DNA of 64,000 bases, taken from assembly GCF_003428645.1 (NCBI RefSeq), contig NZ_QVQH01000021.1:1-64000 (forward strand), given 5' to 3'. Source of the DNA: Geodermatophilus marinus (GTDB lineage Bacteria > Actinomycetota > Actinomycetes > Mycobacteriales > Geodermatophilaceae). Every line of letters begins with the position of its first letter. Within the stretch, counting starts at the first letter, position 1. The position numbers and the translations under genes were made by a program. This document shows positions 1-64,000 of the stretch, piece after piece. The notes under the pieces were generated by a model that was given only the letters and a program-made list of their open reading frames with translations, had not been told where the DNA came from and searched no databases.

Positions 1-2
1 CC

Positions 3-95
3 TACCACCGCCGGCGTCGCCAAGACGCCCTCGGTCGACTCACGCCCATCGAGTACGAGACCATCACACCCACACTGGCCGCTCAGGCCGCCTGA
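3..95 (+). CDS. IS3-family transposase, C-terminal end only (cut by window edge)
   Basis: The first bases encode 30 residues and a stop. The reading starts YHRRRRQDALG and continues RLTPIEYETI. This matches the end of the DDE integrase domain of IS3-family OrfB proteins, where a (Y/H)N-x-R-R-R-H-S-x-L-G-x-x-(T/S)-P-x-x-(F/Y)-E motif sits just before the stop. The rest of the element lies left of the window. The sequence after the stop, up to about position 129, probably contains the right terminal repeat. The family call rests on this short motif only. Confidence 0.7.
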   Translation, partial: YHRRRRQDALGRLTPIEYETITPTLAAQAA

Positions 96-114
96 CCCAA
101 CCTGTCACCGATCC

Positions 115-456
115 GTGCAGCAGTCCCCCCTGTGGCTGCGCGTGGCTTGCCTGGCTTACGGCCACCACCTCGGGAACGGACACGCGACGTTCGGGCCGGG
201 CGAGGTGCGGCTGGCACTGAGCACCGTGGATCGGGATGGCGTCCTGCGTCAGCCGGCCAGCAGCGACGTCACCCGCGCAATCAGGACCGCCGTGGGGTAC
301 GGGTGGCTGGCCGAGGGGTCGGGGGCGCGGTGCCTGATCATCCCTAGGCATGCCATCGAGGGCGGCCGCGGGGGCTTCTCCACCGAGCACACCCCCTGCC
401 CCGTCCACGACCCGGAACGACGCGTCGGGCGACACCTGCGCGCGCTCGGGAAGTGA
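115..456 (+). CDS. Phage/ICE-type helix-turn-helix protein, probably N-terminally truncated
   Basis: This 113-residue protein resembles small winged-helix proteins of actinobacterial phages and integrative elements. It reads SPLWLRVACLAYG, then a GxGxATFxPGEVxxALS segment, a VTRAIRTAVGYGWL helix and an SARCLIIP-like strand. Such proteins usually sit near replication or transfer genes. The GTG start lies only 20 bases after the upstream IS3 transposase stop, where the IS right end is expected, so the first residues may come from the insertion sequence and the native N-terminus may be lost. DNA binding is inferred from the fold-like pattern; no enzymatic motif is visible. Confidence 0.5.
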   Translation: MQQSPLWLRVACLAYGHHLGNGHATFGPGEVRLALSTVDRDGVLRQPASSDVTRAIRTAVGYGWLAEGSGARCLIIPRHAIEGGRGGFSTEHTPCPVHDPERRVGRHLRALGK

Positions 457-464
457 GGCACTGC

Positions 465-530
465 GCACTCAGTGCCCCGATTCAGGGCGATAGCTGACAT
501 TCAGTGCTAGCCGAGCTGGCACTGAGTGCC
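465..530. promoter_or_regulatory. Repeated 12-13 bp palindromes, candidate operator
   Basis: Two near-perfect palindromes, GCACTCAGTGCC (465-476) and GGCACTGAGTGCC (518-530), flank a third related half site, CATTCAGTGC (498-507). They lie just after the stop of the helix-turn-helix gene and overlap the 3' end of a small minus-strand reading frame. The spacing and sequence fit binding sites for a dimeric element-borne regulator or a weak bidirectional terminator. There is no T tract. Function is not demonstrable from sequence. Confidence 0.3.
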
Positions 531-707
531 AGGTGGCAAGCCCCTGACCTGCACCTTCGCCTCGCCCTTCTCTAAGTCTTCTAGGTCAACGGCGATCAGG
601 AGACGAGGAACGCCGGTAACCGTCTGTGCCCTCGTCCCGAGGGCCATCCCGGCATCGCACACACCCGTGATCGAGAACAGGCCCCCTCCGGGGGCCACCT
701 CGGTCAT
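507..707 (-). CDS. Small hypothetical protein of the mobile element
   Basis: A minus-strand frame of 66 codons starts with ATG at 707 and reads MTEVAPGGGLFSITGVCDAG, later VPRLLIAVDLEDLEKGEAKV. The composition is protein-like: balanced hydrophobic and acidic residues and several A/T-ending codons, as in other genes of this element. The longer frame upstream of this ATG is Arg/Pro-rich and looks like noise. I recognise no family. It is antisense to a degraded plus-strand gene, so it may itself be a remnant. Confidence 0.35.
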   Translation of the reverse strand: MTEVAPGGGLFSITGVCDAGMALGTRAQTVTGVPRLLIAVDLEDLEKGEAKVQVRGLPPGTQCQLG

Positions 708-820
708 GCCGTCAACAGCTCTGCCAAAGGGCCGAGCAGAACAGGAGATCCGTCCCCCGTCGCCACCACCCGCAAGACCAAGACCACCACCACCGCCGCC
801 GGAGTACGAGGCTGTCCTCC

Positions 821-1069
821 GGGGACCGCGAGGCTGCGGAACAGGCGCACGCCGAGGCGGTCGCCGCGCTGGCACAGGCGGAAGCGCACCACGCCGGCCT
901 GACTGGGCGGAACCGTAACGGCGACACCACAGTGACCGGGATGGAGCTGCTGTCCGCCGAGGCGGACACCACCGTCCACCGTGGACTGGTCGGAGCTGCC
1001 GCCGACGCCGTCGAGGCAGCCCGCGCCGCTGAGGCTTCGGTGCTGGCCGAGCACTGGGCGGAGGGGCTA
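821..1069 (+). pseudogene. 5' fragment of an element gene interrupted by IS630
   Basis: One frame encodes an Ala/Glu-rich helical segment (GDREAAEQAHAEAVAALAQ, later LSAEADTTVHRGLVGAAAD) that runs into the left end of the IS630 element after AEHWAEGL. Only a late in-frame GTG (932) exists. Upstream, coherent coding moves to other frames, so the 5' part carries frameshifts. Joining base 1069 to base 2237 at the TA target continues the frame as AEHWAEGL-ADRVAEAGSEDKA. The function is unknown; coiled-coil character is the only visible property. Confidence 0.5.
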
Positions 1070-2234
1070 GTGCTCCGTCGCAATGCTCCTTGATGTGATC
1101 ACGGCTCGGGGTCGACCATTTCCTATGCCTGCGCATGTGCGGACGGTCGAGGTATCGGAGGCCGATCGGCAGGAGCTGGAGCGGCGGGTCCGGGACAAGG
1201 GGGCGCCGGCCCGGGTGATCGAGCGGGCCCGGATCGTGCTGCTCGCCGCCGAGGCGGTGCCGGGCAAGCAGATCGCCACGATCGTCGGCTGCGCCGAACC
1301 GACCGTGGTCACCTGGCGCGGCCGCTACGCCGAACGCGGCCTGGCCGGCCTGGAGGATCTGCCCCGGCCGGGCAAGCCGGCACAGCTACCCGAACAGCTG
1401 CGGGATCGGGTGCTCGAGCTGACCCTGACCGAGCCGCCGATCCAGTTCGCGGCGACGCACTGGTCCTCGCGGTTGCTGGCCGCGGCGCTGGCCGGCGAGG
1501 GCACGCCGATCTCGCACGCCACGGTGGCCCGGATCTGGCACCGCTTCGGAGTGCAGCCCTGGCGGGCGCAGACGTTCAAGTTCTCCACCGATCCCGAACT
1601 CGAGGCCAAGATCCGCGACGTCGTGGGCCTCTACCTGCATCCGCCGGAGAAGGCGGTGGTGCTCTGCGTCGACGAGAAGCCGCAGATCCAGGCGCTGGAG
1701 CGCACCGCCCCACCCCTGCCGGTGCGACCCGGGCATCCGGCGGCGGCCAGCTTCGACTACGTCCGGCACGGCACCACCACGCTGTTCGCTGCCCTCGAGG
1801 TGGCCACCGGCAAGGTCACCGAGGCCTGTACCGAGCGACACCGTCACCAGGAGTTCCTGGCCTTCCTGCGCCAGGTGGCTCGGGCCTATCCGCGCCGCGA
1901 GCTGCATGTCGTGGTCGACAACCTGTCCACCCACAAGCATCCGGCGGTGCGCGCCTGGCTCGAGCGCCATCCCCGGGTGACCCTGCACTTCACGCCGACC
2001 TCGGGGTCCTGGCTGAACCTCGTCGAGGCGTTCTTCTCGATCATCACCCGCCAGGCCCTGCGCCGCGGCAACTTCCCGACCGTCGCCGACCTCATCGCCG
2101 CCATCGAGAGCTTCATCGCCGCCTGGAACGACCGCTGCCGGCCGTTCACCTGGACCAAGGACCCCGACACCGTCATCGCCAAGGCCACCGACCCTCACCG
2201 CCGGAAGACGCAAACGACGTCAGTTACGGAGCAC
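1070..2234 (+). mobile_element. Complete IS630-family insertion sequence
   Basis: The element is bounded by inverted repeats: GTGCTCCGT at 1070-1078 and its complement ACGGAGCAC at 2226-2234. A TA dinucleotide lies directly outside each end (1068-1069 and 2235-2236), the target duplication typical of the IS630/Tc1 superfamily. The single transposase gene fills almost the whole 1,165 bp. The intact frame and intact ends suggest a recent or still mobile copy. It sits inside an already frameshifted element gene. Confidence 0.85.
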
Positions 2235-2237
2235 TAG
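1125..2237 (+). CDS. IS630-family DDE transposase
   Basis: The 370-residue protein has an N-terminal helix-turn-helix region (about 10-90, including IATIVGCAEPTVVTWRGRY) and a C-terminal DDE domain. The catalytic acidic residues are visible: D183 in CVDEKPQ, D265 in VVVDNLSTH and E301 in SWLNLVEAFF. It would cut and paste the element at TA sites. I chose ATG at 1125 because the following sequence matches family N-termini; an ATG at 1083 would add 14 residues close to the left terminal repeat. The TAG stop is made of the duplicated TA plus one flanking G, so the stop depends on the insertion site. Confidence 0.9.
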   Translation: MPAHVRTVEVSEADRQELERRVRDKGAPARVIERARIVLLAAEAVPGKQIATIVGCAEPTVVTWRGRYAERGLAGLEDLPRPGKPAQLPEQLRDRVLELTLTEPPIQFAATHWSSRLLAAALAGEGTPISHATVARIWHRFGVQPWRAQTFKFSTDPELEAKIRDVVGLYLHPPEKAVVLCVDEKPQIQALERTAPPLPVRPGHPAAASFDYVRHGTTTLFAALEVATGKVTEACTERHRHQEFLAFLRQVARAYPRRELHVVVDNLSTHKHPAVRAWLERHPRVTLHFTPTSGSWLNLVEAFFSIITRQALRRGNFPTVADLIAAIESFIAAWNDRCRPFTWTKDPDTVIAKATDPHRRKTQTTSVTEH

Positions 2238-2552
2238 CGGACCGTGTGGCCGAAGCGGGCAGCGAGGACAAGGCCGAATGCCGTCGAGACCACCGCCGCG
2301 CTGGTCAAGCTGGCCGAGGGCATGGACACGCGGCAGTGCCTCGTTGGTGAGGCTGTCGTCGATGCACGAGCCGCAGGGGTGGATCCACAGGACAAGAGCG
2401 TGGCGTTCCGCTGGGAGGTGGGCTGGCTTCGCAAGCACCCCACCGCCGTGCACATCCGTGGTGAGCGCATACCGGTCACCACGCCGCCGCAGGCGATCGT
2501 GGCCGTCCTCGCCCGTGCCGTCACCACCATCAGGTACCGGATGGTGGCCTAG
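2237..2552 (+). pseudogene. 3' fragment of the gene interrupted by IS630
   Basis: After the IS, the interrupted frame continues as ADRVAEAGSEDKAE and then needs a one-base correction near 2273. From there a coherent frame runs to a TAG at 2550-2552: NAVETTAALVKLAEGMDTR, then VDPQDKSVAFRWEVGWLRK and an ITTPPQAI-like tail ending in RYRMVA. A GTG at 2244 would allow a 102-residue product, but its first residues (WPKRAARTRP) look like out-of-frame noise. No known domain is recognised. The parent gene was therefore both frameshifted and disrupted by the insertion. Confidence 0.5.
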
Positions 2553-2634
2553 TACAACAGCGTGACCGTTAAGGCGACTGACCCTGAACACCTGTCAGCC
2601 CCGGGACAACGCGGTCCGAGGGCTGACCCAACGT

Positions 2635-3723
2635 CTAAATCTCGATCGCTTGCTGTGCCGGTTCCGGCCGACGCTCAGCAGACAGCCGCATCAGGTGGTC
2701 CCTCCCCTTCTGCGTGAGGGTCCAGTAACTATTCTGATCCTGCACGGGATGGCGCTTCTGACTGTGTCCAATAAGTCCAAGCGCAAAGAGCTGCACCTTT
2801 ATCTTGTTCAGGACGTCAGGTCCCGCCATGACTCGATCGACTTCCCCAACCTCCTCAGGCACTTCGGGATCGTCATCCCGCAGAAAAGTCGCCTGGAAAT
2901 CCAACTCCTCGGATAGGTCGACTTCCGACGCCTCGTCTAGCATCAACGGCGCGAGTATCGAGAATATGTTGTCCCAGGTGACCCTGTAGTTCTTGGAGTG
3001 GATCTGCCGCTTCGCCGGCCATGTTCGACCGGCCTGAACATCGGCAGGCGTCCAGTAGTACAAGAGGGTGTTGAACATGTGGACGTCTTCGCCTTGCGCC
3101 AGCTCGCCAACGTCGACGCCTTCGGCCTGCTGGTGTCTCTGCGCCTCTAGCTCAGCGTTTAGCTTTTCGACTGTCGCCCGCAGCTCTGCCATCTCCTGCT
3201 CTACTTCAGGCGTCAGGGCACCTCGCGCCCTCACCCAACCTTCCGCCGGGTGATACTTGCGCGCCTGGATGAGGCTTCGCGCCACAGCTCCAGCGAGATC
3301 GCTTGGTGAGCTCCAAAACTTCACCATCCGCTTGCTTACCTTCTCGCGGAACGCTTCAAGTTTCTCGCGCAACGCCGGGTCTAGGTCCATTTTATCCGCA
3401 ACGATCGACCCGGGAGCGCCATGCAGGAAGCCAAGGACTGGCGTCTTCGTCTCGACGGCGTAGTCAAACTCCTTCTCCGTGAAACTAAGTCCACTGTCGT
3501 CTAGGCTTCCATATCTTCCTCCGACGATGACAACATAGTAGTCACTGTCATCGATAACGCGCTTGATTAGGTCCCACTTTTCCTCGTCTGAGGCCGGGAA
3601 AAGTTCCATGCCCGCTGGAAAACAGTCAGCCTCCAATAGTGTTTGAATGACGGCTTGCCGCTCTTCCTGCAAGTCAACATAGGTGGAGCTGACGAAGACC
3701 TGTTCGCGCTTCTCGACGACCAC
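2635..3723 (-). CDS. DUF4062 domain protein (TIR/SEFIR-like fold), element cargo
   Basis: Residues 5-110 match the DUF4062 family: KREQVFVSSTYVDLQEER, then AGMELFPASDEEKWDLIKR and YYVVIVGGRYGS. This domain is related to TIR/SEFIR-type folds and often occurs in STAND-type or defence-associated proteins. A Glu/Ala-rich coiled coil follows (about 165-205), then an unrecognised C-terminal domain ending in a winged-helix-like segment (YWTLTQKGRDHLMRL). No NTPase domain is present. Base composition is visibly less GC-rich than the flanks, which suggests transfer. I prefer the GTG at 3723; an ATG at 3756 would add an unusual Cys-rich leader. A role in defence or sensing is inference from family context. 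Confidence 0.7.
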   Translation of the reverse strand: MVVEKREQVFVSSTYVDLQEERQAVIQTLLEADCFPAGMELFPASDEEKWDLIKRVIDDSDYYVVIVGGRYGSLDDSGLSFTEKEFDYAVETKTPVLGFLHGAPGSIVADKMDLDPALREKLEAFREKVSKRMVKFWSSPSDLAGAVARSLIQARKYHPAEGWVRARGALTPEVEQEMAELRATVEKLNAELEAQRHQQAEGVDVGELAQGEDVHMFNTLLYYWTPADVQAGRTWPAKRQIHSKNYRVTWDNIFSILAPLMLDEASEVDLSEELDFQATFLRDDDPEVPEEVGEVDRVMAGPDVLNKIKVQLFALGLIGHSQKRHPVQDQNSYWTLTQKGRDHLMRLSAERRPEPAQQAIEI

Positions 3724-3756
3724 GACATAACGGTATCGACAAGCTTGCCCGCACAT

Positions 3757-4115
3757 CCCCGGCGGTCCACCGACCGGCCCCGCTCAACGACCCTGGCACC
3801 GTGGCGCGATCCGGGCTGCTATCACGAGGCGGTGTCCGTGAACGGACTTCGGGGGTCATGTCCCCACCCCTGTGAAGATGCCCGGCGGGACGCGGCCCAT
3901 CTGGTACATCCACCCAAGGATGCTCGGCAGGGCTGTCGGCCGGCCTCGCGGACCTCACAGAGGCCCGCGTGGGCAGGCGAGGACCAGGGGCCCCCGGATA
4001 CCCGCCCGTCCCTCCTAATGGCGCGGGCGCGTCGCTACGATACCGGTTCGTCCGCTTCGCTTACCGTCCGAGGCCGAGCGACCTCAGCCAGTGAGTCGGG
4101 ACCGGAGGTAGGACG
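3757..4115. other. Gene-free stretch between the DUF4062 and zinc-ribbon genes
   Basis: I find no convincing coding frame in these 359 bases. The interval separates two divergently read genes and so should contain both promoters. The only clear signal is the purine-rich GGAGGTAGG ahead of the TTG start at 4116. I do not recognise confident -35/-10 boxes. Confidence 0.4.
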
Positions 4116-4523
4116 TTGGGCAAGTCGGTGCGTGTCGAGCAGGGATGCCGAGACTGCAAGAAGTGCACGAACTCAGGAGTAGCCAACCTGGGGCGGAACA
4201 CGGGCCGCACATCGATGGCGCTCATGACGGGCGGTCTCTCCGAGGTCGGGATGCGGGCATTGGCCAAAAAGTGCCGCATCTGCAACCACCAGCTCAGCCT
4301 TCACCAGGGTGCCGACGCCAGCACGCCGCAGCCTGCGGTGTCGTTGACGCAGCGGGCATCGTCGCTCATCGCTTCGGCGTCAGCACCGCCGGCACCGGCA
4401 GCGCCGCCGGTGGCGAGTGGTCCGCCAGCAGGCTTCTACCCGGACCCCCAAGGGATCGCTCCTTATCGATGGTGGAACGGGCAGGACTGGACGGAGCACA
4501 CGACCACGACGCCGCCCCAGTAG
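4116..4523 (+). CDS. Zinc-ribbon and DUF2510 protein next to the integrase
   Basis: The start is a TTG seven bases after a strong GGAGG site. The 135-residue protein has an N-terminal cysteine cluster (CRDCKKC, then CRICNH about 40 residues later) that could bind zinc. A low-complexity Ala/Pro/Ser linker follows. The C-terminal DUF2510 module (GFYPDPQ followed by YRWWNGQDWTEHT) is a short Trp-rich domain common in actinobacterial membrane and secreted proteins. No transmembrane helix is visible. I recall similar proteins beside integrases in actinobacterial elements, but the function is unknown. Confidence 0.7.
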   Translation: MGKSVRVEQGCRDCKKCTNSGVANLGRNTGRTSMALMTGGLSEVGMRALAKKCRICNHQLSLHQGADASTPQPAVSLTQRASSLIASASAPPAPAAPPVASGPPAGFYPDPQGIAPYRWWNGQDWTEHTTTTPPQ

Positions 4524-4544
4524 AACCGCGCACGAGCAGCAGAC

Positions 4545-4588
4545 GAGGCCCTGGCCCTCTCGCATAACAGCGGGAGCACCAGGGCCTC
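4545..4588 (+). terminator. Hairpin terminator after the zinc-ribbon gene
   Basis: GAGGCCCTGG (4545-4554) pairs perfectly with CCAGGGCCTC (4579-4588), and inner bases extend the stem imperfectly around an ATAA-containing loop. It lies 21 bases after the stop of the zinc-ribbon gene and ahead of the integrase promoter region. There is no long T tract, which is usual in high-GC actinobacteria. Confidence 0.55.
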
Positions 4589-4643
4589 TGACTGCTCAAG
4601 AGCTGAAAGGTTGACCACCCCGTCTGGGGGAGGGAGTCAGTTG

Positions 4644-4667
4644 GTTACTACCTCTCTAATCGTTACC
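4644..4667. promoter_or_regulatory. Candidate integrase arm-type sites
   Basis: Two GTTAC half sites (4644-4648 and 4662-4666) lie just before the integrase start. The inverted form GGTAAC occurs twice just after its stop (5905-5910 and 5917-5922), with similar spacing. Such paired short repeats on both sides of a tyrosine integrase resemble arm-binding sites or a promoter operator. Support is limited to the repeat pattern. Confidence 0.25.
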
Positions 4668-4672
4668 TGTGT

Positions 4673-5902
4673 ATGGTCGTGCGCATGGGTAGACGAGCCC
4701 TCGGGCTAGGGGAGCGAGGCGAGGTCGAGGCGACCCCGCAACGGCGCGACGAGCAGGGCAAGTGGAAGACGGCCCCGAACGCTCGCAGTGCGGAGAGGTG
4801 GCGTGCTCGCTGCTACTACCGGGGATACGACGGCGTTCAGCGCGACCTGTCCCGGGTCGCCCCGACGAAGGCCAAGGCTATGGCGGCGCTGGACGCGGCG
4901 TTCACCGAGCGCCTGAACAGCGTCGGCGACGTCGAGATGACCGCGACCATGCCCCTGGTCGAGGCTGGCCGGGTATGGCTCGCCGGCATCCGGCGCACCG
5001 ACTCGGGCTTAGCGCCACGGACCGTCGAGGACTACGGCCGCACCTTCGTCCGCTACATCGACAGGCCGGGCGCGACCATCCACGGCCTGACTCTGGCCGA
5101 GGCCAACAACACGCAGCGGCTCCGAGCCTTCCTGCAAGCGGTCGCCGACAAGCACGGCACCGGGGCGGCGAAGATGACCCGGTCCGTCCTGATGGGGATC
5201 TTCAACCTGGCTGTGGACAACGGGACGCTGAACGCCAACGCGCTGCGCAACGTCCGACCGATCGCGTCGCAGACGACGAAGTCTCTCCGTGAAGGCCGCG
5301 AAGCCCGGGACACCACACGGGCGCTCACCCGGGCGGAGCGAGCGGCCCTGCTGGCGTACGCGGATGAACGGGCGGCAGAGGAGCCCGCGCTGCCGCAGAC
5401 CCGGCGCAAGTGGCAGGCCGCCGCCGACCTAGCCGCGTTCATGATGGGGACCGGTGTCCGGGTTACCGAGGCTCGGTCCCTGCGATGGGAGGACGTCGAC
5501 CTGACCTCCGGGGCCGCGCTGATCCGGGGGACAAAGTCCCGCCACTCCCGCCGACGGGTCGACTTCCCCGACTGGCTGGCCGATCGCCTTCGGGTGCGCG
5601 CGGAGCGGACGGGGGGCACGGGTTACGTCTTCGCCTCGCCGCACTTCGTCGGCGACGGCGAACGCATGTGGGATCAGTCCAACGCTGCCAAAACTCTGGC
5701 AGAGCTGTTCAAGGGTGCCGGGCTGTCATGGGCGACCCCACACACCTGGCGTCGCACCGTGGCCACCATCGCTCATCAGGCGGGCGCGCCACTGGTCGCC
5801 ATCGCCGACCAGCTCGGTCACGCTGACCCGTCGATGACCGCCCGGATCTACCTCGGTCGGGACTCCCTCGGTGAGCGCAGGTCGGTTGCTCAGCACCTAT
5901 AG
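4673..5902 (+). CDS. Tyrosine-type site-specific integrase
   Basis: The 409-residue phage-type integrase has an N-terminal arm/SAM-like region (about 90-200) and a C-terminal catalytic domain. The expected catalytic residues are visible: R263 in GTGVRVTEARSLRWEDVD, K288 in IRGTKSR, the H357-x-x-R360 pair in PHTWRRT, H383 in LGHADPSM and the nucleophile Y393 in ARIYLG. It would catalyse integration and excision of the element. It is read toward the 3' end of the tRNA-Arg gene that begins about 75 bases downstream, the usual arrangement for tRNA-targeting elements. ATG at 4685 is an alternative start. No excisionase gene is seen beside it. Confidence 0.9.
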   Translation: MVVRMGRRALGLGERGEVEATPQRRDEQGKWKTAPNARSAERWRARCYYRGYDGVQRDLSRVAPTKAKAMAALDAAFTERLNSVGDVEMTATMPLVEAGRVWLAGIRRTDSGLAPRTVEDYGRTFVRYIDRPGATIHGLTLAEANNTQRLRAFLQAVADKHGTGAAKMTRSVLMGIFNLAVDNGTLNANALRNVRPIASQTTKSLREGREARDTTRALTRAERAALLAYADERAAEEPALPQTRRKWQAAADLAAFMMGTGVRVTEARSLRWEDVDLTSGAALIRGTKSRHSRRRVDFPDWLADRLRVRAERTGGTGYVFASPHFVGDGERMWDQSNAAKTLAELFKGAGLSWATPHTWRRTVATIAHQAGAPLVAIADQLGHADPSMTARIYLGRDSLGERRSVAQHL

Positions 5903-5975
5903 TAGGTAACTATCTCGGTAACGACTCGTTCCTCTTTGGATCGAGCAAGAAGTAAGCGCAGGTCAGGGCCATGGA

Positions 5976-6010
5976 TGGCGCGCCCGGCAGGGATCGAACC
6001 TGCGACCAAG
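5976..6010. other. Probable element attachment site (att) in tRNA 3' end
   Basis: The integrase gene ends 73 bases from the 3' end of tRNA-Arg. Tyrosine integrases commonly recombine within tRNA T-arm and acceptor sequence and leave the tRNA intact. The tRNA here is complete, including an encoded CCA. I found no second copy of its 3' segment to the left, so the partner att site must be outside the window or lost. The exact core cannot be defined from one end. Confidence 0.4.
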
Positions 6011-6051
6011 TGCTTAGAAGGCACCTGCTCTATCCGCTGAGCTACGGGCGC
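5976..6051 (-). tRNA. tRNA-Arg (anticodon UCU)
   Basis: On the minus strand, a 7-bp acceptor stem (GCGCCCG with CGGGCGC), a D arm beginning GCTC, an anticodon loop CTTCTAA and a T arm with TTCGATC are all present. The anticodon is TCT, reading AGA codons. CCA is encoded at the 3' end (5976-5978). AGA is rare in this GC-rich genome. The gene is the probable integration target of the neighbouring element. Confidence 0.95.
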
Positions 6052-6294
6052 TCGCGACCGATCATCGCACCGCGGGTGCCGCCGGCCTGGGCGGGCCGCG
6101 CGGGCGGGCGGCGGGTTCGTCACAGCCGCAGCCGAGCACCGGCCCCCGACGCGACCGCGCCGTCCGTCCACAGGCCGGCCCGCCGTCCACACACCGGCCC
6201 GACGGGCTCCCCGCCCGGCGCGGAGAGGCCACGGTCGTCGGTGTCCGGCACCGCGCCGGTCCCGCCACCCGGCGGGGACATCTCGAGGAGCACC

Positions 6295-6831
6295 GTGAAC
6301 GACACCTACGTGACCGTCGTCGGCAACGTGGTCGACGCGCCCCGCCGCTACCGGCCCGACAGCGGCAACCCCGTGACCAACTTCCGCATGGCGTCGACCT
6401 CCCGCCGCTACGACAACCGCAGCCACGAGTACGTCGACGGCGGCACCTTCTGGGTCGACGTCGAGTGCTGGAACGACCTGTCGGGCAACGTGTCCGGCAG
6501 CATCAGCAAGGGCGACCCGGTGATCGTGCACGGCGCCCTGACGACGCACAGCTGGGAGGGCGACAGCGGCCGCCGCAGCGTGCCGCGGATCAAGGCCTTC
6601 GCCGTCGGTCCCAACCTCGCCCGGGGCCGGGCCGACTTCACCCGCACCCAGCGCGCCGCCCGGCCCGGGGGCGAGGGCGGCCAGGAGCCGGAGGCCGAGG
6701 GGCAGGGGGCCGGCGGGGGGCCGACCGGATCGGACGAGATCCCGGTGCCCGGGCGGGACTACGTGACCGCCGACGCGGCGTTGCACCGGTCGGACGCCCC
6801 GGAGCTCGCCGCGGAGCCCGCGCACGTCTAG
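6295..6831 (+). CDS. ssb: Single-stranded DNA-binding protein, SSB family
   Basis: The OB-fold signature begins at the start (NDTYVTVVGNVVDAPRRY), followed by NFRMASTSRRYDNRS and FWVDVECWNDLSGNV. These are typical of bacterial SSB, which coats single-stranded DNA in replication and repair. The C-terminal 60 residues are Gly/Glu-rich and disordered, but the end (AAEPAHV) lacks the acidic DDDIPF-type tip of the housekeeping SSB. That suggests a secondary, SsbB-like paralogue. GTG at 6295 follows a GAGGAG site by four bases. The gene precedes ettA, as in M. tuberculosis (Rv2478c-Rv2477c). Confidence 0.85.
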   Translation: MNDTYVTVVGNVVDAPRRYRPDSGNPVTNFRMASTSRRYDNRSHEYVDGGTFWVDVECWNDLSGNVSGSISKGDPVIVHGALTTHSWEGDSGRRSVPRIKAFAVGPNLARGRADFTRTQRAARPGGEGGQEPEAEGQGAGGGPTGSDEIPVPGRDYVTADAALHRSDAPELAAEPAHV

Positions 6832-6929
6832 TTGCCCGGGCTGGGAGGATCGGGGGCGAGCACGCACGGGGCGGGCCGGCCACCGGCCGGCCCGCCCCTC
6901 ATCGCGACCGACGGAAGGCCCCCAGCCCA

Positions 6930-8600
<1,671 letters not shown>

Positions 8601-8690
8601 GCGCGGCCGCGGTCGACCCCGCGGTGGACCCACGACCGGCCGGTCGGAGCACTGCTCCGGCCGGCCGGTCGCCGTCCGGGGGCGCCATCA

Positions 8691-8764
8691 CCGTGATCAT
8701 GGGGATGATGCCGGGGACACGCCGGACCGCGGCGTGTCCGGGTGTGAGAAGCCCATGATCACGG
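8691..8764. terminator. Nested hairpin between convergent ettA and phosphatase genes
   Basis: Outer arms CCGTGATCATGGG (8691-8703) and CCCATGATCACGG (8752-8764) pair perfectly over 13 bp. An inner stem pairs GGACACGCC (8715-8723) with GGCGTGTCC (8731-8739). The structure lies where two genes converge, and its right arm overlaps the stop codon of the minus-strand gene. It therefore fits a bidirectional terminator. Confidence 0.7.
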
Positions 8765-9229
8765 CGGGTCAGGCGTGAACCGGGTGACCAGCGCCCGCTG
8801 CCAGGGCGTCTCCACCGCCCGGCGGCGGTAGCGCGCCCGCACGAAGGCCACCGCCTCCCGCGCGGGGACGCCGTCCAGCACGGCCAGGCAGGCCAGCGCC
8901 GTCCCGGTGCGGCCGGTGCCGCCGCGGCAGGCGATCTCCACCCGCTCCGCGGCCGAGCGCTCCCACGCCGCGCGCAGCGCATCCCGCAGGACGGCGGGGT
9001 CCGCGGGCAGCGAGAAGTCCCGCCAGCGCACCCACCGGCTCTCCGCGGCCGGCCCGGTGACCGGGCGCCCCGCCAGGTACACCCCGAGCGCGACCGGCCC
9101 GCCCGGCGGCTCCCGCAGCGCCCGGCCCCGCACCCGGCGGCCCGAGGGCAGCTCGAGCACGCCCGGGAGCGCGGCGTCCCACACGCCACCGCCCGCACCG
9201 GGGGGTGCGGCGTCCTCCGGCCCCGCCAC
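8759..9229 (-). CDS. Protein-tyrosine-phosphatase-like protein
   Basis: The C-terminal half contains CRGGTGRTGTA, the cysteine phosphatase P-loop C-x5-R with the RTG continuation seen in dual-specificity phosphatases. An acidic/Trp segment precedes it (RWVRWRDFSLPADP), compatible with a general-acid loop. The protein is about 156 residues from GTG 9229, or 141 from GTG 9184; the start is uncertain because neither has a clear ribosome site. No signal peptide or membrane segment is visible, so it is probably cytosolic. The substrate is unknown. It diverges from the thioesterase gene. Confidence 0.7.
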   Translation of the reverse strand: MAGPEDAAPPGAGGGVWDAALPGVLELPSGRRVRGRALREPPGGPVALGVYLAGRPVTGPAAESRWVRWRDFSLPADPAVLRDALRAAWERSAAERVEIACRGGTGRTGTALACLAVLDGVPAREAVAFVRARYRRRAVETPWQRALVTRFTPDPP

Positions 9230-9280
9230 GGCGCCACCGTAGGCCGGTGCCTGCGTGGCGCCGGGAGCCGGTGCGGCACA

Positions 9281-9703
9281 GTGTCGGCCGTGAGGCACAC
9301 GGTGCAGGTCCCGATGCGCTGGTCGGACATGGACGCCTACCAGCACATCAACAACGTCGCCTTCCTCGGCTACTTCGAGATGGCCCGCGTCAGCCTGCTC
9401 TTCGAGCACCCGACCCACGACGAGCGGACCGGCATGCGCCGCGGGCTCGTCGTGGCCGCCCACGACATCCGGTACAAGCGCTCGGTGGTCTACGACGCCG
9501 AGCCGCTGGAGGTGCAGATCTGGGTGTCCGGGGTCCGCGCGGCGGCCTTCACCTGCCACTACGAGGTCTTCGACCACGGCCGGCTGGCGGTCACCGGCAG
9601 CACCCTGCTGGCGCCCTTCGACTTCGCCCTGCAGCGGCCCCGTCGGCTCACCCCGGGGGAGAGGGAGTTCCTCGCCCGCTGGGGCGACGAGCCCGCCGAC
9701 TGA
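9281..9703 (+). CDS. Acyl-CoA thioesterase, 4-hydroxybenzoyl-CoA type hotdog fold
   Basis: The 140-residue protein matches single-domain hotdog thioesterases. The signature WSDMDAYQHINNVAFLGYFE contains the conserved Asp that activates water and the following H-x-N-N motif. A central helix and strands follow (RYKRSVVYDAEPLEVQIWV). The reaction is hydrolysis of an acyl-CoA to acid plus CoA; the acyl group cannot be told from sequence. M. tuberculosis has a comparable thioesterase next to its ettA orthologue, as I recall. An internal GTG four codons later could also start translation. Confidence 0.85.
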   Translation: MSAVRHTVQVPMRWSDMDAYQHINNVAFLGYFEMARVSLLFEHPTHDERTGMRRGLVVAAHDIRYKRSVVYDAEPLEVQIWVSGVRAAAFTCHYEVFDHGRLAVTGSTLLAPFDFALQRPRRLTPGEREFLARWGDEPAD

Positions 9704-9708
9704 GACCC

Positions 9709-9728
9709 CCGGCCGGGCACCCGGCCGG
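9709..9728. terminator. Short hairpin between convergent thioesterase and yccF genes
   Basis: CCGGCCGGG (9709-9717) and CCCGGCCGG (9720-9728) form a perfect stem with a two-base loop, three bases after the thioesterase stop codon. The next gene converges and ends at 9737, so one hairpin could serve both directions. Confidence 0.5.
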
Positions 9729-9736
9729 GACGCGGC

Positions 9737-10192
9737 TCAGTAGCGGTAGGCCGAGCCGGCCGGCGCCCCGGCCACCACGCCGGAGCCGGCGTGCACCCAG
9801 TCCCGCGGCGGGGCGGTCTCCACCACCCGCTTGCCCAGCGGGAACAGCCCGACGGCGGCCAGCTTGAACGAGGCGACGCCGAAGGGGATCCCGATGATGG
9901 TCAGGCAGAAGCCGATGCCCGCGACGATGTGGATCAGCGCCAGCCACCAGCCCGCGACGAGGAACCACAGCAGGTTGCCGACCGCCGAGGCGACCCCGGC
10001 GCCCGGCACGGGCACGGTGGTGCGCCCGAACGGCCACAGCACGAAGGAGGCCAGCCGGAACGCGGCGATGCCGAAGGGGATCGTGACGACCAGCAGGCAG
10101 GCGATCAGCCCGGCGACCGCGTAGGCCAGCGCCAGGATCCAGCCCTGCAGCACCAGCCAGACGAGGTTGAGCAGCAGTCGGAGGGTGTCCAC
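9737..10192 (-). CDS. YccF-family inner membrane protein
   Basis: The 151-residue protein has two tandem similar halves. Each has a hydrophobic helix (LVWLVLQGWILALAYAVAG; LLWFLVAGWWLALIHIVAG) followed by a re-entrant or second helix with a T-I-P-F-G-I-A or I-G-I-P-F-G-V-A motif. This is the YccF domain duplication. Molecular function is unknown; the family is an integral membrane protein in many bacteria. GTG at 10192 begins the conserved N-terminus. It is transcribed alone, converging on the thioesterase gene. Confidence 0.8.
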   Translation of the reverse strand: MDTLRLLLNLVWLVLQGWILALAYAVAGLIACLLVVTIPFGIAAFRLASFVLWPFGRTTVPVPGAGVASAVGNLLWFLVAGWWLALIHIVAGIGFCLTIIGIPFGVASFKLAAVGLFPLGKRVVETAPPRDWVHAGSGVVAGAPAGSAYRY

Positions 10193-10323
10193 ACCTGTCT
10201 CACGCCCGGCGCGCGAGCGGGGTTCCGTCCCCCGGGACGGCGCCCGCCCCTGGGACGGCCCCGCCCCCCGGACGGCGACGGGCCCCGCCCCCGGCAGGGG
10301 AGCGGAGCCCGTCGGGACCGGTC

Positions 10324-10923
10324 TCAGCGGCGGCGCTGCGCCACCCGCCACGCGGTGCCGAGCACGGCCGCGGCCACCGCGGCCTTCACCAGCCCGCCGA
10401 GGATGAAGGGGTAGAAGCCGGCGTCCAGCGCCTGGGAGGCGGTCATGCCGGTGCTCACCGCCAGCCACGGCACGCCCACCGCGAAGATCACGGCCTGGCC
10501 GGCGACGAACAGCGGCACCGCCTTGAGCGGGGTCCGGTCGGCGCCGCGCCGCGCCGCCAGGCCGATGAGGTAGGCGGCCGGGATGAAGCCGAGGACGTAG
10601 CCGCCGGTCGCGCCGAACACCACGTCCCACCCGCCGCTGGCCTCCGAGTAGAAGGGCAGGCCGACCAGGGCGCTGAGGATGTAGAGCACCTGGACCGCGA
10701 CGCCGAGCACCGGGCCCAGGCTGGCCGCGACGAGCACCACGGCCAGCGTCTGGCCGGTGATCGGCACGGGCGACCCGGGCACGGGCACCGACACCTGCGC
10801 CAGCAGCGCGGTGAACAGCACCCCCGCGGCCACGAGCGCGGCGTTGCGCGCCCGGACGGCGGGCACCAGGTCGGCGAGGACGAGCGGGCGGGACGGCAGC
10901 GCCGGCACGGATGCGGTGGCCAA
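10324..10923 (-). CDS. bioY: BioY, biotin-specific S component of an ECF transporter
   Basis: The 199-residue membrane protein has about six hydrophobic helices and BioY signatures: VPGSPVPITGQTLAVVL, then GLPFYSEASGGW and GYVLGFIPAAYLIG. It captures biotin in the membrane. No ECF ATPases (EcfA) or EcfT are nearby, so it either works alone, as described for some solitary BioY proteins, or shares a module encoded elsewhere. The start is TTG, placed by an AGGAGG site six bases upstream. The C-terminus is basic (RVAQRRR). Confidence 0.9.
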   Translation of the reverse strand: MATASVPALPSRPLVLADLVPAVRARNAALVAAGVLFTALLAQVSVPVPGSPVPITGQTLAVVLVAASLGPVLGVAVQVLYILSALVGLPFYSEASGGWDVVFGATGGYVLGFIPAAYLIGLAARRGADRTPLKAVPLFVAGQAVIFAVGVPWLAVSTGMTASQALDAGFYPFILGGLVKAAVAAAVLGTAWRVAQRRR

Positions 10924-11037
10924 GGATCCTCCTGCGGCTCGGGCGGCCCCCGGGGTCGGGCGCCGTCGGTCGCGGGTGAGTCTGCCGCATCCGCGTGCCC
11001 CGCGGCAGCGCCGGGCACGGGGACGGCACCGGACCGG

Positions 11038-12318
11038 TCAGCCGCGCAGCCACACGGCCACGTCCGGGCCGACCTCCCCCGCGGAGACGTCCGCGCTGGC
11101 CAGCAGCACCTCGCCCTCCGGGACGGGGACCGGGGCCCCGGAGAGGTTGACCAGGCAGACCAGCCCGCCGGGACGGCGGAAGGCCAGGCAGCCCTCGGGG
11201 GCCGGCAGCCACTCCAGCGACCCACCCGAGGCCACGGCCGACGTCCGCAGCCGCAGCGCACCTCGGTACAGCGACAGCATCGATCTCGGATCGGCGGCCT
11301 GGGCCTCGGCGGTCAGCGCGGCCCACCTCTCCGGCACGGGCAGCCAGGTGTCGGGGCTGGTCGAGAAGCCGTAGGGCGGCTCGGTGCCCGACCACGGCAC
11401 CGGGATGCGGCAGGCGTCCCGGCCCCGCTCGGTCCGGCCCGAGCGCTCCCGGATCGGGTCCTGCAGCGCCGCGTCCGGCAGCTCGACGTCCGGCATGCCG
11501 AACTCGTCGCCGTTGTAGAGGTACGCCACCCCCGGCAGGGCCAGCTGCAGCAGGGCTGCGGCGCGGGCGCGCCGGGTCCCGACCTCCCCGCCCCCGTAGC
11601 GGGTGACGTGCCGGGGGCGGTCCTCGGAGACCCAGACCTCACCGACCGCCATCCGCCCCGGGTAGGCGTCCAGCACGGCGCGGATCCGCCGGTGCATGTC
11701 GTGCACGGCGTCCTGGTCGAACCGGTGGTCGCCCGGGCCGTGGTCGGCGAGCAGCCCGGTGTCCTCCACCGGCAGCACGTCGGGTTCGGCCATGCCGTGG
11801 GCGACGTCGATCCGGAAGCCGTCCACGCCGCGGTCGAGCCAGAACCGCATCGTCGTCTCGAGGTCGTCGAGGACCTCGGGGTTGCCGAAGTTCAGGTCCG
11901 GCTGCTCGGGGGCGAACAGGTGCAGGTACCACTGCCCGTCGGGGACCCGCGACCACCCCGGGCCGCCGAACACCGACGGCCAGTTGTTCGGCGGCTCCGC
12001 GCCGTCCGGGCCGCGGCCGTCGCGGAACAGGTAGCGCGCCCGCTCGGGCGACCCGGGGCCGGCGGCGAGGGCCGCCTCGAACCACTCGTGCTGGTGCGAG
12101 CTGTGGTTGGGGACCAGGTCGACGGTCACCCGCAGGCCGGCGGCGTGCGCCTCGGCCAGCAGCGCGTCGAACCCGGCGAGGTCGCCGAGCACCGGCTCGA
12201 CGTCGCGCGGGTCGGCCACGTCGTAGCCGTGGTCGGCCATCGGGGACGGGTAGAACGGGGTGATCCACAGCGCGTCGACGCCGAGCTCCACCAGGTGCGG
12301 CAGGCGGGCGCGGATCCC
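11038..12318 (-). pseudogene. GH13 alpha-glucosidase (AglA-like) pseudogene
   Basis: The sequence matches GH13 alpha-glucosidases: ARLPHLVELGVDALWITP, YDVADPRDVEPVLG, PNNWPSVFGGPGW, the nucleophile region DGFRIDVAHG and the acid/base region AVGEVWV. Two defects are visible. The 5' end is missing: homology begins at GIRARLPHL, so the first barrel strand and the start are gone. Internally, VGEVWVSEDR jumps directly to PRHVTRYGGG, removing the segment that normally carries the third catalytic aspartate (SNHD) and roughly 65 residues. A GTG at 12291 leaves an open 417-codon frame, but the product should lack hydrolase activity. It lies beside glbO, as aglA does in M. tuberculosis (Rv2471-Rv2470). 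Confidence 0.8.
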
Positions 12319-12321
12319 CAG

Positions 12322-12380
12322 GGGAAGGACCTCGGCCTCCTCACCCCTCGCACGCTCGGGGCGGACCTCGGGCCGAGGCC
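12322..12380. terminator. Dispersed hairpin repeat after glbO
   Basis: AAGGACCTCGGCCTCCTCAC begins a roughly 58-bp element. Its outer stem GGACCTCGGCC pairs with GGCCGAGG, and CTCG/GCTCGGGG sequences lie inside. It aligns with two other intergenic elements here (29442-29499 and 35203-35259). It lies 15 bases past the glbO stop, so it probably terminates glbO. It also marks the exact 5' truncation point of the glucosidase pseudogene. Confidence 0.5.
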
Positions 12381-12394
12381 GGGGGACGGGGGTC

Positions 12395-12832
12395 CTACCG
12401 GAGGGGGGAGAGGCCGCCGGGGGCGTCGTCGGGCCAGCGGTTCTGCATGCTGCGGGCGGCCATCTCCAGGTACCCCCACAGCGTGGCGTCCTGCTCCGCG
12501 GGCAGGTCGAGGGAGTCCACCGCGTCGCGCATGTGCTCGAGCCAGGCGTCCCGCTCGGCCGGGCCGATGGCGAACGGCGCGTGCCGCATCCGCAGCCGGG
12601 GGTGCCCGCGCTGGTCGGAGTAGGTGGTCGGCCCGCCCCAGTACTGGGCCAGGAAGGCGCGCAGCCGGGCCTCGGCGCCCGCCCAGTCGTCCTGGGGGTA
12701 CAGCGGTGCGAGCCGGGGGTCGGTGCGGACGCCGGCGTAGAAGCGGGCGACGAGCCGGGCGAAGGTCGGGGCGCCGCCGACCTCCTCGTAGAAGGTCCGC
12801 GCCGAGGGCAGGGTCCGGCCGGGGTCGCTCAC
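12395..12832 (-). CDS. glbO: Group II truncated hemoglobin (GlbO)
   Basis: The 145-residue protein matches group II 2/2 hemoglobins. It has [20 protein letters not shown] at the N-terminus, [26 protein letters not shown] with the proximal His of helix F, and the conserved Trp of helix G (DAWLEHM). It would bind heme and O2 or NO; in mycobacteria GlbO is linked to respiration and oxidative stress. Its GTG start overlaps the MFS stop by four bases (12829-12832), so it is translationally coupled in the mscS-MFS-glbO operon. Confidence 0.92.
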
Positions 12833-14118
12833 GGCACCGATCGTCCCGCAGCCCGGGCCCCCGCTGCCATGTGACCCTGGGCTCGGACGTAGGTGAGCAG
12901 CGGGACGACGACGGCCACCAGGCCGAGCGCCCCGATGACCGCGACCACCTCGGACGGGGCGAGCCGCTCGGCGACCACCCCCGCGGCCAGCACGCCGATG
13001 CCCTGGACGCCGTAGAGCCCGCTGACCGCGACGCCGAAGGCGCGCCCCCGGTAGGCGGGCGGCACCGCCTGGACGAAGGCCACGTTCAGGGGGATCGACC
13101 AGGCCGCGCCGAGCCCGGCGACGAACATCAGGCCCACCACGACCAGGTAGGTGCCGCGGCCCGGCTCGGCCCAGGTGGCCACCAGACCGGCGAGCAGGAT
13201 GGGCGCCAGCGACAGCACCACCAGGGGCGGCACCAGCCGCTCGCGCAGGTGCGGCGGGACCAGCCGGGCGATCACCAGCCCGCCGAGCGTGGCCCCCAGC
13301 GGGTTGGCCGCCAGCAGCACCCCGACCTCGGCCGCGCGCTGGTCCAGCTGGTCGACCAGCGGCGCGGCGATGCCCTCGGCCGCGTTGGCGAACAGGGTGC
13401 CGACCCAGGTGAGCGCGATGATCGTCCGGAGCCGGGCCGAGCGGCCGATCAGCCGCAGCCCCTGGCCGGTGTCCCGCCAGACCGACCGCGGCCCGTCGTC
13501 CTCCTCGGCGGCCGGTGCCGGGCGCCGCTGCAGCCGCGCGCCGAGCCAGACGGCCGACAGCACGAACGTGCCCGCGTCGAGGAGCAGCACCAGCGACGGC
13601 GACAGCACCGTGATGAGCGCGCCCGCCAGCACGAAGCCGACGACCTGCGAGACCTGCCCGCAGACGTTGGTCAGCGAGGTGGCGACGGCGTAGCGGTCCC
13701 CGGTGAGGACGTCGGCCATCAGCGCCGAGCGCGCCGAGTCGAACGGGGGCGCGCAGACCGCGACCAGCAGGAGGAGGGCGAGCAGCACCGGCAGCGGGGT
13801 GCCGGGGACGGCCATGCCGGTGACCAGCAGGGCGCGCAGCACGTCGCTGGCGATCAGCACCCGGTGCCGCGGCAGCCGGTCGGCCAGCGTGGACAGCAGC
13901 GGCCCGCCGAGCAGCCAGGGCAGGTAGCTGATGCCGAAGGTGATCGCGGCGAGCAGGGGCGACGACGTCCGCTGGTAGACCAGCACGGTCAGGGCGACGC
14001 GGGCCAGCTCGTCGCCGATCGTCGACAGCAGGTACGTGCCGAACAGCGGCCGGAACTCCGGTACGGCGAAGACCTCGCGGAAGGTGGCCGGCCGCCGACG
14101 CGGGACGTCGTCGGTCAC
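12829..14118 (-). CDS. MFS transporter, 12-TM drug/multidrug exporter type
   Basis: The 429-residue protein has about 12 hydrophobic helices and the DHA3-like MFS pattern: [20 protein letters not shown] at TM1 and [20 protein letters not shown] at loop 2-3. A similar N-terminal pattern occurs in macrolide or uncharacterised exporters. The substrate cannot be inferred. The GTG start overlaps the end of the mscS gene (14115-14118) and the stop overlaps the glbO start, so three genes form a coupled unit. Confidence 0.85.
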
Positions 14119-15140
14119 GGCGAGCCCGCGGTCGCGGCGGGGACCGCGCCCAGCAGCGGCAGCGGCGTCCGGATGCCCTCGGCGACGAACCGCTCCTTCA
14201 GCCGCAGCCGCAGCTCCCGGCCGACCTGCCACTGGTCGGCGTTGGTGCTGCGCACCTGCACCCGCATGAGCACCGCCTCGGTGGTGATCTGCTCGACCCC
14301 GAGCGACTCCGGCGGCGCCAGCAGCACAGCGGCCCACTCGGCCTCGCCGTACATCGCGTCGGCGACCTCCTGCATGAGCTCCCGGCAGCGCTCGAGGTCG
14401 GTGTCGTGGGCCACCGGCAGGTCGATCACGACTTGGGCGTAGCCCTGGCTCTTGTTGCCGACGCGGAGCACCTCGCCGTTGCGGGCGTACCAGACCACCC
14501 CGTTGACGTCGCGCAACCGGGTCGTCCGCAGCCCCACGGCCTCCACCGTGCCACGCGCCTCCCCGAGGTCGACCACGTCCCCGACGCCGTACTGGTCCTC
14601 CAGGATGATGCCGATGCCGGCGATGAAGTCCTTGACCAGGTTCTGCGCGCCGAAGCCGAGGGCCACACCGACGACCCCGGCGCTGGCGAGGATCGGCGCC
14701 AGGTTGATGCCGAGCTCGCCGAGCACGAGGACGACGGCGATGCCGGTCACCACCATCGACGCGCAGCTGCGCAGCACCGACCCGATGGCCTCGGCGCGCT
14801 GGGTGCGGCGGGCCGCGGCCGGCTCCGGGGTGTCGCCGGGCACGGTGGCGCGCGGCCGCCGCGGGCGCAGGACCGCCGGCACCGCGCCGCTCGCGGTCCG
14901 GTCGGTGAGCCGGCGGATGGCCCGGTGGGCGAGCAGCCGGACCAGCACCGCGACGAGCAGGATGACGGCGATGCGCGCCGGCGTGGCCACGAGCGTGTCC
15001 GCGTTGGCCGCCAGCCAGTCGAGCCCGGCGAGGTCGTAGACCCGGGCGCACAGCGTGGTGGGGTCGTCCACGCAGTCGGGCACCGTCTCCGCCAGCCCCC
15101 CGTCCGCGGCGGCGACCACGTTCAGTGAGGATCTCATCAC
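14115..15140 (-). CDS. MscS-family mechanosensitive channel
   Basis: The 341-residue protein has two or three N-terminal hydrophobic helices. The MscS pore/beta-domain signature follows: [20 protein letters not shown], then [13 protein letters not shown] and [18 protein letters not shown]. It releases solutes on osmotic downshift. It has an Arg-rich cytoplasmic stretch (about 83-115) before the pore helix. It heads the mscS-MFS-glbO unit. ATG at 15140 or the adjacent ATG at 15137 starts translation. Confidence 0.9.
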
Positions 15141-15370
15141 GGGCGATCCTCTCAGGTCGGAGGGGCCGCGTCAGCGGTTTGTGACAGATGTGCCACCGGC
15201 GCGGGAACGGCTCCGGCACCCGCGTGTCGGGCCGTCCCCGGGGCGGGCGACCCGGGGGCACCCGATCGGGTGCGACCGACCGCGGGCGGGTGCCGCGGCG
15301 GCCGGCGCCTGCCTAGCGGGCGGCCCGAGTCCGCCGCCGACCGGCGCGGACCGGTCGTCCTGGAGGACCC

Positions 15371-16351
15371 GTGCGCCGCTCGTTGCTCAGTCTGACCCTC
15401 GCCGGGGCCGCCCTGCTCACCGCCTGCGGTGCCGAGGAGGCGGCGCCCGCCGCGCCCGGGGCCGCGACCGTCGACGGCGGCACGACCGCCGTCCGCCTCG
15501 GCGCCATCCCCATCGTCGACGTGGCCCCGGTCTACCTGGCCCAGGAGCAGGGCATCTTCGCCGAGCACGGCCTGGAGGTGGAGGCCTTCCTGGCCCAGGG
15601 CGGGGCGGCGATCGTGCCGGCGGTCATGAACGGCGAGGCCCAGTTCGGCTTCTCGAACGTCACCAGCCTGCTGCAGGCCGAGGCCCGCGGCGTGCCGCTG
15701 GGCCTGGTGGCGCCGGGGGCCGGCCCGACCGGCGACCCGGCGGCGGACTACGCGCTGGTCATGGTCGCCGGCGACAGCGCGTACCGCACCGCCGCCGACC
15801 TCGAGGGCGGCCGGGTCGGGATCAACACCATCAACAACATCAGCGACACCGTGGTGCGGGAGAGCGTGCGCCAGGCGGGGGGCGACCCCAGCGGGATCGA
15901 GTTCGTCGAGATCCCCTTCCCCGACATGGTCGCCGCGGTCGCCTCCGGGCAGGTCGACGCGGCGTTCGTGGTGGAGCCCTTCGCCACCCTCGGCGCCGCC
16001 CAGGGCCTGCGCTCGGTGGCGGCGCCCTACACCGAGACCGCCGAGGACCTCACCGTCGCCGGCTACTTCACCTCCGACCGGTACGCCGCGGAGAACCCCG
16101 ACGTCGTGCGCCGCTTCACGGCCGCCATGGCCGAGGCCAACGCGTACGCGCAGGCCAACCCCGACGCCGTCCGCGAGGTCCTCGGCAGCTACACGAGCAT
16201 CCCGCCGGAGGTGGCCGCGCAGCTGACGCTGCCGGACTTCCAGACCGAGGTGAACGAGGACTCCGTGGCCCGGCTGCTGGAGCTGGGGGAGCAGGACGGG
16301 ATCATCGAGGGCGACGTCGAGGTCTCCGACGTCCTCACCGACGTCGGCTGA
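15371..16351 (+). CDS. Solute-binding lipoprotein, SsuA/ThiY/NMT1-like (copy 1)
   Basis: A lipoprotein signal ends in LLTAC (Cys19). The mature part is a type II periplasmic binding fold of the NMT1/SsuA group: VRLGAIPIVDVAPVYLAQEQ, then GGAAIVPAVMNGEAQFGFSN and VDAAFVVEPF. Such proteins deliver sulfonates, pyrimidines, nitrate or thiamine precursors to an ABC permease. None is encoded here. It is followed by two close paralogues in the same direction. GTG at 15371 lies after a GGAGGACCC site. Confidence 0.85.
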   Translation: MRRSLLSLTLAGAALLTACGAEEAAPAAPGAATVDGGTTAVRLGAIPIVDVAPVYLAQEQGIFAEHGLEVEAFLAQGGAAIVPAVMNGEAQFGFSNVTSLLQAEARGVPLGLVAPGAGPTGDPAADYALVMVAGDSAYRTAADLEGGRVGINTINNISDTVVRESVRQAGGDPSGIEFVEIPFPDMVAAVASGQVDAAFVVEPFATLGAAQGLRSVAAPYTETAEDLTVAGYFTSDRYAAENPDVVRRFTAAMAEANAYAQANPDAVREVLGSYTSIPPEVAAQLTLPDFQTEVNEDSVARLLELGEQDGIIEGDVEVSDVLTDVG

Positions 16352-16482
16352 CAGGCCGCGGGTCACGATGCGGTCGAGATCCGAGGCTTCGCGTTGACGG
16401 TCGTCGTCCGGGCTGCCTAACGTCGCCCGACCCGTCGGTCCCCGTCCCGGGGGCGGCGGTGTGGGCGGACGAGGAGGAGCGC

Positions 16483-17472
16483 GTGCGACGAGGGACGTGG
16501 ACGAGCCTGGCCGTGGCCGGTGCCCTGGTGCTGGCCGGCTGCGGCGGGGACGACGAGGGGACCGCCTCCGGTGGCGGGGGTGGGGCGGCCGGGGACGGCG
16601 GGACGACCTCGATCCGCGTCGGGGCGATCCCGATCGTCGACGTCGCCCCGCTGTACCTGGGCATCGAGGAGGGCATCTTCTCCGACGCCGGCCTGGAGGT
16701 GGAGCCGTTCCTCGCCCAGGGCGGGGCGGCGATCGTGCCCGCGGTGGTCAACGGCGAGGCCCAGTTCGGCTTCTCGAACATCACCAGCCTGCTGCAGGCC
16801 GAGGCCCGCGGCGTGCCGCTGACCCTGGTCGCGCCGGGCCCCGGTGCGACGGGGGACCCCGCGGAGGACTTCGCCGGGGTGATCGTGCCGGCCGACAGCC
16901 CGGTGCAGTCGGCCGCCGACCTGGCCGGCCTGCGGGTGGCGATCAACTCGATCAACAACATCAGCGAGACCGTGGTGCGGGAGAGCGTGCGCCAGGCGGG
17001 GGGCGACCCCAGCGGGATCGAGTTCGTCGAGATCCCCTTCCCCGACATGGTCGCCGCGGTCAGCTCCGGGCAGGTGGACGCCGCCTTCGCCGTGGAGCCG
17101 TTCGCCACGCTGGGCGAGAGCCAGGGCCTGCGGGTGGTCTCCTCCCCGTACACCGAGACCGACGACGACCTGAGCGTCGCCGGCTACTTCACCTCCGACC
17201 AGTACGCCGCGGAGAACCCCGACGTGGTGGAGGCCTTCGCCGACGCCATGGTCGAGGCCCAGCAGTACGCCCAGGACAACCCCGACGCCGTCCGGGAGGT
17301 GCTGGGCACCTACACCCAGATCCCGGCCGAGGTCGCCCAGCAGCTCACGCTGCCGACCTTCCAGACCGAGCTGAACCGCGAGTCGATCGAGCGGCTGCTC
17401 GAACTCGGCGAGCAGGACGGGATCATCGAGGGGGAGGTCGACCTCGAGGCGATCTACGCCGAGACCGACTGA
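16483..17472 (+). CDS. Solute-binding lipoprotein, SsuA/ThiY/NMT1-like (copy 2)
   Basis: The 329-residue paralogue of the preceding gene has lipobox LAGC (Cys20), a Gly-rich linker (about 28-40) and the same fold: VAPLYLGIEEGIFSDAGLEV, FGFSNITSLLQAEARGVPL and NSINNISETVVRESVRQ. A 93-base stretch (16969-17061) is identical to copy 1. GTG at 16483 follows GAGGAGCGC. It has its own upstream interval of about 130 bases and its own terminator, so it may be transcribed independently of copies 1 and 3. Confidence 0.85.
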   Translation: MRRGTWTSLAVAGALVLAGCGGDDEGTASGGGGGAAGDGGTTSIRVGAIPIVDVAPLYLGIEEGIFSDAGLEVEPFLAQGGAAIVPAVVNGEAQFGFSNITSLLQAEARGVPLTLVAPGPGATGDPAEDFAGVIVPADSPVQSAADLAGLRVAINSINNISETVVRESVRQAGGDPSGIEFVEIPFPDMVAAVSSGQVDAAFAVEPFATLGESQGLRVVSSPYTETDDDLSVAGYFTSDQYAAENPDVVEAFADAMVEAQQYAQDNPDAVREVLGTYTQIPAEVAQQLTLPTFQTELNRESIERLLELGEQDGIIEGEVDLEAIYAETD

Positions 17473-17485
17473 CACCTCGCCCGCC

Positions 17486-17517
17486 GGGCCCCGCACCGCC
17501 GCCGCGGTGCGGGGCCC
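17486..17517 (+). terminator. Strong hairpin terminator after solute-binding copy 2
   Basis: GGGCCCCGCACCGC (17486-17499) pairs perfectly with GCGGTGCGGGGCCC (17504-17517) around a four-base loop, 13 bases after the stop. It indicates that copies 2 and 3 are separate transcripts. Confidence 0.7.
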
Positions 17518-17718
17518 CCGCGTTCCCGCCCCCACCCGCCCGGAGGCGGCTCACCTGCGCGGAGGCACCGCACCCGTGCGGAGCCGCCCAGGACACGATG
17601 CGGTCACGCCGGCGGGTGCGGTCGGCCGGCGTCCGTACCGTGTTCCACGGGCCGCGCGGAAGCGCGGTCACGGCGGCCGGCGGTGGTCGCCGCCCGAGCG
17701 GTAAGCGTGGAGGACCGA

Positions 17719-18705
17719 GTGCGCCGGACCCTGATGACCCTCACCGTCGCCGGCAGCCTGCTGCTGGCCGGCTGCGGGGGCGCGGACGAGGAGGCCCCCG
17801 AGGCCGGTGGCGGGGCACCGACCGAGGACTGCGGCGAGGTCGACGCGAGCATCCGCGTCGGGGCGATCCCGATCGTCGACGTCGCCCCGCTGTACCTGGG
17901 CATCGAGCAGGGGATCTTCTCCGACGCCGGCCTGGAGGTGGAGGCGTTCCTGGCCCAGGGCGGGGCGGCGATCGTGCCCGCGGTGGTCAACGGCGAGGCC
18001 CAGTTCGGGGTCTCCAACATCACCAGCCTGCTGCAGGCCGAGGGCCGCGGCGTCCCGCTGGCGCTGGTGGCGCCGAACTCGGGGGCCAGCGGCAACGCCG
18101 AGGACGACTACGCGGCCGTCATCGTCGCCGGGGACAGCCCCTACCAGAGCGCCGCGGACCTCGACGGCACGCGGATCGGGATCAACTCGATCAACAACAT
18201 CAGCGACACCGTGGTGCGGGAGAGCGTCCGGCAGGCCGGCGGTGATCCGGACTCGATCGAGTTCGTCGAGATCCCCTTCCCGGACATGGTGTCCGCGGTC
18301 AGCTCCGGGCAGGTGGACGGCGTCTTCGCCGTCGAGCCGTTCGTCACCCTGGGCGAGCGGGCCGGGCTGCGCGCCGTGTCGTTCCCGTACACCGAGACCG
18401 ACGAGGACCTGCTCGTCGCCGGCTGGTTCACCTCGGACCAGTTCGTCCAGGAGGAGCCCTGCGTCGTGCAGGCCTTCACCGAGGCGATGGTCGAGGCCCA
18501 GCAGTACGCGCAGGACAACCCCGACGCCGTCCGCGAGGTGCTGGGCACCTACACCCAGATCCCGCCGGACGTCGCGCAGGAGCTGACCCTGCCGGCCTAC
18601 CCGACCGAGATCAACCGGGAGTCGGTCGAGCTGCTGCTCGATCTCGGCGAGCAGGACGGCATCGTCGAGGGCGAGGTCGACCTCGACAACCTGATCGTCG
18701 AGTAG
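17719..18705 (+). CDS. Solute-binding lipoprotein, SsuA/ThiY/NMT1-like (copy 3)
   Basis: The 328-residue third paralogue has lipobox LAGC (Cys19) and the same binding fold. It is more divergent than copies 1 and 2: it reads GVSN where they have GFSN and VDGVFAVEPFVTL where they have VDAAF. It also has two extra cysteines in the mature part, one after the linker (TEDCGEVD) and one in QEEPCVVQAF, which could form a disulfide. GTG at 17719 follows GGAGGACCGA. A longer in-frame start at 17683 lacks support. No permease or ATPase follows; the next gene is convergent. Confidence 0.85.
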   Translation: MRRTLMTLTVAGSLLLAGCGGADEEAPEAGGGAPTEDCGEVDASIRVGAIPIVDVAPLYLGIEQGIFSDAGLEVEAFLAQGGAAIVPAVVNGEAQFGVSNITSLLQAEGRGVPLALVAPNSGASGNAEDDYAAVIVAGDSPYQSAADLDGTRIGINSINNISDTVVRESVRQAGGDPDSIEFVEIPFPDMVSAVSSGQVDGVFAVEPFVTLGERAGLRAVSFPYTETDEDLLVAGWFTSDQFVQEEPCVVQAFTEAMVEAQQYAQDNPDAVREVLGTYTQIPPDVAQELTLPAYPTEINRESVELLLDLGEQDGIVEGEVDLDNLIVE

Positions 18706-18712
18706 GAGCGTC

Positions 18713-18750
18713 GTCCGCCCCGCCCCGTGCAGGTCCGGGGCGGGGCGGAC
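18713..18750. terminator. Hairpin between convergent copy 3 and prolyl oligopeptidase
   Basis: GTCCGCCCCGCCCCG (18713-18727) and CGGGGCGGGGCGGAC (18736-18750) form a perfect 15-bp stem with an eight-base loop, between two convergent genes. It is the expected bidirectional terminator. Confidence 0.75.
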
Positions 18751-18755
18751 GGCGG

Positions 18756-20846
18756 TCAGCCGGTCAGGCCGGTGTGCGCGGCCAGGAACGCCAGCTGGTC
18801 GGCGGCCAGGCCCACGGTCCGGCTGACCGCCCGGGCCCCGTGCCCGACCGAGGTCTCCCGGCGCAGCAGCACCGGCGCGTCGGAGGCGGTCGCGTGCTGC
18901 AGCGCGGCCGCCAGCTTCCGGGCGTGCAGCGGGTCGACCCGGGTGTCGGACTCGAAGGTCGTGAACAGCACCGCCGGGTAGGCGGTGCCCTCGACCACCC
19001 GGTGGTACGGCGAGTAGCCCAGCAGCCAGCCGAGCTCCTCCGGGTCGTCGGCGGTGCCGTACTCGTCGTTCCAGGTGCGGCCCAGGCCGAAGCGCTCGTA
19101 GCGGACCATGTCCAGCAGCGGTGCGCTGCAGACGACGGCGGCGGCGAGGTCGGGCCGCTGGGTGAGCGTGGCACCGACCAGCAGCCCGCCGTTCGACCCG
19201 CCCATCACCGCCAGCCGGCCGTGGGTGGTCCACCCCTCGGCGACCAGGTGCTCGCCGGCGGCGGCGAAGTCGTCGAAGACGTTCTGCTTGCGCTCGCGCA
19301 TCCCGGCGCGGTGCCACTCCTCGCCGTGCTCGGACCCGCCGCGCAGGTTGGCCACCGCCCACACGCCGCCGGCGGCGACCCAGGCGAGGGCCTGCGCCGA
19401 GTAGGCGGGGGTGAGGGGGACGTTGAACCCGCCGTAGCCGTACAGGACCGTCGGCCGCGGGGTGCCGGGCCGGCCGGTCCCCGAGAGCACGAACAGGTGC
19501 ACCGGGGTGCCGTCGGCCGAGGTCGCGTGGGTCTCGACGACCTGCACGGCCGGGACCTCGCCGGCGACCGGGGCCCGCTCGTCCGGGGCGAGGTCGGCCG
19601 GCCGGGCGGCGTCCCAGCGCAGCACCGACGGCGGGGTGGCGTGGTCGGTGAACCCGACCCAGGCCGTCGTCCCGCCCTCGGGCGGCGCGCTCACGCCGGA
19701 GACGCTGCCGGGCGGCAGCGCGGTCACCTCGGCGCGGCGGGCCGGGCCGTCCGGGGAGCCGGGGCCGGCCCACACCGACAGCCGGTCGGTGGCGTCCACC
19801 GAGTGGACGGCGAGCACCAGCAGGCCGCCGTCCGGCCCGTCGACCAGCGCCACGTCGGAGAGGACGCCGTCCTCCTGCTGGGGGACGACGTCCCGCCAGG
19901 CGCCCGGCTCCCAGGTCGCCGGGTCGGCCGGGTCGGCCACGGCCAGCCGCCAGCGCGGGGTGCCGCGGTCGCTGAGCAGCCACAGCCGGCCGTCGCGGGC
20001 CACCCAGGCGGCGGTCTGCGCGTCGAGGCCGACCTGCAGGGGCTGCAGCGCGCCGTCCCCGCCGAGGTCGGCCAGCCACACGTCGTCGCGCGGGGCGGTG
20101 CCGGCCGAGGCCGAGACGACCAGCCAGCGGCCGTCGCGGCTGGTGCGCACGCCGTAGTAGTTGGTCGGGTCCAGCCCCTCCCCGTGCACCAGGACGTCCT
20201 CGGCGGGGTCGGTGCCGACGCGGTGGCGCCACACGCGGCGGTGGAACTGCTCCTCCCCGGCGGGCACCTGGTCGGGGGCCAGCCGCCGGACGTAGAAGAG
20301 CTCCTCGCCGCCGGGCAGCCACGCCACCGGGGAGTAGCGGCAGCGGTCGACCGGCCCGTCGAGCAGGTCGCCGGTGGCCACGTCCAGCACGTGCAGCCGG
20401 GACTCCTCGTCGCCGCCGGTGGAGAGCTGGTAGGCCAGCCGGTCGCCCTCCCAGGAGGGGGACCAGGCGTCGAGCGTCGTGGTCCCCTCCGGGTCCAGCG
20501 CCATCGGGTCGACCAGCACGCGGGTGCTGCCGTCGGCCTCGCGCACCCGCAGCACCGCGTGTTCCTGGCCGGGGTCGCGGCGGGTGGAGAAGGCCCGGCC
20601 GCCCCGGTGCACGGGCACGCCGACCGCGCCGGCGTGCACCAGCTCCTCGAGCCGGCGGGCGAACGCCGGGCGCAGCGGCAGCCCGGCCAGCGCCTCGGCG
20701 GTGAGCGCGTCCTGGGCCTCGGCCCAGGCGGCGGTCCGCGGGTCGGCGGGGTCCTCCAGCCAGCGGTAGGGGTCGGCGACGGGGTGGCCGTGCAGGTGCT
20801 CGACGAGGTCGAGCCGCGGGGCGTCGGGGTAGCGCACGGGAGGCAC
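18756..20846 (-). CDS. Prolyl oligopeptidase, S9A family serine peptidase
   Basis: The 696-residue protein has an N-terminal helix (YPDAPRLDLVEHLHGHPVADPYRWLEDP), a seven-bladed propeller region (about 75-400) and a C-terminal alpha/beta hydrolase domain. The catalytic serine lies in GGSNGGLLVG, the aspartate near SDTRVDPLHARK and the histidine in TSVGHGAR. It cleaves short peptides after proline. No signal peptide is visible, so it is probably cytosolic. Length is typical for S9A. It is a monocistronic minus-strand gene converging on the binding-protein triplet. Confidence 0.92.
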   Translation of the reverse strand: MPPVRYPDAPRLDLVEHLHGHPVADPYRWLEDPADPRTAAWAEAQDALTAEALAGLPLRPAFARRLEELVHAGAVGVPVHRGGRAFSTRRDPGQEHAVLRVREADGSTRVLVDPMALDPEGTTTLDAWSPSWEGDRLAYQLSTGGDEESRLHVLDVATGDLLDGPVDRCRYSPVAWLPGGEELFYVRRLAPDQVPAGEEQFHRRVWRHRVGTDPAEDVLVHGEGLDPTNYYGVRTSRDGRWLVVSASAGTAPRDDVWLADLGGDGALQPLQVGLDAQTAAWVARDGRLWLLSDRGTPRWRLAVADPADPATWEPGAWRDVVPQQEDGVLSDVALVDGPDGGLLVLAVHSVDATDRLSVWAGPGSPDGPARRAEVTALPPGSVSGVSAPPEGGTTAWVGFTDHATPPSVLRWDAARPADLAPDERAPVAGEVPAVQVVETHATSADGTPVHLFVLSGTGRPGTPRPTVLYGYGGFNVPLTPAYSAQALAWVAAGGVWAVANLRGGSEHGEEWHRAGMRERKQNVFDDFAAAGEHLVAEGWTTHGRLAVMGGSNGGLLVGATLTQRPDLAAAVVCSAPLLDMVRYERFGLGRTWNDEYGTADDPEELGWLLGYSPYHRVVEGTAYPAVLFTTFESDTRVDPLHARKLAAALQHATASDAPVLLRRETSVGHGARAVSRTVGLAADQLAFLAAHTGLTG

Positions 20847-20973
20847 GGTAGCGACGGCCGCGTGCCCGGTCGGGACCGCACGCGAGCGCGCGCACGCACT
20901 CGCAGGTCAGAATGGGGGCGCCCGTGGGCCGCACTGCACCCGGCGCGCGGTCGGCGGGCACCGGAGGTGCTCC

Positions 20974-21579
20974 GTGCCGCGATCCCACCCGGGGTCGCCC
21001 GCAGGCCATCCAGGTCCGCGGCGCGACTCCCCACCCCGGCCCCGCACGCCTGTCCCGGCGCGGGCCACGACGGCAGCCACGCTGCTGCTCAACGCCACGT
21101 ACGAGCCGTTGTGCGTGGTCTCCAGCCGGCGCGCGATCGTGCTGGTGCTGACCGAGAAGGCGGTGTCGGTCGACTCGGCCGCCGACGTGGTGCACGCCGA
21201 GACGGTGGCGCTGCCCGTCCCCGTCGTCGTCCGGCTCACCCGCTACGTGCGGGTGCCCTACACCGCCCAGGTGCCGCTGTCCCGGCGGGCGGTCTTCGCC
21301 CGCGACGGGTCCTCGTGCGTCTACTGCGGGGGGTCGGCGACCAGCATCGACCACGTCGTGCCGCGCAGCCGCGGGGGCACCCACACCTGGGACAACGTCG
21401 TGGCGGCCTGCCGGCGGTGCAACCACGCGAAGGCCGACCGCTCGCTGGCCGAGATGGGCTGGGAGCTGCCGCACCCGCCGCGGACCCCCAGCGGGGCGGC
21501 GTGGCGGCTGCTCGGTGCGCGCACGGTGGACCCCCGCTGGCGCGAGTGGCTGGGCGTGCCGGAGAGCGTGTCGGCGTGA
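20974..21579 (+). CDS. HNH endonuclease-domain protein (Rv2469c-like)
   Basis: The conserved core begins with TLLLNATYEPLCVVSSRRAI and ends in an HNH domain: CVYCGG, SIDHVVPRSRGG, then CRRCNHAKADR. The four cysteines would hold a structural zinc and the IDHVVPRSRGG strand the catalytic metal. This actinobacterial family is widely conserved, with unknown cellular role; M. tuberculosis Rv2469c is similar and lies in the same neighbourhood. The GTG start at 20974 is uncertain, because the first 30 residues are Pro/Arg-rich and not conserved-looking. The stop overlaps the next start by four bases. Confidence 0.8.
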   Translation: MPRSHPGSPAGHPGPRRDSPPRPRTPVPARATTAATLLLNATYEPLCVVSSRRAIVLVLTEKAVSVDSAADVVHAETVALPVPVVVRLTRYVRVPYTAQVPLSRRAVFARDGSSCVYCGGSATSIDHVVPRSRGGTHTWDNVVAACRRCNHAKADRSLAEMGWELPHPPRTPSGAAWRLLGARTVDPRWREWLGVPESVSA

Positions 21580-22436
21580 CGTCGCCAGGGACGGCGCGGC
21601 GGCTGTGGGCGCTGGGCGAGCCGTACCACGCGCTCACCTACTTCGCCGACGAGTGCCGGGCGGCCGGTGCCGACGCCGGCCTGCAGGGCTTCTGGCAGAC
21701 CTACTTCGGGCTGCGGGCCGCGCCCCTGGGCCCGGCCGGTCCCGAACTGGTCACCGCGGTGTTCTACAACTTCGCGCCGGGCTTCGTCGCCCGGCGGGTG
21801 CCGGCGGTCTGGTCGGCGGTGACGCCCGCGGCGGCGCTGGAGGCCCGGCTGGCGGGGGTCGACGGCGCCGTCCGGCGGGTGCTCGGGGAGTGGGCCGGCT
21901 CGCAGGAGGCGGGGGAGGCCGCCCGGCTGCTGGGCGAGGCCGCCGCGGCGGTCGACCTGCCCGGCCGGCCGATGGCGGCGGCCAACGCGGGGCTGCCGGT
22001 GCCCGCGGAGCCGCACCTGGCGGTGTGGCAGGCGCTCACCACGCTGCGCGAGCACCGCGGGGACGGCCACAACGCCGCGCTGCTCCAGCGCGGCATCCCC
22101 GGGGTCGGCGGGCACGTGCTGGCCGCGGCCGCCGGCCGCACCGACCGGGAGTGGCTGCAGCGCGCCCGCGGGTGGGACGACGCGGCCTGGGACGTCGCCG
22201 CCGCGGACCTCGCGGCGCGCGGCTGGCTGGCCGACGGCGAGCTGTCCGCGGAGGGCGCGGCGATCGTGGCCGCGGTGGAGGCCGACACCGACCGCCTGGC
22301 GCTGGGCCCGTGGCAGGCGCTCGGCGACGCGGGGTGCGACCGGCTGGCCGAGCTGCTGGCGCCGGTGCGCCTGGCCGTGGTGACCGCCGGGCTGTGGCCC
22401 GACCGCAACCCGATCGGCGTCCCCGACCCCGTCTGA
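21576..22436 (+). CDS. SCO6745-family conserved actinobacterial protein
   Basis: The 286-residue protein begins RLWALGEPYHALTYFADEC and contains FWQTYFGLRAAPLGPAGPEL and YNFAPGFVARRVPAVW. These are hallmarks of the SCO6745-type family, which is Ala-rich and helical with a C-terminal winged-helix-like part (DVAAADLAARGWLADGELS). The function is unknown; a ligand-binding regulator fold has been my impression from its MarR-like tail. The GTG start overlaps the HNH stop in a GTGA, so the two are translationally coupled. Confidence 0.75.
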   Translation: MTSPGTARRLWALGEPYHALTYFADECRAAGADAGLQGFWQTYFGLRAAPLGPAGPELVTAVFYNFAPGFVARRVPAVWSAVTPAAALEARLAGVDGAVRRVLGEWAGSQEAGEAARLLGEAAAAVDLPGRPMAAANAGLPVPAEPHLAVWQALTTLREHRGDGHNAALLQRGIPGVGGHVLAAAAGRTDREWLQRARGWDDAAWDVAAADLAARGWLADGELSAEGAAIVAAVEADTDRLALGPWQALGDAGCDRLAELLAPVRLAVVTAGLWPDRNPIGVPDPV

Positions 22437-22685
22437 CCGCGGCGAGGCGGCGGCACCCGGTCGTCGTCACCCGGTGGGCGACTGTTCCTCATGGATCGCC
22501 CGCTGTCATGGCAGGTCCTGCCGAGGGGTCGGGTGACGACTCGCCGACGGCTTGTTGCGGTGCCATGACGGGATCACCCACAGGGCTGGCCGCCCTGTCG
22601 TTTCCTGCTGACAGCGCTGCGTGACCGTTAGGTTCCGGATCGTCGGTGCACGGGGTGCCGACCACCGGGAAGGGAAGTCCGCAGC

Positions 22686-23759
22686 ATGTCCGTCCGCCCG
22701 CCCCTTCGTCGACCTGCCGCCCGGCGCATCGGCGCCCGCGTCTCCCTGGTGGGTCTGGTCGCCCTGGTCTCGAGCGGTCTCGGGGTGGCGGCCGCGTCGG
22801 CCGCCCCGGCGGACGCCGTGGTGTGGGGCGGGCCCGGTCTCATCGGGCTGTCGGCCACCGAGAACGTGGGGCCCGTCGACCTGACCATGTCGGGAGGGGA
22901 GCCCACCCGCACTCCCGCGCCGGTGGCCTGGGGAGGAGCGGTGACCCTCGAACTGCCGGACGTGGTGGACGGAGCGGCCACCGAGGCGCGGCTCGTCCTG
23001 ACCTCCTCCCCGGGCGCGGACGCCACCCGGGTGTACTCCAGCCTCAGCACCGACCCGGCGGAGCAGATCGCGCTCACCGACCTCGGCGGCGGTAGCTACC
23101 GCGTCGACCTCCCGGCCGACGACGGGGTCAACGGGCCGATCGGGCTGCTCTCGCTCAAGCCGATCGACTCCTCCCACGACGTCGTCGTCAGCGCTGGTGC
23201 CGGCTTCGGCCTCGACACGTTCGGGTACTGGCTCGACCTCTCCGCAGGTGGGCCGGCCGCGGTCACGCTGTCGCCGCAGGCCACGCTGAACGCCTGGCTC
23301 GACGGTCCCTCCCTCCGTGCCGGCGAGAGCCTCGACGTGACGATCCCCGCCGGGTCGTGGCTGGACACCCACGGCTTCCCCGGCATGGGAGTCCCCACCG
23401 CCGCCCTGGCCGCGGCCGAGCACGACCTCCGGACGGGCCCGGCGGTGCCCGTCACGCCTGCCGTGTCGGCCGACGGCCGGACCGCTACCGTCACGGTCCC
23501 GGCCGGGACCACCGCGGGCTCCTACCTCCTCGTCATCGCCGTGGGCGAGGCCACGGACGAGGTGATCGCGCGGGCCGTGGTCCGCCTCGAGGTCTCGCAG
23601 GCCCTCAACACCGGCCTGCGGTCGGACACCGGATGGGTCGAGGAGGCCCCGGCCGGCGCCGGGACGTCCCCGCTGGTGCCGCTCGGCGCCGGGATGGTGC
23701 TGACCGCCGGGACCGTCGCCGTGCTGGTGCTCCGGCGCCGGGCGGGCACCCGGTCCTGA
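22686..23759 (+). CDS. Secreted surface protein with C-terminal membrane anchor
   Basis: The 357-residue protein has a signal peptide (basic N-terminus, hydrophobic 18-40, AAASAAP cleavage site) and a beta-rich extracellular region of about 270 residues. A C-terminal helix (LVPLGAGMVLTAGTVAVLVL) and a basic tail (RRRAGTRS) follow. This is the layout of sortase substrates, but no LPxTG-like motif is present before the helix. The next gene, starting two bases after this stop, encodes a class F sortase, so the pair is probably co-expressed. No other domain is recognised. Confidence 0.7.
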   Translation: MSVRPPLRRPAARRIGARVSLVGLVALVSSGLGVAAASAAPADAVVWGGPGLIGLSATENVGPVDLTMSGGEPTRTPAPVAWGGAVTLELPDVVDGAATEARLVLTSSPGADATRVYSSLSTDPAEQIALTDLGGGSYRVDLPADDGVNGPIGLLSLKPIDSSHDVVVSAGAGFGLDTFGYWLDLSAGGPAAVTLSPQATLNAWLDGPSLRAGESLDVTIPAGSWLDTHGFPGMGVPTAALAAAEHDLRTGPAVPVTPAVSADGRTATVTVPAGTTAGSYLLVIAVGEATDEVIARAVVRLEVSQALNTGLRSDTGWVEEAPAGAGTSPLVPLGAGMVLTAGTVAVLVLRRRAGTRS

Positions 23760-23760
23760 C

Positions 23761-24450
23761 GTGCGCCGCCCGACCCGGCCGACCCGCCGCGCGGCGGCCC
23801 TCACGGGGGCCGCCGCGCTCGGCGTGGCCGGCGTGCTGCTGCTGGTCCTCGGCCTGACGGCAGGCGGCCCTCTCGCCCCGACGCGGGCCGGGGAAACGGT
23901 GGCCGCGCCGGCCGTCCCGTCGACCCCGGTGCCGCCCGCGTCGTCGCCGACCCCCGCGCCGGCGCCGTCCTCCCTCCCGACCGCCCGCCACACGCCGTCG
24001 TCCGCCGTGCGACTGGTCGTCCCGTCGGTGGGCCTGGACCTGCCGCTGCTCGGGCTCACCCCGCGCCGCGGCGTGATCGACCCGCCGCTGCTCACCGCCG
24101 GCTACTGGCTCGAGCCGTACGGCGCGCCGGTCGGGGCCGCCGAGCGGGCGACCAACACCCTGTACGTCGCGGCGCACTCGGCGGGGCGCGGGGACGACGG
24201 CTTCGACCCGCTGCTGACGCCGGATCACCGGGGTGCCGCGGTGGGACCGGGCGACGTGGTCGAGGTGCGCACGCCGGAGGGCACGGTCAGCTACACCGTC
24301 ACCGGCACCCAGCGGGTCGCGAAGGGCGCCCTGCCCGACGCCGCCGGCGTGTGGGAGAGCTCCCCGGGCCGGCTCGTGCTGATCACCTGCTTCCAGCGCG
24401 CCGACGGTCGCGAGGCCACCGAGAACCTGGTGGTCGTCGCCGAGGCGTGA
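23761..24450 (+). CDS. Class F sortase
   Basis: The 229-residue protein has an N-terminal membrane helix (about 12-35), a Pro/Ser/Thr-rich linker and a sortase beta-barrel. Catalytic residues are H139 (VAAHSAGRG), C210 (LVLITCF) and R217 (GREATEN). The short actinobacterial class F pattern fits. It would act at the outer membrane face to cleave or link a surface protein. It is translationally adjacent to the secreted protein upstream. The gene ends before a 46-bp palindrome and a convergent kynureninase. Confidence 0.85.
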   Translation: MRRPTRPTRRAAALTGAAALGVAGVLLLVLGLTAGGPLAPTRAGETVAAPAVPSTPVPPASSPTPAPAPSSLPTARHTPSSAVRLVVPSVGLDLPLLGLTPRRGVIDPPLLTAGYWLEPYGAPVGAAERATNTLYVAAHSAGRGDDGFDPLLTPDHRGAAVGPGDVVEVRTPEGTVSYTVTGTQRVAKGALPDAAGVWESSPGRLVLITCFQRADGREATENLVVVAEA

Positions 24451-24504
24451 CGCCCGCCGACCGCGCCAACCCCGTAGCCCCGCCGATGATCAGGTGACCT
24501 GGTC

Positions 24505-24550
24505 GTTGCCGGTCCTGGCTCACCACCGGTGGTGAGCCAGGACCGGCAAC
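24505..24550. terminator. Perfect 46-bp palindrome between convergent genes
   Basis: The left arm begins GTTGCCGGTCCTGGCTCACC and the right arm is its exact complement. Together they are a 46-bp palindrome centred on CCACCGGTGG with no unpaired loop. Partly matching GATCAGGT and ACCTGATC sequences flank it. It lies between the ends of the sortase and kynureninase genes and should act as a bidirectional terminator. A loop-free cruciform of this length is unusual. Confidence 0.7.
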
Positions 24551-24592
24551 GGTGATCTGACCTGATCGTCGTCGGGGGGCGCCGCCGCGAGG

Positions 24593-25849
24593 TCAGGTGA
24601 CCCGGGAGCGCTCGGTCGGGTAGCTCTCGTGGGCGCCGGTGGCGAGCACCTCGCGCAGGCGGTCCACCGCGTCCCACACGTCGACGAAGCGGGTGTAGAG
24701 CGGTGCCGGGCCCAGGCGCACGCGGTCCGGCGTCCGGAAGTCCGGCACCACGCCGCGGTCGACCAGCGCCTGCGTCAGCTGCCAGGCCTGCGGGTGGGCC
24801 AGCGTGACGTGCCCGCCGCGGCGGGCGGGGTCCCGGGGGGAGGCCACCGCGACGCCGTGCGGGGCCAGCCAGGCGTCGGCCAGCGCGATCGCCAGCTCGC
24901 CGAGCTTCCGGCCCTTGGCGGCCAGCCGGTCCACCCCGGCCTCGGCCACCAGGCGGACCCCGACCTCGACCGGGGCCAGGCCGAGCACCGGCGGGGTGCC
25001 CACGGCGAAGCGCTCGATCCCCGGCACCGGGTCGTAGGCCGGGCCCATCGCGAACTGGTCGCGCTGGCCGAACCAGCCCCAGATGGGCTGGCGCAGCGAC
25101 TCCTGCAGCTCGCGCCGCACGTAGAGGAAGGCCGGCGCCCCGGGCCCGCCGTTGAGGTACTTGTACGAGCAGCCGACGGCCAGGTCGGCGCCGGCGGCGG
25201 CGAGCTCCACCGGCACCGCGCCGGCGGCGTGCGAGAGGTCCCAGACCACCAGCGCCCCGGCGTCCCGCGCCGTCCGCGTCACCGCCGCGAGGTCGACCAG
25301 GGCGCCCGAGCGGTAGGCCACCGCGGAGAGGACGACGGCGGCCACCCGCTCGTCCAGCGCGGCGGCCAGCACCGCCGGGTCCAGCCCCTCGTCGATGTCG
25401 GCCGGCACCTCCCGCACGGTCATCCCGCGGGCCGCCGCCACCCCGGCCACCACGTACCGGTCGGTGGGGAAGTCGTCGGCGCAGCACACGAGCACGTCCC
25501 GGCCGGGCCGGGCGTCGGCGGCGGCCACGAGCAGCTTGTACAGGTCCACCGTGGTCGAGTCGCCGACCAGCACCTCGCCGGGCCGGGCGCCGAGCACGCC
25601 CTCGGCCAGCAGGTCGCCGATCCGGGTGGCCGCGCCGATCCACGACGACCACGAGCCGATCAGCCCGCGGGCCCACTCCTCCTCGACGACCCGGGCCAGC
25701 GCGGCCGGCGTCTCGCGGGGCATCCGGCCGAGGGAGTTGCCGTCGAGGTACAGCACGCCGTCCTCGCCGGCGCCGGCGAAGCGCGCGCGGAAGCCGGCCA
25801 GCGGGTCGGCGTCGTCGAGGGCCGCGGCGGCGGCGCGGGTGAGGTCCAC
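24593..25849 (-). CDS. kynU: Kynureninase
   Basis: The 418-residue PLP enzyme contains YLDGNSLGRMP and the WSSWIG region. It also has GDSTTVDLYKLL, DLSHAAGAVP and the PLP-lysine motif GCSYKYLNGGPGAPAF, followed by WGWFGQRDQFAM. It cleaves kynurenine or 3-hydroxykynurenine to anthranilate(s) and alanine. No tryptophan dioxygenase or formamidase gene is beside it, though a cyclase-family (formamidase-like) protein lies at 61142. GTG at 25849 starts the protein; the MFS gene ends 20 bases upstream and is probably in the same operon. Confidence 0.93.
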   Translation of the reverse strand: MDLTRAAAAALDDADPLAGFRARFAGAGEDGVLYLDGNSLGRMPRETPAALARVVEEEWARGLIGSWSSWIGAATRIGDLLAEGVLGARPGEVLVGDSTTVDLYKLLVAAADARPGRDVLVCCADDFPTDRYVVAGVAAARGMTVREVPADIDEGLDPAVLAAALDERVAAVVLSAVAYRSGALVDLAAVTRTARDAGALVVWDLSHAAGAVPVELAAAGADLAVGCSYKYLNGGPGAPAFLYVRRELQESLRQPIWGWFGQRDQFAMGPAYDPVPGIERFAVGTPPVLGLAPVEVGVRLVAEAGVDRLAAKGRKLGELAIALADAWLAPHGVAVASPRDPARRGGHVTLAHPQAWQLTQALVDRGVVPDFRTPDRVRLGPAPLYTRFVDVWDAVDRLREVLATGAHESYPTERSRVT

Positions 25850-25869
25850 GCCGTCGTGTCTACCGGGTT

Positions 25870-27072
25870 TCAGGCCGGGCGCGGGCCGGGGGTGGACGCC
25901 AGCCACCAGGCGGCCGTGGCCGCGACCCCCAGGGCGGCGGCGAGCAGGAACGGGGCCTCGAGGCCGGCGCCCGACGCCAGCCACCCGCCGCCGAGGGCAC
26001 CGAGCGCGGCGGCGCCGTACACGGCGGTCCGCCAGGTCGCCGTCACCCGGCCGAGCAGCCCCCGGGGGACCACCCGCTGGCGCAGCCCCGCGGCCGCCAC
26101 GTTCAGCAGGCCGAAGCCGGCGCTGGTGGTGACGACGACCGCGCCGGCCGACCACAGCCCGGGCGCGGCCGCCAGCAGGCACGGGGTGGCCGTGGCCAGC
26201 AGCGCCCCGGCGGCGACCACCCCGCGGTGCCGCCGGCCGCCGACCAGCCGGTCGGCGAGCAGGGCGCCGGCCAGCCCGCCGCCGGCGCCCAGCGCCAGCA
26301 GGCCGCCGAAACCGACCGCCCCGAGCCCCAGGCGCGCCTCGGCGTAGAGGACGAAGACGGCGAACCAGGCGCTGTCGGCCAGCGCGACGACCGCGACGGC
26401 GCCGGCCAGCACGCGCAGCAGCCGGTCCCGGGCCAGCCACCGCAGCCCCGCACCGGCCCCCCGGGGCGGGTTCGCCCCGGGCCCCGCGGGAGCGGCGGTC
26501 ACCGACAGCACGGCGGCCGGTACCGACAGCACCAGCAGGACGGCGACCGCCGTGGCCGCACCGTTGACGAGGAAGGGCAGCGCCGCCCCCGCGGCGAACA
26601 GCAGCCCGCCCACCAGCGGGCCGACGAACTCGTTGCCGACGAGGGTGCCCGCGACCAGCCGGCCGTTGGCCCGCTCCAGCAGCGCCGTGGGCACCAGCCG
26701 GGGGACGGCGGTCTCGGTCGCGACGTCGCGGACGGTCTCGGCCACCCCGAGCAGGAAGGCGGCGAGCGCGACGGCGGGCACGGTCGCGCGGTCGGCCAGC
26801 AGCAGCGCCACCAGCGCCAGCAGCACCAGCACCCGGCCGCCGTCTGCGGACGGCAGCAGCACGCGGGCGCCGTGCCGGTCGGCCAGCACGCCGGCCACCG
26901 GGCCGGTGAGCAGCCACGGCAGCGTCCCGGCCGCCGCGACGGCGCCGACGGCCAGCGGGTCCCCGGACAGCCACGCCGCGAGGAGGGGGAAGGCGGCCAG
27001 CCGGATGCCGTCCCCGAGGTTGACCAGCACCGCGGCGGACCAGAACGTCCAGAACGGGCGGCCCAGCCTCAC
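25870..27072 (-). CDS. MFS transporter upstream of kynureninase
   Basis: The 400-residue protein has about 10-12 hydrophobic helices and a DHA3-type pattern: FWTFWSAAVLVNLGDGIRLA at TM1, LLTGPVAGVLADRHGARVLL at loop 2-3 and a GLLGRVTATWRT motif in the C-terminal half. It is probably an exporter. The 20-base gap to kynU suggests co-transcription, so export or uptake of a tryptophan metabolite is possible but unproven. Its start lies 24 bases from the divergent amidase start. Confidence 0.85.
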   Translation of the reverse strand: MRLGRPFWTFWSAAVLVNLGDGIRLAAFPLLAAWLSGDPLAVGAVAAAGTLPWLLTGPVAGVLADRHGARVLLPSADGGRVLVLLALVALLLADRATVPAVALAAFLLGVAETVRDVATETAVPRLVPTALLERANGRLVAGTLVGNEFVGPLVGGLLFAAGAALPFLVNGAATAVAVLLVLSVPAAVLSVTAAPAGPGANPPRGAGAGLRWLARDRLLRVLAGAVAVVALADSAWFAVFVLYAEARLGLGAVGFGGLLALGAGGGLAGALLADRLVGGRRHRGVVAAGALLATATPCLLAAAPGLWSAGAVVVTTSAGFGLLNVAAAGLRQRVVPRGLLGRVTATWRTAVYGAAALGALGGGWLASGAGLEAPFLLAAALGVAATAAWWLASTPGPRPA

Positions 27073-27096
27073 GCGGGGAGGCTAGCGTCGACGACC

Positions 27097-28521
27097 GTGA
27101 CCCAGCTGCACGACCTGACCGCGCTCGAGCAGGCCGCCGCCGTCCGCGCGGGGGAGACCGGCCCGGTCGAGCTCGTCGAGCACGCGCTGCGCCGGATCGA
27201 GGCCCTCGACGGCGGGCTCGGTGCCTTCCTCACCGTGACCCCCGACCGGGCGCTGGCGGCCGCCCGGCGGGCCGAGCACCGGCGGGCGCGCGGCGGGGAG
27301 CTGCCGCCGCTGCTCGGCGTCCCGACCGCGATCAAGGACCTGAACAACACCGCCGGCGTCCGCACGACGTTCGGCTCGGCGCTGTTCGCCGACAACGTGG
27401 CCGCGGTGGACGACGCCGTCGTCACCAAGCTCGCCGCGGCCGGGACGATCAGCGTGGGCAAGACGAACACGCCCGAGTTCGGCTTCCCCTGCTACACCGA
27501 CAACGCCCTCGCCGGGCCGGCCCGCTGCCCGTGGGACCGCGCGCGGCTGGCCGGGGGGTCCAGCGGCGGGGCCGCGGTCGCGGTGGCCGCCGGGATGCTG
27601 CCGGTCGCCCAGGGCAGCGACGGCGGCGGCTCGATCCGCATCCCGGCCAGCATCAACGGGCTGTACGGCATCAAGCCCAGCCGCGGCCGGGTCAGCAACG
27701 CCCCGCTCGGCGGCGACGTCACCGGCCTGGGCACCAACGGCCCGATCGCTCGCACCGTCCGGGACGCCGCCGCGCTCCTCGACGCGATGGCCGGGCCGGT
27801 GCTCGGCGACGCCACCTGGGCGCCCCCGCTGCCGCCGGGGGAGACCTTCCTCGGCGCGGCCGACCGGCCGGTGGGCCGGCTGCGGATCGGCCGGCACCTG
27901 GAGTCGCCCATGCCCGACGCCGTCCTCGACCCCGACGTGCAGGCGGCGCTGGACGACGCCACCACCCTGCTCACCGGCCTCGGGCACGAGGTCGAGGACG
28001 TCCCCGGCGGGCTGCTCGGCCCGGACGTGCTCGCCGCCTTCGAGCGGGCCTGGACGCTGTCGGGCACCCTGCTGCCCGTGCCGCCCGAGCGCGCGCACGA
28101 GCTGCGCCCGCTCACCCGCGAGCTGCGCTCCCGGGGCCTGGCGCTCTCGGCCCAGGCGGCGATGGAGGCGCTCACCGCCCTCCGGCTGTTCTCCCGCCGC
28201 TTCCTGCACGCCACCCGGCGCTTCGACGTGCTCGTCGCGCCGGTGACCACGATGACGCCGCGGCCGCTGGGCTGGTTCGACGCCGACGGCGACGGGGCGG
28301 CGGACTTCGAGCGGCAGAAGCGGTACGCCGCCTTCACCGCGGTCTTCAACGTCACCGGCCAGCCGGCGGTCAGCGTGCCGCTGCACTGGACACCCGAGGG
28401 CCTCCCCGTCGGCACCATGCTGGTCGGCCGCCCCGCCGACGAGGCCACGCTGGTCGCGCTCTCCGCGCAGCTGGAGGCCGCCCGCCCCTGGGCGCACCGG
28501 CACCCGCCCGGGTGGGCCTGA
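27097..28521 (+). CDS. Amidase, amidase-signature family
   Basis: The 474-residue protein carries the Ser-cisSer-Lys triad: K80 in TAIKDLN, S155 in LAGGSSGGAA and S179 in GSDGGGSIR. GTNGPIARTVRD and the C-terminal NVTGQPAVSVPL are also typical. It hydrolyses an amide bond; the substrate is unknown. It is separate from GatA (no gatB/gatC here). GTG at 27097 is only 24 bases from the divergent MFS start, so the two promoters must lie within or across the opposite coding regions. Confidence 0.88.
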   Translation: MTQLHDLTALEQAAAVRAGETGPVELVEHALRRIEALDGGLGAFLTVTPDRALAAARRAEHRRARGGELPPLLGVPTAIKDLNNTAGVRTTFGSALFADNVAAVDDAVVTKLAAAGTISVGKTNTPEFGFPCYTDNALAGPARCPWDRARLAGGSSGGAAVAVAAGMLPVAQGSDGGGSIRIPASINGLYGIKPSRGRVSNAPLGGDVTGLGTNGPIARTVRDAAALLDAMAGPVLGDATWAPPLPPGETFLGAADRPVGRLRIGRHLESPMPDAVLDPDVQAALDDATTLLTGLGHEVEDVPGGLLGPDVLAAFERAWTLSGTLLPVPPERAHELRPLTRELRSRGLALSAQAAMEALTALRLFSRRFLHATRRFDVLVAPVTTMTPRPLGWFDADGDGAADFERQKRYAAFTAVFNVTGQPAVSVPLHWTPEGLPVGTMLVGRPADEATLVALSAQLEAARPWAHRHPPGWA

Positions 28522-28558
28522 GCGGGGGCCGGCAGGCGCCAGCCGGTAGGTTGGCGGC

Positions 28559-28930
28559 GTGACCGTCGTCGAGACACTCCTCGTCTTCGTCGTGGCCCCG
28601 CTGGCCGTCATCCTGATCTTCTGGGCGCTGGTCTACCTGCCCGGTGGGCGGCGCCGGAAGCTCCGCTACAAGCCGGGGCAGGCCTGGGAGCACGAGCCCG
28701 TCTGGTACGAGCCGCACCCGGCCGGCGGCGCCGGTGGCGGGCACGGGACCGGCCCGGCGGCCGTCCCGGGCTCGGGCACCAGCGCCCTCGGCTCGTCGAT
28801 GTACCCGGAGCAGCGGCCCGAGCTGGAGGCCGGCGACGGGCAGGCGCGCGCGGCCGGGGCCACCGCGGTCGGGGCCGGCGGGCAGGCCGTCGTCGGTGGC
28901 CCGCTCGGCGGCGCCCGCGGCACCTGGTGA
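28559..28930 (+). CDS. Small membrane protein, possible CtaJ-like oxidase subunit
   Basis: The 123-residue protein has one N-terminal transmembrane helix (ETLLVFVVAPLAVILIFWAL). A conserved juxtamembrane stretch follows (YKPGQAWEHEPVWYEPH), then a Gly/Ala-rich disordered tail. This layout and the G-Q-x-W-x-H-x-P-V-W motif resemble the proteins annotated as CtaJ, an accessory subunit of actinobacterial aa3 cytochrome oxidase. The assignment is from recall of that motif, not from an alignment. It starts 37 bases after the amidase. Confidence 0.5.
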   Translation: MTVVETLLVFVVAPLAVILIFWALVYLPGGRRRKLRYKPGQAWEHEPVWYEPHPAGGAGGGHGTGPAAVPGSGTSALGSSMYPEQRPELEAGDGQARAAGATAVGAGGQAVVGGPLGGARGTW

Positions 28931-28981
28931 CGACGTGACCGCTCCCGACCCCCGCACCCCGAGCGCCCCCGGAGACCGCCG

Positions 28982-29443
28982 ATGACCGGCTCGCTGGAAG
29001 TCACCTCGCACGACACCGCGACGAACGCCGGCACGCTGCCGACGCGCGACGAGGAGCCGGACGGCCCGCCCATCTTCTCCGACCGGGAGCTGGCGCGCCT
29101 CGACGAGGCGCTGACCATGTCCTCCCGCGAGACCGGCCTGCGGTTCACCCTCTACATCGGCGACCTCGGGCCGCAGACCCGCAGCTACGCCGAGGAGCTG
29201 TTCGCCCGCTCGGGGGACCACCTGGCCGACTCCTGCCTCCTCGCGATCTCGCCCGGGCAGCGGGTGATCGAGGTCGTCACCGGGGCCGGTGCCGCGCGCC
29301 GGCTGCCCGACCGGGCCTGCGCCCTGGCGGTGCTCTCGATGACCAACGCCTTCGCCGGCGGGGACCTCGTCGGCGGCATCGTCAACGGGCTGCGCCAGCT
29401 CTCCGACCAGGCGGGGCACCCGCGCGGGCTGCACACCCACTAG
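28982..29443 (+). CDS. DUF5130 family protein (Rv2468c-like)
   Basis: The 153-residue protein has an acidic N-terminus and the conserved core FSDRELARLDEALTMSSRET. LRFTLYIGDLGPQTR, SCLLAISPGQRVIEVVTG and NAFAGGDLVGGIVNGLRQL follow. This is a TPM-like fold found across Actinobacteria, with no established function. In M. tuberculosis the relative Rv2468c also adjoins pepN. No membrane segment is visible. A dispersed hairpin repeat begins at its stop codon. Confidence 0.8.
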   Translation: MTGSLEVTSHDTATNAGTLPTRDEEPDGPPIFSDRELARLDEALTMSSRETGLRFTLYIGDLGPQTRSYAEELFARSGDHLADSCLLAISPGQRVIEVVTGAGAARRLPDRACALAVLSMTNAFAGGDLVGGIVNGLRQLSDQAGHPRGLHTH

Positions 29444-29549
29444 AAGGACCCCGTCCTCCTCCCCGCTCGCAGGCTCGCGGCGAGCCTCGGGACGGGGCCG
29501 TCCTGCCCCCCGCCACCCGCACGCTCGCGGCGGGCCTCGGGACGGGGCC
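29442..29549 (+). repeat. Two adjacent copies of a dispersed hairpin repeat
   Basis: Copy one (29442-29499) starts AAGGACCCCGTCCTCCTCCC at the DUF5130 stop and ends GGGACGGGGCC. Its outer arms (GGACCCCGTCC with GGACGGGGCC) and inner arms (GGCTCGC with GCGAGCC) pair. A shorter relative (29500-29549) repeats CACGCTCGCGGCGGGCCTCG and GGGACGGGGCC. The same element follows the gene ending at 35259. It probably acts as a terminator. Confidence 0.6.
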
Positions 29550-29568
29550 GCGGCGGGCGGGTGAGCCG

Positions 29569-29636
29569 CGATCATGATGTCCGGGAAGCGACACCCCGGC
29601 CCACGCCGGCGCGGCGCTTCCCGGACATCATGATCG
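29569..29636. terminator. Long hairpin between convergent DUF5130 and pepN
   Basis: CGATCATGATGTCCGGGAAG begins a 22-bp arm (29569-29590) that pairs perfectly with the arm at 29615-29636. The loop is 24 bases. The structure sits between converging genes, 18 bases before the pepN stop. Together with the repeat at 29442 it gives stacked terminators. Confidence 0.75.
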
Positions 29637-29654
29637 TCGCGGCGAGGGGCCGGT

Positions 29655-32204
<2,550 letters not shown>

Positions 32205-32316
32205 GCCCGGCAGCCTCCCACGCGCTGCCGACGCACCGTCGGTTGAGGGAACAACCACCTCGCCGGTCGGCTTGGCACGGAGGAGGCACCGACCCGACCC
32301 GCAGCGAGGAGACCCC

Positions 32317-32982
32317 ATGACCGAGGCAGTGCAGAGCGCCCCCGTGAAGGCCCGGGTGGACTTCTGGTTCGACCCGCTGTGCCCGTGGGCGTGGCTGACC
32401 AGCCGCTGGGTGCTCGAGGCCGCCAAGGTGCGCGACATCGACGTGCACTGGCACGTGATGAGCCTGACCGTGCTCAACCGCGGGCGGGACCTCCCCGCCG
32501 ACTACCAGGAGATGATGACCAAGGCCATCGGCCCGGTCCGGGTGGCCGTCGCCGCCGCCCAGCAGCACGGTGACGAGGTCCTCGGCGACCTCTACACCGC
32601 CATGGGCACGCTGCGGCACCACGAGGGCGTCGAGATCGACGAGCTCGTCGCCCCGGCCCTGGAGCGGGTCGGCCTGCCGGCATCCCTCGCCGAGGCGGCC
32701 ACCTCCACCGAGTACGACGAGGACCTGGAGAAGAGCCACCACGCCGGCATGGACCCCGTGGGCGACGACGTCGGCACCCCCGTCATGCACATCGACGGCG
32801 TGGCCTTCTTCGGCCCGGTGATCAGCAGGGTGCCCACCGGTGAGGAGGCCGGCAAGGCCTTCGACGGTGCCGTCCTCCTGGCCAACCTGCCCGACTTCTG
32901 GGAGCTCAAGCGCACCCGGACCTCCGGCCCCGACATCTCGTCGGTCCCGGCCGACGCGCTGGAGCTGACCGGCCGCCGCTGA
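32317..32982 (+). CDS. DsbA-like protein, Rv2466c family (mycothiol-dependent reductase type)
   Basis: The 221-residue thioredoxin-fold protein with helical insertion closely follows the Rv2466c pattern: [46 protein letters not shown] and [17 protein letters not shown]. In M. tuberculosis Rv2466c the active site is C-P-W-C and works with mycothiol/mycoredoxin. Here it is C22-P-W-A25, so the resolving cysteine is absent. A monothiol, mycothiol-linked mechanism is inferred. ATG at 32317 follows GAGGAGACC. Confidence 0.88.
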
Positions 32983-33105
32983 GGAAGGGCCTCGTCCCCG
33001 GGCGGGGCCTGGACGGGGCCGTGGTGAGCCGCTGGACGGGGCCCGCCCGGGGGGCCGTCGCGTGCGGGCTGCGGCACGGCGGGCGGGGTGCGGCATGCTG
33101 GCCCG

Positions 33106-33861
33106 GTGCCGCACCCCGTCCGCCAGCGCATCCTGATCACCGGTGCCAGCTCCGGCCTGGGCGAGGGCATGGCCCGCCGGTTCGCCGCCCTCGGCCGCGA
33201 CCTCGCCCTGGTCGCCCGCCGCACCGACCGCCTCGACGCGCTGCGCGCCGACCTGCTGGAGCACCACCCCGGCATCCGCGTGGTGACCGCCGGGCTGGAC
33301 GTCGACGACCCCGACGCGGTGGCGCGCGTCGTGCCCGGGCTGGTCGAGGAGCTCGGCGGGCTGGACCGCTTCGTCGTGAACGCCGGCATCGGCAAGGGCG
33401 CCTCCGTGGGCACCGGTCAGGCGGCGGTGAACCGCGCCGTCCTGCACACCAACGTCCTCGGCGCGCACGCCCAGTGCGAGGCCGCGATGGAGGTCTTCCG
33501 CGCCCAGGGCAGCGGTCACCTGGTGCTCGTCTCCTCCGTGGCGAGCGTCCGGGGGATGCGGCAGACCCGCACCGCCTACGGCGCCAGCAAGGCGGCGCTC
33601 AACGCGCTGGGCGAGGGCATCCGCTCCGACGTGCTGGGCACCGGCATCCGGGTGACGACGGTGCTGCCCGGCTACATCGCCACCGACATCAACGTGGGAC
33701 GGCGCGGCCCGTTCACCGTCGACCTCGACACCGGGGTGGACGCCCTCACCGCGGCGATCGAGCGGGAGCCGGTGCGCGCCTACGTGCCCACCTGGCCGTG
33801 GCGCCCGGTGTCGGCCCTGCTGCGGGTGCTCCCCCTGCCCGCCGTGCGCCGCGTCACCTGA
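33106..33861 (+). CDS. Short-chain dehydrogenase/reductase
   Basis: The 251-residue classical SDR has the NAD(P) motif TGASSGLGEGMARRFA, NAG at 91-93 in VNAGIG, a catalytic Ser in LVSSVAS and Y-x-x-x-K in TAYGASKAAL. LPGYIATDI follows. Arg residues after the first strand (VARRTDRLDAL) favour NADPH. The substrate is unknown. GTG at 33106 is the likely start, just before the first strand. It is monocistronic between the DsbA-like gene and the convergent DUF429 gene. Confidence 0.85.
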   Translation: MPHPVRQRILITGASSGLGEGMARRFAALGRDLALVARRTDRLDALRADLLEHHPGIRVVTAGLDVDDPDAVARVVPGLVEELGGLDRFVVNAGIGKGASVGTGQAAVNRAVLHTNVLGAHAQCEAAMEVFRAQGSGHLVLVSSVASVRGMRQTRTAYGASKAALNALGEGIRSDVLGTGIRVTTVLPGYIATDINVGRRGPFTVDLDTGVDALTAAIEREPVRAYVPTWPWRPVSALLRVLPLPAVRRVT

Positions 33862-33882
33862 CGGCGGCCCTCCTGCGGGGTC

Positions 33883-34560
33883 CTACCAGCAGATACGCAT
33901 CGGCCGGTCGCGGGCGTCGACCGCGCCGTCCCCGACGCACTCCGCCGTGCCCTCGGCGACCCGCCGCGCCGACCAGGCGGCGGCGCAGGCGTCGAGCGCG
34001 TCCACGGCCGGCACCCGCGGCGGGGCCTCCAGCAGGGCGGCGTCCACGTCCATGACCGTGCGCAGCGCGGCCAGCCGCCGCGCCAGGCCGCGCGCGGTGA
34101 CCTTGGCGTCCCGGAGCGCCGGGTCCAGCTCCCGGAAGGCCAGCTCGGGGTGCACCTCCACGACGTGCCCGGCGGGGGGCTCCCCGAGGGCCCGGTCGAG
34201 GGCGCGGATGGCCTTCACCAGCTGGAACGACTGGGCGGACGGCGCCCGCGGCGGGTTCGTCGCCGCCCGGGAGAGGGCGCGCGCCTCGGCGTAGTCGTCG
34301 GTGGCGAGCACCGCCCGGACGGGGGTCGGGAAGACCGAGCTCGCCGCGCCGTACGGGCGGAGCCGGTCGCGCGCCGCGACGTCGCAGGCCCGGACGCCGT
34401 CGTCCGCCAGCCCGATCGGCATGTCGATGCCGACCACGTCGACCCCCGGGACGGCGAGGACGGCGGCCACGTCGGCCAGGTCGAGCAGGCGGACCGACCG
34501 CCCGTCGAGCAGGGCGCCGACCCACCGGCCGCGCCAGCCGTCGACCCCCAGCACCGCCAC
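33883..34560 (-). CDS. DUF429 protein, predicted RNase H-like nuclease
   Basis: The 225-residue protein begins AVLGVDGWRGRWVGALLDG and contains VVGIDMPIGLADDGVRACD, SVFPTPVRA and VVEVHPELAF. This acidic pattern (D in GVDGW, D in GIDMPIG, E in EVHPE) is the DUF429 family, predicted to share the RNase H fold. No biochemical function is established. It diverges from rpiB by 26 bases. Confidence 0.8.
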   Translation of the reverse strand: MAVLGVDGWRGRWVGALLDGRSVRLLDLADVAAVLAVPGVDVVGIDMPIGLADDGVRACDVAARDRLRPYGAASSVFPTPVRAVLATDDYAEARALSRAATNPPRAPSAQSFQLVKAIRALDRALGEPPAGHVVEVHPELAFRELDPALRDAKVTARGLARRLAALRTVMDVDAALLEAPPRVPAVDALDACAAAWSARRVAEGTAECVGDGAVDARDRPMRICW

Positions 34561-34586
34561 CCGCGCAGCCTGACAGACTCCCGCCC

Positions 34587-35078
34587 ATGCGCGTCTTCGT
34601 CGGGACCGACCACGCCGGCCTGGAGTTCAAGGAGCACCTCAAGCGGGCCCTCGCCGACGCCGGGCACGAGCCGGTCGACTGCGGGGCCTTCGAGTACGAC
34701 GCCCAGGACGACTACCCGCCGTTCTGCTTCGAGGTCGGCGAGCGCACGGTCACCGAGCCGGGCAGCCTGGGCGTGGTCATCGGCGGCTCCGGCAACGGCG
34801 AGCAGATCGCGGCCAACAAGGTCCCCGGGGTGCGGGCCGCGCTGGTGTGGAACCGGTCGACCGCCGAGCTCGCCCGCCAGCACAACGACGCCAACGTGGT
34901 CTCGATCGGCGCCCGCCAGCACAGCGTCGAGGAGGCCACCGAGCTGGTGCTGGTCTTCCTCGCCACCCCGTTCAGCGGGGAGGAGCGGCACGCCCGCCGG
35001 ATCGACCTGGTGAGCGAGTACGAGCAGGAGCGGCACCGCCCGGCCGGCGGGCTGCCCACCCGCGAGGACCGCGTCTAG
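34587..35078 (+). CDS. rpiB: Ribose-5-phosphate isomerase B
   Basis: The 163-residue RpiB/LacAB-fold enzyme has VFVGTDHAGLEFKEHLKRAL, EPVDCGAFEYDAQDDYPPFC, GGSGNGEQIAANKVPGVRAA and the HNDANVVSIGARQH segment. It interconverts ribose 5-phosphate and ribulose 5-phosphate in the pentose phosphate pathway. The M. tuberculosis orthologue Rv2465c lies in the same neighbourhood as pepN and Rv2466c. ATG at 34587 is clear. Confidence 0.93.
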   Translation: MRVFVGTDHAGLEFKEHLKRALADAGHEPVDCGAFEYDAQDDYPPFCFEVGERTVTEPGSLGVVIGGSGNGEQIAANKVPGVRAALVWNRSTAELARQHNDANVVSIGARQHSVEEATELVLVFLATPFSGEERHARRIDLVSEYEQERHRPAGGLPTREDRV

Positions 35079-35152
35079 CGGGCACCTCGCGCAGCGCAAC
35101 GGCGGCCTCCGTGCAGGGCCCCGCGCCGAGCGTCAGCGCGGCGTGGGGGCAC

Positions 35153-35202
35153 GGCCCTCCTGCAGGGTCCCGCCCCCGGCCCTCCTGCAGGGTCCCGCCC
35201 CC
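35153..35202. repeat. Two direct 25-bp repeats
   Basis: The unit GGCCCTCCTGCAGGGTCCCG (continuing CCCCC) occurs at 35153 and again at 35178 with no gap. Each unit contains the self-complementary core CCTGCAGG. It lies between convergent rpiB and the acetyltransferase gene, next to the hairpin repeat at 35203. Confidence 0.6.
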
Positions 35203-35259
35203 GGCCCCGTCCAGAGGCTCGCTGCGAGCTTTCGAGCAGTGAGGAGGACGGGGTCCTCT
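35203..35259 (-). terminator. Dispersed hairpin repeat after the acetyltransferase gene
   Basis: Read on the minus strand, it begins AGAGGACCCCGTCCTCCTCA directly at the acetyltransferase stop codon and ends GGACGGGGCC. It aligns over its whole length with the element at 29442-29499, with a few substitutions. Both copies start at the stop codon of the gene they follow, in the sense direction, which supports a terminator role. Confidence 0.65.
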
Positions 35260-36494
35260 CAGAACTCGTCGGGGCACCACGGGGTGACCGGCCAGCGGAA
35301 CGCGGTGGCCGCGAGCGTGACCGCGCCCGGGCTGACCTCGGTGACCCGGCCGGCCGCCTGCAGCGTCGCCAGCGAGACCCCGCCGAGGTAGGCGGCGCCC
35401 AGCGCCTCGACGTCGACGACCAGGTCGGGGTCGCGGTCGGTGCGGGCGCAGTGCCCGCCCGCCGGGTGGCCGGTCAGCCGCCAGCGGCCCTCGTTCCACG
35501 GGCAGAAGCGGTCGCGCACCTCGAGGACGAGGTCGATCGGCGCCGGGTAGCGGCGGGCGGCCAGGGCCCGGTCGACCTCGACCAGCCGCACCCACAGCCC
35601 GTCGAAGGGCTGCGCGTTGAGGGCCCGCGGGTTGGCCAGCAGGTGCCGGACGGGGTCGTCGGGCGACAGGAGCGGCGCCCGGACGGTCCGCACGAGGTCC
35701 ACCGAGAGCAGCAGGCTCCACAGCGCGGCGTAGGCCGGCGTCGAGGAGGCGCGGACCTCCTCGACGGTGATCGTGCCCTCCGGCTCGCCGGCGTCGGTCC
35801 AGCCGGCCTTGAGCCGGAAGGCGGCGTACCCGCTGACCGTGCCGTCGGGCTCGGTGCACAGCGCGTACTGCCGCTGCATCGCGCCCTCGCGCCGGGAGGG
35901 GTCGTCGCGCACCTGGCGGTCCCACCAGCGGTCGTCGCGGGTCAGGTTGCCGGGCACCCAGCGCCGGAGCCGCTCGTGCACGGCCGGGGCGGCGGCCCGG
36001 TAGGCGGCGGCGTCGACCAGGTCCACCCGGCCCGCCCCGAGGTCGACGTCCGGGCGCAGCCGCAGCCGCTCGGTGCGCCCGTGCAGCCCGCCCTTCCAGG
36101 TGGCGGTGCCGTACCCGAACCGGCCGTAGATGGAGGCCTCCGACGCCCACAGCGCCGCGACCGGCTCGCGGCCGCGCATCCCGTCGAGCTGGCGGCGCAT
36201 GATCCCGGTGAGCACGCCCCGGCGCCGGTGGGTGGGGGAGACGGTCACCCAGGTCACCCCGCCGCAGGGGACGACGGCGCCCGGCACGGTCAGCTCGCGG
36301 CTGTAGACCCCCGAGGTCGCGACCACCCGGTCGCCCTCCCACAGGGCCAGCGAGCGGTCCAGCTCCGCGTAGGGCGGGACGGCGTCGACGAACGAGGCGG
36401 GCCCCTCCTCGGCGAACACGGTGTGCATCGCGCGGGCGAACGCGGGCCACTCGTCGGCGGTCACGGGGCGGAGGTGGTCGGCGAGCTCGGTCAC
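35259..36494 (-). CDS. Eis-like GNAT N-acetyltransferase
   Basis: The 411-residue protein has the Eis layout. An N-terminal GNAT domain carries the acetyl-CoA loop RRRGVLTGIMRRQL (about 91-104) and ASIYGRFGYGTATWKG. A second GNAT-like domain and a C-terminal SCP2-like domain end in VTPWCPDEF. Eis enzymes acetylate amines at several positions, including some aminoglycosides and peptides; the native substrate here is unknown. The GTG start lies within a GCGGAGGTG context. The terminal carboxylate is used in Eis catalysis, and the Phe terminus matches that family. Confidence 0.85.
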   Translation of the reverse strand: MTELADHLRPVTADEWPAFARAMHTVFAEEGPASFVDAVPPYAELDRSLALWEGDRVVATSGVYSRELTVPGAVVPCGGVTWVTVSPTHRRRGVLTGIMRRQLDGMRGREPVAALWASEASIYGRFGYGTATWKGGLHGRTERLRLRPDVDLGAGRVDLVDAAAYRAAAPAVHERLRRWVPGNLTRDDRWWDRQVRDDPSRREGAMQRQYALCTEPDGTVSGYAAFRLKAGWTDAGEPEGTITVEEVRASSTPAYAALWSLLLSVDLVRTVRAPLLSPDDPVRHLLANPRALNAQPFDGLWVRLVEVDRALAARRYPAPIDLVLEVRDRFCPWNEGRWRLTGHPAGGHCARTDRDPDLVVDVEALGAAYLGGVSLATLQAAGRVTEVSPGAVTLAATAFRWPVTPWCPDEF

Positions 36495-36535
36495 CTCCGC
36501 TGTCTACCGGGTGGGGACGACGGCCGGCGACCCGG

Positions 36536-37285
36536 TTACCGGTCGAGGGCCCGCGCCACGGCGTCGCGCACCGCACCGCGGAACGGCTCGCCGTGCCCGG
36601 GCAGCACCACGTCGGCGTCCAGCCGGGCGAGCGCCTCCAGCGCGGCGGCGGCCCCGGCCGGGTCGTGGTGGAACATCCGCGGCAGCAGCTGCGGGCCCGG
36701 GCGCGCCGAGGTCGGGTGCCCGGTGACCAGCGCGTCGCCGGTGAGGACGACGCCGGCCGCGGGCAGGTGCAGGGCGGTGTGGCCCGACGTGTGCCCGTGC
36801 GTCGGCACCGGCACCGGCGCCCCCGGCAGGTCCAGCGGTCCGCCCGGCGGGAACGGCACGACCGACGCCACCCGCACCTCCCGCGTCCCCCCGCGGCCCA
36901 GCGCGCGCACCGCCCAGGCGGCCACCCGCGGCCGCCACGCCTCCGCGAGCACGCGGGGCACCGTGACCTGCTCGAGGCGCTCCCGCCGGACGTGGGCCAC
37001 CTCGACCGGGTCGGCGTGCACCGGGATGCCGTGCGCGGCCTGCAGCCGGGGCACCGCGCCCAGGTGGTCGGTGTGGGCGTGGGTGACCACCACGGCCCGG
37101 AGGTCCTCGGTGCGGTGGCCGGTGAGCGCGACCGAGCGCGCCACGTCGTCGGCGTCGCCCGGGTAGCCGGCGTCCACCAGCGTCAGGTCGGCCCCGTCCT
37201 CCAGCAGGTACCAGTTGACCAGGCCGCCGCGGACCCGGTGCACGCCGTCGGCGACCTGCACGACGTCGTCGGGGTGCAGGGCCAC
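36536..37285 (-). CDS. Metallo-beta-lactamase-fold hydrolase
   Basis: The 249-residue protein has the metal motif THAHTDHLGA (H-x-H-x-D-H), a third ligand His in PTHGHTSGHTAL, an Asp in LTGDALVTGHP and a final His in LPGHGEPF. This is a binuclear zinc or iron hydrolase of the glyoxalase II-like branch. The substrate is unknown. No signal peptide is visible. It ends 41 bases before the divergent-side acetyltransferase start and lies just downstream of the response regulator on the same strand. Confidence 0.85.
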   Translation of the reverse strand: MALHPDDVVQVADGVHRVRGGLVNWYLLEDGADLTLVDAGYPGDADDVARSVALTGHRTEDLRAVVVTHAHTDHLGAVPRLQAAHGIPVHADPVEVAHVRRERLEQVTVPRVLAEAWRPRVAAWAVRALGRGGTREVRVASVVPFPPGGPLDLPGAPVPVPTHGHTSGHTALHLPAAGVVLTGDALVTGHPTSARPGPQLLPRMFHHDPAGAAAALEALARLDADVVLPGHGEPFRGAVRDAVARALDR

Positions 37286-37296
37286 GATGGCCTCCT

Positions 37297-37941
37297 TCAG
37301 CCGCGCAGGTAGGCCAGGGTGGCCATGACCCGGCGGTGGTGGTCCTCGTCCTGGGCCAGGCCGAGCTTGGCGAAGATCCGCTGGGTGTGCTTCTCCACCG
37401 CGCCCTCGGTGACCACGAGGAGGCGGGCGATGGCGCTGTTGGAGTGGCCCTCGGCGATCATGCCCAGCACCTCGCGCTCGCGCGGGGTGAGCCGGCGGAC
37501 CGGGTCGTCGGCGCGCCTCCGGGCGAACAGCTGGGCGACCACCTGCGGGTCCAGCGCGGTGCCGCCGGCGACGACGTCGGCCAGCGCCGCGACGAAGGAG
37601 TCGACGTCGGTCACCCGGTCCTTGAGCAGGTAGCCGACGCCGCCGCGGCCGTCGGCGAGCAGCTCGTCGGCGTAGGCGACCTCCACGTACTGGGAGAGCA
37701 CGAGCACCGCCGTCCCCGGCACCGCCGCGCGCGCTTCGACCGCCGCGCGCAGGCCCTCGTCGGTGTGCGTGGGCGGCATGCGGACGTCGACCACGGCGAC
37801 GTCCGGGCGGTGCTCGCGCACCGCCCGGACCAGGGAGGGCCCGTCGCCGACGGCGGCGACCACCTCGGAGCCCTCGTCCTCGAGCAGCCGGACCAGGCCC
37901 TCCCGCAGGAGCACCGAGTCGTCGGCGATCACGACCCGCAC
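37297..37941 (-). CDS. NarL/LuxR-type response regulator
   Basis: The 214-residue protein has a receiver domain (1-120) with acidic pocket ADDS, phosphoacceptor D52 in VVDVRMP and conserved K in YLLKDRV. A C-terminal LuxR helix-turn-helix follows (LTPREREVLGMIAEGHSNSA, then VEKHTQRIFAKLGL). It is phosphorylated by a sensor kinase and binds DNA. The GTG start at 37941 lies 12 bases inside the upstream kinase gene, so it is translationally coupled to its partner. Confidence 0.92.
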   Translation of the reverse strand: MRVVIADDSVLLREGLVRLLEDEGSEVVAAVGDGPSLVRAVREHRPDVAVVDVRMPPTHTDEGLRAAVEARAAVPGTAVLVLSQYVEVAYADELLADGRGGVGYLLKDRVTDVDSFVAALADVVAGGTALDPQVVAQLFARRRADDPVRRLTPREREVLGMIAEGHSNSAIARLLVVTEGAVEKHTQRIFAKLGLAQDEDHHRRVMATLAYLRG

Positions 37942-39233
37942 GGCACCTCCGCGACCAGCCGGGTGGGCCCGCCGGCGGGGGAGTCCACGGTCAGGACGCC
38001 GTCTACCGCGCGCAGCCGGTCGGCCAGGCCGGCCAGGCCGTGCCCGGGCGCGGCCACCGCGCCGCCGCGGCCGTCGTCCTCGACGACGACCCGCAGGGCC
38101 GGGCCGGCGGCGACCACGACGACCTGGCACGCGGTGGCGCCGCTGTGCTTGGCCACGTTGGCCAGCGCCTCGCTCACCACGAAGTACGCGGTGTTCTCCA
38201 CGACCGGCGCCAGGCGCTCCTGCGGCAGGTCGACGGCCAGCTCGACCGGCACGGGGGAGCGGGCGGCGACGGCGGCCAGCGCCGCGGCCAGGCCGCGGTC
38301 GGCCAGGACCGGCGGGGCGATGCCGCGGGAGAGGGCGCGCAGCTCCTCCAGCGCCTCCTTGGCCAGGCCCGCCGCCTCGCCGAGCGTGGCCCGCGCGGCC
38401 TCGGGGTCGCGCTCGAGCTGCCGCTGGGCGCGGGAGAGGTCCATGCCCAGGCGCACGAGGTGCTGCTGCGGGCCGTCGTGGATGTCGCGCTCCAGCCGGC
38501 GCAGCGCCACCGCCTCGGCGGCGACGGCGGCGTCCCGCCCCCCGGCCAGCCGGCCGAGCTCGGCCTGCGTGGCGGCGCGGGAGGTCAGCAGCGCCCGGCC
38601 GACCTGGGCCTGCAGGACGGCGACGACCCGGACGGCGAGCGGCAGCAGCAGGGCGAAGACGACGCCGATGAGGGTGTAGAAGGCGATCCGCGCGCCGCGG
38701 CCGGTGTCGAGGCCCAGGAGCTGGAGCAGGTCCTGGTCGCCCTCGCTCTCGGGCAGCGCCCAGTCCCAGGCGCCGTAGGTCAGCCCGCCCAGGGCGCCGG
38801 CCCAGAAGGTCACCGTGACGACGAAGGCCAGGACCGCGAACGGGAACCGGACGACGGCGTGCAGCGCGTCCAGCCAGCACTGCGGGTCGCGCAGCGGCGT
38901 GGTGAGCCGGCGGACGCGGCCGCCGGTGGGGGTGGCGTACGCCGGCCGCGGCAGCGGGCGGCCCAGCACGGCCGGCAGCCAGGCCCGCTCGGCAGCGGCC
39001 AGGCCGCGGGCGGCCAGCAGCGTGGCCGCGAGGACGGCCACGCCCACCCACACGACGAGCAGCCCGGCGCCGGTGGCCAGCCCGGTGACGACGACGACGA
39101 AGGCGGCCACCCCCAGCGGGAAGGCGGCCAGCGAGTAGCCGGTGTCGAGCCCGAGCTGCCGCAGCCGCCCGCGGAGCGCGACGGCGGGCGGGGGCGTGGA
39201 CACGGGAGGCCGGACGGCGGTGTCGGTGGTCAT
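37929..39233 (-). CDS. Sensor histidine kinase, HisKA_3 type
   Basis: The 434-residue kinase has an N-terminal membrane sensor region with about four helices in two pairs (LAAFPLGVAAFVVVVTGLAT; LAFVVTVTFWAGALGG). The dimerisation motif RRLERDIHDGPQQHLVRLGM carries the phosphoacceptor His near residue 249. A HATPase domain follows (N in EALANVAKHS, then DDGRGG and GHGLAGLADRL). It pairs with the downstream NarL-type regulator, whose gene overlaps by 13 bases. The signal is unknown; the layout resembles actinobacterial envelope-stress kinases. Confidence 0.9.
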   Translation of the reverse strand: MTTDTAVRPPVSTPPPAVALRGRLRQLGLDTGYSLAAFPLGVAAFVVVVTGLATGAGLLVVWVGVAVLAATLLAARGLAAAERAWLPAVLGRPLPRPAYATPTGGRVRRLTTPLRDPQCWLDALHAVVRFPFAVLAFVVTVTFWAGALGGLTYGAWDWALPESEGDQDLLQLLGLDTGRGARIAFYTLIGVVFALLLPLAVRVVAVLQAQVGRALLTSRAATQAELGRLAGGRDAAVAAEAVALRRLERDIHDGPQQHLVRLGMDLSRAQRQLERDPEAARATLGEAAGLAKEALEELRALSRGIAPPVLADRGLAAALAAVAARSPVPVELAVDLPQERLAPVVENTAYFVVSEALANVAKHSGATACQVVVVAAGPALRVVVEDDGRGGAVAAPGHGLAGLADRLRAVDGVLTVDSPAGGPTRLVAEVPCGS

Positions 39234-39451
39234 GCCGTCGAGCCTGCTGGCGGGACGGCGCGGGGCCGATCCCGCCAGCAGGCCGATCGGGTGTCGGGCT
39301 GGCCCGACGGGCAGGTGCTCATCTCGGCGGCGATGGTCCTGGCCCGCCCGGGCGGTGTCCAGCACCCGGGTCGCTACTGTCGGCCGCGAGCCGTGGCCCC
39401 CCGCCGCCGTCGTGCCACCGCGCGACCGGGAGCCCGGCCGGGGGAGGTCCC

Positions 39452-41101
39452 GTGCGCGCAACGTCCGTGCCGATCGTGCTCACCGTGCTGCTCGTCGGGA
39501 GCGGGTGCACCGGTTCGCCGGGGTCGGACGCCGACGCCCGGGAGTCCGCCGCGGTGACCACCGCCGAGCCGGACGCCGGCCTCACCCTCGTCGCCGACGA
39601 GGACCCGGTCGCGGCGGCCGTGTCGGCCAGCCGGGCGCTGTTCGACGGCGCCGGGGTGGTCGCGCTCGCCCGCGACGGTGACACCCCCGGCACGCTGCTG
39701 GCCGCCTCGGCCGCCGCGGGCCTCGGCGTCCCCCTGCTGCTGGAGCCCGGCGGCGGGGGCGGCGCCGCCGTCGCCGAGGAGCTGGAGCGGCTGGGCGCGG
39801 GCACCGTGCTCGCGGTCGGCGAGGCCGAGGGCCCGGCCGAGGACGGCCCCGCGGTGGTGCGCGTCCCGGCCGACCCCGCCGCGGTGGGCGAGGTCACCGG
39901 GCTGGACCTCGGCGACCCGCAGCAGGTCGCCGACGGCGAGGCCGCCGCGGCCGTCGCGGGCCTGGACCCGGAGGATCCCGTCGCCCTCGTCGCCGGCGGC
40001 ACCGGGGAGGAGGAGGCCGCCGGGGAGGACCCGGGCACGCTGCCCGAGGTGGAGCGCGGCGAGCCGCTGGCCGACACCCTCGTGCTGGCCACCGGTGCGG
40101 ACGACGAGCTGGCCGGCCTGGCCACCGCCCGGGCCGCGGGCGCGCAGGTGCAGCTCACCGACGGCGCCACCGACCCGCGGGCCTCGGAGGACCTCGTGGC
40201 GCTGATGGGCGAGGCGGACCCGGGCAGCGTCGTCGCCCTGGGTGCCGGGTTCGCCGCGGAGGACGGCCTGGACTGGAAGCTGCAGACCGCGGCCACCGGC
40301 ACGCAGCTGCCCGCCGGCGGGCAGCTGCTGTTCCCGGAGCACTTCTTCGTCGCGCTCTACGGGCACCCGGGCACCGGCGCGCTCGGCGTCCTCGGCGAGC
40401 AGCCGCTGGACGCCGCGATCGAGCGGGCGCAGGCGCACGCGGCGCCGTACGAGCCGCTGGTCCAGGACGCCACCGTCGTCCCCTCCTTCGAGATCATCGC
40501 GACGGTGGCCTCGGAGTTCGCCGGCCCCGACGGGAACTACTCCACCGAGGTGCCCGCCGAGGAGCTGCGCCCGTGGGTGGAGGCCGCCGGCGAGGCCGGG
40601 CTCTACATCGTGATCGACCTGCAGCCGGGGCGCACCGACTTCGTCACCCAGGCCGAGCTCTACCGGTCGCTGCTGGAGATGCCGCACGTCGGCCTGGCCC
40701 TGGACCCGGAGTGGCGGCTGGGGCCGAACCAGGTGCACCTGACCCAGATCGGGCACGTCGACATCGAGGAGGTCAACCGGGTCGTGACCTGGCTGGCCGA
40801 CCTCACCCGGGAGAACCAGCTGCCGCAGAAGCTGCTCGTGCTGCACCAGTTCCGGGTCGACATGATCCCGGACCGCGATCAGCTCGACATGTCGCGCGAC
40901 GAGCTCGCGGTCATGGTGCACGCCGACGGCCAGGGCGGGCAGGGTGCCAAGCAGGACACCTGGCGGGTGCTGCACCAGACCGGCCCGGAGGACCTGTACT
41001 GGGGCTGGAAGAACTTCTACGACGAGGACCTGCCCATGCTGAGCCCGGAGGAGACCATCGCCCAGGTCGACCCGCGCCCGCAGCTGATCAGCTACCAGTA
41101 G
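39452..41101 (+). CDS. Cell-wall-binding lipoprotein, CWB2-like plus unknown domain
   Basis: The 549-residue protein begins with a lipoprotein signal ending VGSGC (Cys19). Residues about 50-260 resemble cell-wall-binding repeat 2 modules (GVVALARDGDTPGTLLAAS, then RLGAGTVLAVGEAEG). The C-terminal half (about 285-549) is a conserved actinobacterial domain with FVALYGHPGTGALGVLGEQ, VGLALDPEWRLGPNQVHLTQ and DLYWGWKNFYDED. Its acidic residues suggest a hydrolase-like barrel, but no activity is established. GTG at 39452 follows GGGAGGTCCC. It diverges from the kinase gene by 218 bases. Confidence 0.75.
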   Translation: MRATSVPIVLTVLLVGSGCTGSPGSDADARESAAVTTAEPDAGLTLVADEDPVAAAVSASRALFDGAGVVALARDGDTPGTLLAASAAAGLGVPLLLEPGGGGGAAVAEELERLGAGTVLAVGEAEGPAEDGPAVVRVPADPAAVGEVTGLDLGDPQQVADGEAAAAVAGLDPEDPVALVAGGTGEEEAAGEDPGTLPEVERGEPLADTLVLATGADDELAGLATARAAGAQVQLTDGATDPRASEDLVALMGEADPGSVVALGAGFAAEDGLDWKLQTAATGTQLPAGGQLLFPEHFFVALYGHPGTGALGVLGEQPLDAAIERAQAHAAPYEPLVQDATVVPSFEIIATVASEFAGPDGNYSTEVPAEELRPWVEAAGEAGLYIVIDLQPGRTDFVTQAELYRSLLEMPHVGLALDPEWRLGPNQVHLTQIGHVDIEEVNRVVTWLADLTRENQLPQKLLVLHQFRVDMIPDRDQLDMSRDELAVMVHADGQGGQGAKQDTWRVLHQTGPEDLYWGWKNFYDEDLPMLSPEETIAQVDPRPQLISYQ

Positions 41102-41184
41102 GCCGCCGGGGCTCCCGTTCCGTCGGTCCCCTGTGGTGAGGTGACCGGGCCATTCACTCCTGCACCGTCTCCTGAGGAGGGCCC

Positions 41185-42162
41185 GTGACCACCGTCGTCG
41201 GCGAGGAGCTCGACCCGCGCCTGCTCGAGCACCGGCGCGAGCTGACCGGCTACTGCTACCGCATGCTCGGCTCGGCGTTCGACGCCGACGACGCGGTGCA
41301 GGAGACCATGGTCCGGGCCTGGCGCGGCCTGGCCGCCTTCGAGGGCCGCTCGGCGCTGCGCTCGTGGCTGTACCGCATCGCCACGAACGTCTGCCTCGAC
41401 CAGCTCTCCGGCCGGCAGCGGCGCGCCCTGCCGATGGACCTCTCGGGGTCGCCGTGGAAGCCGGTGGAGGCCTCGCTGTCGGCCCGCCGGCCGGCCGAGG
41501 CCTGGGTCGAGCCGGTGCTCGACCGCCGGGTCGTCGCCGAGGACGCCGACCCCGCCGAGCAGGCCGTGCAGCGGGAGTCGGTGCGGCTGGCCTTCGTCGC
41601 CGCGCTGCAGCACCTGCCGCCGCGCCAGCGGGCGGTCCTGCTGCTGCGCGACGTGCTGCGCTGGAAGGCCGACGAGGTCGCCACGCTCCTGGAGACCACG
41701 GTGGCGTCGGTGAACAGCGCGCTGCAGCGGGCCCGGGCGACGCTGGCCGCGCTCGACGGGGAGCTGCAGACCCAGCCGCTGGACGACGACGCCCGCGACC
41801 TGCTCGACCGCTACGTCGACGCCTTCGAGCGCTACGACATCGACGCCTTCGTCGCCCTGCTGCACGAGGACGCGACCCAGCACATGCCGCCGTTCGAGAT
41901 GTGGCTGCGCGGCCGCGACGACATCGGCGCCTGGATGCTGGGCCCCGGGGGCGGCTGCCGCGGCTCGAAGGTGCTGCTCACCGAGGCCAACGGCGCGCCG
42001 GCGGTGGCCCAGTGGCGCCCGTTGGAGGGAGGTGGTCACACGCCGTGGGCGCTGCACGTGCTCGAGGTGCGGGCGGGCCGGGTGGCCCACATCTCGAGCT
42101 TCCTCGACCTCGACAACGACCTGTTCGCCCGGCTCGGCCTGCCGGCGCACCCCCCGGCCTGA
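41185..42162 (+). CDS. ECF sigma factor of the SigG type with SnoaL-like domain
   Basis: The 325-residue protein has sigma-70 region 2 (LTGYCYRMLGSAFDADDAVQ, then SWLYRIATNVCLDQL) and region 4 (LPPRQRAVLLLRDVLRWKAD with a helix-turn-helix). A C-terminal NTF2/SnoaL-like domain follows (LLDRYVDAFERYDIDAFVAL). This three-part layout is the SigG/TIGR02960 group. No anti-sigma factor lies nearby; in related groups the SnoaL domain modulates activity. GTG at 41185 follows TGAGGAGGGCCC. Confidence 0.88.
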   Translation: MTTVVGEELDPRLLEHRRELTGYCYRMLGSAFDADDAVQETMVRAWRGLAAFEGRSALRSWLYRIATNVCLDQLSGRQRRALPMDLSGSPWKPVEASLSARRPAEAWVEPVLDRRVVAEDADPAEQAVQRESVRLAFVAALQHLPPRQRAVLLLRDVLRWKADEVATLLETTVASVNSALQRARATLAALDGELQTQPLDDDARDLLDRYVDAFERYDIDAFVALLHEDATQHMPPFEMWLRGRDDIGAWMLGPGGGCRGSKVLLTEANGAPAVAQWRPLEGGGHTPWALHVLEVRAGRVAHISSFLDLDNDLFARLGLPAHPPA

Positions 42163-42279
42163 CCGCGGACGCCGCCCCACCCTCCCGTCCGCCCCGGCAG
42201 GTGTCGTCCTGGTGACAGGACGCGGGGCGCGGGGGCGGTGCCGCGGTCGGCCGGCGGGGCGCCGCTAGCGTCCCGGCGC

Positions 42280-43038
42280 ATGGCCCACCCCGTCCCGACC
42301 GACGACCGACTGGAGCGGTGGGAGCAGGCCGCCGAGTGGCCGCTCATCGCCGCCGCCGTCCTGTTCGTGGTCGCCTACGCGTGGCCGGTCATCGACCCCG
42401 ACCTGGCCGCGCCGTGGCCCGAGGTGCTCACCGTGCTCACCTGGGCGACCTGGACGGTGTTCGCCGTCGACTACCTCGTCCGGCTGGGGCTGGCCCGCGA
42501 CCGGGGGGCGTTCGTGCGGACCCACGTGGTGGACCTCGCGCTCGTCGTCCTGCCGCTGTTCCGCCCGCTGCGGCTGCTGCGCCTGGTGACCCTGCTCAAC
42601 GTGCTCAACCGCAACGCCGGCCGGTCGCTGCGCGGGCGGGTGGCGGTGTACGTGGCGGGCGCGACGACGCTGGTGCTGTTCCTCGCCGCCGTCGCCGCCC
42701 TCGACGCCGAGCGCGACGCCCCGGACGCCAACATCACCGGCTTCCCTGACGCCGTCTGGTGGGCGTTCGCCACCGTGACCACCGTGGGCTACGGCGACCG
42801 CTTCCCGGTGACCCCGACCGGCCGCGCGATCGCGGTCGGGCTGATGCTCGCCGGCATCGCGCTGCTCGGCGTGGTGACCGCCGCGCTGGCGTCGTGGCTG
42901 GTCGAGCGGGTGGAGGAGGTCGAGGAGGAGTCGCAGGCGGCGACGCGGCGGGACGTGCACGCGCTGGCCGACGAGGTGGCCCGGCTGCGGGCCGAGCTGG
43001 CCCGGAGCCGGGCCCGTCCGGAGCGGGACAGCCGCTGA
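42280..43038 (+). CDS. Voltage-gated-type potassium channel
   Basis: The 252-residue protein has six hydrophobic segments. S4-like arginines occur in RPLRLLRLVTLLNVLNRNAG, and the pore loop TTVGYGDRF near 167-173 is the K+ selectivity filter. A C-terminal coiled coil (EEVEEESQAATRRDVHALAD) probably tetramerises the channel. It mediates K+ flux across the cell membrane. No regulatory RCK domain is present. ATG at 42280. Confidence 0.9.
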   Translation: MAHPVPTDDRLERWEQAAEWPLIAAAVLFVVAYAWPVIDPDLAAPWPEVLTVLTWATWTVFAVDYLVRLGLARDRGAFVRTHVVDLALVVLPLFRPLRLLRLVTLLNVLNRNAGRSLRGRVAVYVAGATTLVLFLAAVAALDAERDAPDANITGFPDAVWWAFATVTTVGYGDRFPVTPTGRAIAVGLMLAGIALLGVVTAALASWLVERVEEVEEESQAATRRDVHALADEVARLRAELARSRARPERDSR

Positions 43039-43091
43039 CGCCGCGACCGCCGGTCAGCGGCCGCGGCGGGGGACGGCGGACGGGCCCCGGG

Positions 43092-45515
43092 TCAGGCCGT
43101 CGTGAAGGTCCACGTCACGGTGTCCGCGAGCGGGTTGCCGGCCAGGTCGGTGACCCCGTCGGCGCCGCCGGCGACCGTCGCGGTGTAGGTGGTGCCGGCC
43201 GACAGCGGAGCGCTCGGCGTGAGGATCCACCTCCGGCCCTCGGTCCCGCTCGGGGTCACCGTCGCGTCCACGGTGGAGCCGCCCGCGGTCAGCGTGACCG
43301 TGGCGGCAGTGACGTTCTGGACCGCCTCGCTGAAGGCCACCGTGACGGGCTGGGCCGGATCGACGCCGGTCGCGCCCGCGGCGGGGATCTGCAGGGTCAC
43401 GCGCGGCGCCGGACCGGTCAGGAAGGTCCAGGAGACGGGGGCGAGGGCGGTGCCGGAGGCATCCGTGACGGCGCTCGTCGCCTGGACGGTGTACCGCGTG
43501 TCCGCGGCCAGGTTGGCGTCGGGGTTCAGGACCCACCGGGTGCCGGCCGAGTTGCTGCTCAACGCCGCGCTGACCGGCGCCCCGCCGGCCGGCGTCAGCG
43601 TGAGACCGGCATCGACCCCCATGACCCGCTCGCTGAACGTCACGACGACGTTGGTGGCGGCGCCGACGGCGACGGCGCCGTCGGCCGGGCTGGCGGCCGT
43701 GATCGTCGGGGCGGTGCCGTCGCCGGCCGCGGGGGCGGTGGTGAAGCTCCAGCTGGTGGCGGGCAGCGGGTTGCCGGCGGCGTCGGTGATGGCGGTGCTG
43801 AGGGTGGCGGTGTAGGTGGTGCCGGCGGTCAGGGCGGCGGCCGGCTGCAGGGTGGCCACGTTGCCGGTGCCGTCGTAGCTGACCGCGGCGGGCACGGTGG
43901 CGCCGCCGGTGGTGAGGGTGAAGGTGCCGGTGGTGACGTTCTGCACCGGCTCGCCGAAGGTGGCCGTGACCGGGGTGGTGGTGGGCACCCCGGTGGCGCC
44001 GTCGGCGGGGGTGGTGGCGGTGACCGCCGGCGGGGTGGTGTCGGCCGCGGGGGCGGTGGTGAAGCTCCAGCTGGTGGCGGGCAGCGGGTTGCCGGCGGCG
44101 TCGGTGATGGCGGTGCTGAGGGTGGCGGTGTAGGTGGTGCCGGCGGTCAGGGCGGCGGCCGGCTGCAGGGTGGCCACGTTGCCGGTGCCGTCGTAGCTGA
44201 CCGCGGCGGGCACGGTGGTGCCGCCGGTGGTGAGGGTGAAGGTGCCGGTGGTGACGTTCTGCACCGGCTCGCCGAAGGTGGCCGTGACCGGGGTGGTGGT
44301 GGGCACCCCGGTGGCGCCGTCGGCGGGGTCGGTGGCGGTGACCGCCGGCGCCGTGCTGTCGGCGGACGCATCGGGGAAGATCGCGAAGTACGGGTACCTG
44401 TTCTGGCCGCCCACCCGGGAGCCGGCCGCGGTGAAGTCACCGCCGACGTACAGGCGGCTGCTGGTGCTGGCCATCGCCCAGACGCCCGGGTAGCTGGTCA
44501 CGAACCGGGTGGAGAACGGGCCGAGCACCGCACGGTTCCCGCTCACGTCGAACTCGGCCACGAGCATCCGGGTCTGGCCGGCGACCGTGACGAAGTGACC
44601 GCCGATGTAGAGGGTCCTGCCGTCGGGCGACAGCGTCACCGCCTGGCTGTCCCCGTTGACGCCACCGGTCACCCGCAGGACGAAGGCGCCGGTGTTCTTG
44701 TCTACGGTGTACCCGGTCCCGGCGTTGCGGCCCACGGTGTACACCCGGTTGCCGCCGACCGTGAGGTCCCAGATCAGGTTGCAGCCGGTGCACGCGCGCG
44801 CCGGGGCCCAGCTGTCGAGGCTGTGCGAGGACAGCGTGACGGAGGCGAGCTGGTTGCGGGGCTGGCCGTCCACGGTGGTGAACCCGCCGCCGATGAAGAG
44901 CCGGGAGCCGTCGGTGCCCAGCGCGTACACGGTCCCGTTGGCGCTCGCGGTGAAGCTGCTGACCAGCGCCCCGGTGGTCGCGTCGACGGCGCCGAGCCCC
45001 TGCTGCGCCATCCCCCCGTGCTGGGTGAACGCGCCGCCGAAGTAGGCGGTGTTGCCGACCACGACGATGTCGCGGACGGTGCCACCGGCCGTCCCGCGGA
45101 ACGTGTTGTCCACCGCGCCGGTGCCGGCGTGCACGGAGGCCAGCTTGCGGTGGGTGGTCCCGCCCACCGTCGTGAAGGCGCCGCCCAGGAGCAGGTGGCT
45201 GCCGTCGGTCGTCAGCGCCAGCGCGCGGACGTCGCCGTTGGCCGTGCCCCGCCAGATCAGCTGCCCGGTGTCGGCGGTGAGCGCCGCGACACCGCCGGTG
45301 AAGGAGCCGCCGACGTAGACCACGCCACCGGAGACGGCCACCGCGTGGACCCCGCCGTCCGGCACCCAGGCGGGGCCGACCGGTTCGGGGGAGTAGGCGG
45401 CCGACGCGGCCGGCGCCAGGCCGACCACGGTCACGAGGGCCGCCAGGACCACGATCAGGGCTCGGAGCGGTGCCCACCCGCGCCTGCGCGCACCGTCCCC
45501 CGCTCGTCCGCGCAC
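43092..45515 (-). CDS. Secreted beta-propeller and Ig-like (Big_5) repeat protein
   Basis: The 807-residue protein has a signal peptide (hydrophobic stretch LIVVLAALVTVVGLAPAASA). A propeller-like region (about 40-365) follows, with repeated GGAFTTVGG or GGHFVTVAGQ motifs, as in DUF5122-type repeats. Four Ig-like Big_5 domains complete it (about 372-807). Each Big_5 unit has P-A-D-G-A-T-G-V, VTFSE or TATFGEPVQNV and W-(S/T)-F-T-T-A. Two adjacent units are nearly identical. No anchor motif is seen, so it is probably released or held by another means. GTG at 45515 follows GGAGGGTGGCCACA. Confidence 0.75.
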   Translation of the reverse strand: MRGRAGDGARRRGWAPLRALIVVLAALVTVVGLAPAASAAYSPEPVGPAWVPDGGVHAVAVSGGVVYVGGSFTGGVAALTADTGQLIWRGTANGDVRALALTTDGSHLLLGGAFTTVGGTTHRKLASVHAGTGAVDNTFRGTAGGTVRDIVVVGNTAYFGGAFTQHGGMAQQGLGAVDATTGALVSSFTASANGTVYALGTDGSRLFIGGGFTTVDGQPRNQLASVTLSSHSLDSWAPARACTGCNLIWDLTVGGNRVYTVGRNAGTGYTVDKNTGAFVLRVTGGVNGDSQAVTLSPDGRTLYIGGHFVTVAGQTRMLVAEFDVSGNRAVLGPFSTRFVTSYPGVWAMASTSSRLYVGGDFTAAGSRVGGQNRYPYFAIFPDASADSTAPAVTATDPADGATGVPTTTPVTATFGEPVQNVTTGTFTLTTGGTTVPAAVSYDGTGNVATLQPAAALTAGTTYTATLSTAITDAAGNPLPATSWSFTTAPAADTTPPAVTATTPADGATGVPTTTPVTATFGEPVQNVTTGTFTLTTGGATVPAAVSYDGTGNVATLQPAAALTAGTTYTATLSTAITDAAGNPLPATSWSFTTAPAAGDGTAPTITAASPADGAVAVGAATNVVVTFSERVMGVDAGLTLTPAGGAPVSAALSSNSAGTRWVLNPDANLAADTRYTVQATSAVTDASGTALAPVSWTFLTGPAPRVTLQIPAAGATGVDPAQPVTVAFSEAVQNVTAATVTLTAGGSTVDATVTPSGTEGRRWILTPSAPLSAGTTYTATVAGGADGVTDLAGNPLADTVTWTFTTA
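43725..44360 (-). repeat. Tandem 318-bp repeat encoding two Big_5 domains
   Basis: Bases 43725-44042 and 44043-44360 are nearly identical. They differ by a few substitutions, for example GTGGCGCC versus GTGGTGCC inside, and at the unit ends. Each encodes 106 residues: one Ig-like domain plus linker. The near identity indicates recent in-frame duplication or homogenisation; the outer two Ig domains of the protein are clearly divergent. Confidence 0.85.
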
Positions 45516-45769
45516 TGTGGCCACCCTCCGTCGGAACGGGTCGGAGCCGTCGGTCGTCGTGCTGGCTGTGAGCCAGCTGGGAACGCCGGCGGCTCCGGGA
45601 GGGTAGGTACACCGACGGGCGCGGGACAAGGGCCGGCGGCCCGGCACCCGGATCCTCACCGGAGACCGCGCACCCCCGGACCGGACGGCGGCCAGGTGGT
45701 CCGGCGGGCGTCCGGGGAGGTCGGCAGGCGTGTCGGGCGCCGGACGGTGCGTGCCGGTCGCTCTCGCGC

Positions 45770-46588
45770 TCAGACCGGTGCGGTCGCCCGGATCTCGGTG
45801 CGGGCGGCGACGAAGCCGGCGACGACCTCGTGGACGCGGTCGCGGTCGTGCTCGTTGAGCACGTCGTGCAGGTCCCCGGGGAAGGTCACGACGCGCGCCT
45901 GCGGGAGCTGCGCGGCGCTCGCCCGGGAATCGGCGACGGGGACGACCGGGTCGTCCTCGCCGTGCACGAACAGGACCGGCAGGTCCGGCAGTCCCTGCGC
46001 CAGACCCGCGGCGGCCTCCGGCCACGCGCGGACCAGCGCCCGCAGCATCTCCGGCCGGAAGCCCCCGTGCCAGGTCAGCGGGTCGTGCAGCAGCGCGTGC
46101 ACGTACCCGGGGTGGGTGCTGAAGACCTCGCTGGGGTCGACGTCGGCGACCTCCTCCTCCGGGCCGTCGGCGAGCACGGCCTCGACCCACTCCTGCCGGC
46201 GCAGGGGTGCCCCGGAGAGCACCAGCCCGTCGGCGGTGCCCGGGGAGCGCAGCGCGAGCAGGTAGGCGGCCAGGCCCCCGGCGGAGTGCCCGACGAGCAC
46301 GACCGGCCGGCCGGGGTGCCGGTCACGGGCGAGGTCGGTCAGCTGCCGGGCGTCGTCGACCCAACCGTCCCAGTCGAGGACGGCGCGCTCGCCGTCGCTG
46401 CGGCCGTGTCCCATGGCGTCCAGGGCGTGCACCGCGGCGCCGTCGGCGACGAGCCGGCGCACCAGGGGGCCGTAGAGACCGAGGTGCTCGCCGTAGCCGT
46501 GCAGCAGGACGACCACGCGCTCGGCCGCGCCGTCGGGGAGCCAGGCCTCGTGGTGGACGCGGCCGTGGGATCCGGTGAAGAAGGGCAT
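45770..46588 (-). CDS. Alpha/beta hydrolase, monoacylglycerol-lipase-like
   Basis: The 272-residue protein has LLHGYGEHLGLYGPLV (oxyanion region), DAMGHGRSDG and the nucleophile elbow GHSAGG (S102). The acidic residue lies in VHGEDDPVVP and the catalytic His in FPGDLHDVLNEHD. The pattern resembles monoacylglycerol lipases/lysophospholipases. ATG at 46588 follows GGGAGGCACGACG. It diverges from the AfsR-like regulator by 160 bases, which might control it, but this is conjecture. Confidence 0.85.
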   Translation of the reverse strand: MPFFTGSHGRVHHEAWLPDGAAERVVVLLHGYGEHLGLYGPLVRRLVADGAAVHALDAMGHGRSDGERAVLDWDGWVDDARQLTDLARDRHPGRPVVLVGHSAGGLAAYLLALRSPGTADGLVLSGAPLRRQEWVEAVLADGPEEEVADVDPSEVFSTHPGYVHALLHDPLTWHGGFRPEMLRALVRAWPEAAAGLAQGLPDLPVLFVHGEDDPVVPVADSRASAAQLPQARVVTFPGDLHDVLNEHDRDRVHEVVAGFVAARTEIRATAPV

Positions 46589-46748
46589 CGTCGTGCCTCC
46601 CGGGGAGTGGGCCGGCGGGTCGCCCGGCCCGGTGCCCCGAGCCTCGGGGGCACGGCTGTCGTCCCCCTGTCGTCGCGGTGCCGCGGACGGCCCCCCGGGC
46701 GGGGCGGCCGTGCCAGACTCCACCGGACCGACGTCGAGGTGGACGGCC

Positions 46749-49634
46749 ATGCTGGTCCGCGTGCTCGGTCCGCTGGAGGTCGAGGTCGGGGCCGAGCGGA
46801 TCACGATCCCGGGGGAGCGGTCCCGCGCGCTCCTCGTCGCCCTGGTGCTCGCGCCGGGTACCGCCGTCCCGACCTCCCGGCTGGTCGACGCGCTGTGGCC
46901 CGGCGCCCCGCCGGAGGACCCGGCCAACGCGCTGCACCAGGCGGTGCGGCGGCTGCGGACCGCGCTGGGCCCGCTCGGTGGCCTGGTGCGCAACCGGGCG
47001 CCGGGCTACGAGCTCGCGGTCGACCCGGCGGCCGTCGACGCCGAGCGCTTCGAGGCCGCGTGCCGCGAGGCGCGCCGGGTCGGCACGGCCGACCCGGCCG
47101 CCGCCGTCCGCCTGCTCGAGGAGGCCCTGGCCCTCTGGCGCGGGCCGGCCTACGGGGAGTTCGCCGACGGGCTCGCCCGTGCCGCCGCCGTCCGGCTGGA
47201 GGAGCTGCGGACGACGGCCTGTGAGGAGCGCGCGGACCGGCTGCTGGCCGCCGGGGCGGTGGCCGACGCGGTCGCCGCGGCCCGGGACCTGGTCGAGCGC
47301 GAGCCGCTGCGCTCGCGTCCGGTCGAGGTGCTTGTGCAGGCGCTGGCCGCCGACGGGCGGCCCGCCGAGGCGGTCGAGGCCTACCACCGGCACCGCCGGC
47401 TGGTGGCCGACGAGCTGGGCATGGACCCGTCGCCCGAGCTCGGCGAGCTCGCGACGCGCGTGCTCCGCGGCGGCACCCGGCGGCCGGTGCCGCGCGACCC
47501 CGGGCCGTCCCGGGCGCTGCCGTGGCGGCCCGACGCGCTGCTCGGGCGGGAGGAGGACCTCGCCCTCGTGCGCGCCTGCCTGCGGACCCAGCAGCTGGTC
47601 ACCGTGGTCGGCCCGGGCGGGGTCGGCAAGACCCGCCTGGTGCTCGAGGTCGCGCACGAGCTGGCGGCCGGGGGGACGCGGGTGTGGTGGGTGGACCTGT
47701 CCACCGCGGACGCCGACCGCCTGGCCGACGTGGTCGCCGGTGCCCTGGGGACCGAGACGCCGCGCGGTCCGGACGCCGTCGGTGCGCTCGCCGCCACGCT
47801 GGGCGGGTTCCGCGGCGTCCTGTGCCTGGACAACGCCGAGACGGTCCTCGCGCCGCTGGCCCCCCTCGTGGAGCGCCTGCTCGCGACCGCGCCGGGCCTG
47901 ACCCTGCTGGCGACCAGCCGGGAGCGGCTCGAGGTGGCCCGCGAGCACGTCCACCTGCTGGCCCCGCTGCCCCTGCCCTCCGGCGCCGACCGCGGCAACC
48001 CCGCCGTCCGGTTGTTCCTCGACCGCGCGCCCGGGCTGGAGGCCGGGCGGCTCCCGGACGACGACGTCGAGGTCGTCGCCCTGATCTGCCGCCGCCTCGA
48101 CGGCCTCCCGCTGGCCATCGAGATCGGCGCCGCCCGCGCGCCCGCGCTGGGCCTGCACGGGTTCGCCGAGCGGCTGGACCGCGGGCTCGGGCTGCTCACC
48201 GGCGGCCGCCGGACGGCCGCGGAACGGCACCGCTCGGTGCGGGCGGTCGTGGACTGGTCCTTCGGGCTGCTCACCGACGAGGAGGCCCGGCTCCTCCTCC
48301 GGCTCGGCGTCTTCCCGGCGTCCTTCCCGCTGGACCGGGCCGAGGCCGTCTGCGGGGGCGACGGGGTGCCCGCGGAGGAGGTGGCCGGCCTGCTCGGCCG
48401 GCTGGTGGACAAGTCGCTGGTCCAGGCCGGCCGGGGCCGGTTCTGGCTGCTGGAGACCCTGCGCGCCTACGCGCGCGAGCGGTGCGACCCCGCGGAACGG
48501 GAGCTCCTCGCCCGGCGGCACGCGGAGGACGTCGCCGCCCGGCTGGCCGCGCTGGGCCCGCGGCTGGCCGGTCCCGACGAGGCGGAGGTCGCCGCCGCCG
48601 TCGCCGCGCTCGAACCGGACCTGCACGTCGCGTGGGCGCACGCCGTCCGGCACGACCGGGGGCTCGCGGTGCGGATGGCCGCCGACGTCATGGACTACGC
48701 CTACGTCCGCCAGCGGCTCGACCTGCTCGAGTGGGGGGCGACCGTGGCCGGGTGGGACGTCGAGCACCCCCGGCTGCCCGACGCCCTCGCGGCCGCCGCG
48801 GCCGCGGCCTGGGCGGTCGGCCGGATCGACGAGGCCGGCGAGCTCGCCCGCCGCGGCGTGGCGGCGGCCGGCGGTCCCGACACGCCGGCGGCGGGGCGGG
48901 CGGTCAACCAGTGCGCCTGCGTGGCGATGTTCCGCACGCGCGGCGAGGAGGCGGCCGGGCTGTTCCGCCTCCGGGCCCGGCTGCACCGGTCCGTCGGGGA
49001 GGACGTGATGGGCCTGCTCGGCGACCTCTCCGTCCACCAGGCGCTGACCTACGCCGGGCGGGCCGCCGAGGCGGTCGAGGCCCTCGGGCCCCTGCTGCAG
49101 GAGGCGCGGGAGCTCGGCAACCCCGGCGCCCTGTCCTGGGGGCACTACGTGCTGGGTGAGGCCCTGGCCGGGCTCGACCCGACCCGGGCGCTGGCCGCGT
49201 ACGCCGCGTGCATCGAGCACGGGACGCCGGTGGACAACCGGCTCTACGTGGTGCTCGCGCGGAGCTCGGCGGTCGCCCTGGTGGCCGTGCACCAGTCGCC
49301 GCGCGAGGCGGTCGCCGAGTTCGAGCGGGTGCTGGGGGAGTGGGAGGAGATCGGCAGCGAGCTGTCCCAGTGGTGGGTGCTGCAGAACCTGGCGATCTGC
49401 CTGACCCGGGCCGGCGCCTGGGCCGACGCCGCGCTGCTGGCCGGGGCGGTCTCGGCCAACACCGACCGGTTCCCGGCCTTCGTGCGGGGGGACGACGGGC
49501 CCGCCCGGGCGGTCGACGAGCTGGCGCGCCACCTCCCGGCGGCCGAGCTGGCGGCGCTGCTGGACGAGGGGAGCCGGCTGCCGATCGCGGCCGCCGCGGC
49601 GCACGCCCGCGCCGCCATCCGGCGGGCCGCCTGA
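46749..49634 (+). CDS. AfsR/SARP-like regulator: BTAD, NB-ARC ATPase and TPR domains
   Basis: The 961-residue protein has an OmpR-type winged helix (1-92), a bacterial transcriptional activation domain (about 95-245, ending VADELGMDPSPELGELATRV) and an NB-ARC-like ATPase. The ATPase carries Walker A GPGGVGKTR near 287 and an LCLDNAE Walker B. A helical TPR-like region follows to the end. This is the AfsR/GutR-type layout, an ATP-dependent activator often linked to secondary metabolism or stress. No biosynthetic cluster adjoins directly. It diverges from the hydrolase gene. Confidence 0.88.
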   Translation: MLVRVLGPLEVEVGAERITIPGERSRALLVALVLAPGTAVPTSRLVDALWPGAPPEDPANALHQAVRRLRTALGPLGGLVRNRAPGYELAVDPAAVDAERFEAACREARRVGTADPAAAVRLLEEALALWRGPAYGEFADGLARAAAVRLEELRTTACEERADRLLAAGAVADAVAAARDLVEREPLRSRPVEVLVQALAADGRPAEAVEAYHRHRRLVADELGMDPSPELGELATRVLRGGTRRPVPRDPGPSRALPWRPDALLGREEDLALVRACLRTQQLVTVVGPGGVGKTRLVLEVAHELAAGGTRVWWVDLSTADADRLADVVAGALGTETPRGPDAVGALAATLGGFRGVLCLDNAETVLAPLAPLVERLLATAPGLTLLATSRERLEVAREHVHLLAPLPLPSGADRGNPAVRLFLDRAPGLEAGRLPDDDVEVVALICRRLDGLPLAIEIGAARAPALGLHGFAERLDRGLGLLTGGRRTAAERHRSVRAVVDWSFGLLTDEEARLLLRLGVFPASFPLDRAEAVCGGDGVPAEEVAGLLGRLVDKSLVQAGRGRFWLLETLRAYARERCDPAERELLARRHAEDVAARLAALGPRLAGPDEAEVAAAVAALEPDLHVAWAHAVRHDRGLAVRMAADVMDYAYVRQRLDLLEWGATVAGWDVEHPRLPDALAAAAAAAWAVGRIDEAGELARRGVAAAGGPDTPAAGRAVNQCACVAMFRTRGEEAAGLFRLRARLHRSVGEDVMGLLGDLSVHQALTYAGRAAEAVEALGPLLQEARELGNPGALSWGHYVLGEALAGLDPTRALAAYAACIEHGTPVDNRLYVVLARSSAVALVAVHQSPREAVAEFERVLGEWEEIGSELSQWWVLQNLAICLTRAGAWADAALLAGAVSANTDRFPAFVRGDDGPARAVDELARHLPAAELAALLDEGSRLPIAAAAAHARAAIRRAA

Positions 49635-49744
49635 CGCCGGACCGGCCACGGCACCCGCCGGCTCCTGGCAAGCCTGCACCCTTGACGGCGTTCCGCGGGA
49701 ACGCCGAGTCTCCCGCTCCCGGCCCCGGGTCGCGGGAGGATGCC

Positions 49745-50245
49745 GTGGTGCCGAAGCGCGAACCGATCGACCGTGCGGCGCTGCGCCGTCACGCCCAGGT
49801 CGCCGTCCTCTCCGGCCTGGTCCGGGGGGACGACGTCGACGACCTCATGGCGGCGGTCGCGCCCAGCCACGTGCCCGGCCGGTTCAGCCCGGACGTCGCC
49901 CTGCTGGAGCTTGCCGCCACCGCGCTCGACCTCGCCTGCCCGGCCGGCGCCGAACCGCTCGGGTACGAGGGCCTGCGCGAGCGCCTCCTGCCGGAGGTGC
50001 CGTTCCGCGGCCGGGTCGAGCACCGCAACAGCCAATACGCCCTGTACGCCGTCGCCTGCATGCGCGGCGGCCTGCAGCCCGACCTGCTCGCCGACGCCGG
50101 CTGGTGGCAGGCGCCGCTGTGGCAGTACGCGGTCTTCGCCGTCGTCATCTACAGCCGGGCCGCGGCCGAGCGGCTGGCCGTGCCGGTGGCCGAGATCGCC
50201 CGGCGGACCGCCGCGCGGCATGCGGTCGAGCTGGAGGGGGTCTGA
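49745..50245 (+). CDS. Conserved hypothetical protein
   Basis: The 166-residue protein starts at GTG 49745, six bases after GGGAGG. It is mostly helical, with ALRRHAQVAVLSGLVRGDDV, LELAATALDLACPAG and a Trp-rich segment WWQAPLWQYAVFAVVIYSRA near 120-140. I recognise no domain. It has no signal peptide, and the hydrophobic stretch is too interrupted to be a confident membrane helix. It is monocistronic after the regulator. Confidence 0.6.
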   Translation: MVPKREPIDRAALRRHAQVAVLSGLVRGDDVDDLMAAVAPSHVPGRFSPDVALLELAATALDLACPAGAEPLGYEGLRERLLPEVPFRGRVEHRNSQYALYAVACMRGGLQPDLLADAGWWQAPLWQYAVFAVVIYSRAAAERLAVPVAEIARRTAARHAVELEGV

Positions 50246-50459
50246 CCTGCACCGGGCGTTGTCGGCCGGCCAGGAGACGTGAGCTCGGGCTGGATCGGAC
50301 GCCGGTCACCGCGGTGTCGCCGCCGGCCGGGAAAGCCGTCGGTACCCGCAGTTGCGCCGTCCCGATGGCAGACCCGGCGCTCGGCCGCGAGCCGCCTGGA
50401 GTCGAGATGGAGTTCCGATACCGTCCCGGCACCTACTGGAGCACGTCGCGGGGGACAGC

Positions 50460-51164
50460 ATGACCATGCCCGTACCACCACCAGCGCAGCCCGGCACGCA
50501 GCCCCCGGCGCAGCCGCGGACATGGCTCCGGTGGGCCATCCCGGTCGCCGCCCTGGTGGTGGGCATCGTGATCGGCGGCGCAGCAGGTGGTGGGGACCCG
50601 GCCAGCGACGGTGCGGGGATCGTCGCCGCTCGGTCCGAGGTGCGGGAGCTCGAGGAGCAGCTGGCGGCTGCCGAGGAGCGCGCGGATGCCGCGGAGGACC
50701 GAGCGGCTGCGGCGGACGCCGAGGCGCAGGTCGCATCGGCACCGGGCGTCACGCCGCCGCCCGCCCCGTCGTCCACGCCGGCCCCCTCGCCCGAGCCGAC
50801 GCCAGCCCCCGCTCCGGCGCCCGCCCCCGCTCCGGCCCCGGCACCACCACCCGCTCCGGCCCCGGCGGCCGACCTGACGGCAGGTCAGAGGAACGCACTC
50901 GATAAGGCCCGGGAGTACCTGTCGTTCACCGCTTTCTCCCGCTCCGGCTTGATCGGGCAGCTGGAGTTCGAGGGCTTCTCGACCGCCGACGCCACCTGGG
51001 CCGTCGACCACGCGGCCGTGGACTGGAACGCGCAGGCAGCCGAGAAGGCCGAGGAGTACCTGTCGTTCACGTCCTTCTCCCGCTCCGGGCTCGTCGACCA
51101 GCTGGTCTTCGAGGGCTTCACCCGCGAGCAGGCCGAGCACGGGGTCACTGCAGCCGGGTTCTGA
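50460..51164 (+). CDS. Membrane-anchored protein with two Ltp repeats
   Basis: The 234-residue protein has one transmembrane helix (about 24-43), a coiled coil (VRELEEQLAAAEERADAAED), a Pro/Ala spacer (about 100-140) and two C-terminal Ltp-type repeats. Each repeat reads about 45 residues: AREYLSFTAFSRSGLIGQLE and AEEYLSFTSFSRSGLVDQLV, followed by FEGF. The Ltp repeat is known from a superinfection-exclusion lipoprotein of phage TP-J34 and from many actinobacterial surface proteins. Exposure outside the cell is inferred. ATG at 50460. Confidence 0.8.
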   Translation: MTMPVPPPAQPGTQPPAQPRTWLRWAIPVAALVVGIVIGGAAGGGDPASDGAGIVAARSEVRELEEQLAAAEERADAAEDRAAAADAEAQVASAPGVTPPPAPSSTPAPSPEPTPAPAPAPAPAPAPAPPPAPAPAADLTAGQRNALDKAREYLSFTAFSRSGLIGQLEFEGFSTADATWAVDHAAVDWNAQAAEKAEEYLSFTSFSRSGLVDQLVFEGFTREQAEHGVTAAGF

Positions 51165-51342
51165 TCGGTGCCTGGCCGTTCGACCTGCACCGGCTCCTCC
51201 CCGGCGGTCGGGCCCCGAGCGGCGTGCCGCAGGACCCTTGCGGGGAGCGGCCGACGTGCCCGAGGGTCGTGGCCGGCGTGCCCGGCTGATCGGTCGCGCC
51301 GGACGTCCGAGGGCTGCGTCGTGCGATCAGGTGGTGTGCGGG

Positions 51343-51765
51343 ATGAACGGGAAGAGCTGCGCGTGCGACACGTCCGCCGACGTCCGCGTTCTCCTCGTCG
51401 ACGACCACCCGCTGGCGCGCAGGACGCTGACGGACGTGCTGTCCGAGGAGGACGGCCTCACCGTCGTCGGTGAGTGCGAGGACGGCTCGCAGGTGGTGGA
51501 GGCCGCCGCGCGCCTGCGACCCGACGTCGTGTTCATGGACCTCTCGATGCCGGTGATGGACGGGCTGGCGGCGACGCGGGCGCTGCGCGCGGCCCGGCCC
51601 GAGACCCGGGTCATCGTGCTGACCGCGGAGGGCGGTGAGGCGCGGGCCGAGGCCGTCGTCGCCGGAGCGCACGCGCTGGTCCCGAAGGGCACCCGCCTCG
51701 GTCCGCTGCTGCGCTGCCTGCGCACGGTGGCCGAGGGGGGTTCGGACTGCCCCTACTGCCTGTGA
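51343..51765 (+). CDS. Stand-alone receiver protein with N- and C-terminal cysteines
   Basis: The 140-residue protein is a single receiver domain with pocket residues D20-D21, phosphoacceptor D66 (VVFMDLSMP), T94 (VIVLTAE) and K115 (LVPKGTR). No output domain follows; the protein ends at SDCPYCL. Cysteines at 6 and 8 (SCACDT) and 136 and 139 (CPYC) flank the domain, a pattern I do not know from ordinary receivers. It may bind metal or respond to redox. ATG at 51343 is the start nearest the domain. No kinase is adjacent. Confidence 0.75.
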   Translation: MNGKSCACDTSADVRVLLVDDHPLARRTLTDVLSEEDGLTVVGECEDGSQVVEAAARLRPDVVFMDLSMPVMDGLAATRALRAARPETRVIVLTAEGGEARAEAVVAGAHALVPKGTRLGPLLRCLRTVAEGGSDCPYCL

Positions 51766-51835
51766 CCGGAGACGGCCGGGCCGATCGGCGGTCGACGGCC
51801 GGGCGGCGCGGAGCGGTCCGTGGTCTGATGCGCTC

Positions 51836-52600
51836 GTGGTCGGGCAGGACGAGCGGGCGCCGTTCGCGGGGGCGCTGGAACGGGCGCGGTCGGCCGCCTA
51901 CCCCGCCGGGCAGTACGTGGGGCAGGAGAGCTTCGTGCTCGCCGACGAGGTCCGCCGCCTGGCGGGCTCCGCCGGGATCGGCCCCGGCACCGCGGTGCTC
52001 GACCTGTGCTGCGGGGTCGCCGGGCCCGGCCGGCTGATCGCGGCGGAGACCGGCTGCGGCTACCTCGGCGTGGACCGCTCGGCCGCAGCGCTCCGCATCG
52101 CCCGCCGGCTGGCCGGCGACCTGCCCTGCCGCTTCGTGCAGGGGGACGTGCCACCGCTGCCCGACGGCCGGTTCGACGTCGTGCTTTTGCTGGAGACCCT
52201 GCTCGCCTTCCCCGACAAGGCGGCGCTGCTGCACGCGGTGGCCGGCGCGCTGGCGCCCGGTGGCCGCTTCGCCTGCACCGTCGAGGAGGGGCGCCCGCTC
52301 GACGCCGTGGAGCGGCGGCGGATGGCCGACGCCGACACCGTCTGGCCCGTCGAGCTGCCCCGGCTCGCGGCCCTGCTCGACGCGGCCGGGCTGGCGGTGA
52401 CCTGGCAGGAGGAGTGCACGGCCGCCCACCACGGGACGGCGGCGGCGCTGCTGGGCGCCTACCGCGCCGAGGAGGCCGGCATCGCCGCCCGGGTCGGGCC
52501 GCGGGCCGCGGCCGAGCTGGTCGCCGCGCACGAGCTGTGGGTGACCTGGCTCGGGACCGGCCGGGTGCGCAAGTTCGCCCTGGTGGCCGAGAAGCGGTGA
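51836..52600 (+). CDS. SAM-dependent methyltransferase, class I (first of pair)
   Basis: The 254-residue Rossmann methyltransferase has motif I AVLDLCCGVAGPGRLIA, motif II GYLGVDRSAAALRIARR and motif IV FDVVLLLETLLAFPD. LAPGGRFACTVEEG follows. The substrate is unknown. Its stop overlaps the start of a second methyltransferase in a GTGA, so the two are coupled. The pair precedes the GTP-cyclohydrolase-containing cluster and may belong to it. GTG at 51836 is chosen ahead of the first conserved helix; the exact start is uncertain. Confidence 0.8.
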   Translation: MVGQDERAPFAGALERARSAAYPAGQYVGQESFVLADEVRRLAGSAGIGPGTAVLDLCCGVAGPGRLIAAETGCGYLGVDRSAAALRIARRLAGDLPCRFVQGDVPPLPDGRFDVVLLLETLLAFPDKAALLHAVAGALAPGGRFACTVEEGRPLDAVERRRMADADTVWPVELPRLAALLDAAGLAVTWQEECTAAHHGTAAALLGAYRAEEAGIAARVGPRAAAELVAAHELWVTWLGTGRVRKFALVAEKR

Positions 52601-53490
52601 CCTACCCCTACACGCGCTACCTCGCCGCCAAGCGCACCGTGGACGACCGCGCCCTCAACCGCCGGGTGCTCGACGACCTCCGCGAGCTGGTGCCCGCGCA
52701 CCGGCCGCGGGTGCTCGAGGTCGGCGCGGGGCTCGGCACCATGGTCGCCCGCCTGGTGGAGTGGCGGGTCCTCGACGCCGGGGAGTACACCCTCCTGGAC
52801 GTCGACCGGCAGCTGCTGCAGGACTCCCGCGCCTGGCTCACCGCGTGGGCGGGGGGCCGCGGTCTGCCGGTCGACCCGCAGCCGGACGGGCTGCTCCTCG
52901 GCGACCTGCGGGTGCGGCTGGTCGAGGCCGAGCTCGGGGCCCACCTCGACGCCGGTCGCGGCGACCCGGTGGACGTCCTGGTCGCCCACGCGGTGCTGGA
53001 CGTGGTGGACGTCCCCGCCGTCCTGCCCGGGTTGCTGCGGCTGCTGGCCCCGGGCGGCGCCTACTGGTTCACCGTCACCTTCGACGGCGACACCATCTTC
53101 GCGCCGGACCACCCGGCCGACGACGACATGCTGGGGGCCTACCACGCGAGCATGGACGACCGCGTCCGGTACGGCCGGCCCGCCGGGGAGAGCCGGGCCG
53201 GGCGGCACCTGTTCCACCGGCTGCGCGACGCGGGGGCCCCGGTGCTGTCCTCGGGCTCGTCGGACTGGGTGGTGCACGCCGGCCCGGACGGGCGCTACCC
53301 GGGTGACGAGGCGTGGTTCCTGGACTTCGTCCTCGGCACGGTCGGGACCGCCCTGGCCGGCCGCGTGCCGCCGGCCACCCTCGCCGACTGGCTGGCCGCC
53401 CGCCGCCGCCAGCTGGCCGACGGCGACCTGGTCTACATCGCCCACCAGCTCGACGTCCTCGGCCGGGCGCCCGGCGCAGCCCCGGTCTGA
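52597..53490 (+). CDS. SAM-dependent methyltransferase-like protein (second of pair)
   Basis: The 297-residue protein begins TYPYTRYLAAKRTVDDRALN. It has motif I PRVLEVGAGLGTMVARLVEW, an acidic LLDVDRQLLQDSRAWL motif II, VDVLVAHAVLDVVDVPAVLP and LAPGGAYWFTVTFDGDTIF. This subtype with a long insertion (about 85-115) is found in actinobacterial biosynthetic loci; the methyl acceptor is unknown. It starts within the GTGA overlap of the preceding gene. A 280-base interval with small repeats follows before the next gene. Confidence 0.75.
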   Translation: MTYPYTRYLAAKRTVDDRALNRRVLDDLRELVPAHRPRVLEVGAGLGTMVARLVEWRVLDAGEYTLLDVDRQLLQDSRAWLTAWAGGRGLPVDPQPDGLLLGDLRVRLVEAELGAHLDAGRGDPVDVLVAHAVLDVVDVPAVLPGLLRLLAPGGAYWFTVTFDGDTIFAPDHPADDDMLGAYHASMDDRVRYGRPAGESRAGRHLFHRLRDAGAPVLSSGSSDWVVHAGPDGRYPGDEAWFLDFVLGTVGTALAGRVPPATLADWLAARRRQLADGDLVYIAHQLDVLGRAPGAAPV

Positions 53491-53612
53491 CCCCGCCCGA
53501 CTCGGGAGAGCAGCGCGGACACCGCCTGCAGCCGGACGCGGACGCTGCGGAGCCGACGCGTCGACCAGGGGTGGCCCGACCAGGCCCCGGGACGGGCGCT
53601 GGATCGGTCGGG

Positions 53613-53745
53613 CGCGATTCACTCAGCCTGGTGTTCACTGCACGTCAGATCTCAAGACACCTGCGATTCACTGCATCCGAGGTCCGAGGCACCCGAGAAG
53701 ACCTGGGTACCTGGGAAGACCGAAGCACCTGAGGTCCGAGGCACC
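53613..53745. repeat. Short imperfect repeats upstream of the phosphatidyltransferase gene
   Basis: GCGATTCACT occurs at 53613-53622 and 53663-53672. GAGGTCCGAGGCACC occurs at 53679-53693 and 53731-53745. The stretch between them repeats AAGACC and ACCTGGG. This region is less GC-rich than its surroundings and lies just before a GTG start, so it probably holds the promoter and possible regulator sites of the downstream operon. Confidence 0.45.
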
Positions 53746-53770
53746 TGACCGGTGCGGCGAGGGGGGCGCG

Positions 53771-56074
53771 GTGGGCACGGTCCGGCGACCGGTGGGAACC
53801 GCCGTGCTCGCCGTGCCCGCCCTGCTCGGTGCCCTGGCCGCGACCGCCGGCCTGCCCCCGGCCGGCTGGGTGGTCGGGCTGGCCGCCGGGTGGGGTGCCA
53901 CCGCGCTGATGGCCGCCGCCCGGGTGCGCGGCGGGGAGGGGCTGCTGCCGGCCGACCTGGTCACCCTGGCCCGCGCGCTGCTGGCCGCCGGCGTCGCCGC
54001 CCTCGTCGTCCCCGCCGCCGACCGGCCGCTGCCGGTGATCGCGGTGGTCGTGCTCGCCTCCGTGGCGCTCGCCCTGGACGCCGTGGACGGCCGGGTGGCG
54101 CGCCGCACCCGCACCGCGACGCCGCTGGGCGGCCGCTTCGACGGCGAGGTCGACGCCTTCCTGATCCTGGTGCTCAGCGTCGCGGTGGCGCGCGAGCACG
54201 GTGGCTGGGTGCTGGCCATCGGCGCCGCCCGCTACGCGTTCCTGGTCGCCGGGTGGGTGCTGCCCTGGCTGGCCGCCCCGCTGCCGTTCCGGTACTGGCG
54301 CAAGGTCGTCGCCGCCGTGCAGGGCGTCGTGCTCACCGTCGCGGTCTCCGGGGTGCTGCCCGGCGCGCTGCCCACGGCCGCGCTGGCCGTCGCCCTGCTG
54401 CTGCTGGCCGAGTCCTTCGGCCGTGACGTCGTCCGGCTCTACCGGGACGGCGCCGGCGAGGGCACCCGCCGGGCGCTGCGGTGGGCGCTCAGCGCGGCCG
54501 CGGTCGCGGTGCTCTGGGCCGTCCTCGTCGCCCCCGACCGGCTGGACCTGCTGCACCCGGCCGCGTTCGCCCGCGTCCCCGTCGAGGGGCTGGCCCTCGT
54601 GGCGGTCGGGCTGCTGCTGCCGCCCCCGTTGCGCCGCGCGGCCGCGCCGGCGGTCGGCGCCGTGTGCGGCCTGCTCGCCGTCGCCAAGCTCCTCGACATG
54701 GGGTTCCGCTCCCAGCTCGGCCGGCGGTTCGACCCGCTGCTCGACTGGGGCAGCTTCGGGCCGGCGATCGGCGTCCTGCGCGACTCGGTCGGGGACGCCG
54801 CCACGAACGGCCTGCTGGCCCTGGTCGGCCTCGCCGTCGTGCTGCTGGTCGCGGTCGTCACCGCGTCGGCGGTGCGGGTCAGCCGGGTGACCGCCCGCCA
54901 CCGGCGGCGCTCGGCCCGTGCGCTCGCCGCCCTGGGCACGGCGTGGGCGGTGAGCGCGGCGCTGTCGCTGCAGCTCGTGCCCGGCGCCCCGGTCGCCTCG
55001 GCGAGCACCGCCGGGCTGGTCGCGGCGCAGGTGCGCGACGTCGCGGCGTCGGTGCGCGAGCAGCGGGAGCTGGAGGCGGCGCTGCGCAGCGACGAGCTCG
55101 TGTCCCGGTCGGGCGGGGAGCTGCTCGCCGGGCTGCGCGGCAGGGACGTCCTCATCGTCTTCGTGGAGAGCTACGGGGAGGTCGCCCTCCGGGGCGGCTC
55201 GTTCTCCGCCGGCGTCCAGGCCGTGCTGCACGAGGGCACCGAGGCGCTGGCCCGGGACGGCTGGACCGCGCGCAGCGCGCTGCTCGACTCACCCACCTTC
55301 GGCGGGGTCAGCTGGCTGGCCCACGCGACCCTGCACTCCGGGCTGTGGATCGACGACCAGCAGAGCTACGACCGGCTCCTGGCCAGCGACCGGTTCACCC
55401 TGGCCGCCGCCTTCGGCCAGGCGGGCTGGCGCACCGTCGCCGCCATCCCCGCGAACGACCGGGACTGGCCGGAGGGGAAGGCCTTCTACGGCTGGGACGA
55501 GATCTACGACCGGCGGACCGTCGGCTACCAGGGCCCGGGGTTCAGCTACGCCCCGATGCCGGACCAGTACACCCTGGCCGCCTTCCAGCGGCTGGAGCTG
55601 GGCCCCGGGCACGGCCCGGTCATGGCCGAGATCGACCTCGTCTCCTCGCACCACCCGTGGACGCCGCTGCCGACCCCCGTGCCCTGGGAGGAGGTCGGCG
55701 ACGGCTCGGTCTTCGACCCCGTGCCGGCGCAGGGCCTGTCGGTCGAGGAGGCCTGGCGCGACCCCGCGGTGGTCCGCTCGCTCTACGGCCAGTCGGTCGA
55801 GTACTCCCTGGAGGTCGTGCTCTCGTGGCTCACCACGCAGGTCGAGGGCGACCCCGTCGTCGTCCTGCTGGGCGACCACCAGCCCGTTCCCGTCGTCAGC
55901 GGCCCCGACGCCGGCACCCACGTCCCGGTCTCGCTCATCACCCGCGACCCCGCGGTGCTCGCCCGCACCGCCGGCTGGGGGTGGGCGGACGGCCTGGTGC
56001 CGCCCGCCGACGCCCCGCGGTGGCCCATGGACTCCTTCCGCGACCGGTTCCTCGACGCGTTCGAGGCGCCGTGA
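53771..56074 (+). CDS. CDP-alcohol phosphatidyltransferase fused to LtaS/sulfatase-like domain
   Basis: The 767-residue membrane protein joins two activities. The N-terminal part has the complete CDP-alcohol phosphatidyltransferase motif: D103-x2-D106-G107-x2-A110-R111-x8-G120-x3-D124-x3-D128. More helices follow (to about 455). The C-terminal part is a sulfatase/phosphoglycerol-transferase fold with VLIVFVESYGE, SPTFGGVSWLAHATLHSG (candidate nucleophile Thr) and LLGDHQPVPVV (metal Asp-His), as in LtaS-type enzymes. Together they could make and then transfer a phospho-alcohol head group. GTG at 53771; 55 bases separate it from the next gene. Confidence 0.8.
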   Translation: MGTVRRPVGTAVLAVPALLGALAATAGLPPAGWVVGLAAGWGATALMAAARVRGGEGLLPADLVTLARALLAAGVAALVVPAADRPLPVIAVVVLASVALALDAVDGRVARRTRTATPLGGRFDGEVDAFLILVLSVAVAREHGGWVLAIGAARYAFLVAGWVLPWLAAPLPFRYWRKVVAAVQGVVLTVAVSGVLPGALPTAALAVALLLLAESFGRDVVRLYRDGAGEGTRRALRWALSAAAVAVLWAVLVAPDRLDLLHPAAFARVPVEGLALVAVGLLLPPPLRRAAAPAVGAVCGLLAVAKLLDMGFRSQLGRRFDPLLDWGSFGPAIGVLRDSVGDAATNGLLALVGLAVVLLVAVVTASAVRVSRVTARHRRRSARALAALGTAWAVSAALSLQLVPGAPVASASTAGLVAAQVRDVAASVREQRELEAALRSDELVSRSGGELLAGLRGRDVLIVFVESYGEVALRGGSFSAGVQAVLHEGTEALARDGWTARSALLDSPTFGGVSWLAHATLHSGLWIDDQQSYDRLLASDRFTLAAAFGQAGWRTVAAIPANDRDWPEGKAFYGWDEIYDRRTVGYQGPGFSYAPMPDQYTLAAFQRLELGPGHGPVMAEIDLVSSHHPWTPLPTPVPWEEVGDGSVFDPVPAQGLSVEEAWRDPAVVRSLYGQSVEYSLEVVLSWLTTQVEGDPVVVLLGDHQPVPVVSGPDAGTHVPVSLITRDPAVLARTAGWGWADGLVPPADAPRWPMDSFRDRFLDAFEAP

Positions 56075-56129
56075 CCGGCCGGCGCGCACCCGTGCGGCTC
56101 CCCTCCCCGGCACGACGGGGGAGGGGCCG

Positions 56130-57137
56130 GTGACCGCGGCGCCGGGGGCGGCCCGCGCGTTCTGGCTGCGGGAGCCGGGGCGCGGGGAGATCCGCGCGGT
56201 GGAGCTGCCGGAGCCGGGCCCCGACGAGGTCCTCGTCCGGGCCCTCCACTCGGGGGTCAGCCGCGGCACCGAGGCGCTCGTCTTCCGCGGCGGCGTGCCG
56301 GCCGGCCAGCGCGCGGCGATGCGGGCCCCGTTCCAGGACGGCGACTTCCCCGCGCCGGTGAAGTACGGCTACCTGAGCGTCGGGGTGGTCGAGCGGGGGC
56401 CGGCGGAGCTGCGCGGGCGCGCGGTCTTCTGCCTGTACCCGCACCAGACGGCGTACGTGGTCCCGGCTGCCGCCGTCACCCCCGTGCCCGACGGCGTCCC
56501 GGCCCGGCGGGCCGTGCTGGCGGGCACGGTGGAGACCGCGGTGAACGCGCTCTGGGACGCCCCGCCGCTGATCGGCGACCGGGTGAGCGTCGTGGGCGCC
56601 GGGATGGTCGGGTGCGCCGTGACCCGGCTGCTCGCCCGGGTGCCCGGCGTGGCGGTGCAGGTCGTGGACGTCGACGGCGGGCGGGCGGACGCCGCCGCCC
56701 GGCTCGGGGCCGCCTTCGCCCGGCCGGAGCACGCGGCGCGCGGCCGGGACCTGGTCGTGCACACCAGCGCGTCGGCGGCCGGGCTGCAGCTCGCCCTGGA
56801 CCTGCTGCGCCCCGAGGGGGTGGTGCTCGAGCTGAGCTGGTACGGCGACCGGGAGGTCACCGTCTCCCTGGGCGGCGCCTTCCACTCCCGGCGGCTCGAC
56901 GTGCGGGCCAGCCAGGTGGGCGCGGTGGCCCCGGCGCGCCGGAGCTCCCGGACGACCGGTGACCGGCTGGCGCTCGCGCTCGACCTGCTGCGCGACCCGG
57001 CCTTCGACGTGCTGCTCACCGGCAGCTCGCCGTTCGACGAGCTGCCCGGGGTGATGCCGCGGCTCGCGGACGGGCGGCTGCCGGCCCTGTGCCACACGAT
57101 CGACTACGCCGAAGGGGTGAGCGGGTGTTCAGCGTGA
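56130..57137 (+). CDS. Zinc-type alcohol dehydrogenase-like oxidoreductase
   Basis: The 335-residue medium-chain dehydrogenase-like protein has an N-terminal GroES-like domain ([20 protein letters not shown]) and a Rossmann domain ([20 protein letters not shown]). The S-x-G-T-E pattern without the usual catalytic zinc cysteines resembles the BchC-like branch. The substrate is unknown. It shares its last 13 bases with the next gene, so it is translationally coupled to the tetrahydropterin-synthase homologue. GTG at 56130. Confidence 0.8.
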
Positions 57138-57523
57138 CGGTCCGCGACCACATGATGGTGGCGCACAGCCTCCGGGGGGAGGTCTTCGGCCCGGCGCAGC
57201 GGCTGCACGGGGCCACGTTCGTCGTGGACGCGACGTTCCGGCGCCGCGAGCTCGACGACGACGGCGTGGTCGTCGACATCGGCGCCGCCACCGAGCTGCT
57301 CAGGGCCGTCCTCGGCGAGCTGACCTACCGCAACCTCGACGACGAGCCGGCGCTCGCGGGCACGAACACCACCACCGAGGTGCTGGCCCGGGTGGTCTCC
57401 GACCGGCTCGTGGCCGGGCTGCGCGCCGGTGCCCTGGGCCCCGGGGCCGACGGCCTGGACGGGCTGGCGGTCACCCTGCACGAGTCCCACGTCGCCTGGG
57501 CCGGCTACGACCGGACGCTGTGA
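57125..57523 (+). CDS. Degenerate 6-pyruvoyl-tetrahydropterin synthase/QueD homologue
   Basis: The 132-residue protein follows the T-fold pattern of PTPS/Que[14 protein letters not shown] holds the first zinc His (H14), [14 protein letters not shown] the second (H28), [18 protein letters not shown] and [20 protein letters not shown] follow, and [13 protein letters not shown] carries E120. Canonical enzymes have H-G-H-N, whereas here A30 replaces the third zinc ligand, and no catalytic cysteine precedes it. So the usual PTPS or QueD reaction is doubtful. It may process a different pyrimidine or pterin intermediate. It overlaps both neighbours. Confidence 0.8.
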
Positions 57524-58572
57524 GCGCGGTCGCCGTCGTCGTCCCGCCCGGGGTGGACGACCCCACCCGGGTCAGCGGGGGGAACCGCTACGACCGCCGG
57601 GCCTGCGACGGCCTGCGCGGGCGCGGGTGGGCGGTCGAGGAGGTGACGGCCCCGGGCCGCTGGCCGCGCCCCGACCCCGGCGCGCTGGCCGGGCTCGGGC
57701 GCGCGCTGGACCGGCTGGCGGACGGCGCGCTCGTGCTCGTCGACGGCCTGGTCGCCTCGGCCGCCGCGGCGGTGCTCGTCCCGCGGTCGGCCCGGCTGCG
57801 CCTGGTCGTCCTGGTGCACCTGCCGCTCGGCGGCGCCGACGTCCCGGCCGGCGAGGAGGAGGCCGTGCTGGCGGCCGCGCGGGCGGTGCTGACCACCAGC
57901 GGCTGGACCCGGGACCGCCTGCTGGCGCGCTACCGGCTCGACCCCGACCGCGTGCACGTGGCCCGCCCGGGCACCGACCCGGCCGGGACGGCACCGGGGA
58001 CGGCGTCCGGCGGCCGGCTGCTGTGCGTGGCCGCGCTCGTCCGGCACAAGGGGCAGGACCTGCTCGTCGAGGCGCTCGCCGCGCTGACCTGGCTGCCGTG
58101 GACCTGCCGGCTGGTCGGCCCGCTGGACCGCGACCCGGCCTTCGTCGCGGCGCTGACCCGGCGGGCCGCCGCCGCGGGGATCGCCGACCGGGTCGCCCTC
58201 ACGGGCGTCGCCGCCGGGGCGGCGCTGCAGCGCGAGTACCGCGCGGCCGACGTCCTCGTGGCCCCCTCCCGGACCGAGACCTACGGCATGGCGGTCACCG
58301 AGGCCCTGGCCGCCGGGCTGCCGGTGGTCGCCACCGCCGTGGGCGGGCTGCCCGAGGCGGTGGGGTGCACGCCGGCCGGCCGGCCCGGGCTGCTCGTGCC
58401 GGGTGAGGACCCGGTCGCCCTCGCCGGGGCGCTCGGGTGCTGGCTCACCGAGCCGGCGCTGCGCACCCGGCTCCGGGGGGCCGCGCGGCGGCGCCGCCGG
58501 ACCCTGCCCCGCTGGCGGGAGACCGCCGAACGCATCGGGTCGGTCCTGGCCGCCGTCGGCGGGCAGCCGTGA
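57520..58572 (+). CDS. Glycosyltransferase family 4-like protein
   Basis: The 350-residue GT-B enzyme has an N-terminal acceptor domain ([20 protein letters not shown]) and a C-terminal donor domain with [45 protein letters not shown] (E-x7-E motif) and [13 protein letters not shown]. It would transfer a sugar from a nucleotide donor. Start and stop both lie in four-base GTGA overlaps with its neighbours, which indicates tight co-expression with the pterin-type and reductase genes. Confidence 0.85.
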
Positions 58573-59612
58573 CGGCGCAGATCGCCCACCCCGGGACGGC
58601 GGCTGGCGAGGTTCCCCGCGACCGCCACCGGCGGGCGTGGGCGGCGGCGGGCCCGGTGGGCGGTGCGCTCGTGCTCGCCGTCCTCGTCTGGCTGCTCGGC
58701 ACCGGGCCGTTCCTGGCCGGCGTCCGCGGGTTGCGCCCCGGCACGCTGCTGGCCGCCGTCGCCGTCGGCGCCGTCACCACCGTGTGCTCGGCCTGGCGGT
58801 GGCGGGTCGTGGCCCGGGCGCTCGGCGCCGGCCTGGCGCTGCCCGCCGCGACCGCGGCGTACTACGGCTCCCAGTTCCTCAACTGCACGCTGCCCGGCGG
58901 GGTGCTCGGCGACCTGCACCGCGGGCTGCGCCACGGCGCGGACTGCGGGGACCCGGTCCGCGGGGTGCGCGCCGTCGCCTGGGAGCGCACCGCGGGTCAA
59001 CTGGTGCTGGCCGTGCTGGCGCTCGGGGTGCTGCTCGCGCTGCCCTCACCGGTGCAGGGCGCGGTCCCGGTGCTCGCGGCCGTGGCGGCGGGGGCGGCGG
59101 TCGCCGTCGCCGCCACCGGCCGCGTCGCGGTCCGGTGGGTGCCGGCCGGCCTGGCGCGGGCCGTGCGCACCGTGGCCGGCGAGGCACGGGCCGGGCTGCT
59201 CGCGCCGGCCGTGCTGACCAGCTCCGCGCTGGTCTGCGCGGGCCACCTCGGGCTGTTCCTGCTCGCCGCCGGGGCCGCCGGCGTGCCGGGCTCACCGGCG
59301 CGGCTGCTGCCCCTGGCCGTGGTCGTGCTGATCGCCGCGGCGATCCCGTTCAACGTGGGCGGCTGGGGTCCGCGGGAGGGGGTGGCCGCCTGGGTGTTCG
59401 CGGCCGCCGGCTACACGGCCGCGGAGGGGGCGGCGGTCGCGACCGCGTTCGGGGTGCTCACGCTCGTGTCGGTGCTGCCCGGCGCCGTCGTGCTGCTCGT
59501 CCACCGGCGGCGACGGCGCTCGGCCGAGCGCTCGGCGCGGACCGGGCCGTCCGTGCAGGGGCACCATGTCGTGCACGGCGGAGTACGAGAGGACGGTGCA
59601 GCGCGTGGTTGA
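58569..59612 (+). CDS. Lysylphosphatidylglycerol-synthase-type integral membrane protein
   Basis: The 347-residue protein has about eight to nine transmembrane helices and the UPF0104/LPG_synthase_TM pattern: GAVTTVCSAWRWRVVARALG, FLNCTLPGGVLGDLHRGLRH, VAWERTAGQLVL and a late AAAIPFNVGGWGPREGVAAW. The soluble acyl- or aminoacyl-transferase domain of MprF is absent. Stand-alone members may act as flippases or membrane partners of glycolipid synthesis; that is inferred. It starts in a GTGA overlap, and its end overlaps the reductase gene start. Confidence 0.85.
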   Translation: MTAQIAHPGTAAGEVPRDRHRRAWAAAGPVGGALVLAVLVWLLGTGPFLAGVRGLRPGTLLAAVAVGAVTTVCSAWRWRVVARALGAGLALPAATAAYYGSQFLNCTLPGGVLGDLHRGLRHGADCGDPVRGVRAVAWERTAGQLVLAVLALGVLLALPSPVQGAVPVLAAVAAGAAVAVAATGRVAVRWVPAGLARAVRTVAGEARAGLLAPAVLTSSALVCAGHLGLFLLAAGAAGVPGSPARLLPLAVVVLIAAAIPFNVGGWGPREGVAAWVFAAAGYTAAEGAAVATAFGVLTLVSVLPGAVVLLVHRRRRRSAERSARTGPSVQGHHVVHGGVREDGAARG

Positions 59613-60324
59613 CCGGCCCTACACCCTGCTCAGCTGCGGGATGTCGATCGACGGCTACCTCGACAGCCCCGGGATCCGGCGGCTGCAGCTGTCGAACGCG
59701 GCCGACTTCGACCGGGTCGACGCCGTGCGCGCCGGGTGCGACGCGATCCTGGTGGGGGCGGCCACCGTCCGCAACGACAACCCGCGCCTGCTGGTCCGCT
59801 CGCCGGCCCGCCGCCGGGAGCGGCTCGTGCACGGGCTGCCGCCGTCCCCGGTGAAGGTGACCCTGACGCGGCGCGGTGACCTCGCCCCCGCGGCGGACTT
59901 CTTCACCTGCGGGGACGCCGAGAAGCTCGTCTACTGCCCGACCGCGGCCGCCGGGACGACGCGGCGGCGACTGGGCCCCGTCGCGACCGTCGTCGACACC
60001 GGGCCGGGGGAGGACGTCGACGTGGCGCGGGTCGTCGAGGACCTCTCCGCGCGCGGGGTGGACCGGCTGATGGTCGAGGGCGGGGGGCTCGTGCTCACCC
60101 AGTTCCTCACCGCGGACCTCGCCGACGAGCTGCACCTCGTGGTGGCGCCGCTGTTCGTCGGGGACTCGCGCGCGGCGCGGGTGGTCGGCGACGGGCGCTT
60201 CCCCTGGAACCCCGACCGGCGCGCCGAGCTGGTCGGCGTCCGGCAGATCGGGGACGTGGTGCTGCTGCGGTACGCGCTCTCGCCGCGGTTCGGCGCCGAG
60301 CGGTCGCCGGGTGAGGCCCGGTGA
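59566..60324 (+). CDS. RibD C-terminal/dihydrofolate-reductase-type pyrimidine reductase
   Basis: The 252-residue protein is a stand-alone RibD_C reductase: RPYTLLSCGMSIDGYLD, RVDAVRAGCDAILVGAATVRNDNP with the N-D-x-P motif, RLMVEGGGLVLTQFL and LHLVVAPLFVGD. It lacks the deaminase domain of RibD/RibG. It therefore resembles the fungal/archaeal Rib7-type enzymes that reduce 2,5-diamino-6-ribosylamino-pyrimidinone phosphate to the ribityl form with NADPH. ATG at 59566 has an AGGGG site but overlaps the upstream gene by 47 bases; GTG at 59605 is an alternative. The stop overlaps the ribA start. Confidence 0.85.
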   Translation: MSCTAEYERTVQRVVDRPYTLLSCGMSIDGYLDSPGIRRLQLSNAADFDRVDAVRAGCDAILVGAATVRNDNPRLLVRSPARRRERLVHGLPPSPVKVTLTRRGDLAPAADFFTCGDAEKLVYCPTAAAGTTRRRLGPVATVVDTGPGEDVDVARVVEDLSARGVDRLMVEGGGLVLTQFLTADLADELHLVVAPLFVGDSRAARVVGDGRFPWNPDRRAELVGVRQIGDVVLLRYALSPRFGAERSPGEAR

Positions 60325-61004
60325 GGGCCCCGGCTCCCGAGGCCGCGGTCCGCGGGCGGGTCGACGTCCCGCTGCGTTTCCCGGACGGCTACGAGACCGT
60401 GGCCGAGGTCGTCAGCTTCCACGGCCTCGTCGACGGCCGCGAGCACCTCGCGCTCGGGCTCGGCGGCCGGGGCCCGGGCGCCGTCCCCCTCGTCCGGCCG
60501 CACAGCGAGTGCCTCACCGGGGACGTGCTCGGCAGCCTCCGCTGCGACTGCGGGCCCCAGTTGCGGGAGGCGGCGGAGCGGATCACCGCCGCCGGCGGCT
60601 ACCTGCTCTACCTGCGGCAGGAGGGCCGGGGCATCGGGCTGTACGACAAGCTCGACGCCTACGCCCTGCAGGACACCGGCCTGGACACCTACGAGGCCAA
60701 CGTGGCCCTCGGCCACGCGCCGGACGAGCGCGACTACACGGTCGCGGCGCAGATGCTGCTCGCCCTCGGCGTGTCGCGGCTGGCGCTGCTGAGCAACAAC
60801 CCGGACAAGGCCGACCAGCTCGACCGGCTCGGCCTGACCGTGGTCGAGCAGGTCCCCACCCGCGTGCACCTGTCCTCGGCGAACTCGGCCTACCTCTCGG
60901 CCAAGGCCCGCAACGGCCACCACGTCCCGGACCCGCTGCCCAGGCCGGCGCGGCCGCCACGTGCCCCGGGTGACCACCACGCGGGCCGGTCCGCCGGCGG
61001 GTGA
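60321..61004 (+). CDS. ribA: GTP cyclohydrolase II
   Basis: The 227-residue enzyme has zinc cysteines C64, C75 and C77 (SECLTGDVLGSLRCDCG), LRQEGRGIGLYDKLDAYALQ, NVALGHAPDERDY and LLSNNPDKADQL. It opens the GTP imidazole ring to 2,5-diamino-6-ribosylamino-pyrimidinone phosphate plus formate and pyrophosphate. The product-determining Tyr is present (Y114 in LDAYALQ). A Met at this position in S. coelicolor SCO6655 stops the reaction at the formylated product. There is no RibB domain and no other riboflavin gene nearby, so this is probably a dedicated paralogue. GTGA overlap with the reductase gene. Confidence 0.92.
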   Translation: MRAPAPEAAVRGRVDVPLRFPDGYETVAEVVSFHGLVDGREHLALGLGGRGPGAVPLVRPHSECLTGDVLGSLRCDCGPQLREAAERITAAGGYLLYLRQEGRGIGLYDKLDAYALQDTGLDTYEANVALGHAPDERDYTVAAQMLLALGVSRLALLSNNPDKADQLDRLGLTVVEQVPTRVHLSSANSAYLSAKARNGHHVPDPLPRPARPPRAPGDHHAGRSAGG

Positions 61005-61141
61005 GCGGGCCTCGTGCGGCGCCGGGGGCCCGCGCGAACGCTTCCCGGTCACCCTCAGGTCACGGGGGTGCACGCGGAGCACGTGTTGCCGGCGTCACAC
61101 CGGCCCCCGTACGGTCAGCCACCTGCCTCCCGAGGAGTGCC

Positions 61142-62338
61142 ATGCGTGCCGACCTGTTCCTGGCCCACACCGCCCTGTCCCGCCGCGCCGCACTCGGGCT
61201 CGCCGGCGCCGCCTCTCTCGGCGTCGCCGGTCTGGGCCGCGTGTCGCCGGCCGCCGCGACCGGACCCGGCGAGGCCGCGGGCGGCGCGGGCTACGACGAC
61301 GTGATGTTCGACGTGGCTCTCGCCGAGGGCGGCGGCTGGGCGCCGTCCCGCTACGGCCCGACCGACCAGCGCGGCACGTTCAACGAGGTGACGGCCGCCA
61401 CGACCGCCGCGGCCCTGCGGCTGCTGGCCGACGGCCGTCCGGTGAGGACGTACAACCTGGGCGAGCTGATGACCAACGGGTTCCCCGCCTATGCGACCAC
61501 GCCGCCGCGGGTGTACGAGCAGCGCCTGACCGTCCTCGGGTACGAGCCTCCCGCCGGCTTCACCGAGGGCGGCGGGATCCTGCAGGGCACGGAGCCGCTG
61601 GGGGAGAACCGGGTCAGCATCCACGAGGAGCGCTTCCCCGAGGGCTACACCTACCAGATCGTCACCCAGCTCGACGGGCTGAACCACATCGGCGTCGGGC
61701 CGACCTTCTACAACGGCTTCCAGGGCCCGGACATCGCGACTCCCAGCGGGACGAGCAGGCTCGGCAACGAGCACATGGGGCCGATCGCCACCCGCGGCGT
61801 CCTGCTCGACGTGCTGGGCCTCAAGCTCGACGAAGGGGCGAGCGAGGCGCTGTCGCGCAGCGCGGACGGCGACCCGGTGCTGCGCGACGACTACCGGATC
61901 ACGATCGCCGACCTGGAGGCCGCGGCGGCGCGGGGCGGCATCCGGGACATCCGCCCCGGCGACGTCGTGCTGCTGCGGACCGGCTGGAACAAGATCGCCC
62001 GGAGCGAGCCGGAGCGCTACCTGGCCCGGGAGCCGGGCATCTACCTCGCCGAGGCGCGCTACCTGGCCGACCGGCGCCCCGCCATCATCGGCTCGGACTC
62101 CTGGGCGCTCGAGGTGCTGGGCAACCCGGTGGTGCAGGCCGTGTTCCCCGTGCACCAGGAGCTGCTCGTCAAGAACGGCATCCGGATCGGCGAGGGCATC
62201 ATCACCGACGAGCTCGCGGCGGACGGCGTCCACGAGTTCGTCTACCTGACGACGCCGCAGTACGCGGCGGGCGCGACCGCGGGCAACGCGCCGCCGGCCG
62301 CGCTCGGGCAGCCGGGGGCCGGCCGCGGCCGGGGATGA
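61142..62338 (+). CDS. Cyclase-family protein with Tat signal, kynurenine-formamidase-like
   Basis: The 398-residue protein begins with a twin-arginine signal (LSRRAALGLAGAASLG). The mature part matches the cyclase/kynurenine formamidase-like fold: YGPTDQRGTFNEVT, LDGLNHIGVGPTFYNG, GVLLDVLGL, LEAAAARGGIRDIRPGDVVLLRTGW and SDSWALEVLG. Metal ligands include His in LNHIG; the canonical H-x-G-T-H-x-D motif is modified. It is probably an exported hydrolase of a formamide or lactone-type substrate, unproven. ATG at 61142 follows CGAGGAGTGCC. Confidence 0.8.
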   Translation: MRADLFLAHTALSRRAALGLAGAASLGVAGLGRVSPAAATGPGEAAGGAGYDDVMFDVALAEGGGWAPSRYGPTDQRGTFNEVTAATTAAALRLLADGRPVRTYNLGELMTNGFPAYATTPPRVYEQRLTVLGYEPPAGFTEGGGILQGTEPLGENRVSIHEERFPEGYTYQIVTQLDGLNHIGVGPTFYNGFQGPDIATPSGTSRLGNEHMGPIATRGVLLDVLGLKLDEGASEALSRSADGDPVLRDDYRITIADLEAAAARGGIRDIRPGDVVLLRTGWNKIARSEPERYLAREPGIYLAEARYLADRRPAIIGSDSWALEVLGNPVVQAVFPVHQELLVKNGIRIGEGIITDELAADGVHEFVYLTTPQYAAGATAGNAPPAALGQPGAGRGRG

Positions 62339-62764
62339 CGAGCGGCGCGGTGCGGCCTTCGGGCGTGCTCCGGGGGAGGCCCGGCCTTCACGGCCTGCGC
62401 CGTCGGCAGCCCGGCAGAGCCTTGCCGTCGAGGCGGCCGTAGCCGAAGCCTGCGTCCCGCACCAGCCCGGTCCCGGCGCCACGGCGTGCCGTGATGCGCA
62501 GCCGCTGCTGGACCTCTCGCCGCGCCCGTCCGGGACGTCGGCTCCCGCGACCACCCGGGGCCCTCACCGGGCTCCCGCATGACGGCGCGGTGACGAGGTG
62601 GTGACGCGGCATCCAGGACAGTGGGGCCCGTCACCGAGGTGCCCGGGGCGACGGGCAGTCCTCGACGAGGCGCTCCGCCACCGGGCGTCGCCGCACGAGG
62701 AGGGGGCCGTACCTCGGTCGGCGTGAGATCGACGCAGAGGCAGTCGACGGACGAGAGGCGAGCC
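62339..62764. other. Intergenic stretch without a recognisable gene
   Basis: In these 426 bases I see no supported gene. A minus-strand frame at 62388-62612 encodes an Arg-rich 74-residue sequence ending GYGRLDGKALPGCRRRRP. It has no recognised family and could be noise or a remnant. Some of this interval must carry the promoter of the next gene. Confidence 0.35.
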
Positions 62765-64000
62765 ATGCCGTACGACCCCCCGGGCCGGGCCGACCACCTC
62801 CCCGACGATCTGATCGGCCGCTGGAACGGCCTCGTCCAGGCCGCCCACGCCGCGCACGAGCCGACCCTCGGCAGCCGGTTCTTCAGCCCGGAGCCCGACA
62901 CGGGGGCCGACGCGACCACGGTGCAGGTCGGCTGGTTCGGCGATCCCGCCGAACCGGGCTCCTGCCTCGGCCCGGAGGCTGCCGAGCAGCTGTCGGACTG
63001 GGGCGTGCGGGGCCGGCACGTGCTCCACAACGAGTACTGCGAGTACGCCGTGCAGATGGCCGCGGACACCGACGGGGTCGTGCGACCGAAGCGGGTGCAG
63101 GTCACCACCGAGCTGTCCGAGTACTGGCTGATGCTGGCCACCTGGTCGCCGCCGACCGTGCGGGACCTGGTCGAGAGCATGCTGGGCGTCCAGCCGGCCT
63201 GGCAGGAGCTCTACGGCCCCGGCGTGAGCGATCCCGCAGCGCTCGACCCCCGGCAGCGCACGGTCGCCTTCGCGACGTACATGGCCGGCCACGGGGGGAA
63301 CCGGGACCTCGCCGCCGCCGGGGTGCCGGCGCAGCCGATCGGGTCCCTGAACGCGGCCAACGCCCTGTTCATGACCCATCCGATCAACGGCTTGGACGAC
63401 CTGCTCTACATCGTGATGTTCGGTGCCCGGCCGTACGTGCGCCAGACGCCGGACGGGGTCGAGCCGGCCAGTCGTGAGGAGATCTTCCGCGCCTTCGACG
63501 TGGCGCACCTCGCGTGCCGGCACGCCGATCCCGCCGCGGCGATGGCCGCCGCCGGTGCCGCGGTGGCCGGCCGGACGGTCGCCTTCACGAACCCCCTGGG
63601 CATGTACCTGAAGAGCTTCACGGCCGACGTGTTCGCCCTCGACGGGGGGCCGGTCCCCGAGGAGTGGGTCCGGTTCAGCCGGGGGGAACCGGACAGGTTC
63701 CAGCGGTTGGAGTTCGGCCCCGGCGACAGCGATCCGCACTTCCTCGACGACATCACCGTCGTCCTCGGGGACGTCGAGAAGCCCCTGCGCGGCGGGTTCC
63801 AGGTGGTCCGCCAACTCGAGGTCGGACCGTTCGTGACGCTGGGACCCGAGTCGCCGGTGACCGACGGCGAACGCGTCGTCCTCCAGGGCAGCGATGAGCC
63901 GATCCGCTGCAACGAGGCCGGGGTCTGCGAGTCGATCCGGCAGCTGCGGACCGAGTTCGACCAGGAGCAGGGGTCGATCCGGATCGCCCCCCGCACGGTG
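62765..64000 (+). CDS. Unrecognised conserved-looking protein, C-terminus beyond window
   Basis: An open frame of 412 codons from ATG 62765 runs to the window edge without a stop. It begins MPYDPPGRADHLPDDLIGRW. Notable segments are HNEYCEYAVQMAADTDG, TTELSEYWLMLATWSPPTVR, MTHPINGLDDLLYIVMFGAR and VAFTNPLGMYLKSFTADVFA. Its composition is that of a soluble enzyme, rich in Trp, His and acidic residues (HLACRHADP; RLEFGPGDSDPHFLDDI). No signal peptide or membrane helix is visible. I do not recognise the family. Confidence 0.65.
   Translation, partial: MPYDPPGRADHLPDDLIGRWNGLVQAAHAAHEPTLGSRFFSPEPDTGADATTVQVGWFGDPAEPGSCLGPEAAEQLSDWGVRGRHVLHNEYCEYAVQMAADTDGVVRPKRVQVTTELSEYWLMLATWSPPTVRDLVESMLGVQPAWQELYGPGVSDPAALDPRQRTVAFATYMAGHGGNRDLAAAGVPAQPIGSLNAANALFMTHPINGLDDLLYIVMFGARPYVRQTPDGVEPASREEIFRAFDVAHLACRHADPAAAMAAAGAAVAGRTVAFTNPLGMYLKSFTADVFALDGGPVPEEWVRFSRGEPDRFQRLEFGPGDSDPHFLDDITVVLGDVEKPLRGGFQVVRQLEVGPFVTLGPESPVTDGERVVLQGSDEPIRCNEAGVCESIRQLRTEFDQEQGSIRIAPRTV

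Follow-up and report, generated by a model that had tools for sequence, protein, structure and literature searches.

On balance, we favour the view that a nine-gene operon in Geodermatophilus marinus uses a GTP cyclohydrolase II (GCH II; RibA) and a RibD_C-type reductase of its own to divert GTP into a glycosylated and methylated product of pyrimidine or pterin type that is likely membrane-bound or membrane-crossing and is made apart from riboflavin. This view draws on gene content, conservation, residues, predicted folds and a separate riboflavin operon, each documented below. Within the window (the whole 64,000-nucleotide stretch that was analysed), open reading frames, Pfam and NCBIfam confirmed genes for CDP-OH_P_transf, dehydrogenase (ADH), PTPS, GT4, LPG_synthase_TM (UPF0104), RibD_C and GTP_cyclohydro2 proteins, all on the + strand. 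A first-pass annotation had described these seven genes as lying head to tail; all seven are there, and its five overlaps (57125-57137, 57520-57523, 58569-58572, 59566-59612 and 60321-60324) are exact. It drew the unit too short, overlooking two methyltransferase genes, MT1 and MT2, which span 51836-53490 upstream of the fusion gene and overlap each other by 4 nt. Because the identical order MT1-MT2-fusion-ADH-PTPS-GT4-UPF0104-RibD_C-RibA is kept in Modestobacter (L112) and Geodermatophilus sabuli (L132), we assign both to the operon. A downstream cyclase gene (61142-62338) and an upstream response regulator were excluded, since neither is retained next to the operon in those two loci. A scan for promoters and terminators returned none. 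The features are as follows:

51836..52600, + strand: MT1, class I SAM methyltransferase (Pfam Methyltransf_25, 5e-13)
52597..53490, + strand: MT2, class I SAM methyltransferase (Methyltransf_12, 1.1e-6, just under the Pfam cut-off)
53679..53746, no strand: four imperfect direct repeats of 16 nt, within the leader that precedes the fusion gene
53792..56074 (a start at 53771 is also possible), + strand: CDP-alcohol phosphotransferase/LtaS-type fusion (CDP-OH_P_transf, 2.6e-10)
53942..54442, + strand: CDP-alcohol phosphotransferase domain with the full D-x2-DG-x2-AR-x8-G-x3-D-x3-D motif
55082..56071, + strand: extracytoplasmic alkaline-phosphatase-fold domain of LtaS/EptA/MCR-1 type (predicted fold)
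56130..57137, + strand: MDR-family dehydrogenase, BchC-like (NCBIfam bchC, 2e-10, and Pfam ADH_zinc_N, 0.00068, each under its cut-off)
57125..57523, + strand: PTPS-fold protein, SCO6650 orthologue (Pfam PTPS, predicted structure, alignments)
57520..58572, + strand: GT4-family glycosyltransferase (Glyco_trans_1_4, 3.1e-28)
58569..59612, + strand: UPF0104/LPG_synthase_TM flippase-like membrane protein (4.6e-27)
59566..60324, + strand: stand-alone RibD_C-type reductase (PF01872, 1.1e-38)
60321..61004, + strand: GCH II, Tyr type (PF00925, 2e-54, over the cut-off)

The core gene set recurs in Streptomyces, Micromonospora and Pseudonocardiaceae, among other groups. In a collection with one genome per species, at least 589 stretches encode a protein related to the PTPS-fold protein. 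The comparison covers 38 drawn loci with a PTPS orthologue, from 37 further genomes in the class, and 80 named loci, which are the best 80 of the 589 and, being chosen for similarity to the query, are not an even sample nor always from separate species. A gene was scored present when tblastn matched it inside the stretch, in most cases 20 kb long; L111 (CDP-OH only, without PTPS) lies outside the drawn set, as does a second, weak match of G357 (34% identity), and the presence counts still include three duplicates (L169, L171 and L191). Given as drawn and then named loci (best 80 of 589 throughout), ADH is present at 37/38 and 80/80 and lies within 600 nt of PTPS at 37/38 and 78/80, while GT4 is present at 38/38 and 80/80 and within the same distance at 36/38 and 79/80. 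RibA accompanies PTPS at 32/38 and 71/80, an MT2/MT3-type gene at 32/38 and 77/80, CDP-OH at 32/38 and 73/80, UPF0104 at 34/38 and 77/80, LtaS at 14/38 and 18/80, and MT1, whose position is shared with L112 and L132, at 8/38 and 2/80. In most other clusters a methyltransferase comes after GT4, and MT2 likely corresponds to it (25-29% identity). This co-occurrence with the PTPS orthologue is far above chance. Rare adjacency in other genomes, which the first-pass annotation had named as a refuting condition, does not hold: the families cluster across Actinobacteria.

The CDP-alcohol motif is invariant in a 13-row alignment and occurs in 96 of 98 called CDP-alcohol proteins, and the fusion is one called protein with both halves at 14 loci including the window. 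Its second half had been labelled LtaS-like; the predicted fold, that of LtaS, EptA and MCR-1, bears this out, but no Pfam family matches that half over its cut-off. The model of the whole protein (mean pLDDT 65) is predicted to combine PgsA and LtaS/MCR-1 folds, an LtaS-type assignment that rests on the VIA alignments, Foldseek having returned no match at E <=0.001 (best, LtaS at 1.2e-3). The predicted alkaline-phosphatase fold holds a likely Glu, Thr, Asp, His metal/nucleophile set corresponding to that of LtaS, LtaP, EptA and MCR-1; unlike these, the domain is fused to a CDP-alcohol phosphotransferase, and its identity to them is only 8-15%. Among 33 called LtaS-type proteins, the pattern around the LtaS threonine is found in only 19, the other motifs in 32 or 33. 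Several genomes also carry LtaS-type genes away from the cluster. Fusion of a CDP-alcohol transferase to a predicted LtaS/MCR-1-fold domain suggests that the product of the operon is membrane-linked.

Outside the class, 118 genomes gave a match; 19 of these were picked by hand, and L269 was added for its CDP-OH match. ADH, GT4 and RibD_C are present at 8 of the 19 PTPS loci examined, and among these cluster-like loci RibD_C occurs in 8/8, RibA in 3/8, and CDP-OH, LtaS or UPF0104 in none. Since no membrane gene was found at these eight loci and LtaS is patchy, the lipid step may be an addition or unrelated to the pathway. The locus might even consist of two unrelated neighbours, a unit for a GTP-derived glycoside (ADH-PTPS-GT4-MT-RibD_C-RibA) and an envelope unit (fusion and UPF0104) making an ordinary phosphoglycerol- or inositol-type head-group, as the eight loci and the LtaS-type genes found apart from the cluster would allow; we hold this to be unlikely, given how regularly UPF0104 and CDP-OH accompany PTPS in both sets and the overlap of the GT4, UPF0104 and RibD_C genes in the window.

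RibA and RibD_C belong to enzyme families of riboflavin synthesis. In GCH II, Cys residues serve as zinc ligands and Tyr105 (E. coli numbering) is catalytic. The window RibA belongs to this family by its PF00925 match, its intact Cys motif, which all but one of 100 called cluster RibAs share, and Tyr114 (60660-60662), which falls opposite E. coli Tyr105 when the protein is aligned to 2BZ0 (residue number counted by hand). The RibD_C protein has TIGR01508 as its best NCBIfam model, at 121 bits, under that model's cut-off of 186; RibA-RibD_C fusions occur at L108, L255, L256 and L266. The operon thus shares the GCH II and RibD reductase families with the bacterial riboflavin pathway, whose RibA likewise has the Tyr and the Cys motif, but Pfam and NCBIfam detected no RibB, RibE, RibH or RibD deaminase domain among the nine genes. 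Because a complete ribD-ribE-ribBA-ribH operon lies elsewhere in the genome (contig C18), with a second RibBA besides, we reject a riboflavin-only role. With three GCH II genes in the genome, the cluster enzyme is not the only one, and together with the conservation of the cluster this supports the dedicated GTP-derived pathway proposed in the first-pass annotation. Of the 38 genomes that carry the PTPS gene, 35 have at least two GCH II genes; in G491 and G322 (the latter 94% complete) no GCH II other than the cluster enzyme was found. That last observation, and the membership of RibA and RibD_C in riboflavin enzyme families, could indicate that the two enzymes provide extra diaminopyrimidine for riboflavin or F420, and that their place among the sugar and lipid genes is incidental. 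We find this improbable in view of the separate riboflavin genes, the absence of ribB, ribE and ribH from the cluster, the presence of ADH at 117 and GT4 at 118 of 118 loci with PTPS (38 drawn plus the best 80 of 589), and the retention of RibD_C more often than RibA at the cluster-like loci outside the class. Queuosine is an unlikely pathway, as the single QueC match in the genome is under the family cut-off.

The first-pass annotation overlooked that the PTPS homologue no longer has its zinc site or its catalytic residues; it is also corrected as to the start of the gene, which by conservation lies at 57125. In PTPS and QueD, the Cys of a G-x-C motif and the Asp-His pair of a D-H motif are catalytic. 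The window protein has the T-fold and the PF01242 match of this family, but the alignments show FGPAQ and YRNLD in place of the G-x-C and D-H of QueD-type relatives, and the third zinc His is Ala (H-G-A) in 111 of 113 called proteins, the two exceptions being a truncated protein (L110) and a distant homologue in which H-S-H is retained (L109). Judged from these alignments, the zinc site, the Cys and the Asp-His pair have been lost and the substrate-binding Glu kept. The predicted structure lies 0.7 A from 3D7J, the crystal structure of SCO6650 from Streptomyces coelicolor, at 70% identity, and SCO6650 reportedly showed neither zinc nor PTPS activity. That the protein acts on a FolE-derived pterin to give a pterin cofactor or glycoside, with RibA and RibD_C feeding a second branch, would fit its fold and the presence of FolE in the genome, but is improbable considering the lost residues, the reported properties of SCO6650, the location of FolE on another contig (C34) and the frequency at PTPS loci of RibA, the GTP enzyme scored there.

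Contrary to the first-pass annotation, the pathway favoured here is not wholly undescribed. Judged by number and residue, SCO6655, a characterised GCH II reported to make the formylated pyrimidine FAPy, is the cyclohydrolase of the same cluster as SCO6650, the PTPS-fold member with a solved structure. The ADH-PTPS-GT4-MT-UPF0104-RibA set is likewise present at a Streptomyces locus, L089, where RibA has Met at position 120, and the numbering suggests that SCO6651-SCO6655 share the gene order of that locus. The window resembles the SCO6650-SCO6655 type in its ADH-PTPS-GT4 genes with RibA, UPF0104 and CDP-OH and in its orthologous PTPS-fold protein; it differs in having Tyr in RibA in place of Met, RibD_C in place of creatininase, an additional methyltransferase and the CDP-OH/LtaS fusion. 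SCO6652, placed in the Streptomyces version by number, is strongly induced in the second mycelium of S. coelicolor (log2 4.3 at 48 h; PMC3610822). The openly licensed literature searched, with subscription papers mostly outside its scope, states no purpose for SCO6655 or SCO6650; the same literature gave nothing relevant on the family combination, SCO6647-SCO6649, SCO6656 or PTPS subfamilies.

The creatininase variant of the cluster, which the first-pass annotation overlooked, follows a strict split that is new here. In the drawn and named loci (named being the best 80 of 589), after removal of the three duplicates, which have identical RibAs, Tyr-type clusters other than the window have RibD_C in 42/42 and creatininase in 0/42, whereas non-Tyr clusters have a creatininase-family gene (match 1e-62) in 58/58 and RibD_C in 9/58. 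The window, with Tyr and RibD_C, gave no creatininase match. Fifteen further PTPS loci lack RibA inside the stretch; of these, 5 carry RibD_C, 1 carries creatininase and 9 carry neither gene. GCH II copies outside the cluster have Tyr in 31/31 examined. Since the non-Tyr RibAs form a single clade, the split records one historical event, not 58. The tree places the two cluster RibA lineages apart, with bootstrap support not fully settled; we do not claim separate recruitment, because an AU test leaves one clade for all cluster RibAs unrejected (p 0.42).

In Sinorhizobium meliloti, BrbF is a creatininase-family FAPy formamidase that serves riboflavin, for which its authors found no FAPy-forming partner; archaeal ArfB catalyses the same reaction without sequence similarity (PMC9478397). 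The BrbF family is absent from the window, but in the Streptomyces and Pseudonocardiaceae clusters such a gene neighbours a GCH II whose predicted end product is FAPy. Given the strict split, the two cluster types therefore likely make the same diaminopyrimidine. As to RibD_C reduction, 49 of 58 non-Tyr clusters lack RibD_C, and a search with the Streptomyces L094-type reductase found no close copy elsewhere in 18 of 20 such genomes (best identity <=36%), so the step may not be general.

From these data we infer the reactions, their order, the lipid step and the product. RibA would open GTP to 2,5-diamino-6-ribosylamino-pyrimidinone phosphate, whose ribosyl chain RibD_C would reduce to ribityl. 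Streptomyces and Pseudonocardiaceae likely divide the first step between two enzymes: a RibA lacking the catalytic Tyr would stop at FAPy, and the creatininase-family enzyme would then strip the formyl group, as BrbF does. The PTPS-fold protein, with its retained residue for gripping a guanine-like edge, would hold or rearrange the substrate by a non-PTPS reaction, the dehydrogenase would oxidise a side-chain hydroxyl, and GT4 and the methyltransferases would decorate the product. The CDP-alcohol transferase domain would turn the product or its acceptor into a phospholipid, UPF0104 would help it across the membrane, and the LtaS-type domain would transfer a phospho-head-group on the outside.

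In summary, SCO6655 and SCO6650 are placed in one cluster conserved over several actinobacterial families. Their role is now testable, because they share a cluster, the residue switch is paired with a putative creatininase-family deformylase, and elsewhere the Tyr enzyme stands with RibD_C. More speculatively, and with odds well against it, the operon may make an envelope molecule of a new class: a glycoside of a GTP-derived ribitylaminopyrimidine or pterin, which the CDP-alcohol transferase would install as the head-group of a phospholipid, UPF0104 would carry across and the LtaS-type domain would deliver to a surface acceptor. If the lipid step is right, Actinomycetota would possess a novel nucleotide-derived envelope compound, and such a glycoside would represent the first teichoic-acid-like or glycolipid pathway built on a nucleotide ring, widespread in this phylum.

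All seven head-to-tail genes described in the first-pass annotation (CDP-OH/LtaS fusion, ADH, PTPS, GT4, UPF0104, RibD_C and RibA) are present on the + strand in the order and with the overlaps originally reported, based on open reading frames, Pfam and NCBIfam. Two methyltransferase genes lie upstream of the seven:

51836-52600, + strand, methyltransferase gene, kept in Modestobacter locus L112 and Geodermatophilus sabuli locus L132
52597-53490, + strand, methyltransferase gene overlapping 51836-52600 by 4 nt, kept in the same two loci

The order MT1-MT2-CDP-OH/LtaS fusion-ADH-PTPS-GT4-UPF0104-RibD_C-RibA is common to the window and these two loci. Since both keep the methyltransferase genes in the same order while the genes flanking the nine-gene block differ from the window's, we consider the two genes part of the unit. 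The ADH and MT2 matches fall under Pfam's cut-offs, and both names are based on weaker matches. Among the matches listed, the closest named relative of the window PTPS-fold gene is in Modestobacter sp. VKM Ac-2985 (90% identity). Just upstream of the operon, 51331-51765 (+) encodes a receiver domain of the response-regulator type, without a match to any output domain, and the leader of the fusion gene carries four imperfect 16-nt direct repeats (53679-53746, spacing 16-18). A PF04199 cyclase-family gene (61142-62338, +) directly 3' of RibA is not beside the operon in L112 or L132. The ARAGORN tRNA-Ala (cgc) call at 59166-59241 (+), within the UPF0104 reading frame, is most likely spurious, a product of GC-rich coding sequence.

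The co-occurrence check proposed with the original observation came out in its favour: the gene families are clustered at 38 drawn loci, from 37 genomes of the class other than the window's, and at 80 named actinobacterial loci. Of 246 genomes searched in the class, 38 (counting that of the window) encode the PTPS-fold protein, in most cases with 63-80% identity. In a collection that represents each GTDB species by a single genome, at least 589 stretches encode a relative; the named loci are the most similar, the best 80 of these. The drawn loci contain GT4 (38/38), ADH (37/38; the exception, L110, begins inside the PTPS gene), UPF0104 (34/38), CDP-OH, RibA and an MT2/MT3-type methyltransferase (32/38 each), LtaS (14/38) and MT1 (8/38). 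Among the best 80, the counts were 80/80 for ADH and GT4, 77/80 for UPF0104, 73/80 for CDP-OH and 71/80 for RibA. The distance between ADH and PTPS is within 600 nt in 37/37 drawn and 78 of these 80 named loci, and that between GT4 and PTPS in 36/38 and 79/80, respectively. The loci span Streptomycetaceae, Micromonosporaceae, Pseudonocardiaceae, Geodermatophilaceae, Nocardioidaceae and others. Away from the cluster, a Streptomyces-type genome has two adjoining LtaS-type genes in opposite orientation (G161:C8:169440-172957).

Across the phylum, 127 of 396 genomes matched the PTPS profile, 118 of them outside the class, where most matches were weaker. Nineteen PTPS loci were fetched from these 118 genomes. 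Eight (L251-L256, L266 and L267) have ADH and GT4, all with RibD_C, and no CDP-OH, LtaS or UPF0104 was found at them. L265, a 3.8-kb contig, carries PTPS, GT4, RibD_C and RibA like those of the window. At the remaining ten loci the PTPS proteins are QueD-like, keeping G-x-C and D-H, and ADH and GT4 are absent; RibA lies about 5 kb away in two (L259 and L270), L259 also having a RibD_C match. RibA-RibD_C fusions occur in L108, L255, L256 and L266. At L251-L254, beside RibD_C, ADH and GT4, are halfway PTPS homologues that keep the H-G-H zinc pair and have lost the Cys and Asp-His.

The window PTPS-fold model (mean pLDDT 95) lies 0.7 A from 3D7J (S. coelicolor SCO6650; 70% identity). In contrast to the H-G-H zinc pair of PTPS/QueD, the cluster proteins have H-G-A in 111 of 113 called. 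Alignments also show the loss of the catalytic Cys and Asp-His, while all 23 aligned rows keep the binding Glu. In the 3D7J paper, SCO6650 is reportedly without zinc and without PTPS activity.

Tyr114 of the window RibA aligns with Tyr105 of E. coli 2BZ0 (E. coli position by count), and the cluster RibA of Streptomyces locus L089 has Met at position 120. SCO6655, with Met120 at this site, is said by Spoonamore and co-workers (2006) to stop at the formylated pyrimidine (FAPy). With the window left out and three duplicate loci dropped, Tyr-type cluster RibAs were accompanied by RibD_C in 42/42 cases and by a creatininase-family gene in 0/42. Non-Tyr RibAs (Met, His, Leu or Gln) were accompanied by a creatininase-family gene in 58/58, on the opposite strand in 56/58; RibD_C was also present in 9/58 and missing from 49/58. 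Twenty genomes with these reductase-less clusters were searched for an L094-type reductase at another place, and 18 of them gave no copy. Outside the cluster, GCH II had Tyr in 31/31 copies examined. The HAGE-x-ET motif is present in 49/49 called creatininase-type proteins, two of which match PF02633 (1e-62 and 2e-64). Since the non-Tyr RibAs form one clade (support 100/93), the split counts as one event; one clade holding all cluster RibAs was not rejected (AU test, p 0.42). In S. meliloti and Brucella, the creatininase-family protein BrbF has been shown to be a FAPy formamidase (PMC9478397). Because non-Tyr RibA pairs with a gene of this family, both cluster types would likely yield the same diaminopyrimidine.

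A pathway apart from riboflavin synthesis, as first suggested, agrees with the gene content of the window's genome, which has a complete ribD-ribE-ribBA-ribH operon on contig C18, a second RibBA (G000:C6:113805-115001; L272 6806-8002, +), twelve RibD_C matches, one PTPS and one FolE. With three GCH II genes, the cluster ribA is not the sole copy there. Of the 38 PTPS-carrying genomes, 35 have at least two GCH II genes, and G322, G459 and G491 have one. In G491, where it is the fusion enzyme of L108, and in G322 (94% complete), the single GCH II is that of the cluster, which disfavours a purely dedicated role in these lineages. A third Streptomyces GCH II (G128:C1:5057618-5059416) lies beside an opposite-strand gene with a RibD_C-type match, a pair seen in several Streptomyces genomes.

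S. coelicolor SCO6652, assigned to this cluster by its gene number, is expressed more strongly in MII (second mycelium) than in MI, with log2 changes of 0.8 (24 h), 4.3 (48 h) and 4.1 (72 h) (PMC3610822), and PMC2853524 reports SCO6655 expression as anticorrelated with predicted flux. The description of the pathway as undescribed has to be narrowed: some structural and enzymatic work exists on the Streptomyces version, but no product has been assigned to it in the literature open to searching. The cluster represents a genuine pathway, conserved widely and still uncharacterised, that most likely starts from GTP.
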